Source of the DNA: Bacteroidales bacterium | GTDB taxonomy: Bacteria > Bacteroidota > Bacteroidia > Bacteroidales > DTGW01 | Assembly (NCBI GenBank): GCA_026416115.1 | Contig: JAOAFU010000161.1 | Coordinates: 1 to 32,505, forward strand | DNA length: 32,505 bases | Direction: 5' to 3' | In this document: positions 1-32,505 of the stretch, piece after piece | How positions within the stretch are numbered: the stretch's first letter is position 1 | How the letters are laid out: the number at the start of each line of letters is the position of its first letter | Translations under genes and position numbers: made by a program | The notes under the pieces: generated by a model | What the model was told of the DNA's origin: nothing | Seen by the model: the letters and a program-made list of their open reading frames with translations, nothing else | Databases searched by the model: none

Positions 1-1034
1 GGCACACCACAAGCCATCGACTCCATAATAGTGTTGGGTAAGTTTTCCTGTAACGATGAGGTTACATACAAATCGGAAGCATTGTATATGTCAATCATGG
101 TATTTGCCTGTACATTCCCAAGCAGACGATAAGGAAGCGACAGCTGCTCGAATATTTTGCTATCCTTTACTCTCCCTGCAACAAGTATTTCGATCGTATC
201 GAGCAATTGTGGATATGTTGAAGCCAAATACTTAGTAGCTTCGGCAAAATAGGTAAATCCTTTAAAATAATTATTTACATTAGCAGCAGCAAAAAGTAGA
301 TACTTTTTATTGGTAGCTAACCCGAGTTTTTCGCGACTTTTATTTTTATCTAATGGTTTAAATGTCTCTATATCAATGGGATTTGGTATCGAAAAAACGG
401 GTTTTTCTTTCAAAAGGCTACTCTCTTTTGCCCTACCCATAAGCCACCTGCTACAAGTCACTACCGTGAGAGGATAATTTTTCGAAAATATTTTATCCTT
501 TTTCTCCCATACACGATGCGATAAATCGTTGATGGAAGGAGAGCGCAGAAACAAGCAATTTCCACATTGATATTGATAATTTCGGCAATCACCACTATGA
601 TGACATCCACCCGTAAAAAGCCACATATCGTGTAAAGTCCACACCACAGGTTTGCCAAGACGAAGAATTTTCTCAATGCCTGGTAACGACAAAAAACCAC
701 CATTCACCCAGTGCAAATGGATAAGGTCGGCATTTCGAACAAGTGGATGATTGGATAGATCTTCACCTGTATTGGCAATAGAGAAGAGAAATCTTACTTC
801 GGGCGAACGTTCGCATAGATAAAATAAAAAACGTTCGAAGGCAAAACGCGCGAAATTGAGATAACTTTTAAAAACTGAGTGGGTAGTAGAGATTACATTT
901 GCACTTGTTTTCCCATCGCGCACAAGCATAGTCACCTGGCAGGGGGTATATTTATTGATTGCTTCGGCTATCCGAAGGGCAGCAATGGCAGCCCCACCAC
1001 TATCCGACGATGTATTGATCGAAACCACCTTCAT
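1..1034 (-). CDS. Family 4 glycosyltransferase, C-terminus cut by window start
   Basis: The minus strand is open from an ATG at 1034 down to the first base of the window, giving 344 codons without a stop. The protein begins MKVVSINTSSDSGGAAIAAL, a GT4 N-terminus with a Gly-rich Rossmann loop. It carries the WTLHDMW and TGGC segments seen in many Bacteroidota GT4 enzymes and ends in an E-x7-E donor-nucleotide motif (about residues 330 and 338, ENLPNTIME) just before the cut. GT4 enzymes are usually 380-420 residues, so roughly 40-80 residues are missing. It should transfer a sugar from a nucleotide donor in the cytoplasm; donor and acceptor cannot be told. It starts 12 nt after the stop of the DUF2723 gene on the same strand, so the two are probably co-transcribed. 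Confidence 0.88.
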   Translation of the reverse strand, partial: MKVVSINTSSDSGGAAIAALRIAEAINKYTPCQVTMLVRDGKTSANVISTTHSVFKSYLNFARFAFERFLFYLCERSPEVRFLFSIANTGEDLSNHPLVRNADLIHLHWVNGGFLSLPGIEKILRLGKPVVWTLHDMWLFTGGCHHSGDCRNYQYQCGNCLFLRSPSINDLSHRVWEKKDKIFSKNYPLTVVTCSRWLMGRAKESSLLKEKPVFSIPNPIDIETFKPLDKNKSREKLGLATNKKYLLFAAANVNNYFKGFTYFAEATKYLASTYPQLLDTIEILVAGRVKDSKIFEQLSLPYRLLGNVQANTMIDIYNASDLYVTSSLQENLPNTIMESMACGV

Positions 1035-1046
1035 GATTTGGCTGTT

Positions 1047-4000
1047 TTACTCAACCATTTGATATTGCATAAGAAGCGGTTTAACTCCCCCTACATCCCC
1101 CAGCTTAAATTCATCGCATATTGCATTGATTTGCTGTAGATAGTAAACGTTTGAACCTATCTCGTACTCGCTCATCGCCTTTTGAGTGGAACTAAGGCTA
1201 TTGAAAAAATTAAGATACATTTTAGCCTGCATGGCGAAATCTTTAATCACCTGAATCGCTTTTTCCCTCGCACCACAAAGCAAATAAGCACGGGCTAACA
1301 ATATCGAATTATAGTCGTGTTCGACCTTTGCAAAAGGTAAAAGCGATAAACATTTATCCAAAACCTTTTGAGCAGAATCGTTTTTGTGTTCGAGTACCAA
1401 GGCATTAGCCAATCGGATGAAATTGCTTCTAAATCGAACAACCGATAAGGTACGAGCGTGGAAGTTATCGATATACACTTTAGGGTCATTCATTCGTCGG
1501 TAATCGAATCTTTCCATCAAATTTTTGTATAGGGTATCGGTGTTTACCCTTCCGCATTCGAGTGGCGAGTTATAAGGGGTTCGTATGGGTACAAGGCGAT
1601 AAGCATAACCATCGAGCTGCAGGTATTGGTCGAGCCAAAGAGTACCTTCGGGATACGAAGAGGCAAAATAAATAGGACGTCGCCATTCGTTGTTGGCCAA
1701 TATATCGAGCATAACCAACTGGCTTTTGGTAATTGCATTGGTTTTGATATTGATAACAATAGCGGTATCCACTTTTTTAGCCAGATTACGTGGAATAACA
1801 GCATAGCGGAAAACGTTGGAAGTGTCGACAGGCAACAACAATTTCTTTCCTGGTATAAAATCGATCGATTCGTCGTATCCAGGGATAGTCTTGGTACGTG
1901 GGTCGTCGCTTGCCACAAACGCAACTGCCTGCCTTATGTCGATGGGTTCTTTTATCTGATCCAGCAGATACACCCTTGAACGTTTTCCTTCGAGATATTG
2001 CTCACGGATAAGTGAGATGGGTAATGGATCCGACTGATAAACTTTACGTTTCATTTGTTCGATATACCATTCGCTATTAAGCAACATGGTATTAACTACA
2101 CGGACATCGGTGCGAATACCCTCAACCTCCTGAAGATACCAAAGCGGAAAAGTATCATTATCGCCGAAGGTAAAAAGAATAGCATTTGGTGCACAAGATT
2201 GAAGATAGTTATAAGCTAATGATCGAGCAAGAAAACGACCACTTCGATCGTGATCGTTCCAGTTTTCTTTTGCCATGAGGACTGGTACCAACATAAAACA
2301 ACCAGCCACTAGCATAGCCGATTTTGCAATTTGATATTTACCCCGAAGTATTTTTTCGCCTAAAGCCAATACTCCTAAACCTATCCATATAGCAAAAGCA
2401 TAAAACGAGCCTGCATAGGCATAATCACGCTCTCGAGGTTGTAATGGGGTTTGATTAAGATAAATAACGATAGCCAGACCTGTAAAGAAGAAAAGTAAGA
2501 TAGTGACCCATCCGTACTTTCGCGACCTATCGATAACATAGAGTAAACCCAACAGACCAAGCAAAAAAGGAAGAAAATAATAAGTATTTCTTGCCGGATG
2601 ATGACGCAAAGAGTCGGGAAGTAATTGTTCGTTACCTACCAGTTTTTCATCTATAAAAGGTATGCCACTAATCCAATTACCTGCAAGTAGTCCACCGTCG
2701 TCGTTATCGTTCTGCCGGCCTACGAAATTCCATAGGAAATATCGCATATACATATGCCCCACCTGATAGGTAAAGAAAAATTTAAGATTCTCGCCAAAAG
2801 TAGGAACATACTCGGTACGAACCTGTCCATTTTCTGATACTTCAACAGGTTTACCCTTAATATTAGCCCACGATTTATATATTTTAATATGATTGGGGTC
2901 GGTACTATACATTCGTGGGAAAAAGGTCATAAATCGCTTGTCGTAAGTCAAATCGTAATCGTATCCAATAATCTCGTATCGACCATTAATAGCAGCATAA
3001 CGAGGCTTACCAGCTTTCGCATCGACTATTGGCGCATTATAGTATGGCCCGTACAACAAAGGACGGTCACCATACTGCTCGCGATCGAGGTACGATAAAA
3101 GAGCAAATACATTACTTGGATCGTTTTCGTTTAATGAAGGATTGGCCGACGCACGAATAAGAATGGTAGCATAAGAAGAGTAACCAATTAAGAGCATAGC
3201 CACCGATAGCACAAACATTTGCAGCCAATATTTTTGCCTTTTATAAGCAATACGCAGCAAAGCAATTAAAGCACCAATAATTAGAGCAACATAAATAGCA
3301 AAGCCTGTATTGTAAGGGAATCCAAGTGTATTGACAAAAAACAACTCAAAATAGCTTCCCAGTCTAACAAAACCCTGAATAAATCCATACATTACGAAAG
3401 CTAATAGGGCAATTGAGATCAAAAAAGCAGTAAGTGCACCTTTCCAGCTAAAAGTATATTTTTTAAAATAGTAAATCATTACAATAGCCGGAATTGCGAG
3501 TAGATTGAGCAGATGAACCCCTATAGAAAGTCCCATGAGATAAGCGATCAATATAAGCCAACGGTTGGCTTTTGTTTCGTCCTCTGAATCCTCCCAACGT
3601 AAAATAGCCCAGAAAACAAGAGCAGTGAATAACGACGAAAGAGCATAAACTTCGGCCTCAACTGCCGAAAACCAAAAAGTATCGGAGAAAGTATAGGCCA
3701 AAGCACCTACCAGTCCACTACCCAATATCAGCATGTTTTCGGAGAAAGAGAGTATTTCTTTTCTTTCGACTAAAATTCGGCGAGCAATATGGGTTATACT
3801 CCAAAAGAGAAACAATACCGTAAAAGCACTGGCAAGTGCTGAAGAGTAATTAATCAGCCGGGCTACTAATTCGTAATTTGTCCCAGCAAATATTGAGAAA
3901 AACCGAGCCAACAGCATAAAAAAAGGTGCTCCCGGGGGATGGCCTACCTGTAGTTTAAACGAAGTAGCAAGAAACTCGCCACAATCCCAAAGACTAACGG

Positions 4001-4088
4001 TAGGTTCGGCTGTTAGAATATATACAACAGCAGCTATTAAAAATACAACCCAGCCTAACAGGTTGTTAACTTTCCGAAAGTTTTGCAT
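1047..4088 (-). CDS. DUF2723 polytopic membrane protein, probable protein O-mannosyltransferase-like (TMEM260 family)
   Basis: This 1013-residue protein has an N-terminal half made of many hydrophobic segments and a soluble C-terminal half. The family signature is at the N-terminus: WDCGEF at residues 34-39, then GHPPG at 49-53, on the loop after the first membrane segment. This resembles the acidic catalytic loop of GT-C glycosyltransferases, with D35 and E38 as candidate catalytic residues. Known of the family: the vertebrate homologue TMEM260 is reported to be a protein O-mannosyltransferase; bacterial members are common in Bacteroidota and mostly uncharacterised. Inferred: a lipid-linked-sugar-dependent glycosyltransferase acting on the periplasmic side, perhaps on proteins. 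The last 150 residues, after the membrane part, look helical and TPR-like. It precedes the GT4 gene (1-1034) by 12 nt. A weak TATTTTTA element lies on the minus strand at 4109-4116. Confidence 0.85.
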   Translation of the reverse strand: MQNFRKVNNLLGWVVFLIAAVVYILTAEPTVSLWDCGEFLATSFKLQVGHPPGAPFFMLLARFFSIFAGTNYELVARLINYSSALASAFTVLFLFWSITHIARRILVERKEILSFSENMLILGSGLVGALAYTFSDTFWFSAVEAEVYALSSLFTALVFWAILRWEDSEDETKANRWLILIAYLMGLSIGVHLLNLLAIPAIVMIYYFKKYTFSWKGALTAFLISIALLAFVMYGFIQGFVRLGSYFELFFVNTLGFPYNTGFAIYVALIIGALIALLRIAYKRQKYWLQMFVLSVAMLLIGYSSYATILIRASANPSLNENDPSNVFALLSYLDREQYGDRPLLYGPYYNAPIVDAKAGKPRYAAINGRYEIIGYDYDLTYDKRFMTFFPRMYSTDPNHIKIYKSWANIKGKPVEVSENGQVRTEYVPTFGENLKFFFTYQVGHMYMRYFLWNFVGRQNDNDDGGLLAGNWISGIPFIDEKLVGNEQLLPDSLRHHPARNTYYFLPFLLGLLGLLYVIDRSRKYGWVTILLFFFTGLAIVIYLNQTPLQPRERDYAYAGSFYAFAIWIGLGVLALGEKILRGKYQIAKSAMLVAGCFMLVPVLMAKENWNDHDRSGRFLARSLAYNYLQSCAPNAILFTFGDNDTFPLWYLQEVEGIRTDVRVVNTMLLNSEWYIEQMKRKVYQSDPLPISLIREQYLEGKRSRVYLLDQIKEPIDIRQAVAFVASDDPRTKTIPGYDESIDFIPGKKLLLPVDTSNVFRYAVIPRNLAKKVDTAIVINIKTNAITKSQLVMLDILANNEWRRPIYFASSYPEGTLWLDQYLQLDGYAYRLVPIRTPYNSPLECGRVNTDTLYKNLMERFDYRRMNDPKVYIDNFHARTLSVVRFRSNFIRLANALVLEHKNDSAQKVLDKCLSLLPFAKVEHDYNSILLARAYLLCGAREKAIQVIKDFAMQAKMYLNFFNSLSSTQKAMSEYEIGSNVYYLQQINAICDEFKLGDVGGVKPLLMQYQMVE

Positions 4089-4159
4089 ATTATCAGTTTT
4101 TCGGGCAATAAAAATAATTACCTCTTAAAGTGGCGAATTTAGGTTTTTTCTGTCTTACT

Positions 4160-4192
4160 TTTGCAGCAATCGAAAAATATTCGTTAACTTTG
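4160..4192 (+). promoter_or_regulatory. Bacteroidota-type promoter for the GNAT-SUI1 pair
   Basis: A TTTG at 4160-4163 is followed after 21 nt by TAACTTTG at 4185-4192, a full match to the Bacteroidota -33/-7 pattern (TTTG, about 19-21 nt, TAnnTTTG). It lies 16 nt before the ATG at 4209. A second TAnnTTTG match (TACTTTTG, 4156-4163) overlaps the -33 element. Pattern match only. Confidence 0.55.
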
Positions 4193-4208
4193 ATAAAACT
4201 CAAGTACT

Positions 4209-4706
4209 ATGATTTATCAGCTTGACTTCAAGCCTCTTAGCGAAGAAGATCTTCTGGTTGTTAAGGAGATTTACGACTACTACATTCGTCACTCAACAGC
4301 AACCTTTCATACCGAGCTTATAACAATCAACGAACTGAAAGAATATATTTACCTAAATCATCCTCGTTACCGTTCGTATCTGATTTTATGTGATGAGGTA
4401 CCTGCGGGTTTCTGCTACTTTTCGCATTTCAAAAAGCGCCAAGCATACGACCGGACTGCAGAAATAACCATATACCTAAGACCCGAATTTTGCGACAAAG
4501 GGATTGGACCAAAAGCACTTACTTTTTTAGAAGAAAAAGCTAAGGAATCTGGAATTAAAAACCTTATAGCACTAATTACAGGCAATAATTTTCCCAGCAT
4601 CAAACTGTTCGAAAAGGCTGGATATAAGAAAGTTGCCCATTTTGAAAAGGTAGGCGAAAAGCTTGGTTTAGTGCTCGATGTTTTGGCCTATCAAAAAGAA
4701 CTATAG
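4209..4706 (+). CDS. GNAT N-acetyltransferase, phosphinothricin acetyltransferase (Pat) type
   Basis: The 165-residue length is usual for the Pat/YncA branch of the GNAT superfamily. The N-terminal segment YDYYIRHSTATFHTE matches the conserved Y-N-x-x-I-x-x-S-x-A-T-F region of that branch. Later come the β-strand AEITIYLRPEFCDKGIG, carrying the acetyl-CoA pyrophosphate loop (here DKGIGPKAL instead of the common R/Q-G-x-G-x-G/A), and the downstream N-x-P-S-I-K-L-F-E-K-A-G-Y motif. It should transfer acetyl from acetyl-CoA to an amine; the natural substrate is unknown, and the Pat name does not imply herbicide resistance. The SUI1 gene starts 1 nt after its stop, so the two are translated from one message. 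Confidence 0.85.
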   Translation: MIYQLDFKPLSEEDLLVVKEIYDYYIRHSTATFHTELITINELKEYIYLNHPRYRSYLILCDEVPAGFCYFSHFKKRQAYDRTAEITIYLRPEFCDKGIGPKALTFLEEKAKESGIKNLIALITGNNFPSIKLFEKAGYKKVAHFEKVGEKLGLVLDVLAYQKEL

Positions 4707-4707
4707 C

Positions 4708-5055
4708 ATGTCGTCGAAAAAGAATAGATTAAGAGAGGGAATCGTTTACTCAACACGTCCCGATTTTCAGTACGAAAGCCTTCAGGAAGAAGAACCTCCA
4801 ACTCTCCCACCTCAGCAGCAAACGCTTTATGTTTCGCGCGATCGTAAACAACGAGGCGGAAAGATTGTAACCCTTGTAACAGGTTTTATAGGAAAAACAG
4901 AAGACCTGGAGAAACTAGGTAAAATGCTTAAGACGCGCTGTGGTGTGGGGGGAACAGTTAAAGATGGTGAAATACTGGTTCAGGGCGATTTTCTGGAAAA
5001 GGTTATACAGCTATTAGCAGCCGAAGGGTATAAAGTAAAGCAAAAAGGTGGATAA
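4708..5055 (+). CDS. Translation initiation factor SUI1/YciH-like protein
   Basis: The 115-residue protein has a variable, charged N-terminus (about 50 residues) and a C-terminal SUI1/eIF1 fold. The family core is clear: IVTLVTGF, then the basic KMLKTRCGVGGTVKDG loop (the K-x-x-C-G-V-G-G-T-V-K signature) and ILVQGDF. In eukaryotes eIF1 monitors start-codon choice on the small subunit; the role of bacterial YciH-like proteins is less settled and may concern initiation fidelity or stress. I chose the ATG at 4708 rather than an in-frame upstream start at 4678, which would overlap the acetyltransferase by 29 nt. The stop lies 5 nt from the stop of the convergent kinase-like gene. Confidence 0.9.
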   Translation: MSSKKNRLREGIVYSTRPDFQYESLQEEEPPTLPPQQQTLYVSRDRKQRGGKIVTLVTGFIGKTEDLEKLGKMLKTRCGVGGTVKDGEILVQGDFLEKVIQLLAAEGYKVKQKGG

Positions 5056-5060
5056 ATTTT

Positions 5061-5750
5061 TTAGAGTAAATTCCGAAGCTCAACCGTCTTCACAATAATC
5101 TCAACTATCTCGTCGACCGTCAATGTCATGCAATTGATGGTTAAATCGGGCCAAGTATAATCTGTCCCTTTACCCTGAAAATAATTTTTAAACTCTTCCC
5201 GTTTCTTGTCCGTTTCTATGCATCTTTCCTTTGCTTGTTCTAAAGTGCAACCATAACGCTCGCTAACTCGTATGGCTCTCCATTCGAGTGGCGCGTGTAA
5301 ATGTATGTGCAGCGAGCGTGGAATATCGCGTGTAATAGCAATACCGCCTCGTCCTACAATTATTGCATGACCCTGAATAGCAATTTCACGGATTACTTTC
5401 CCAATCGTGTTAAGTATCTTCTTGTCGCTATGATAATAATGAGAGAACGAACTAAAAAATTCTTCCAGAACGCTTCTTTTCTCATAGTTAAAAATATGAG
5501 CAATCTCCGAGGGATCGAGTTGTAGCTGTTTAGCTGACTCATCGAGTATTTCTTTGCTATACCACTTCCAACTGTGGGTTTTACCCCATTTGTCTTTTTT
5601 CTGCGAGAGGATTTCCGAAAGCTTCTGAGCTACTACTTTAGCTGCACAACCATATTCTCGTGAAATAGTAATTACTGGTCCTTCTTCGTGTTTTAAGGAT
5701 TCTTTCTCGGCATAACGTTGCCGTAAGTATGTGATTAAATCCCCTCTCAT
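5061..5750 (-). CDS. Cytidylate kinase-like family protein
   Basis: The 229-residue protein opens its conserved part with GPVITISREYGCAAKVVAQKL. This is the P-loop region of the cytidylate kinase-like family (Pfam Cytidylate_kin2), where the usual GxxGxGK is replaced by a SREYGCG-like loop. Further family features are VGRGG with a following R-x-x-HLHAPLEWR stretch, the LID-like D-K-K-R-EEF segment and the C-terminal YTWPDLTINC motif. It probably phosphorylates a nucleoside monophosphate or a related small molecule; the exact substrate is not known for most members. It converges on SUI1 with a 5-nt gap, too short for a separate terminator. It has its own candidate promoter upstream (5775-5805). 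Confidence 0.85.
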   Translation of the reverse strand: MRGDLITYLRQRYAEKESLKHEEGPVITISREYGCAAKVVAQKLSEILSQKKDKWGKTHSWKWYSKEILDESAKQLQLDPSEIAHIFNYEKRSVLEEFFSSFSHYYHSDKKILNTIGKVIREIAIQGHAIIVGRGGIAITRDIPRSLHIHLHAPLEWRAIRVSERYGCTLEQAKERCIETDKKREEFKNYFQGKGTDYTWPDLTINCMTLTVDEIVEIIVKTVELRNLL

Positions 5751-5774
5751 AAATATGGCTTATTACTTTTACTA

Positions 5775-5805
5775 TAAAGTTAGTAAAGATTTTGGTAAAT
5801 AACAA
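5775..5805 (-). promoter_or_regulatory. Candidate promoter for the cytidylate kinase-like gene
   Basis: On the minus strand TTG (5805-5803) is followed after 20 nt by TAACTTTA (5782-5775), a 7-of-8 match to TAnnTTTG. It lies about 25 nt before the ATG at 5750. Confidence 0.4.
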
Positions 5806-6069
5806 TCAAAAGGCGAAAAAACATACTTCCATTTTTGAAATCGTCTGAACAACAAATAAAAAATCTGCTAACAATCCTATAGCTTTTTTTAATTGGTTAA
5901 ACATCGAATAAATGAATAGACGGTACACGAAAGAGACTAAATAGTAATAATGTAGTTTTTACCATCAAAGAACACAGCTTATGGTTTGATTAATAACCAG
6001 TATGGAACATAAATTTATGCCTTAATAGAGTTAAAATTTACTTTTATAAGGGAGGGGATTAATTTTTCG

Positions 6070-6077
6070 TATTTTTG
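6070..6077 (+). promoter_or_regulatory. -7 element, candidate promoter of porW-porX
   Basis: TATTTTTG matches TAnnTTTG exactly and lies 61 nt before the TTG start of porW. No clear TTG at -33 is visible, so the element may depend on an activator or the match may be chance. Confidence 0.4.
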
Positions 6078-6138
6078 CTAATCATTACGAACAATAAATG
6101 ACAAATTTTATCGTACTTAATTTTAAACTTTAAGAATC

Positions 6139-8817
6139 TTGAAAAAGCACTTATCTGGAATATTTCTGGTATTAATGATTGCTTTTGCTGGTTTGCAACT
6201 GGGTTGCAGTACCAAACGTAATACCTTGTTGTCGAGGACTTATCATACTATAACCGCACATTACAATGTATATTTTAACGGGAACGAAAGCTATAAAAAG
6301 GGTGTAAAAAAAATGACTCAGCAGCATAAGGATGATTTTACTACCCTCCTGCCTGTATTTATATATCCTGGCACCGAAGCTGCCAATAGTGTTTCGTCCG
6401 ATATGGACAGAGCTATTAAAAAAGCTTCGAAAACAATTGTATTACACTCTATTACAGCCAAACCCGATTACAAAAAAGGAGTTAAAAGCGAACGACAAAA
6501 AGCTTTCTATAACAAGCGCGAGTATAACAAATGGATCGACGATGCCTATTTACTTATGGCGAAGGCATATATTGTAAAAGGCGAGTTAGTGTATGCAAAC
6601 AATGTGCTCAGACAAATGCTTAAAGACTATCCCAAGGAGAACACTTATTTAGAAGCTCAATTGTTGCTGGCACGTAAATTAATACTCGAGGACGAATTTA
6701 CCGAATCGGGGGAAATACTCGAAAAGCTAACAGATCAAAAAAAATTCCCCAGAAAACATATAGCTTTATTAAATGCAACATACGCCGAGTATTATATTCG
6801 TCGCAAGATGCCCGATAAGGCTGCTGAAAAGCTTGAAATAGCCGCCAAAAATGCACCAAATAAATTTTATCGTCTACGTTATACTTTTATCTTAGGGCAG
6901 CTTTACCAGCAAATGGGAAATTATGCTAAGGCAACCGAAAAATACAATCAGGTAATCCGGATGAATCCCCCTTATGAGATGACATTTAATGCCCGTATCA
7001 ATATGGCAAATGTTTTTGAAAAGGGGAAGGGTAACGCTTCAGAGATTCGTCAAAGATTATATAAACTATTAGCCGACGAAAAAAATACAGAATATCGCGA
7101 TCAGATCTACTATGCCATAGGAAACCTTTATATGGCCGAAAATAATAAAAATAAAGCCATCGAAAATTACAAGCTATCCGTTGCATCGAGTACCGGAAAT
7201 TCTAAACAGAAAGCTAGAAGTTATCTGGCAATAGCCGATATTTACTATCAGGATCGCGAGTATTTGCCATCGCAGGCTTATTACGACAGTGCTTTAAGCT
7301 TACTCGACGAAAAATTTCCCGATTTTGATCAGGTAAACAATCGTGCACGTAGTCTAACAATGCTTGCCAAAAGTCTTCAGAGGATAGCATTTGAAGATAG
7401 CGTTCAGTTTGTGGCAAAAATGGGTGAGAACGAACGAAACATGTTTATCGATCAAATAATTGCCAAGGTAAAGGAAAAGGAAGCCGAAGAGCTTCGACGC
7501 CAACAAGAAATACAACAGGAACAGGCAAATAACCTAATGGCATACAACGAGATGCAGGGAAGAAGTCTGAGCACTAACACAACTGCTGGAGGAGCATGGT
7601 ATTTTTATAATCTCACCGCAAAAAGTAGCGGCGAGGCCGAATTTAAACTTAAGTGGGGTAATAGGAAACTTGAAGATAATTGGCGAAGAAGCAATAAAAA
7701 TACCCTTAGTACCGAAGGCGGTGAGACATTAGCAGATGAAGAAAAAACTGGAGAAGCTGGAAATAAGGATACCCATAAGGGCTTAAGTAACAAAACTCGC
7801 GAGTATTACCTTGTAGATCTTCCTTTAACCGATTCGGCCATGAAGGTATCGCACGAGCGAATTCTTTCCAATCTTTTTGTTTCTGCTTCGATATATAAAA
7901 ACGACTTACGCGAATACTCGCTTGCTGCTAATCAATATCAGGAAATAATTCGTCGTTATCCCGATAAACCCGAAGCTGCCGAGGCTTATTTTCAACTTTA
8001 CATGCTTGCACGCCAACAAAATAATATGTCGCGTGCCGAAGAGTACAAAAGTAAACTCATGGTTCAATTCCCCGAAAGCATGTATGCCAAACTCCTGGCA
8101 AACCCTAACTTTCTTAACGAAATGCAGGAAAAAGAACGACAGGCAAGTCAGCTTTACGAACAGGCCTATCGGCAGTTTAATCAAGGAAATTTTAGCCAAG
8201 CATTACAATTATCGCAGCAAGGAATAGAGCAATATCCCAATCATAGCTTGAAGGTAAAATTTATCTTTTTGTATACCTTATCAAAAGGTCGTTTACAGGG
8301 CAACGACACACTAAGAATAGGTTTGGCAGCCTTTATCAGAAATTATCCCAAAACCGATGAAGCCAGTCTAGCAAAAGATATCATTGCTGCCCTCGACGCA
8401 ACACATCCCGAAAGTAAAGCTGAAGCCGAAAAACAGTTGGCAAAAGCTATTTACCGCCAACCATTGGAAAACGAAAAACATTGGGTTTTTGGATGCTTAA
8501 GAGGAACAAATATTAATACCGCTAATCAACTTAGCTTTAACCTTATCAATTACAATCTCGATCACTATCCTAATATCAATCTGAATATCAAAATTGAGAC
8601 CCTTGGTAACCGATATCAACTGGTTGTAGTTCGGGAGTTTAAAACCCGAACCGAAGCTATGAATTATCTTTCAGCCATCTCAGGCGACCCCGACGTCCGA
8701 AGAGAGGTGGGTAATATTGAAGATTTCTTTGTAATAAATGAAGAAAACTATAAACTGTTGCAAGGAGAAGGAACGATAGAAACATATCGGGCTTTTTACA
8801 AAGAAATTTACAAATAA
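6139..8817 (+). CDS. porW: Type IX secretion system lipoprotein PorW/SprE (TPR protein)
   Basis: The protein is 892 residues with a lipoprotein signal peptide: KKH, a hydrophobic stretch at residues 5-20, then LGC with the lipidated Cys at 23. The region after it (NTLLSRTYHTITAHYNVYFN, then GNESYKKG) is the hallmark N-terminus of the PorW/SprE family. Many TPR-like helical repeats follow (about 125-400 and 575-760), with a charged Gln/Glu-rich coiled stretch near 435-470. The C-terminus is compact. PorW/SprE is needed for type IX secretion and, in gliding species, motility; it sits at the inner face of the outer membrane and is reported to connect periplasmic ring components with the translocon. 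The start is TTG: the first in-frame ATG lies inside the signal peptide and would remove its basic residues. porX starts 9 nt downstream, which supports both calls. Confidence 0.9.
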   Translation: MKKHLSGIFLVLMIAFAGLQLGCSTKRNTLLSRTYHTITAHYNVYFNGNESYKKGVKKMTQQHKDDFTTLLPVFIYPGTEAANSVSSDMDRAIKKASKTIVLHSITAKPDYKKGVKSERQKAFYNKREYNKWIDDAYLLMAKAYIVKGELVYANNVLRQMLKDYPKENTYLEAQLLLARKLILEDEFTESGEILEKLTDQKKFPRKHIALLNATYAEYYIRRKMPDKAAEKLEIAAKNAPNKFYRLRYTFILGQLYQQMGNYAKATEKYNQVIRMNPPYEMTFNARINMANVFEKGKGNASEIRQRLYKLLADEKNTEYRDQIYYAIGNLYMAENNKNKAIENYKLSVASSTGNSKQKARSYLAIADIYYQDREYLPSQAYYDSALSLLDEKFPDFDQVNNRARSLTMLAKSLQRIAFEDSVQFVAKMGENERNMFIDQIIAKVKEKEAEELRRQQEIQQEQANNLMAYNEMQGRSLSTNTTAGGAWYFYNLTAKSSGEAEFKLKWGNRKLEDNWRRSNKNTLSTEGGETLADEEKTGEAGNKDTHKGLSNKTREYYLVDLPLTDSAMKVSHERILSNLFVSASIYKNDLREYSLAANQYQEIIRRYPDKPEAAEAYFQLYMLARQQNNMSRAEEYKSKLMVQFPESMYAKLLANPNFLNEMQEKERQASQLYEQAYRQFNQGNFSQALQLSQQGIEQYPNHSLKVKFIFLYTLSKGRLQGNDTLRIGLAAFIRNYPKTDEASLAKDIIAALDATHPESKAEAEKQLAKAIYRQPLENEKHWVFGCLRGTNINTANQLSFNLINYNLDHYPNINLNIKIETLGNRYQLVVVREFKTRTEAMNYLSAISGDPDVRREVGNIEDFFVINEENYKLLQGEGTIETYRAFYKEIYK

Positions 8818-8826
8818 TAAAAAAAA

Positions 8827-10386
8827 ATGGTTGCACAAAAAGATATTACTATCCTTTGGGCCGATGATGAGATTGATTTGTTGCGTCCTCACATCCTTTT
8901 TCTCGAGTCGAAAGGCTATAGGGTAATAACTGTAACCAATGCCAATGATGCTCTTGTAATGGCCAGACAGCATAAAGTAGATATTATTTTTCTCGACGAA
9001 AACATGCCTGGCAAAAGTGGACTTGAAATAATACTTCCTCTTAAGCAGTCGTTACCCTTCGTACCTGTAGTAATGATTACAAAAAGCGAAGAGGAAAATG
9101 TGATGAATAATGCGATAGGTTCTAAAATAGATGACTATTTAATAAAACCAGTTAATCCCAATCAGGTACTTTTGTCGATTAAAAAACACGTCGAAAGCCG
9201 TTCGCTCGAAGTTAGTGCCACTACACAGTCGTACCAGTTGCAGTTTGCTCGATTAACCAACTCGATTAATACGGCTCGGCAGCTCGAAGATTGGATAGAT
9301 ATTTATAAACAATTGGTATTTTGGGAGCTTGAGCTCGAGCGCACCGAAGTGCAACTACTACAAACCCTTCATGCTCAAAAACAGGAAGCCAACACAGGAT
9401 TTGGAAAATTCGTAAAAAACAACTATCACACCTGGTTCGACACTCGAAACGAAAACAAGCCGTTGCTTTCGCCAACAGTTTTTTCAAAAAAAATTTTCCC
9501 ATTACTCGAAAGCGGTGAGAAAGTATTCGTTATCTTAATCGATAACCTACGTTACGATCAGTGGCGAAGCATAATGCCTGTTATCACTGAGTTTTGCTCA
9601 ATAGCATCCGAAGATTTGTACTGTAGTATATTACCAACAGCTACACAATACGCACGCAATGCTCTATTCTCGGGTTTAATGCCATTAGAAATTCACCGTA
9701 TATTTCCCAACCTTTGGGTCGACGAGGAGGATGAGGAATCGAAAAATGTAAATGAAGAGGAATTGCTGGCATTTCAATTGAAACGCTATGCATCCAGTAT
9801 TTCTTTTCATTACGATAAAGTAAATAATTATAAATATGGGCAGCGATTACTGGAAAAGTTACCTAATTTGCGACAACTGCCGCTCATTGTATCTGTTTTC
9901 AACTTTGTCGATATCCTTTCGCATGCCCGAACACAGACCGAAGTTTTAAAAGAACTGGTACTCGACGAAGCAGCTTATCGATCGGTTACCCTCTCGTGGT
10001 TCCAACATTCTGTTATCCCCGAAATTATAAAGCAGGCACTTGATTTTGGATATCGAATAATCATTACTACCGATCATGGCTCAATTAGGGTCTCAAACCC
10101 TATAAAAGTTATTGGCGACCGTCATACCACCAGTAATCTACGGTATAAAACCGGCAAAAATCTCGATTATAACTGGCGCGAAGTCTACGAGGTCAAAAAG
10201 CCATCGGCCATACACCTACCCATTACTGGTGTATCGTCGACCTATATCTTTGCCCTCAACTCGGACTATTTCGTATACCCTAATAATTACAATCAGTTTG
10301 TAAATTTCTACAAAAATACCTTCCAGCATGGCGGTATTTCGATGGAAGAGATGCTTGTGCCTATCGTCGAGCTTACTGCTCGCTAA
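8827..10386 (+). CDS. porX: PorX, response regulator with PglZ-type alkaline phosphatase domain (type IX secretion regulator)
   Basis: In this 519-residue protein residues 5-125 form a CheY-like receiver: acidic pair D13/D14, phospho-acceptor D57, T85 and K107. After a helical linker comes a PglZ domain of the alkaline phosphatase superfamily. It has the metal-binding VILIDNLRYDQW (D239), the nucleophile region LPTATQY (T271) and TTDHG (D416/H417). This architecture and length are those of PorX, known to act with the kinase PorY and an ECF sigma factor in controlling type IX secretion in Porphyromonas, and reported to have phosphodiesterase activity on oligonucleotides. All receiver and metal-site residues checked are present, so it should be active. 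Its position directly after porW fits. No output DNA-binding domain is seen, as expected for PorX. No kinase partner is in the window. Confidence 0.93.
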   Translation: MVAQKDITILWADDEIDLLRPHILFLESKGYRVITVTNANDALVMARQHKVDIIFLDENMPGKSGLEIILPLKQSLPFVPVVMITKSEEENVMNNAIGSKIDDYLIKPVNPNQVLLSIKKHVESRSLEVSATTQSYQLQFARLTNSINTARQLEDWIDIYKQLVFWELELERTEVQLLQTLHAQKQEANTGFGKFVKNNYHTWFDTRNENKPLLSPTVFSKKIFPLLESGEKVFVILIDNLRYDQWRSIMPVITEFCSIASEDLYCSILPTATQYARNALFSGLMPLEIHRIFPNLWVDEEDEESKNVNEEELLAFQLKRYASSISFHYDKVNNYKYGQRLLEKLPNLRQLPLIVSVFNFVDILSHARTQTEVLKELVLDEAAYRSVTLSWFQHSVIPEIIKQALDFGYRIIITTDHGSIRVSNPIKVIGDRHTTSNLRYKTGKNLDYNWREVYEVKKPSAIHLPITGVSSTYIFALNSDYFVYPNNYNQFVNFYKNTFQHGGISMEEMLVPIVELTAR

Positions 10387-10430
10387 GTGCGTAAACCTAA
10401 AGAACGGCCCCAAAACTTTATAGCAACTAA

Positions 10431-10450
10431 TAAAAGCTTTTTCGCTTTTA
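10431..10450 (+). terminator. Weak stem-loop downstream of porX
   Basis: A 7-bp stem (TAAAAGC at 10431-10437 with GCTTTTA at 10444-10450) encloses a T-rich 6-nt loop. No T-run follows, and the stem is AT-rich, so termination here is uncertain. Confidence 0.25.
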
Positions 10451-10516
10451 GTTATAATAAACTTTACCCCTATTTTAGTTTAATAGTTAGGTTTGAAGAG
10501 TATTTTTTTCAAATCA

Positions 10517-10548
10517 TTGTCTAAAGCTAACCGAAATTTTTATCTTTA
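10517..10548 (+). promoter_or_regulatory. Candidate promoter of the Xaa-Pro aminopeptidase gene
   Basis: TTG at 10517-10519 is followed after 21 nt by TATCTTTA at 10541-10548 (7 of 8 to TAnnTTTG), 27 nt before the ATG at 10576. Confidence 0.45.
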
Positions 10549-10575
10549 CCCTTATTAATAGGAAAATCTTTTCAC

Positions 10576-11967
10576 ATGTTTTCGAAAGAAAAATACCTCA
10601 ACCGTCGAAAATACCTCATCGAACAACTACCTTCGGGGATTGTATTGCTTCCAGGAAACGAAAGAGTACCTATGAACTATGCCGGAAATGCCTATCCTTT
10701 CAGGCAGGATAGCCATTTTTTATACTACTTTGGAATAGATATGCCCGGGTTAACAGGCGTAATCGATGTAGATTCGGGCGAAAGTTACCTATTTGGCGAT
10801 GAGGTTACCCTCGACGAACTGATATGGGTAGGAGAATATCCTTCATTGGCCGAGATGTCGGAAAAGAGCGGAGTTAGTAAATTTTTTCCGAAGATGCGTC
10901 TTGAGAACTATCTGGCAACGGCCTTACAACTTAAGCGTACCATTCATTATTTGCCACCCTATCGGGCCGATAGGTTATTGCAACTTTCCCAATGGTTGTC
11001 TTTTACGCCAGCCGAGGTTAAAGAACATGCATCGGACGAACTGATTTCTGTTATTGTAAACCAACGTTCGGTAAAAGACGCAGACGAGCTTAATGAAATT
11101 GAGCTTACCATCAATCAGGTTACTTCCGAAATGTTTCTAACTGCGCTACGGATGAGTGAACCAGGCATAAAAGAATCGGAAATTGTAGCAGCCATTGAGC
11201 ATATAGCCAAGGCTCATGGATGTCGGCAGTCGTTTATACCAATTTGCTCAGTCAATGGTCATTATTTGCACAACGAGTCGTATGCCAATATTTTGCGTGA
11301 AGGACAGCTATTATTGGTTGATGCAGGCAGTGAAAGTAAAATGCACTATGCAACCGATTTGACAAGAGTGTTTCCTGTGGCAAAAACTTTTACCACTCAA
11401 CAGGCGGAGATTTATCAGTTGGTTCTCGATATGCAAATGGCAGCATTACAAATGATGAAGCCAGGAATTACCTATTTTTCGGTGCACATGCATGCCTGTA
11501 AAGTGCTGGTCGAAGGGTTGAAATCGCTGGGACTAATGAATGGCGATACCGACGAATTGGTTGAGCAGGGAGCTCATGCGCTATTTTTCCCCCACGGGTT
11601 AGGGCACCTAATGGGTCTCGATGTCCACGACATGGAAGATTTGGGAGAGCAAAATACTGGTTACGACGATGAAGTGTCGCGAAGTACAGTATTTGGAACC
11701 CGGTACTTGCGGTATGGTAAAAAATTAAAAGAGGGTCTTGTGCTTACTGTCGAACCAGGCATATACTTTATTCCTTTGTTGATTCAGCAGTGGAAAAAAG
11801 AAGAAAAGTTTAAACAATACATTCATTATGAACAAATAGAACGATACCTCAATTTTGGTGGTATTCGTATAGAAGATGATGTAGTAATAACAAACTCTGG
11901 TTGCAGGATATTGGGCAATCCTGTACCCAAAACCATTGCTGAAATTGAACTTTTAAAGATGCCTTAA
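10576..11967 (+). CDS. pepP: Xaa-Pro aminopeptidase (M24B, PepP type)
   Basis: The protein has 463 residues. Residues 1-140 form the N-terminal AMP_N domain (LPGNERVPMNYAGNAYPFRQ and SHFLYYFGI are characteristic), and about 175-450 form the pita-bread M24 catalytic domain. All five expected metal ligands are visible: D249 (VDAG), D261 (ATDLTR), H344 (HGLGH, followed by LMGLDVHD), E393 (TVEPGIYF) and E433 (GGIRIED). It should release N-terminal residues preceding proline using two divalent metal ions, in the cytoplasm; no signal peptide is seen. It stands alone with its own candidate promoter, and the tRNA-Cys gene lies on the other strand beyond its stop. Confidence 0.93.
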   Translation: MFSKEKYLNRRKYLIEQLPSGIVLLPGNERVPMNYAGNAYPFRQDSHFLYYFGIDMPGLTGVIDVDSGESYLFGDEVTLDELIWVGEYPSLAEMSEKSGVSKFFPKMRLENYLATALQLKRTIHYLPPYRADRLLQLSQWLSFTPAEVKEHASDELISVIVNQRSVKDADELNEIELTINQVTSEMFLTALRMSEPGIKESEIVAAIEHIAKAHGCRQSFIPICSVNGHYLHNESYANILREGQLLLVDAGSESKMHYATDLTRVFPVAKTFTTQQAEIYQLVLDMQMAALQMMKPGITYFSVHMHACKVLVEGLKSLGLMNGDTDELVEQGAHALFFPHGLGHLMGLDVHDMEDLGEQNTGYDDEVSRSTVFGTRYLRYGKKLKEGLVLTVEPGIYFIPLLIQQWKKEEKFKQYIHYEQIERYLNFGGIRIEDDVVITNSGCRILGNPVPKTIAEIELLKMP

Positions 11968-11991
11968 GATTGCAAACTCTCTTAGAGGAAG

Positions 11992-12062
11992 AGGTCGGTG
12001 GCGGATTCGAACCGCCGTACGCGGTTTTGCAGACCGCTGCCTAGCCACTCGGCCAACCGACC
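11992..12062 (-). tRNA. tRNA-Cys (GCA)
   Basis: The minus strand folds into a full cloverleaf of 71 nt: acceptor stem GGTCGGT/ACCGACC, 3-bp D stem GCC/GGC, anticodon stem GCGGT/ACCGC with loop CTGCAAA (anticodon GCA), 4-nt variable loop and T stem GGCGG/CCGCC with loop TTCGAAT. The discriminator is U, as expected for cysteine tRNAs. CCA is not encoded and must be added after transcription. Confidence 0.96.
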
Positions 12063-12075
12063 ATGATTAGCGATG

Positions 12076-12083
12076 CAAAGGTA
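12076..12083 (-). promoter_or_regulatory. -7 element, candidate tRNA-Cys promoter
   Basis: On the minus strand TACCTTTG matches TAnnTTTG exactly and ends 13 nt before the tRNA 5' end, the right place to start transcription just ahead of it. No clear -33 TTG was seen. Confidence 0.45.
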
Positions 12084-12115
12084 AATATTTATAATGAAAA
12101 TAAGAAATGTTTTTT

Positions 12116-12121
12116 GGAGGT
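12116..12121 (+). promoter_or_regulatory. Shine-Dalgarno-like GGAGGT before the GT4 gene
   Basis: GGAGGT lies 11 nt before the ATG at 12133. Such sites are rare in this window, where most starts have none, so it stands out, though the spacing is somewhat long. Confidence 0.4.
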
Positions 12122-12132
12122 AATAGCTAAAG

Positions 12133-13371
12133 ATGAATAAAACAGCGCGAATTTTCGATATAGCTGTAGGCCAAATAGGGGGCCGAATGTATTATGGCGT
12201 TCCAGCAATACTTTTTAAACATAACTTCCTTTCGAAATTATATACCGACTGGGTGGCAAATAAATTTCCAATTAGCCTATTATACAAAACCTTTAAAAAC
12301 ATTCAACCTCGCCTCAACTCCCGAATCACTCCTTTCGATCCCCACCTTATAAAGCAGATGTTGTTTACTTCATTATGGAAAGAAATCGAGAAAAAATTTA
12401 TGTGTTATAGTCCAGATCTAATACACTGCAAATACTATTATGAGTTGGGGATAGCGTTAGAAAATTTAATAATAAAAGACAACTTTAATGGCGCACAAGC
12501 CATATTTATGATAGGTTCTTCGAGTGCTCTCGTTTTTCGCGAAGCTAAAACTAAAGGAATAATTACTATTAAAGAACAAATTATTGCTCCACCTCAATAC
12601 ACTTTGTCAATTTTGTCGGATGTTTGGAAACAGTTTCCCGACTGGGAAAACGAGGAAGCCGAAAGAACTATTTTAAACTTTTGGTCAAATCAAGTTTGGA
12701 AGGAATGGGAGCATGCCGATCATATTGTTTGCGGATCGGATTTTGTTGTTGAAACAATTCGCCAGGTAGGTGGACCTTCCGAAAGAGCGGTAGCCATTCC
12801 ATACGGAGTGCCTTTTAAAGAAAAACTTGTCCCATCTCCTAAGAATTTCGACGGTAAAAGAAAGCTTAAGATTCTCTCTGTCGGAACCCTTGGCCTGCGT
12901 AAAGGAACACCTTATACCATTCTTGCTGCAAAAGAATTACAAAAAGAATGTGAATTTACCCTTGTGGGTTCATTCCCCGAACGATTACCCAATTTGTTGA
13001 AAAATATACCGGAGAATGTCAAAATCACTGGACACATCCCCAGAAGTCAGATCGGAAATTACTATCAGTGGGCCGATGTTTTTCTGCTGCCTTCGTTGGT
13101 CGAAGGTTCTGCTACTGTATGCTACGAAGCCTTAGGATATGGTTTGCCTTTAATTGTTACTCCCAACGCAGGTCAGTTTATTGAGCATGGTAAAGAAGGT
13201 TTTATTATTTCCCCAAAATCATCTAAAGAAATTGTAGATGCCTTATCGAATCTGATAAATCAACCCCATTTGGTCAATGAAATGTCGGTTAATGCCTTAA
13301 AAATTTCGAACCAGGCCACTTTTGATGCATATGAAAAACGATTAATAACCTTTTTAAAGAGTCTTATCTGA
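12133..13371 (+). CDS. Family 4 glycosyltransferase
   Basis: The protein has 412 residues. The C-terminal half is a clear GT4 (Glycos_transf_1) domain: KILSVGTLGLRKGTPYTILA for the start of the donor domain, HIPRSQIGNYYQWADVFLLPS, then the E-x7-E motif in EGSATVCYEALGYGLPLI, and GFIISPKSSKEI near the end. The N-terminal acceptor domain is divergent. It should use a nucleotide-sugar donor in the cytoplasm; substrates are unknown. A lipoprotein gene follows after 28 nt and radC 2 nt after that, with no promoter-like element between, so these three are likely one transcript. It is far from the Wzx/Wzy locus in the same window and has host-like composition. Confidence 0.88.
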   Translation: MNKTARIFDIAVGQIGGRMYYGVPAILFKHNFLSKLYTDWVANKFPISLLYKTFKNIQPRLNSRITPFDPHLIKQMLFTSLWKEIEKKFMCYSPDLIHCKYYYELGIALENLIIKDNFNGAQAIFMIGSSSALVFREAKTKGIITIKEQIIAPPQYTLSILSDVWKQFPDWENEEAERTILNFWSNQVWKEWEHADHIVCGSDFVVETIRQVGGPSERAVAIPYGVPFKEKLVPSPKNFDGKRKLKILSVGTLGLRKGTPYTILAAKELQKECEFTLVGSFPERLPNLLKNIPENVKITGHIPRSQIGNYYQWADVFLLPSLVEGSATVCYEALGYGLPLIVTPNAGQFIEHGKEGFIISPKSSKEIVDALSNLINQPHLVNEMSVNALKISNQATFDAYEKRLITFLKSLI

Positions 13372-13399
13372 AAATTTTCAATTCTATAAAATAGAAAAT

Positions 13400-14743
13400 A
13401 TGTGGTCTTTATTAAAAAAAAATAATTTTTTAATTAGTATCAGCTTATTGCTGGTATTTTGCTCGTGCGCCGAACGTCCTAATAAACTTCAAAAAGAGTT
13501 CGCTAAATACGCTGAAAAAGGTAAGCCCATCGAACGCACATGCAGTGGAAACAATTACAATCGTTATGTAGTTTATCTTCCCAATAGCTACTCACTTAAC
13601 GAACGATTTCCAATCCTCTTTTGTTTCGATCCTCATGCCGATGCCAATTTAGCAATTAGCCATTTTAAAAACTATGCCGAAAAAAATAACCTTATTGTAG
13701 TAGCTTCGGCCACTGTTCAAAACGGTCTTAGTGCTGAAGAGATAGCTTTGTACCTATACCAGTTGTACAAGGATGTGCAATCGAAGATATGGATTGATAC
13801 TACTCATATTTTTGCAGCAGGCTTTTCGGGTGGAGCCCGGGTTGCTGCTCACTTTGCCACACAAATTGCACCTGTAGCCGGCCTTATTTCATGCTCGGCA
13901 GGATATTATCCCGGAGAAAAATGCATTCCTGCAATACTTATTGCCGGAAAATACGATATGAATTATCTCGAGACAAAAGTCGCAGACTCGAAGCTCGGAG
14001 ATTGTAAACATTGTTTTTTGACTTTTGAAGGCCCCCATCAATGGCCGCCCTCGTCGATACTTTATAGAGCTTTGGATATGTTGATGGTTTGGAACCACTA
14101 TTCGAGCAAATTTAATAGCAATAAATTCGAAAATGATAGGCAAAATATTCTTAACAAGCTCAACCAAACGACAAACGATAGTATATGGAGCCTTGTAGAG
14201 GAACTTCGGATTTTTATTGCAACCTATGAAGAATTTCCCGAAACAGAAATAATTCGAAAAAAATATGACTCAATCGTCGGCCTCGAAGTAATGAAGAAAT
14301 ATGTTGACAATCTAATACTTGCAGAGAATTTTGAATTTGAACAACAGAAGCAAATATATTCGGCTTTGGGGAATCGGCCCCTCGAGTGGTGGAAAAAAAG
14401 GATTGCCGATTGGAAAAATGGGATTACCCATGAAAGAAATATCGAAATGGTTGCTACATACAAACGTCTATTAGCATATTTAAGCCTATTAGCGTATAGC
14501 TATGCCAACTCTGCAATAAATCAGGGAAACTGGCCTACGGTTGAATATATACTACCCATTTATGGCTTGGCCGATCCTACAAATCCCGATTATCACTATT
14601 TCATGGCCTGTTGGTATGCCCATCGACAACAAATTTCTTTGGCACTAAAAGAACTTGAAATAGCATTTGCAGGTGGAATTAATCGTTCGAAAGCTATAGA
14701 AGATCCTAATCTAAGATTATTAAAACCCTACCTGTTAAACTAA
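13400..14743 (+). CDS. Putative lipoprotein with α/β-hydrolase (esterase) domain
   Basis: This 447-residue protein has a hydrophobic signal at residues 8-20 ending in FCSC, so a lipid anchor at C23 is likely although the lipobox is not canonical. Residues 45-240 look like an α/β hydrolase of the esterase/PHB depolymerase type: YVVYLPNSY, FCFDPH, the nucleophile elbow GFSGGA (S143), an Asp in GKYD (D186) and a His in GPHQW (H213), in the right order for a Ser-Asp-His triad. The C-terminal 200 residues are helical, without a motif I recognise; the final segment (YHYFMACWYAHRQQISLALK) is TPR-like. Inferred: a membrane-anchored esterase acting in the periplasm or outer membrane; substrate unknown. 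It may act on the product of the preceding glycosyltransferase, but only adjacency supports that. Confidence 0.7.
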   Translation: MWSLLKKNNFLISISLLLVFCSCAERPNKLQKEFAKYAEKGKPIERTCSGNNYNRYVVYLPNSYSLNERFPILFCFDPHADANLAISHFKNYAEKNNLIVVASATVQNGLSAEEIALYLYQLYKDVQSKIWIDTTHIFAAGFSGGARVAAHFATQIAPVAGLISCSAGYYPGEKCIPAILIAGKYDMNYLETKVADSKLGDCKHCFLTFEGPHQWPPSSILYRALDMLMVWNHYSSKFNSNKFENDRQNILNKLNQTTNDSIWSLVEELRIFIATYEEFPETEIIRKKYDSIVGLEVMKKYVDNLILAENFEFEQQKQIYSALGNRPLEWWKKRIADWKNGITHERNIEMVATYKRLLAYLSLLAYSYANSAINQGNWPTVEYILPIYGLADPTNPDYHYFMACWYAHRQQISLALKELEIAFAGGINRSKAIEDPNLRLLKPYLLN

Positions 14744-14745
14744 TA

Positions 14746-15447
14746 ATGCAATTTATGCGCTCCGATAAGCTATCAATCAAGCAATGGGCCGCAGACGATC
14801 GGCCACGCGAAAAGATGATAAGGAAAGGTTCTGCTGCGTTGTCGAATGCCGAACTTATTGCTATTCTTTTGGGCAGCGGAACTGCAGAAGAAAATGCAGT
14901 AGACGTAGCCCAAAAACTTTTACAAACTGCCAACAATAACCTGAACGAGTTAGCCAAATTCGATCTAAAACAACTGACTAAAATAAAAGGAATTGGCCTG
15001 GCAAAGGCTGTCACGCTAATGGCCGCTCTTGAACTGGGAAAACGACGTAACATAGAGCCCGTTATAGAACGAAAAAAAATTACATGTAGTAAAGATGTTG
15101 CCGATTTATTTATCCCTATGCTTCGGGACTTACCCCACGAGGAATTCTGGATAGTTCTCCTCAACAGAGCGAATCTGATAATAGAGACTTGTCGTATGAG
15201 TCAAGGAGGAATAGCAGGAACCGTTACCGATGTGCGACTAATTCTTAAAACTGCTCTCGATCATAAAGCTGTTCATATTATTCTTTGTCACAATCATCCT
15301 TCGGGCAATATCGAACCCAGTAAAGAAGATATAAGTTTTACAAAGAAAGTTTTCGAAGCAGGAAAACTACTCGATATTCAACTACTCGACCATATTATAG
15401 TTGCAATAACAGGATACTATAGTCTGGCCGATAACGGTTTTATCTAG
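14746..15447 (+). CDS. radC: RadC family protein (JAMM/MPN+ domain)
   Basis: The 233-residue length is normal for RadC. The N-terminal third holds helix-hairpin-helix-type sequence (LTKIKGIGLAKAVTLMAALE) and the C-terminal part a JAMM metalloprotease-like fold with the complete signature HNHPSGNIEPSKED, giving zinc ligands H182, H184 and D195. RadC proteins were long named for DNA repair, but their biochemical role is unresolved. The start at 14746 follows the lipoprotein stop after 2 nt; another in-frame ATG at 14755 is equally possible. Confidence 0.93.
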   Translation: MQFMRSDKLSIKQWAADDRPREKMIRKGSAALSNAELIAILLGSGTAEENAVDVAQKLLQTANNNLNELAKFDLKQLTKIKGIGLAKAVTLMAALELGKRRNIEPVIERKKITCSKDVADLFIPMLRDLPHEEFWIVLLNRANLIIETCRMSQGGIAGTVTDVRLILKTALDHKAVHIILCHNHPSGNIEPSKEDISFTKKVFEAGKLLDIQLLDHIIVAITGYYSLADNGFI

Positions 15448-15493
15448 TAATAATTTTTTTTACCTACCCATCAAAAGGATACAGAGTCTTTTT

Positions 15494-16237
15494 TCAAAAC
15501 ATTAGTTGAACTTTTTCTAGATCCTCGGGGGTATCGATGGCTACTGTTTCCATATTTGTATGTTGCACATAGATCGAATATTCGTTCTCAATCCATCGAT
15601 TTTGCTCGAGCGATTCGGCACACTCGAGTGATGAAGGAGGAAGTTGAGTTATCTCTTTTAAAACAGGAACGCGATAGGCATAAATTCCAATATGTTTAAG
15701 GTAGCAATATTTCTGTAACCATGTCTGTTGTTCCTCATTACGTTGGTAGGGTATAACTGCACGACTAAAATAAATGGCTCGGTTATTTCGATTGATGATC
15801 ACTTTAACTACATTAGGATTAAAAAGCTCTTCGGCCGATTCTATAGGTTTTGCCAATGTGGCTATTGAAATATCCTCGTCGAAACAACTCTTCAGAAGCC
15901 TAAGTTGCTCAGGTTGGATAAAAGGTTCGTCGCCCTGGATATTAATTACCACATCAAAAGGAGTACTGGGATAATCGGGTTGAACTTTCCGGATAGCCTC
16001 TGCACAGCGGTCGGTGCCACTGCGATGCTGATCAGAGGTCATTACTACTTTGCCCCCAAAACTTTCTACATGATTATAAATTCGTTCGTCATCGGTAGCA
16101 ACAACAACATATTCAAGGGCCTTACAAGCTTGCTCATAAACCCTTTGGATCATACTTTTTCCCTTTATTTCAACAAGAGGTTTACCCGGAAAACGAGTTG
16201 AAGCATAACGTGCAGGAATGATTCCTATGAAGTTCAT
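15494..16237 (-). CDS. kdsB: 3-deoxy-manno-octulosonate cytidylyltransferase (CMP-Kdo synthetase)
   Basis: The 247-residue protein starts MNFIGIIPARYASTRFPGKP, the nucleotide-binding signature of CMP-Kdo synthetases, followed by VVVATDDERI, MTSDQHRSGTDRCAEA and VVINIQGDEPFI, all diagnostic. It activates Kdo with CTP for attachment to lipid A, so the cell makes a Gram-negative LPS core. It converges on radC with a 46-nt gap and diverges from the coiled-coil gene across a 241-nt spacer. Confidence 0.97.
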   Translation of the reverse strand: MNFIGIIPARYASTRFPGKPLVEIKGKSMIQRVYEQACKALEYVVVATDDERIYNHVESFGGKVVMTSDQHRSGTDRCAEAIRKVQPDYPSTPFDVVINIQGDEPFIQPEQLRLLKSCFDEDISIATLAKPIESAEELFNPNVVKVIINRNNRAIYFSRAVIPYQRNEEQQTWLQKYCYLKHIGIYAYRVPVLKEITQLPPSSLECAESLEQNRWIENEYSIYVQHTNMETVAIDTPEDLEKVQLMF

Positions 16238-16275
16238 GAAAACTGATTTGATGAAAATTAATTTATGAATTATTG

Positions 16276-16283
16276 CAAAGATA
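16276..16283 (-). promoter_or_regulatory. -7 element, candidate kdsB promoter
   Basis: TATCTTTG on the minus strand matches TAnnTTTG exactly, 38 nt before the ATG at 16237. A TTTG is found 24 nt further upstream (16311-16308), slightly beyond the usual spacing. On the other strand of this 241-nt spacer, TAACTTTA (16442-16449) is a weaker candidate for the coiled-coil gene. Confidence 0.45.
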
Positions 16284-16478
16284 AATAAAAAAGGTGGACT
16301 CAGATGTCAAAAAAATTTTGGAGTCATTTTTTGCATTACTCAGTTATAATGTTCTATTTGATTAGCACGTTTAATTGAGGACATAATGCTGGAAATGCCC
16401 AAGTTTAAAAAAGAACTTTTTTACTTTTTCCAGTTTGTTTGTAACTTTACCCCCTAACAAAATTAAATATTAATTGCG

Positions 16479-17354
16479 ATGGAAAATCAGATATCAAACA
16501 GAAAGGTTCAGGTAATACTTACAGCAGTTGTAATCATTCTGGCTATAGCATTGGGAGCTCTTTACATGCAATACAATAAAATGAAGACCGACAATGCAAT
16601 TGTCCAGGAAGCGCTGGAAGAGCAAAAAGAATCGTTAGCCAACGAACTGAAAGATATGATGTCGGAATACGAAGGGCTTAAGAGCGAAAACGATAGTCTA
16701 AATAATTTGATAAACCAGCAACAAGATCGCATCAAGCGACTTCTTGCTATTAATGCAAGCAATCTTGAAAAAATTAAAATATATAAACGAGAACTTGCTA
16801 CGTTGCGCGAAATTATGCGCAGCTACATAGTTCAGATCGATTCGTTAAATCAACGAAATCAGAAGCTGGTGTCGGAGAATATAGAAGTGAGGACCGCTTT
16901 GGAAGAAGCTCGTAAAAACAACGAAGCTCTCTCGAAAGAGCGAGAAAGTATGAACAGCAAATTGCAGAGTGCTGCTGTTCTTTCGGCAAAAAATATAGTG
17001 GTTACACTTCTTAATAAACGTGGCAAAGATACCGAACGTGCCAGCAGGGTAGCTAAAATTAAGACCTGCTTTACTGTACGCGAAAACTCATTGGTAGATG
17101 CTGGCGAAAAAATCATTTATTTACGGCTTACGCGCCCCGATAATCTGGTACTTACCTCGTCGGAACAAGATGTAATACAGTACGAAGGTCGTCAGATTGC
17201 CTACTCGGCTAAAAGAGCCATCCAGTACGAGCAGAAAGATATTGATGTATGTATTTACTGGGACAATGCAGGTGAACTTATTACCGGAACTTACACTATT
17301 GATCTTTTCTGTGAGGGAAAGCTTATAGGTACAACAACTTTCGATGTTAGGTAG
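16479..17354 (+). CDS. Membrane-anchored coiled-coil protein of unknown function
   Basis: This 291-residue protein has a short charged N-terminus, one transmembrane helix at about residues 10-30, and a long heptad-like coiled coil from about 32 to 165 rich in Glu, Lys, Asn and Leu. The C-terminal domain of about 110 residues has alternating β-strand character (RVAKIKTCFTVREN, IIYLRLTRPD, DIDVCIYWDN, TYTIDLFCEG), likely a β-sandwich. Topology suggests an inner-membrane anchor with the rest in the periplasm. I recognise the layout from other Bacteroidota proteins annotated only as hypothetical, but not a function. It is a single-gene unit, ended by the hairpin at 17436-17465. Confidence 0.8.
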   Translation: MENQISNRKVQVILTAVVIILAIALGALYMQYNKMKTDNAIVQEALEEQKESLANELKDMMSEYEGLKSENDSLNNLINQQQDRIKRLLAINASNLEKIKIYKRELATLREIMRSYIVQIDSLNQRNQKLVSENIEVRTALEEARKNNEALSKERESMNSKLQSAAVLSAKNIVVTLLNKRGKDTERASRVAKIKTCFTVRENSLVDAGEKIIYLRLTRPDNLVLTSSEQDVIQYEGRQIAYSAKRAIQYEQKDIDVCIYWDNAGELITGTYTIDLFCEGKLIGTTTFDVR

Positions 17355-17435
17355 TATCACCTATGTTGTTATGACAATTTTTAATAGTTAATAAGTTACG
17401 GATATTTAAAAAAATAGAATTTAAAGTTTAAATTG

Positions 17436-17465
17436 AAGACGCCCCTTGAGGCGTCTTTATTTTTT
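17436..17465 (+). terminator. Rho-independent terminator between convergent genes
   Basis: A perfect 8-bp stem (AAGACGCC at 17436-17443, GGCGTCTT at 17450-17457) with a 6-nt loop is followed by a T-rich tail (17458-17465). It ends the plus-strand coiled-coil gene. The last stem base is also the last base of the minus-strand mpg stop codon, so the hairpin could serve both directions, although the minus-side tail is less T-rich. Confidence 0.85.
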
Positions 17466-17975
17466 GACAAAACGCCAGGGAAGACTTTTCCAGTAATCTC
17501 CAGCATAATCGATACCTACTCTTGGGTAGGTCTCTATTTGAAAAGATGAATTGTTTAAAGGCATACAAATCCAAATTCTATTCGAGATAGTTAAGTCTTC
17601 TCCATAAAAACTTTTATCGATTTGTAGTCGGCGAGTAACCTTGCCCGGGCCTGAAATCCCTTTTAAACCTCTTATTAATACTGCCTGTGGATAATCGTTG
17701 AACCCTGTTACAACGTTTAACATCCAATACATACCATAGATGAGATAAACATACACATATCCACCTCTATGATACATAATTTCAGTTCGAGGAGTACGGC
17801 CTTTCGAAGCATGACAGGCTAAATCTTCTTCTCCACGATATGCTTCGGTTTCGGTAATTTCGAAATATTCCTCCCGTCCATCATCATACCGACGAACTAA
17901 AATTTTACCAAGCAACTCGGGAGCAACATCCAACACATCTCGGGTATAAAAGCTTTCATTCAAGCGGATCATCAT
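17457..17975 (-). CDS. mpg: DNA-3-methyladenine glycosylase (AAG/MPG family)
   Basis: The 172-residue protein matches the alkyladenine glycosylase fold: LGKILVRR, then EITETEAYRGEEDLACHASKGRTPR with the catalytic Glu (E44) and intercalating Tyr (Y46) equivalents, YVYLIYGMYWMLNVV, and AVLIRGLKGISGPGKVTRRL. It removes alkylated purines from DNA to start base-excision repair. It is a little shorter than usual (about 180-210), with the C-terminal end trimmed after the R-x-G-I-x-Y-AG motif. It starts 12 nt after the O-antigen ligase stop, so the two are probably co-transcribed despite unrelated functions. Confidence 0.93.
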   Translation of the reverse strand: MMIRLNESFYTRDVLDVAPELLGKILVRRYDDGREEYFEITETEAYRGEEDLACHASKGRTPRTEIMYHRGGYVYVYLIYGMYWMLNVVTGFNDYPQAVLIRGLKGISGPGKVTRRLQIDKSFYGEDLTISNRIWICMPLNNSSFQIETYPRVGIDYAGDYWKSLPWRFVKK

Positions 17976-17987
17976 CTTCTTTTTGTT

Positions 17988-19565
17988 CTATGCCAGTTTT
18001 CTGCTAGCCCCCCACAAAAACAACGAGTAGAAGAAAGCGGTAAAGGTGACACCTGCCTGAGTATCGAGCGTATCTTCGTTGATAAACGAAAGCATAATAA
18101 CTATGAAAACCATTAAAAAATAATACGATTGCCATTTTCGTTCGAAGAAGGGAGGTAAAATAAAAGCAGCAAGAAAAATGATGAAACCTATAATTCCGAA
18201 AGTAGCAAATACACGAAGATACTGATTATGAGTTTCCCACCACCGTTCGGGCGAGATTCCAGTAGGGTGTGTCTCGTAATATTGACGATATTCCTTAGGT
18301 AAATCGCCAGTACCTACGCCAAAGAAAAAATGATTTTTAATAAGATATAAAGCTATCTGATAAAATACCAGCCGTTGAATTACTGAGTGATTGTCGACAG
18401 CTCCCGTATGCTTGTAGTGATCAATTTCCCATATAACTTCATAAATTCTTGGTACAATCGAATATTTATTGGCAAAAATTACGTTTGTCAAACCATTTTC
18501 GATATTAACAATATCTTTTCCTTTTAAACGAACGACACCAGCCGAATCTTTGGGTAGGCCTAAAGATGTCATATAACGAATAAGCGTGCTTTTAATGGGT
18601 TGACCTTTTCGGTCGAGACTATCGTAAGGTATTTTACTTCGTTTGTTCCATTCTTTGCGAAGTTCGGTTTCACAAACAAAAAGCCAAACCTTATGCCCAT
18701 TTTCTACTTCCCAGTGAGAGAGGTTGTGGATATATTCATTTCCATTGGCTGTGTAGCGAGGGAGGGAATCTAATGCTATAGTATTTTCGCGATGATACTG
18801 ATAATAAACCTTAACTATGGTAATCACTGAAAAGAATGGAACAGCATACATCACTGCTATAAAAAAAATCTTCAAAAGCTGGTTTTCGATGCGGTTTACA
18901 AAAAACAGCAATAACAGGAAGAGGGTAATAGCCAAAATCACTACTCCAGTTAACGCTTTCATAAAAAAAAGAAACAACACAAACCATACAATAGCCACAA
19001 TATGAAGTAATTGCATGCGTTTTAAAACATTTTCCGAAGTTTTTATCCAATGCATAAGGGTAAAAATGGCCACTACCATGAGTAGCGAAAAACGAATGTG
19101 GGAGATAAATGGTGTTATTTGACGAATATCGTGTATGGGCTTACCCCACCACCCCCAGTATGTTCCTAATGAAACAAAAGTTGCAGCAATGAGTCCGATA
19201 ATAAACCAGCGAAGTATAATCATCACTTTTTTAGGGGAGAGATCTTCGGAAGTCCCAATTATAATAGGAAGGATAAGTAATGGTAGTTTTATGCGTAATG
19301 TTTCTGCTGCTTCGTTCCAATCTTCGGTACCAATAAGCCAAATAAGATGTATAAGATAAAAACTCACAAAAATCCATATACTTCGTCTATGCTTAAGTCT
19401 AAACCATTTCTGGTGAAAATTGCCTTCAAGAATCCAGTTTAGCAATAGTAAAATCTGGCTCAACGAAACCATAAATGGTGAAAAAGGCAATGAAACTATA
19501 AGCAGTGTTAATAACCAAAAGTAAATCTGATTACTATACGTTGAATATTTCTTAAGCAATTGCAT
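17988..19565 (-). CDS. O-antigen ligase family protein (WaaL/Wzy_C)
   Basis: This 525-residue polytopic protein has about ten or more hydrophobic segments and one large hydrophilic loop (about residues 240-440), presumably periplasmic. The loop ends in the ligase signature: FGVGTGDLP, then WWETHNQYLRVFATFGIIGF, with the conserved His near 446. Members join lipid-linked O-antigen to lipid A core, or a glycan to another acceptor, at the periplasmic face. It is longer than enterobacterial WaaL (about 400) because of the large loop. With Wzx, Wzy and Wzz genes 2-9 kb away and KdsB nearby, LPS ligation is the simplest role; a protein O-glycan ligase cannot be excluded by sequence alone. Confidence 0.87.
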   Translation of the reverse strand: MQLLKKYSTYSNQIYFWLLTLLIVSLPFSPFMVSLSQILLLLNWILEGNFHQKWFRLKHRRSIWIFVSFYLIHLIWLIGTEDWNEAAETLRIKLPLLILPIIIGTSEDLSPKKVMIILRWFIIGLIAATFVSLGTYWGWWGKPIHDIRQITPFISHIRFSLLMVVAIFTLMHWIKTSENVLKRMQLLHIVAIVWFVLFLFFMKALTGVVILAITLFLLLLFFVNRIENQLLKIFFIAVMYAVPFFSVITIVKVYYQYHRENTIALDSLPRYTANGNEYIHNLSHWEVENGHKVWLFVCETELRKEWNKRSKIPYDSLDRKGQPIKSTLIRYMTSLGLPKDSAGVVRLKGKDIVNIENGLTNVIFANKYSIVPRIYEVIWEIDHYKHTGAVDNHSVIQRLVFYQIALYLIKNHFFFGVGTGDLPKEYRQYYETHPTGISPERWWETHNQYLRVFATFGIIGFIIFLAAFILPPFFERKWQSYYFLMVFIVIMLSFINEDTLDTQAGVTFTAFFYSLFLWGASRKLA

Positions 19566-19582
19566 GTTGGGTTAATTTATCA

Positions 19583-19590
19583 CAAAGGTA
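19583..19590 (-). promoter_or_regulatory. -7 element, candidate promoter of the O-antigen ligase-mpg unit
   Basis: TACCTTTG on the minus strand matches TAnnTTTG exactly, 17 nt before the ATG at 19565 and within the 112-nt gap after the CPBP gene. No clear -33 element. Confidence 0.45.
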
Positions 19591-19677
19591 TACGATTATT
19601 TGAAATGTCGTTATAGCCCCGTTGAAGCATTTACCAAAGTGGAGGCTATGAAAAAAATGACAAGGTAAATGTTTAGA

Positions 19678-20592
19678 TTAAGTGCTTATAGGTTCATGTT
19701 TTCTGTAAACAAAGTAAAGAAGTAGCCCCGTAAAAACTATAGAAACACCAAGATAAAGAATTGCATAATCGCCTGTAACGCCTACCGAATCAACTTTATC
19801 CGGAATCATTCCGTTATGTACCAGATAATAAAATAATATGCCTAAGGCATTATTAGTAAAATGCATAATAATAGCATAGGATAAATTTCCTGTCCAAGCA
19901 ACAATGTATCCAAAGATAACTCCTAACATCAAACGAGGCACGAAACCAAAAAACTGAAAATGAAAAGCACTGAAAAGCAATGCAGATAACCATATCCCGG
20001 CATGGTAGTTACGAAACCATCGGGTAAAAATATGCTGAAACAACCCTCGGAAGGTTAACTCTTCTCCTATGGCTGGAATTAAGGCCATGACCAAAATATT
20101 TACTAATAATCCCCCAACAGATGAAGTTTTTAGGAAACTCTCGGTAAGTTTGTTGACACTATCTTCGGTCGATCTCATCCATTGCTCAATACCACTCATA
20201 AAATCAGGTAAATCTAAGCGGCTATTGATATATTGGGCATAATTAATACCGGGTAAAGCAAAAAAAATAACGGCAATACTCAAAACTACAATGCTATAGG
20301 ATAGCCTGTTGGATAATTTTAAATATCTGGTTGGTTGTTCGCCAAACAAAATGGGTAGAACAAGAGGAGGTAGGATAAATAGAAAAAAAGACTGAAAAGC
20401 CTGAAAAAATTTAAGCAAATCGATGTTTGAAGAGCTCTGATTGCCCAATTCGGTTATTGCGGATATTCCAAAGAAAGGGATAGCCAGTAAGGCCGACAAA
20501 ACAATTCCCATAGCCATAAATCCCATCATAGCCGCCAACGAAAGCACAAACTTTGCCCCCTCAGAACTGTGCTCGAACCAATTAAACCTCAT
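19678..20592 (-). CDS. CPBP family intramembrane metalloprotease
   Basis: This 304-residue polytopic protein has the three CPBP/Abi (Rce1-like) motifs: EELTFRGLFQ (E177, E178, R182), FSAFHFQFFG (H211) and HFTNNALG (H244, N248). Family members are membrane glutamic-type or metal-dependent proteases that cut CaaX proteins or other membrane substrates; bacterial substrates are mostly unknown. I prefer the ATG at 20592: the in-frame ATG at 20652 would add 20 AT-rich codons that run across a perfect TAnnTTTG element (20608-20615) and add no membrane segment. It diverges from dusB and lies 112 nt upstream of the ligase gene on the same strand. Confidence 0.87.
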   Translation of the reverse strand: MRFNWFEHSSEGAKFVLSLAAMMGFMAMGIVLSALLAIPFFGISAITELGNQSSSNIDLLKFFQAFQSFFLFILPPLVLPILFGEQPTRYLKLSNRLSYSIVVLSIAVIFFALPGINYAQYINSRLDLPDFMSGIEQWMRSTEDSVNKLTESFLKTSSVGGLLVNILVMALIPAIGEELTFRGLFQHIFTRWFRNYHAGIWLSALLFSAFHFQFFGFVPRLMLGVIFGYIVAWTGNLSYAIIMHFTNNALGILFYYLVHNGMIPDKVDSVGVTGDYAILYLGVSIVFTGLLLYFVYRKHEPIST

Positions 20593-20607
20593 AAAAGAAT
20601 TTTTTTG

Positions 20608-20615
20608 CAAATTTA
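20608..20615 (-). promoter_or_regulatory. -7 element, candidate CPBP gene promoter
   Basis: TAAATTTG on the minus strand matches TAnnTTTG exactly, 15 nt before the ATG at 20592. It lies downstream of the alternative ATG at 20652 and so argues for the shorter protein. Confidence 0.4.
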
Positions 20616-20754
20616 CCTTTTTCGTATAAACTATATTATTTTCATCGCACATACTTGTAATTAAATGCTGTTTGGAATTGTTTTAACTCAAAGAGACATT
20701 CGTATTCCCAGACAAACTATTTAATTTTTTCCACGCTGGTAATGTAATCCGTTG

Positions 20755-20762
20755 TATTTTTG
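20755..20762 (+). promoter_or_regulatory. -7 element, candidate dusB promoter
   Basis: TATTTTTG matches TAnnTTTG exactly and lies 19 nt before the ATG at 20782. An in-frame TTG at 20752 would place this element inside the coding sequence. Confidence 0.45.
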
Positions 20763-20781
20763 TGAGGTGTTAAAATTAGAT

Positions 20782-21774
20782 ATGCGGATTGGCAATATAG
20801 ATTTTGGAGAACAACCCTTGTTTTTGGCACCAATGGAAGAGGTTACCGACGGAGTATTCAGGCGTTTATGTAAACATTATGGTGCCGACATGGTATATAC
20901 CGAGTTTGTCTCGTCCGATGCTCTCATACGTAAGGTAGAGAAAAGCCTGAAAAAAATGACTTTTTTCGACGAGGAGCGTCCGATTGGTATCCAGATATAT
21001 GGAAATCAGAAGGATGCTATGGTTGAAGCTGCACGGATAGCCGAAAGTATGAAGCCCGAATTAATTGATATCAACTTTGGTTGCCCGGTAAAAAAAATAG
21101 CCCGCAGGGGAGCCGGTTCGGGAATGATGAACAACGTCCCTCTTATGGTGGAAATTACCGAAGCAATTGTAAAAGCTGTAAAATTGCCTGTTACGGTAAA
21201 AACTCGCTTGGGATACGATGCACATCAGAAAAATATAGTGGAGATAGCCGAACGTCTTCAGGACGTTGGGATACAAGCTATAACCATCCATGGACGTACC
21301 CGCGATCAAATGTACACTGGTACTGCCGATTGGACACTGATAGGTGAAGTTAAAAACAATCCCCGCATGCATATACCGGTTATCGGAAATGGCGATATCG
21401 ATTCGCCTACGAAAGCTAAAGAATGCTTCGACAAATACGGAGTCGATGCCATTATGATAGGCAGAGCAACAATAGGCCATCCCTATATATTTAGCCATAT
21501 AAAACATTATTTAAGTACAGGCCAAATACTACCCGAACCTGGTGTAAAAGAGGTAGTAGCAATTGTACGAAGACACATAGCAATGGCCATAGCCAGTAAA
21601 GGCGAACGCAGTGGAATTTTACACCTTCGAAGACATTTTGCCCAGTATTTTAAGAACCTACCCCACTTTCGAGAAACCCGCATACGTTTGCTAACAGCTA
21701 CCACCGAAGAACAGGTGCACGAGATACTCAACGAAATTGAAGAAAAGTGGGGGGAGGAGATGGAATTTGTGTAA
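20782..21774 (+). CDS. dusB: tRNA-dihydrouridine synthase, DusB type
   Basis: The 330-residue protein is an FMN-binding TIM barrel with the Dus signature: APMEEVTDGVFRRL at the N-terminus, GIQIYGN, then DINFGCPVKKIARRGAG with the catalytic Cys (C101), VTVKTRLGYD, ITIHGRTRDQMYTG, IGNGDI and IMIGRATIGHPYIF. It reduces specific uridines in the tRNA D-loop using FMN and NADPH. The GSGMM stretch after the Cys loop fits DusB. I start it at ATG 20782; a TTG 30 nt upstream would overlap the promoter-like element. It is the last host-like gene before the AT-rich island, whose first gene begins 24 nt after its stop. Confidence 0.95.
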   Translation: MRIGNIDFGEQPLFLAPMEEVTDGVFRRLCKHYGADMVYTEFVSSDALIRKVEKSLKKMTFFDEERPIGIQIYGNQKDAMVEAARIAESMKPELIDINFGCPVKKIARRGAGSGMMNNVPLMVEITEAIVKAVKLPVTVKTRLGYDAHQKNIVEIAERLQDVGIQAITIHGRTRDQMYTGTADWTLIGEVKNNPRMHIPVIGNGDIDSPTKAKECFDKYGVDAIMIGRATIGHPYIFSHIKHYLSTGQILPEPGVKEVVAIVRRHIAMAIASKGERSGILHLRRHFAQYFKNLPHFRETRIRLLTATTEEQVHEILNEIEEKWGEEMEFV

Positions 21775-21780
21775 ATTGTT

Positions 21781-21788
21781 TACTTTTG
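21781..21788 (+). promoter_or_regulatory. -7 element, candidate promoter of the polysaccharide operon
   Basis: TACTTTTG matches TAnnTTTG exactly in the 24-nt gap between dusB and the first island gene, 10 nt before its ATG at 21799 (16 nt before a second in-frame ATG at 21805). It would give a very short leader. The nearest TTTG upstream (21766-21769) is too close to be the -33 element. Read-through from dusB is an alternative. Confidence 0.4.
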
Positions 21789-21798
21789 ACATAAATGT

Positions 21799-22845
21799 AT
21801 GTATATGTTCACATTGCCAAGAAGACTAAAAATTGGACCGGGGCTTATTAATAGTATTAATACCACTTTTGAATTAAACAATATTAATGGTAAAATATTA
21901 TTATGCTCTGATGATTTTGTTTACAAAAAATATGGTATTATAGTTCGTGAACAAGCTAAGATGCATGGAGAAGTTTTGCTTTTTCTTATTAAAGAGAACT
22001 CTATACAACAGGCTATTGAGCTTTCCGAACAAATCATATCCAATGACATTGAGTATGTAATTGGTGTAGGAGGTGGGCGCGTCTTGGATACTTGTAAATA
22101 TGCTTCTCATATGACAAAACGAAAGTTTGTTTCAATACCTACGATAGTCTCAAACGATGGTGTGGCCTCACCAATTGCAGTTTTAAAACATAAAAGTGGA
22201 CGTCCAAAAAGTTTAGGTAGTACTATGCCCTATGTAATTATTATCGATACAGATATCATTATACAAAGTCCTATTCAATACATTCATGCAGGTATTGGAG
22301 ATACTATTTCTAATTACACAGCATTGTTCGACTGGGACTATGCTGAACAAAATGGCAAAGAAACTAAGAACGATTTGGCATATTTAATTTCTCAAACTGC
22401 ATTTGACATAATGATTAATAGTAAATTAGACAGAATAGACCAAAATTTTATTGAAATTCTAGTTCAATCTCTTGTGCTTTCTGGGATTGCTATGGAAATG
22501 GCTGGAACTAGTCGACCATGTAGTGGTGCAGAACATTTATTTAGTCACGCGATTGATTATTACTTTACTAAAAATAATTTACATGGATTACAGGTAGCTT
22601 TAGGAACAATAATAATGGCAAAATTATATGATATTGAATATAAATTTTTAATTGATTTTCTAAAAAAATACAACATTAAAGTTAGTCCCCTATCACTAGG
22701 AATTACCCGAGAAGAGTTTAAATTCTGCATGGAAAAAGCACCAGAAATGCGACCTGATCGTTACACTTTTTTAAATGAAGTGCTTTTCAATAAAACATAT
22801 AATTTTGATATATTATTTGATGATTTAATGAGTGAATTGGAATAA
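21799..22845 (+). CDS. Glycerol-1-phosphate dehydrogenase-like enzyme (iron-containing ADH superfamily, EgsA/AraM/Gtp1 type)
   Basis: This 348-residue protein has the NAD(P)-binding GVGGGRVLDTCK motif, IPTIVSNDGVASP (the T-x-x-S-x-D-G-x-x-S-P box of sn-glycerol-1-phosphate dehydrogenases) and IDTDII. The metal ligands are D168 (GIGDTISN), H246 (SGAEHLFSH) and H262 (HGLQVALGT). The family reduces dihydroxyacetone phosphate to sn-glycerol 1-phosphate: in archaea for lipids, in Bacillus (AraM) for a glyceryl ether. Some members sit in capsule loci, as in the pneumococcal gtp1-gtp2-gtp3 set linked to CDP-2-glycerol. Here the neighbours are a nucleotidyltransferase, a HAD-IIA phosphatase and a glycerophosphotransferase, so it most likely makes the glycerol phosphate that is later activated. 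Which isomer is made cannot be read from sequence. A second in-frame ATG lies at 21805. Strongly AT-rich. Confidence 0.85.
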   Translation: MYMFTLPRRLKIGPGLINSINTTFELNNINGKILLCSDDFVYKKYGIIVREQAKMHGEVLLFLIKENSIQQAIELSEQIISNDIEYVIGVGGGRVLDTCKYASHMTKRKFVSIPTIVSNDGVASPIAVLKHKSGRPKSLGSTMPYVIIIDTDIIIQSPIQYIHAGIGDTISNYTALFDWDYAEQNGKETKNDLAYLISQTAFDIMINSKLDRIDQNFIEILVQSLVLSGIAMEMAGTSRPCSGAEHLFSHAIDYYFTKNNLHGLQVALGTIIMAKLYDIEYKFLIDFLKKYNIKVSPLSLGITREEFKFCMEKAPEMRPDRYTFLNEVLFNKTYNFDILFDDLMSELE

Positions 22846-22846
22846 T

Positions 22847-23548
22847 ATGAAAGCTTTGATTTTAGCAGCTGGATTAGGATCACGTCTAAGGCCAATTACC
22901 GACAAAGTTCCTAAGTGTATGGTAGAAGTAAAAGGGCAATCAATAATTAGTAGACAAATTGAAAATCTTATTCAGTCAGGGATAAAGGATATATGTATTG
23001 TAGGAGGTTATAAGGCAGATATTTTATATAAACACATTAAAGGTATGCTAAACTTTTTTACCTTTATTGAAAACAAAGAGTATGAAGTAACAAACAATAT
23101 GTATTCCCTATATCTTGCACGACATAACTTATATGGAGAACCTTTTATTCTATTGAATGGAGATGTTGTTTTTGATCAGCGAATACTAGATCACTTATTA
23201 AAAAATCAAGACCCAAATTTAATAGTGTGTCAAAAAGATTATTATCTTGAGGAGTCCATGAAAATTTCATTTAAGAATAATCGAATTGATAGAATAAGTA
23301 AGACAATTGAACCTGCACAATCTTATGGAACAAGTATTGATATTTACAAATTTTCATCAGCGGCAAGTAAAACATTGTTTGATATTATATATCAAATATT
23401 ATACATTGAAAAAAACTTAAATTCTTGGAGTGAAGTTGCTATCGATAGATTGTTAAAACATCATATCTTTTTACCTTTAAACATCATTTATCCTTGGGTT
23501 GAAATTGATAATTTTGAAGATTTATTACTAGCGAATACAATTTTTTGA
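22847..23548 (+). CDS. NTP transferase, glycerol-phosphate/choline-phosphate cytidylyltransferase-like
   Basis: The 233-residue protein is a nucleotidyltransferase of the GT-A-like fold: signature LAAGLGSRLRP (residues 6-16), conserved VPK with K23, EVTNNMYSLYLAR, and LLNGDVVF with metal-binding D106. The N-N-x-x-S-L-x-x-A-R element is typical of the LicC/Gtp2-like branch, which joins CTP to small phosphorylated alcohols (choline phosphate, glycerol phosphate), rather than of hexose-phosphate enzymes. Given the dehydrogenase before it and the glycerophosphotransferase after it, CDP-glycerol (or an isomer) is the expected product; CDP-choline is less likely as no LicD-type transferase is seen. 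It starts 1 nt after the previous stop. The GTG at 22832 is a less likely start. Confidence 0.82.
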   Translation: MKALILAAGLGSRLRPITDKVPKCMVEVKGQSIISRQIENLIQSGIKDICIVGGYKADILYKHIKGMLNFFTFIENKEYEVTNNMYSLYLARHNLYGEPFILLNGDVVFDQRILDHLLKNQDPNLIVCQKDYYLEESMKISFKNNRIDRISKTIEPAQSYGTSIDIYKFSSAASKTLFDIIYQILYIEKNLNSWSEVAIDRLLKHHIFLPLNIIYPWVEIDNFEDLLLANTIF

Positions 23549-23553
23549 AATTT

Positions 23554-24360
23554 ATGAATAATTTAAACAATATTGAACTTTTTTTACTTGATATGGATGG
23601 CACTATTTATATTGAAAATAGTTTAATTGATGGTGCTAATGATTTTTTCAACTATCTTAATAAAAATAAAAAAAAATTTATATTTCTTACCAATAATTCT
23701 TCAAATAGTGCAAAAAACTATTTACTAAAACTTCAGAAACTTGGTATTCCATGTAACTTAGACAATATTTTTACTTCGGGCATGGCGATGGGAATTTTTT
23801 TACAAAAGGAACGTACTGGAATACCTGTGTTTCTTGTTGGAACACAAGCTTTATATGAAGAATTAAAAGATTATAATGTTAATTTAGTAAGTAATTATAA
23901 AGAAGCTAAAATTGTTGTCGTAGGCTTTGACAAAGAATTAACATACCAAAAAATTGAAAAAGCATGTGAACTCATCGATCATGGTGCAGAATTTTTAGCT
24001 ACTAATGTAGACATGTTGTGTCCAATAGAAAATAAACGTTTTATACCTGATTGTGGAAGCATATGTAAAATAATTGAAATAGCTACAAGAAAAAAACCGA
24101 AATTCTTAGGGAAGCCTGAACGTCAAATGATCGATTTAATAGCTCACAAAAATAATTGTCCACCAAATAAAATAGCTATTATAGGTGACCGCTTATATAC
24201 AGATGTTTTAACAGGCATAAATGCAGGTATTACATCTATATGCGTACTTTCTGGAGAAACTAATATTAAAATGATAAAAAAATCCAAGTATAAGCCCGAT
24301 TATATTTTCAAGAATATTAAAGAAATCTTCGAATTTTTGAGTCAATGTCAGAAACATTAG
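23554..24360 (+). CDS. HAD-IIA family phosphatase (NagD/Gtp3-like)
   Basis: The 268-residue protein has motif I LLDMDGTIY (D13, D15), motif II FLTNNSS, the cap region with VVVGFDKELTY and FLATNVDMLCP typical of the C2B cap of HAD-IIA enzymes, motif III in FLGKPE, and motif IV IGDRLYTDVLTG (D212, D217). It should be a soluble phosphatase for a small phospho-metabolite. In the pneumococcal CDP-2-glycerol locus a HAD protein (Gtp3) accompanies the reductase and nucleotidyltransferase; this gene holds the same position here, so a step in glycerol-phosphate supply is inferred. I prefer ATG 23554 over TTG 23545, which would overlap the previous stop. Its 3' end overlaps the flippase gene by 16 nt. 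Confidence 0.85.
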   Translation: MNNLNNIELFLLDMDGTIYIENSLIDGANDFFNYLNKNKKKFIFLTNNSSNSAKNYLLKLQKLGIPCNLDNIFTSGMAMGIFLQKERTGIPVFLVGTQALYEELKDYNVNLVSNYKEAKIVVVGFDKELTYQKIEKACELIDHGAEFLATNVDMLCPIENKRFIPDCGSICKIIEIATRKKPKFLGKPERQMIDLIAHKNNCPPNKIAIIGDRLYTDVLTGINAGITSICVLSGETNIKMIKKSKYKPDYIFKNIKEIFEFLSQCQKH

Positions 24361-25601
24361 AAAACATAAAAAGACTAATTAAACATAATTTATTTAGGAA
24401 TTTTTTTAGTCTATCTGCTCTGCAATTATTTAATCTGTTATTACCAATTTTAACATATCCATATTTAATTAGAGTATTAGGACAACACAATTATGGGATG
24501 TTAATATTTGCTAATTCAATAATACAATATTTTACTATTATCATAAATTTTGGATTTAATATATCAGCAACTAAAGATGTTTCGGTCAACAGAAAAAATA
24601 TTAATAAGCTTAATGAGATTACTAACAGTGTTTTGTTAATAAAATTTATAATATTTTTTGTTGGATTAATGATTTTGTTATGTCTGACTTTTTTTCTGTT
24701 TGAATTAAGTAGATACCGAATGCTAATATTAATTACCTATACTATATGTATTTCAGAAGTAATTTTTCCAGTTTGGTTTTTTCAAGGAGTTGAGGATATG
24801 AAATTTATTACATATCTCAATGTGTTTACAAAGGTATTTTTTACAATACTTATTTTTATATTTGTTCAATCAAAAGACGATTATTTGAAAATACCAATCT
24901 TCAATTCGTTGGGTGCATTCTTTGGAGGCATTTTTGCTTTAACAATACTAGTAAAAAAGTATAAGATAAAGTTTCTTATTCCTTCTTTATCTATAATACA
25001 AAAACAAATTACAAAAAGCTTACCTTATTTCTTTTCAAGGGTTTCAGCAGTTATTACAGTTGAAACTAATATTATCATTATTGCCAATAAAATGGGATTT
25101 TCAAATGTAGCATATTATGATCTTGCTAAAAAAATTGTTAATATTATGATCATTCCTATAAATATCTTAAATCAAGTAATTTTCCCATCAGTGGTAGCAT
25201 CAAAAAATATGCGATTGGTAAAAAAGAGTATTATTTTGGCATTTGTATATGGATTAGCAGTATTCTTTATTATAATATTATTTTCTGAATCAATTATTAC
25301 TGCTCTTGGGGGTAAAAATATGTTACCTGCAAAATATTTAATTTGGATTTTGTGTTTTTCAGTTCCTTTGTCAGGAATACACTACTTTCTAGGGAATACA
25401 GTACTAGTAGTAAAAGGATATGCTCAAATTTTTAATAGGAGTGTTATTTATTCTATGATTTTTTACCTTGCTTTGGTAGTACTACTTTTTTTTACTCAAC
25501 TCTTCTCTATATATACAATAGCTATTATAGTAATTTGTTCAAATATTTTTGATTTAGCATATCGTTGGTATCACGTAAAAAAACTTAAATTGTTAAAATA
25601 A
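24345..25601 (+). CDS. wzx: Wzx-type polysaccharide flippase (MATE/PST superfamily)
   Basis: This 418-residue, very hydrophobic protein has about 12 predicted membrane segments. The N-terminus (LFRNFFSLSALQLFNLLLPI, then LTYPYLIRVLGQHNYG) is the classic start of O-antigen flippases of the polysaccharide_synt family, and FPVWFFQGVEDM is the conserved W-F-F-Q-G motif of that family. It should flip the undecaprenyl-linked repeat unit to the periplasmic side. Its start lies inside the end of the HAD gene (16-nt overlap), and its stop shares one base with the next start codon, so expression is coupled. Confidence 0.92.
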   Translation: MSETLENIKRLIKHNLFRNFFSLSALQLFNLLLPILTYPYLIRVLGQHNYGMLIFANSIIQYFTIIINFGFNISATKDVSVNRKNINKLNEITNSVLLIKFIIFFVGLMILLCLTFFLFELSRYRMLILITYTICISEVIFPVWFFQGVEDMKFITYLNVFTKVFFTILIFIFVQSKDDYLKIPIFNSLGAFFGGIFALTILVKKYKIKFLIPSLSIIQKQITKSLPYFFSRVSAVITVETNIIIIANKMGFSNVAYYDLAKKIVNIMIIPINILNQVIFPSVVASKNMRLVKKSIILAFVYGLAVFFIIILFSESIITALGGKNMLPAKYLIWILCFSVPLSGIHYFLGNTVLVVKGYAQIFNRSVIYSMIFYLALVVLLFFTQLFSIYTIAIIVICSNIFDLAYRWYHVKKLKLLK

Positions 25602-26779
25602 TGATAGAGCGAATTATAGGTTTTATTATTTATATTTTTTCATTTTTATTTGTTCGAAACAAAAACAAATGGGTTTTTGGAAGTTATGGAGGTTTTAATG
25701 ATAATTCAAAATATTTATTTTTATATATCATTAAAAATCACCCAAAGATAAAAGCTATTTGGATTTATGAAAAAAAACATTCTCAACAATTTATAAATTT
25801 TCCATTCAAAGCTTATTATCAATGGTCAATTAAAGGTTTATATCACTGCTTAACAGCGAAGGTATATATTTTTTCAGCATATTCGAAAGAAATAAACTTT
25901 TTTACTTCAGGAGGTGCAATTCTTTTCAATTTATGGCATGGGATTGGAATTAAAAAAATTGAATTTTTAATTGATTCTGGCCCGTTAAAAAAAAACTTTC
26001 AATTTAATTTACAGAATTTATGGAAATACCCTTGGATCTTTAGAAAACCTGATTATGTATTATCTACATCCTCCTACACGAGTGATAATTTTTTTGCACC
26101 AGCTTTTAGAATAAAAAAAAATCAATGTATAGAAATTGGCTATCCTCGTTGTGATATTTTATTCCTTACTCAAAGCCAAATTATTCAATACGTAAAGCAA
26201 TTTGAGAAAAAGGATATGATGAATTTATTGCTAAAAACTAAAGAGTATAATGAGATATATATATACATGCCAACCTGGAGAGAAGACAATAAGAATTTTG
26301 TGGTTAATGCAAAAATAGATTTTGAAAAAATTAATGAACTAGTTCGAACACAAAAATCTCTTTTCTTAATAAAATTACATGTAAATTCGAACTTGGATCT
26401 TGATAATTATTCAAAGTTATCAAATATAATTTTTCTTCCTACTAATTTGGATGTTTACCCTCTTCTTCCTTTTACCACTTGCCTAATTACAGACTATTCA
26501 TCTGTATATTTTGATTACTTACTTCTAAAAAAAAGAATAATATTATTTCCTTTTGATTATGAACAATATATTTTAAGAAATAGATCTATGTTATTCGATT
26601 ATAATGATACAATGATTGGAGAGAAAGTTTTTAATTTTGATTCTCTACTTGATTGCATTTCAAAACCTAAAAGAAAAATATCATACAATTTACAAATTGA
26701 GAAATTTTGGAATAATTATCATGGTAATGCCTCATATAGATGTACAGAATTTCTAAAAAAACTACTTAAAATAAATTAA
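25601..26779 (+). CDS. CDP-glycerol glycerophosphotransferase-like enzyme (Glyphos_transf, TagB/TagF family)
   Basis: The 392-residue protein has a hydrophobic N-terminal patch (about 5-19) and then the catalytic domain of the teichoic-acid glycerophosphotransferase family. Visible motifs are FGSYGGFNDNSKYLF, LWHGIGIKK (H113), IGYPRCD, YMPTWRED, IKLHVNSN (H260) and TCLITDYSSVYFDY (D298, S300, S301). H113 and H260 align with the two histidines known to be essential in TagF; the proline that normally follows the second is a valine here. It lacks the N-terminal GT2 domain of long teichoic-acid polymerases, so single transfer or short chains are plausible. Inferred: it adds glycerol phosphate from CDP-glycerol, made by the three genes at the operon start, onto the repeat unit or its lipid carrier. 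It overlaps the flippase stop by 1 nt. Confidence 0.88.
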   Translation: MIERIIGFIIYIFSFLFVRNKNKWVFGSYGGFNDNSKYLFLYIIKNHPKIKAIWIYEKKHSQQFINFPFKAYYQWSIKGLYHCLTAKVYIFSAYSKEINFFTSGGAILFNLWHGIGIKKIEFLIDSGPLKKNFQFNLQNLWKYPWIFRKPDYVLSTSSYTSDNFFAPAFRIKKNQCIEIGYPRCDILFLTQSQIIQYVKQFEKKDMMNLLLKTKEYNEIYIYMPTWREDNKNFVVNAKIDFEKINELVRTQKSLFLIKLHVNSNLDLDNYSKLSNIIFLPTNLDVYPLLPFTTCLITDYSSVYFDYLLLKKRIILFPFDYEQYILRNRSMLFDYNDTMIGEKVFNFDSLLDCISKPKRKISYNLQIEKFWNNYHGNASYRCTEFLKKLLKIN

Positions 26780-26784
26780 CCCCT

Positions 26785-27714
26785 ATGCAAAAAGCTTTGG
26801 TCTCAGTTATAATTCCTTGTTACAATGTTGAAATATATGTTGAAGAAGCAATATATTCTATTATGAATCAAACTTATAAAGATTTAGAAATTATTTGTAT
26901 CGATGACGGTTCTAAAGATCGAACAGGAGAAATACTACAAAAACTTTCGCATGAGGACAGTAGGATTATTTATATTCAACAAAAAAAAAATTTGAAAATT
27001 GTTGAAACTTTAAATAGAATATTACCTCTAACAAAAGGGGAATTTATTGCTCGTATGGATGCTGATGATATTTGCACCATAGATCGTATTGAAAAACAAG
27101 TTAATTTTATGCAAAAACACCCCGAGATTGCTGTTGTTGGAAGTTGGGCAATTAAATTTGGAAAAATAACGCGAAAATGGACACCTCCCACTTCCTCAGA
27201 AGACATTGTAGAAGAATTATTTCTTGGTTCCCCAATTCCTCATTCAGTAGTAATGTTTCGAAGATCAATCTTGAAAGATATCATATATGACAAAAATTAT
27301 TTGTATGTTGAAGATTATAAGCTTTGGTTTGATCTTTCAAAAAAATATAAATTAGCAAATATTCCAGAATTTTTATTATACTATAGAATTCATTCATCTC
27401 AAACCTGCTTTGAAAATCCAGTTCAGACAATGAATTTAAAGAAACTCAAAATTGAAATTATTAATTATTATTTAGCAAAATATGGTACTTCTATAACAAT
27501 TGAAGATTTTTTTGGAATTAAAAGTTTAAATTTATTGAAAATAGCTAAAACTAAAGTACCACGTAATTTGTATTTAATGATGAAAACTAGTGTTTATTTA
27601 AATTCAAGAGCTTCAATTTTTACTTTCCTATATTTTTTTATTAGTCTTGATTTTATTTCATTAAAAAAAAGATTTTTTGTAAGAATCATATCTAAACATC
27701 TTCTAAAAAAGTAA
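26785..27714 (+). CDS. Family 2 glycosyltransferase
   Basis: The 309-residue protein has a GT-A domain: VSVIIPCYNVEIYVEEAI, ICIDDGSKDRTGE (D40, D41), and FIARMDADDICTIDRI with the metal-binding D92-x-D94. The GSPIPHSVVMFRR and YVEDYKLWFDLSKKY segments place it with O-antigen/capsule GT2s that build repeat units. Donor and acceptor cannot be deduced. It contains a run of ten A (26981-26990) in the codons for residues 66-69, the longest A-run I noticed in the window. It starts 5 nt after the glycerophosphotransferase and resembles the partial GT2 at 32029 in the same motifs despite very different base composition. Confidence 0.92.
   Translation: MQKALVSVIIPCYNVEIYVEEAIYSIMNQTYKDLEIICIDDGSKDRTGEILQKLSHEDSRIIYIQQKKNLKIVETLNRILPLTKGEFIARMDADDICTIDRIEKQVNFMQKHPEIAVVGSWAIKFGKITRKWTPPTSSEDIVEELFLGSPIPHSVVMFRRSILKDIIYDKNYLYVEDYKLWFDLSKKYKLANIPEFLLYYRIHSSQTCFENPVQTMNLKKLKIEIINYYLAKYGTSITIEDFFGIKSLNLLKIAKTKVPRNLYLMMKTSVYLNSRASIFTFLYFFISLDFISLKKRFFVRIISKHLLKK
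26981..26990 (+). repeat. Ten-base poly-A tract inside a GT2 gene
   Basis: An uninterrupted A10 lies about 200 nt into the GT2 gene at 26785. A change of one or two bases would shift the frame early in the catalytic domain, before the D-A-D motif. Several 8-9 base A-runs occur in neighbouring island genes (25987, 26113, 28147, 31907), so this may reflect AT bias and lysine codons only. Confidence 0.7.
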
Positions 27715-27718
27715 AACT

Positions 27719-28804
27719 ATGTCATCTGAAGGGTATTTAGTTGATATTTTTAAGATTCTGAGATTTTTGTATTCTAAGAAAAAAAGCATATTAATTACAA
27801 CATGCATTTCTTTCGTTATGGGAGTAATCATTGCTTTAACGAGTAGAACAGAGTATACAATTGAAATTCAGGCAATACCAATTACTGGTAATACTAAAGG
27901 AGGATTATCCGGAATTATACCATCGACTTTGTCAGCCTTAGGTGCTAATATTAATTTGTCTAATATTGATAATCCTACCGATATTGCAGTAAATGTTTAT
28001 CCTGTTCTTTTTAATTCTAGACCTTTTAAAATGGCTATTTTAAATTCAAATATTAGATTTGAAAAACCTGACACTGTCTTGCCTCTATCAATTTATCTCG
28101 AGAAATATCAACCATTTTCTTTACCAAGTGCTTTTTTTACTTCAGTAAAAAAAATTCCGAATATATTTTCATTAATGAGCAGTGATAAGCAAAAAAATGT
28201 TGTTTCAAACAACATAGATTCAAATATTTTAGTTTTTGATAAAAAAATAGAAGATTTATTTTTTGAACTTGATAGTAGAATAAAAATAAAAGTAGATCAA
28301 CTTAATAATAATTTAATTACTCTTACTATTAAATTACCGGACAAAATAGGTGTAGCAGAACTTGGCAAAAAAATAGTAACTATGCTAAATGATGCTATTA
28401 TTAACTACAAAATACAGAAAGCAAAAACAGACGCTGAATTTATTGAAGGCCGATATAAAGAGGCTTATTCAAAATTTGTAAAAGCCCAAATGAATTTATC
28501 TACCTTTCGTGACCAAAATAAGAGTATTATTTCTGCGTCAGCCAAAGCAATAGAAGAAAGGCTTATTATGGAATTCAATATAGCATATAATGTTTATAAT
28601 AGTTTAGCAATGCAACTAGAACAGGCACAGTTAAAAATCCAAGAAAACAAACCTGTTTTGCAAATAATAGAACCTGCTTATGTCCCTAATTATAAAAGTG
28701 GACCTAAACGGATATTGATCGTTACTCTGACAACATTATTTGGTCTATTTGTTTCTGTAGTTTATGTTTATTGTAAAAATAATTTATACTTTAAAATCTC
28801 ATAA
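27719..28804 (+). CDS. wzz: Wzz-type chain-length determinant
   Basis: The 361-residue protein has the polysaccharide co-polymerase layout: a short cytoplasmic start (GYLVDIFKILRFLYSKKK), one membrane helix at about residues 23-42, a long periplasmic region with helical stretches (about 235-315), and a second membrane helix at about 332-354 preceded by PNYKSGPKR, close to the Pro/Gly-rich motif before TM2 of Wzz proteins. It lacks a tyrosine kinase domain, so it is the Wzz rather than the Wzc type. It should set O-antigen or capsule chain length with the polymerase encoded immediately downstream (2-nt gap). Confidence 0.85.
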   Translation: MSSEGYLVDIFKILRFLYSKKKSILITTCISFVMGVIIALTSRTEYTIEIQAIPITGNTKGGLSGIIPSTLSALGANINLSNIDNPTDIAVNVYPVLFNSRPFKMAILNSNIRFEKPDTVLPLSIYLEKYQPFSLPSAFFTSVKKIPNIFSLMSSDKQKNVVSNNIDSNILVFDKKIEDLFFELDSRIKIKVDQLNNNLITLTIKLPDKIGVAELGKKIVTMLNDAIINYKIQKAKTDAEFIEGRYKEAYSKFVKAQMNLSTFRDQNKSIISASAKAIEERLIMEFNIAYNVYNSLAMQLEQAQLKIQENKPVLQIIEPAYVPNYKSGPKRILIVTLTTLFGLFVSVVYVYCKNNLYFKIS

Positions 28805-28806
28805 GA

Positions 28807-29958
28807 GTGATATCCTTTGAACATTATATTAACTCCAAAGAACTTCGAATTCATATAATGAGTTTTGTAGTTTGGATATCTTTTTTTCTTGTAATTTTTT
28901 CAACTAACTATTTGGAAAAAGATGTAGGTGTTTCTTTTATTAGTCTTGCAAACATTCGCTATATTTTATATCCTTTGCTTTTTGTGGCTTTGACAATTCA
29001 AGTAATTATTGGTCAAAAGATTAAAAAGAATTTATTTAACACTTTTTTTTTAGCATTAATTTTTGTTACAATTTTACAGTTAATATATTCCGAAATTAAC
29101 TTTTCCGTTCTATTTCGTTTATTATTATTATTGCCACTTGCATTTGTAACTAAAATAGAATACCGCTATCCCTTTTTAGAGAAAATATTATTAACAGTTG
29201 CTATATTGTTATCTATTGTTTATAGTTATTCTTTAGGTTTTATAGGTAATGATAATCGTTTTGTTGCAAACTCAGATGATCCTAATGTTTCTGCTTTGAC
29301 ATTTTTACTCGGTTTTTATTTTTCACATCGTCGTGATTATAAAGTTTTGAAGCTTTGTTTTCTTCTTTTAGGTCTTTTTACATTAAGTAGAAATTTTATT
29401 GGTTCAATAATTATTTTTTACTTGATTAGTTATTCAAAAAAAAATAACCTTGTAAAAAAAATCTTACTAAAAATTCCAATTTGGACTGCAATTTTGGTGT
29501 TAAATTTTACCCTGTTTTCTGTTGGCAGTATTGTAACATTGAAAAGTAAAGATAGCTTTATATATTCTGTGAATAATAGCTCAAGAATTTTACATTGGAA
29601 AGATACTTCAAATAAACGTCGAATGTTATATAATCAACTGGCTATTATTTACCTTTTTAGTAATTCAAACAGTTTGATTTATGGTTACGGTGAAAACTAT
29701 ACCTTTCGCAAAGATATCATTATGCCAAAATCTGTTCACAACACTTTTTTGGATATAATGATGTCATATGGTGTAGTTTTTGCTGTTCTATTAATCATTG
29801 TAATATCTAAAGTTCTTCAACAAGTGATAAATGAAACGAATTTTGAATATTTTTATAGCTATTTGTTCTTCACTTTATTTCTTCCAGGTTGCTTTAGTGG
29901 ATTTATATTATATGCATTCTATGCAATCTTATCTTTGCAAAAACCCGAAAAAACCTAA
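28807..29958 (+). CDS. wzy: Probable O-antigen polymerase (Wzy)
   Basis: This 383-residue polytopic protein has about ten to twelve hydrophobic segments and one larger hydrophilic loop (about residues 245-305, NNSSRILHWKDTSNKRRMLY to the KSVHNTFLD motif). The H-N-x-F-L-D-x-x-x-x-Y-G element (around residues 313-324) corresponds to the signature near the end of the big periplasmic loop in Wzy/ligase-fold proteins. Sequence divergence is normal for Wzy, so the call rests on topology, motif and location next to Wzz and Wzx. The start is GTG at 28807, 2 nt after the Wzz stop; ATG 28858 would give a protein 17 residues shorter that still contains every membrane segment. Confidence 0.8.
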   Translation: MISFEHYINSKELRIHIMSFVVWISFFLVIFSTNYLEKDVGVSFISLANIRYILYPLLFVALTIQVIIGQKIKKNLFNTFFLALIFVTILQLIYSEINFSVLFRLLLLLPLAFVTKIEYRYPFLEKILLTVAILLSIVYSYSLGFIGNDNRFVANSDDPNVSALTFLLGFYFSHRRDYKVLKLCFLLLGLFTLSRNFIGSIIIFYLISYSKKNNLVKKILLKIPIWTAILVLNFTLFSVGSIVTLKSKDSFIYSVNNSSRILHWKDTSNKRRMLYNQLAIIYLFSNSNSLIYGYGENYTFRKDIIMPKSVHNTFLDIMMSYGVVFAVLLIIVISKVLQQVINETNFEYFYSYLFFTLFLPGCFSGFILYAFYAILSLQKPEKT

Positions 29959-29964
29959 TCTTGG

Positions 29965-30984
29965 ATGATAAAGATAAGCATAATTATTCCTATTTATAAA
30001 ACTGAAAAATATATTGTACACTGTGTAAAATCAATTATTCCATTTCTTTCACAATATACTGAATGTATATTTATCGATGATGGATCACCTGACAATGCAT
30101 TAAGTTTAGCTGTTAATTTGGTCAAAGGATTTAATTATAAAACCATTCAACAACCGAATAGTGGTTTGTCCGTCGCAAGAAACAATGGGATCCTCAACTC
30201 AAATGGAGAATATGTCTTTTTTTTAGATTCTGACGATTGGATTGATGGCGATATTAATTTTTTGTATAATTATGCCAAACTTAAGAACTTGGACATCCTT
30301 TCATTCAACTTTAAAAAATATTATGAATGCTGTAGAAAATTGGTATATTCAAAAAAAAATATACCCCCGCAAATTATGACAGGTAGTGAATATTTTTTTT
30401 ATCTTCAAAAAAATAATTTATTCAATGAATTAACGCAGATATATTTATATAGGCGCGAATTTTTAATTGCTAATAACTTATTTTTCTTAGAAGGTATAAA
30501 GCATGAGGATAATGAATTTACTCCCAGAGCAATTCTATTAAGCAAGAGAATAGCTTACCTTGAAAACCCTATATATATTTATCGAAAAAGAGAAAATTCA
30601 ATTACTACTACAATAGACTCTAAACGATTATTTGATTTATTATTGATTACAGAAAGTCTTAATAAATTTCAAGAAATTAACAAAAACGACAACATACTTA
30701 TAAGTAAGGGTTTAGCAATATATGGTGCAAGATTTCTTAAGAAAATACTTTATTTGAATGCTTTGCTAAAAATATCTGGACAAATTGTAGAAGACGTAAA
30801 AGTAAAAGTGAAAAATTCAAAATTTTTAAGAGAATCTGTTCATCAATGTGATGTATTTAAAGTTAAACTTGAAGGGCTTTTAATTTTACATTTTTTTACA
30901 ATTAGCCTATATTTATATCAATATTATTTAAAATTTCGTAATACTTATGCCAAGTTTAAGAATCGTAGTGATTGGAAAAAATGA
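29965..30984 (+). CDS. Family 2 glycosyltransferase
   Basis: The 339-residue protein has a GT-A fold: ISIIIPIYKTEKYIVHCVKS, CIFIDDGSPDNAL (D38, D39), PNSGLSVARNNGI and YVFFLDSDDWIDG (D88-x-D90). GLSVARNNG and DSDDW are standard motifs of capsule and LPS GT2 enzymes. A soluble domain of about 130 residues follows and the C-terminus is hydrophobic, perhaps a membrane-associated segment (LLILHFFTISLYLYQYYLKF). Substrate unknown. It starts 6 nt after wzy and its last 38 nt overlap the next GT2 gene in another frame. Confidence 0.9.
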   Translation: MIKISIIIPIYKTEKYIVHCVKSIIPFLSQYTECIFIDDGSPDNALSLAVNLVKGFNYKTIQQPNSGLSVARNNGILNSNGEYVFFLDSDDWIDGDINFLYNYAKLKNLDILSFNFKKYYECCRKLVYSKKNIPPQIMTGSEYFFYLQKNNLFNELTQIYLYRREFLIANNLFFLEGIKHEDNEFTPRAILLSKRIAYLENPIYIYRKRENSITTTIDSKRLFDLLLITESLNKFQEINKNDNILISKGLAIYGARFLKKILYLNALLKISGQIVEDVKVKVKNSKFLRESVHQCDVFKVKLEGLLILHFFTISLYLYQYYLKFRNTYAKFKNRSDWKK

Positions 30985-31924
30985 AAGTAAAACATTAAAA
31001 AGAGTTTTACAATCTGTTTTAATAGCAAGCAAAAATTTTGAAAATATATTTAATAAAGCGCCAGAAACAATATATGTAGATAGTATGTCTACCGATAATT
31101 CTTTGCAAATAGTTAAAGAATATAATATCTCGTTTAAAATTATTTATGATAATCCCAACCCTGCTAAAGCTAGAAATGCAGGTTTGCAAGATTGCTGTAC
31201 AGATTATATTTTTTTTCTTGATGGTGATACTGAAGTCGACCCTATGTGGCTAGTAGAAGGTGTAAGTTTTTTGGAAAAAAATAAAGAAATTGCAGGAGTT
31301 GGTGGTATGTTAACTAATGTGTTTTATTCAAATAATGATAATCCTAAATTTGTCATTGAAAATTATCGAAATGTTGTAAAAAATATTGAAGAAATAAATG
31401 ACAGTGTTGGCGGTACATTCCTTTATCGCACCATTTGCATTAGATACATTAATGGTTTTAATGAATTTTTACGTGTTTCCGAAGAGTTTGAATTAATTTT
31501 AAGATTACTTTATAAAAATCAACGAGTGGTAAGAATAAAAAAAAAGATGGCAACTCATCATGATTATAAAACAAAAGTAAATTTAATTAGCTTTTTTAGA
31601 AGAAATCTTTTTACCTATGAAATTTTTACTCCGGGATACGTTATTGTTAATGTTCCTAAAAATAAGAATGTTATAAAAAAAATTTTGTTTAGATATAGTT
31701 ATCAATTTTTATATATACCAATTGTTACTTCGGCAACCATTTTGTTTTATTTTAAATACTATATTGGAAGTTTAATAATGCTTATTTTGTTAATAATTGC
31801 TTCATTTTTTTATAAAAAGTTCGATTTCAAACGTTCTCTCATTGCAATTTTTAGTAATATTTTTTTTTCATTCGGACTTTATGCAGGTATTGTTTTTTAT
31901 TATTTCAAAAAAAAATCACATTGA
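30947..31924 (+). CDS. Family 2 glycosyltransferase with C-terminal membrane segments
   Basis: The 325-residue protein has its GT-A domain in residues 1-230: RIVVIGKNESKTLKRVLQS, ETIYVDSMSTDNS (D45), NPAKARNAGL and YIFFLDGDTEVDP (D92-x-D94). After it, two or three hydrophobic helices (about 245-315) resemble those of GT2 enzymes that act on polyprenyl-linked substrates, so it may be a membrane-tethered transferase. VDSMSTDNS in place of the usual DDGS is common in this subgroup. It overlaps the preceding gene by 38 nt and is the last gene with island composition. Confidence 0.9.
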   Translation: MPSLRIVVIGKNESKTLKRVLQSVLIASKNFENIFNKAPETIYVDSMSTDNSLQIVKEYNISFKIIYDNPNPAKARNAGLQDCCTDYIFFLDGDTEVDPMWLVEGVSFLEKNKEIAGVGGMLTNVFYSNNDNPKFVIENYRNVVKNIEEINDSVGGTFLYRTICIRYINGFNEFLRVSEEFELILRLLYKNQRVVRIKKKMATHHDYKTKVNLISFFRRNLFTYEIFTPGYVIVNVPKNKNVIKKILFRYSYQFLYIPIVTSATILFYFKYYIGSLIMLILLIIASFFYKKFDFKRSLIAIFSNIFFSFGLYAGIVFYYFKKKSH

Positions 31925-31968
31925 AAGCTACAAAAATATCAGAAAACAAGACACAATATTTAAGATAG

Positions 31969-31976
31969 TATTTTTG
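31969..31976 (+). promoter_or_regulatory. -7 element upstream of the last GT2
   Basis: TATTTTTG matches TAnnTTTG exactly in the 104-nt gap between the last island gene and the host-like GT2, 52 nt before its ATG. No -33 TTG was seen. Confidence 0.35.
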
Positions 31977-32028
31977 TATTAATAACCTACTAATCAATCC
32001 CTAAAATCTATATTATTTATATATCATC

Positions 32029-32505
32029 ATGAATAATAATATTGCATGCCTTTTACCTTTATACATAAACGATAACGCCCATTACCTTAAGCTGGCAATC
32101 GAAAGTCTCGTCAATCAGCCATGTAAGCTAATTCTTTTATGCGATGGGCCAATTAAGGATGAGCATGAAAAAATTTTACAGCAATATAATAGTAAAATCG
32201 AAATTCTTCGCTTTTCAGCAAATCGAGGCCTGGCTGCTGTCTTAAACGACGGCATTCGGTACGCTCTCGAAAATGGTTTCGAATTTATTGCACGCATGGA
32301 TGCCGATGATATTGCCTTACCCGATAGGATAGCAAGTCAGTATACATTTCTTACCGCCAATCCCCAAATCGACGTTGTTGGTGGCGCTATTGAAGAAATA
32401 GACGAAAACAGTTTGCCAACTGGAAAAATTGTTTCGTACCCTTTGACACACGAAGCATGCTTCAAATTTTTTAGTGCACGCGATCCTCTTGCTCATCCAG
32501 CCGTA
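32029..32505 (+). CDS. Family 2 glycosyltransferase, C-terminus cut by window end
   Basis: The frame is open for 159 codons from ATG 32029 to the last base of the window. The protein shows ACLLPLYINDNAHYLKLAIE, LLCDGPIKDEH, ANRGLAAVLNDGI and FIARMDADDIALPDRI (D91-x-D93), a GT2 N-terminal half. The MDADD-x-x-x-x-x-DRI core is shared with the island GT2 at 26785, so the two are related enzymes. Its G+C and CpG content are like the genes left of the island, which marks the right edge of the compositional change. It may still belong to the same glycan pathway. Confidence 0.9.
   Translation, partial: MNNNIACLLPLYINDNAHYLKLAIESLVNQPCKLILLCDGPIKDEHEKILQQYNSKIEILRFSANRGLAAVLNDGIRYALENGFEFIARMDADDIALPDRIASQYTFLTANPQIDVVGGAIEEIDENSLPTGKIVSYPLTHEACFKFFSARDPLAHPAV

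Follow-up and report, generated by a model that had tools for sequence, protein, structure and literature searches.

A probable CDP-glycerol supply and transfer module within an acquired Wzx/Wzy glycan operon of a Bacteroidales bacterium

Gene Organization of the Locus

The window analyzed here, a stretch of 32,505 nucleotides from a Bacteroidales bacterium, is an entire contig of a genome that is 92% complete and divided into 252 contigs. It carries a surface-glycan locus (Table 1) that begins with genes for a dehydrogenase (DH), a nucleotidyltransferase (NT), a HAD-IIA protein (HAD), a Wzx flippase and a glycerophosphotransferase (GPT). The initial annotation had described these five genes in this order and position, and open reading frames, all on the + strand, together with Pfam and NCBIfam matches agree with it.

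Table 1. Genes of the glycan block in the window, with the evidence for each assignment
Feature	Coordinates	Strand	Evidence
DH: EgsA/AraM-like G1PDH-clade dehydrogenase	21799..22845	+	Pfam/NCBIfam, PDB, tree, residue signature, fold match
NT: LicC-like (COG1213 type) CTP:phospho-alcohol cytidylyltransferase	22847..23548	+	Pfam/NCBIfam, PDB, tree, model folds
HAD: HAD-IIA phosphatase/phosphotransferase, motifs intact	23554..24360	+	NCBIfam, PDB match, motifs
Wzx-type flippase (Polysacc_synt)	24345..25601	+	Pfam
GPT: stand-alone CDP-glycerol glycerophosphotransferase (Glyphos_transf)	25601..26779	+	Pfam/NCBIfam, TagF histidines
Family 2 glycosyltransferase	26785..27714	+	Pfam
Wzz/GNVR-type chain length protein	27719..28804	+	Pfam GNVR above cut-off
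Probable Wzy polymerase	28807..29958	+	Weak Wzy_C match, below cut-off
Family 2 glycosyltransferase	29965..30984	+	Pfam
Family 2 glycosyltransferase, closes low-GC block	30947..31924	+	Pfam, GC

The spacing between the five genes is operon-like. The stop codon of DH and the ATG of NT are separated by 1 nt (an alternative NT start is a GTG at 22832), and 5 nt lie between the stop codon of NT and the ATG of HAD. HAD and Wzx overlap by 16 nt and Wzx and GPT by 1 nt, and GPT is followed after 5 nt by the first glycosyltransferase gene. Base composition changes at DH: the genes before it have a GC content of 36–43% (about 34–41% at third positions), and from DH through the last glycosyltransferase gene the values fall to 24–31% and 16–22%, respectively. 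This fall indicates that the whole glycan block was acquired by horizontal transfer.

The Dehydrogenase

DH matches the Fe-ADH_2/Fe-ADH family (PF13685, 107 bits), and its best NCBIfam model is that of glycerol-1-phosphate dehydrogenase (G1PDH). On the corresponding equivalog, NF002022, DH reaches 277 bits, below the cut-off of 413, and all DHs tested from loci that combine DH, NT and HAD (the triad) score between 216 and 277 bits, under the same threshold. DH is therefore regarded as a divergent member of the clade, for which the family suggests a candidate substrate. The metal ligands D168, H246 and H262 are intact, as had been noted at the outset, and are invariant among homologues. The best PDB matches are 3ce9 from Clostridium, labelled as a glycerol dehydrogenase, and the archaeal G1PDHs 5fb3 and 4rgq; an AlphaFold model of DH (pLDDT 91) ranks folds in the same way, with these structures ahead of true glycerol dehydrogenases. 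The label of 3ce9, the closest solved structure, counts against a G1PDH role.

In a tree of 51 rows, in which glycerol dehydrogenases were represented by streptococcal GldA-like proteins, these glycerol dehydrogenases split off at 100/99 and DH groups with archaeal G1PDH and AraM. Its nearest kin are triad DHs of Bacillota (Bacilli and Clostridia metagenome-assembled genomes; 100/98), and a single clade of all triad DHs, including that of Arenibacter, received a p-AU of 0.27. DH also keeps the G1PDH-clade residues D178, W179, S242, G243 and H250, positions at which most or all of the compared glycerol dehydrogenases carry other residues. The tree and these residues support a DH of the G1PDH type and not of the GldA type. 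Among 396 sampled Bacteroidota genomes, this type of DH was found in one, the window's own, and a published survey of sampled Bacteroidetes did not find G1PDH (PMC6431249). A search of viral contigs for DH relatives returned none.

The Nucleotidyltransferase, Phosphatase and Glycerophosphotransferase

NT matches NTP_transferase (PF00483), and LicC is its best PDB sequence match. The nearest folds to its model (pLDDT 95.8) are PntC, LicC and CTP:inositol-1-phosphate cytidylyltransferase, with some hexose-1-phosphate enzymes among the next-ranked matches; identity to characterized enzymes in the fold search is only 20–25%. Tree analysis joins the NTs of the triad loci in one clade (98/97) apart from RmlA; a fragmentary row that also fell there, with 13% of its positions filled, was disregarded. 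The initial annotation had called NT LicC-like and had pointed to a place among hexose-phosphate enzymes as the outcome that would speak against its reading; in the tree NT lies outside that group, and its best relatives are CTP:phospho-alcohol enzymes. Among the NT relatives of the order Bacteroidales that were read, none has a DH neighbor. Several Bacteroidales relatives adjoin LicD or CDP-alcohol transferases, which fits a CTP:phospho-alcohol role for NT.

HAD matches Hydrolase_6 and Hydrolase_like, scores 137.7 bits on TIGR01460 (cut-off 100.15) and has all four motifs intact (DxDGT, TNNSS, GKP and GDRLYTD). The proteins closest to it are TM1742-type and phosphoglycolate-type phosphatases. 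The flippase matches Polysacc_synt (PF01943) with 146 bits. GPT matches Glyphos_transf (PF04464) with 182.6 bits against a cut-off of 22.1, and TarF scores highest among the three NCBIfam teichoic models that it matched. As read from alignments, H113 and H260 of GPT correspond to H444 and H584 of TagF, the histidines changed in two TagF variants of known structure. A TagD-type enzyme was not seen in the genome (92% complete), in which one of four CTP_transf_like matches was classified; this match, the most TagD-like of the four by length, is a heptose-1-phosphate adenylyltransferase.

Recurrence of the Triad

Arrangements other than the window's DH-NT-HAD-Wzx-GPT came from 85,000 genomes scanned with a DH alignment and from a single Bacilli genome that another search supplied. 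Arenibacter echinorum, also of the Bacteroidota, has all five genes in the order NT-HAD-DH-Wzx-GPT, next to a probable Wzy gene and rmlBACD-like genes. A Bacilli genome (L150) has Wzx-GT-GPT-DH-NT-HAD, and two Clostridia loci have DH-NT-HAD-LicD (L043) and Wzx-LicD-HAD-DH-NT (L046), with LicD and Glyphos_transf in the recurrent loci confirmed by Pfam. All five triad loci therefore contain a CDP-alcohol phosphotransferase, either GPT or LicD, which belong to two unrelated families. With three or more gene orders across several phyla, the triad is more than a chance grouping.

The DH-NT pair also occurs by itself. In two Bacilli metagenome-assembled genomes with the closest relatives of DH, DH and NT (L041 and L042) stand without HAD, a transferase or obvious glycan genes nearby, which speaks against the reading proposed below. 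In Streptomyces and relatives, NT-DH pairs accompany CDP-alcohol phosphatidyltransferases, with an ABC exporter where annotated. Of the 80 nearest DHs retrieved, 58 have an NT as neighbor; most come from Streptomyces and so are not independent. Near the triad clade, three DHs of Lachnospiraceae that stand by themselves were read, and they have no NT neighbor. DH and NT stay linked across different gene orders, and beside the pair lie CDP-alcohol-using transferases of three kinds that are unrelated to one another; mainly for these reasons, DH and NT are proposed to make a CDP-alcohol jointly.

A Proposed Pathway

The locus probably encodes a dedicated module for the supply and transfer of CDP-glycerol or a very similar CDP-alcohol (probability about 0.8, judged from sequence). 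The initial annotation had read the genes as a module that activates and transfers glycerol phosphate inside a Bacteroidota Wzx/Wzy operon; gene families, clade placement and kept linkage support such a module for a CDP-alcohol. The operon is compatible with either an O-antigen or a capsule. As acquired, it would bring its own supply of a three-carbon alcohol activated with CDP, with CDP-glycerol the likeliest. DH would reduce a dihydroxyacetone (phosphate) substrate and NT would couple the resulting glycerol phosphate to CTP, with HAD acting on a phosphate in between. GPT would then move glycerol phosphate onto the lipid-linked repeat unit at the inner membrane face, and the Wzx/Wzy system would flip and then polymerize the decorated unit. 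The cell's usual sn-glycerol-3-phosphate would not be drawn on by the module. All of these reactions, as well as the alcohol and the acceptor, are predicted; gene families, catalytic residues, clade and linkage are observed.

Which glycerol phosphate isomer is made would set the wider meaning of the module. Glycerol-2-phosphate, formed by a route like that of pneumococcal Gtp1-3, is a serious candidate at a little under even odds. HAD is present in all five glycan-linked triads and apparently absent from the Streptomyces pairs, which would fit a 2-phosphate route. If this isomer is the product, the pneumococcal CDP-2-glycerol route reaches Gram-negative bacteria. A more tentative candidate is sn-glycerol-1-phosphate made by direct G1PDH action, a product that the family of DH by itself predicts; such direct synthesis leaves HAD without an explained role. 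It is similarly tentative that bacteria have a CDP-sn-1-glycerol pathway, in which an archaeal-type G1PDH and a LicC-like NT lead to surface glycans bearing glycerol phosphate of archaeal stereochemistry, and in which GPT, LicD and CDP-alcohol phosphatidyltransferases of Bacteroidota, Bacillota and Actinomycetota all draw on the same DH-NT pair. CDP-1-glycerol has been argued to be likely absent from bacteria (PMC8262930). If DH makes sn-glycerol-1-phosphate, bacteria possess the very donor whose presence in them that work doubts. Many bacterial genes of the G1PDH clade, which are at present seen mainly through lipid evolution, would then be glycan genes. Since DH, NT and HAD are small, predicted to be soluble and easily assayed, the isomer is directly decidable.

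Alternative Explanations

The module may instead activate another small alcohol phosphate (polyol, choline-, ethanolamine- or glycerate-like), with DH making that alcohol. The known substrates of NT's COG1213 group (phosphocholine, inositol phosphate, aminoethylphosphonate and phosphoglycerate), the LicD partners in L043 and L046 and the score of DH under the G1PDH cut-off all lean this way. It is nonetheless unlikely: glycerol is indicated both by a reductase of the G1PDH clade and by the closeness of the Glyphos_transf enzyme to TarF among the NCBIfam teichoic models, and amino-alcohols require no reductase like DH.

It is considerably less probable that DH mainly feeds sn-glycerol-1-phosphate (G1P) to GGGP synthase for archaeal-type ether lipids and that its place in a glycan operon is an accident of transfer. 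The genome does encode a GGGP synthase above the TIGR01769 cut-off, Bacteroidota GGGP synthases take G1P in vitro, and the source of G1P in the superphylum has been termed enigmatic (PMC7852524). However, DH arrived with the low-GC glycan block and is linked to NT, HAD and a transferase in several lineages, and its presence in a single sampled Bacteroidota genome contrasts with GGGP synthase orthologues in all FCB phyla surveyed (PMC6431249). Finally, that the five genes are a chance mosaic of unrelated cassettes in a variable glycan island, sharing no pathway, is highly improbable. In its favor, glycan loci are mosaics and this block was clearly acquired. Against it, the triad occurs in three or more gene orders, of which two belong to distantly related Bacteroidota, and a CDP-alcohol transferase is always present where there is a glycan context.

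Comparison with Known Systems

Glycerol phosphate on Gram-negative surface glycans is already known in itself. DH resembles archaeal EgsA and Bacillus AraM in clade, fold, metal ligands and clade residues but lies in a glycan operon rather than in a lipid or arabinose context, and its score is under the NCBIfam G1PDH cut-off. LicC, PntC and the inositol-1-phosphate enzyme, the best sequence or fold matches of NT, are all CTP enzymes for phospho-alcohols, phosphonates or similar compounds, whereas NT falls in a separate supported clade with the other triad NTs. CpgD, placed in COG1213 by its own paper, is a further CTP enzyme of this kind. TagF/TarF and the TagF-like capsule polymerases Cps3D and Bcs3 have the Glyphos_transf domain in common with GPT, which keeps TagF H444 and H584; unlike them, GPT is a stand-alone protein of 392 aa within a Wzx/Wzy operon. 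In Actinobacillus capsule systems, the glycerol-phosphate cytidylyltransferases are separate enzymes from a different family, and sn-glycerol-3-phosphate is used (PMC8262930).

The pneumococcal gtp set offers a further comparison. For this comparison, 247 genomes of the genus Streptococcus, picked through a 16S pattern, were searched with the DH and NT profiles. Within these genomes the DH search found no DH of the window's type; its matches were distant, and those placed in the tree fall on the glycerol dehydrogenase side. The NT matches are LicC-like, and those read lie mostly in licB-licC choline loci. According to the title of a 2010 study by Wang and colleagues, which reportedly assigned the roles of Gtp1-3, the product of the pneumococcal gtp set is CDP-2-glycerol. 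The wzx-wchX-gtp1-gtp2-gtp3 genes of S. pneumoniae are annotated in a published gene list as encoding a flippase, a glycerol phosphotransferase, a glycerol-phosphate dehydrogenase, a nucleotidyltransferase and a phosphotransferase (PMC3493582). By annotation, the window holds the same five functions as the set of serotypes 15 and 23F, in a different order and in a host of the Bacteroidota. The Bacilli locus L150 matches the relative order given there, one extra glycosyltransferase aside.

Dehydrogenase–cytidylyltransferase pairs in other bacteria

The pairing of a LicC-like cytidylyltransferase (NT) with a G1PDH-clade dehydrogenase (DH) is present in L037 and L038 and in some 50 more loci of the Streptomyces type, L056, L069 and L107 among them. 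In the loci read, the pair lies within a conserved, uncharacterised actinobacterial cluster that comprises a CDP-alcohol transferase/DUF5941 gene, NT, DH, a second CDP-alcohol transferase, a glycosyltransferase and an ABC exporter; the remaining loci are counted on the NT–DH pair alone. The L037 cluster adjoins hopanoid genes. In Thermoactinomycetaceae, NT and DH are likewise paired with a CDP-alcohol transferase, in another HAD-less locus (L155, the same locus as L053).

The stand-alone Lachnospiraceae-type DHs of L044, L047 and L048 nest near the triad (DH/NT/HAD) clade and carry SNDS where that clade has SNDG. LicC-like NTs also occur within ORFs of ~600 residues in relatives in the window's order (L027, L028, L029, L031, L032 and L033) and in Fusobacterium (L040), some adjoining LicD.

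Other genes in the window and its genome

The window's genome also encodes a GGGP synthase; counting the window's DH, it would contain a G1P-using enzyme and a possible G1P-making one. A further family 2 glycosyltransferase-like ORF apparently starts 3' of the low-GC block and is cut off by the contig end; its composition, judged by eye, is nearer the host's than that of the block. The PglZ fusion is PorX-like; PorX is a type IX secretion regulator.

Coordinates of the features discussed
Feature	Location	Remark
TMEM260-like protein O-mannosyl-transferase	window 1047-4088	PF11028
PglZ domain fused to response regulator	window 8827-10386	
Family 2 glycosyltransferase-like ORF, apparent start	window 31925-32505	3' of low-GC block
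GGGP synthase	G000 (window's genome) contig C120:17713-18372	L184
Actinobacterial cluster with NT–DH pair	L037 3408-10463	
Actinobacterial cluster with NT–DH pair	L038 3387-10346	
Thermoactinomycetaceae NT–DH locus	L155 6825-11451
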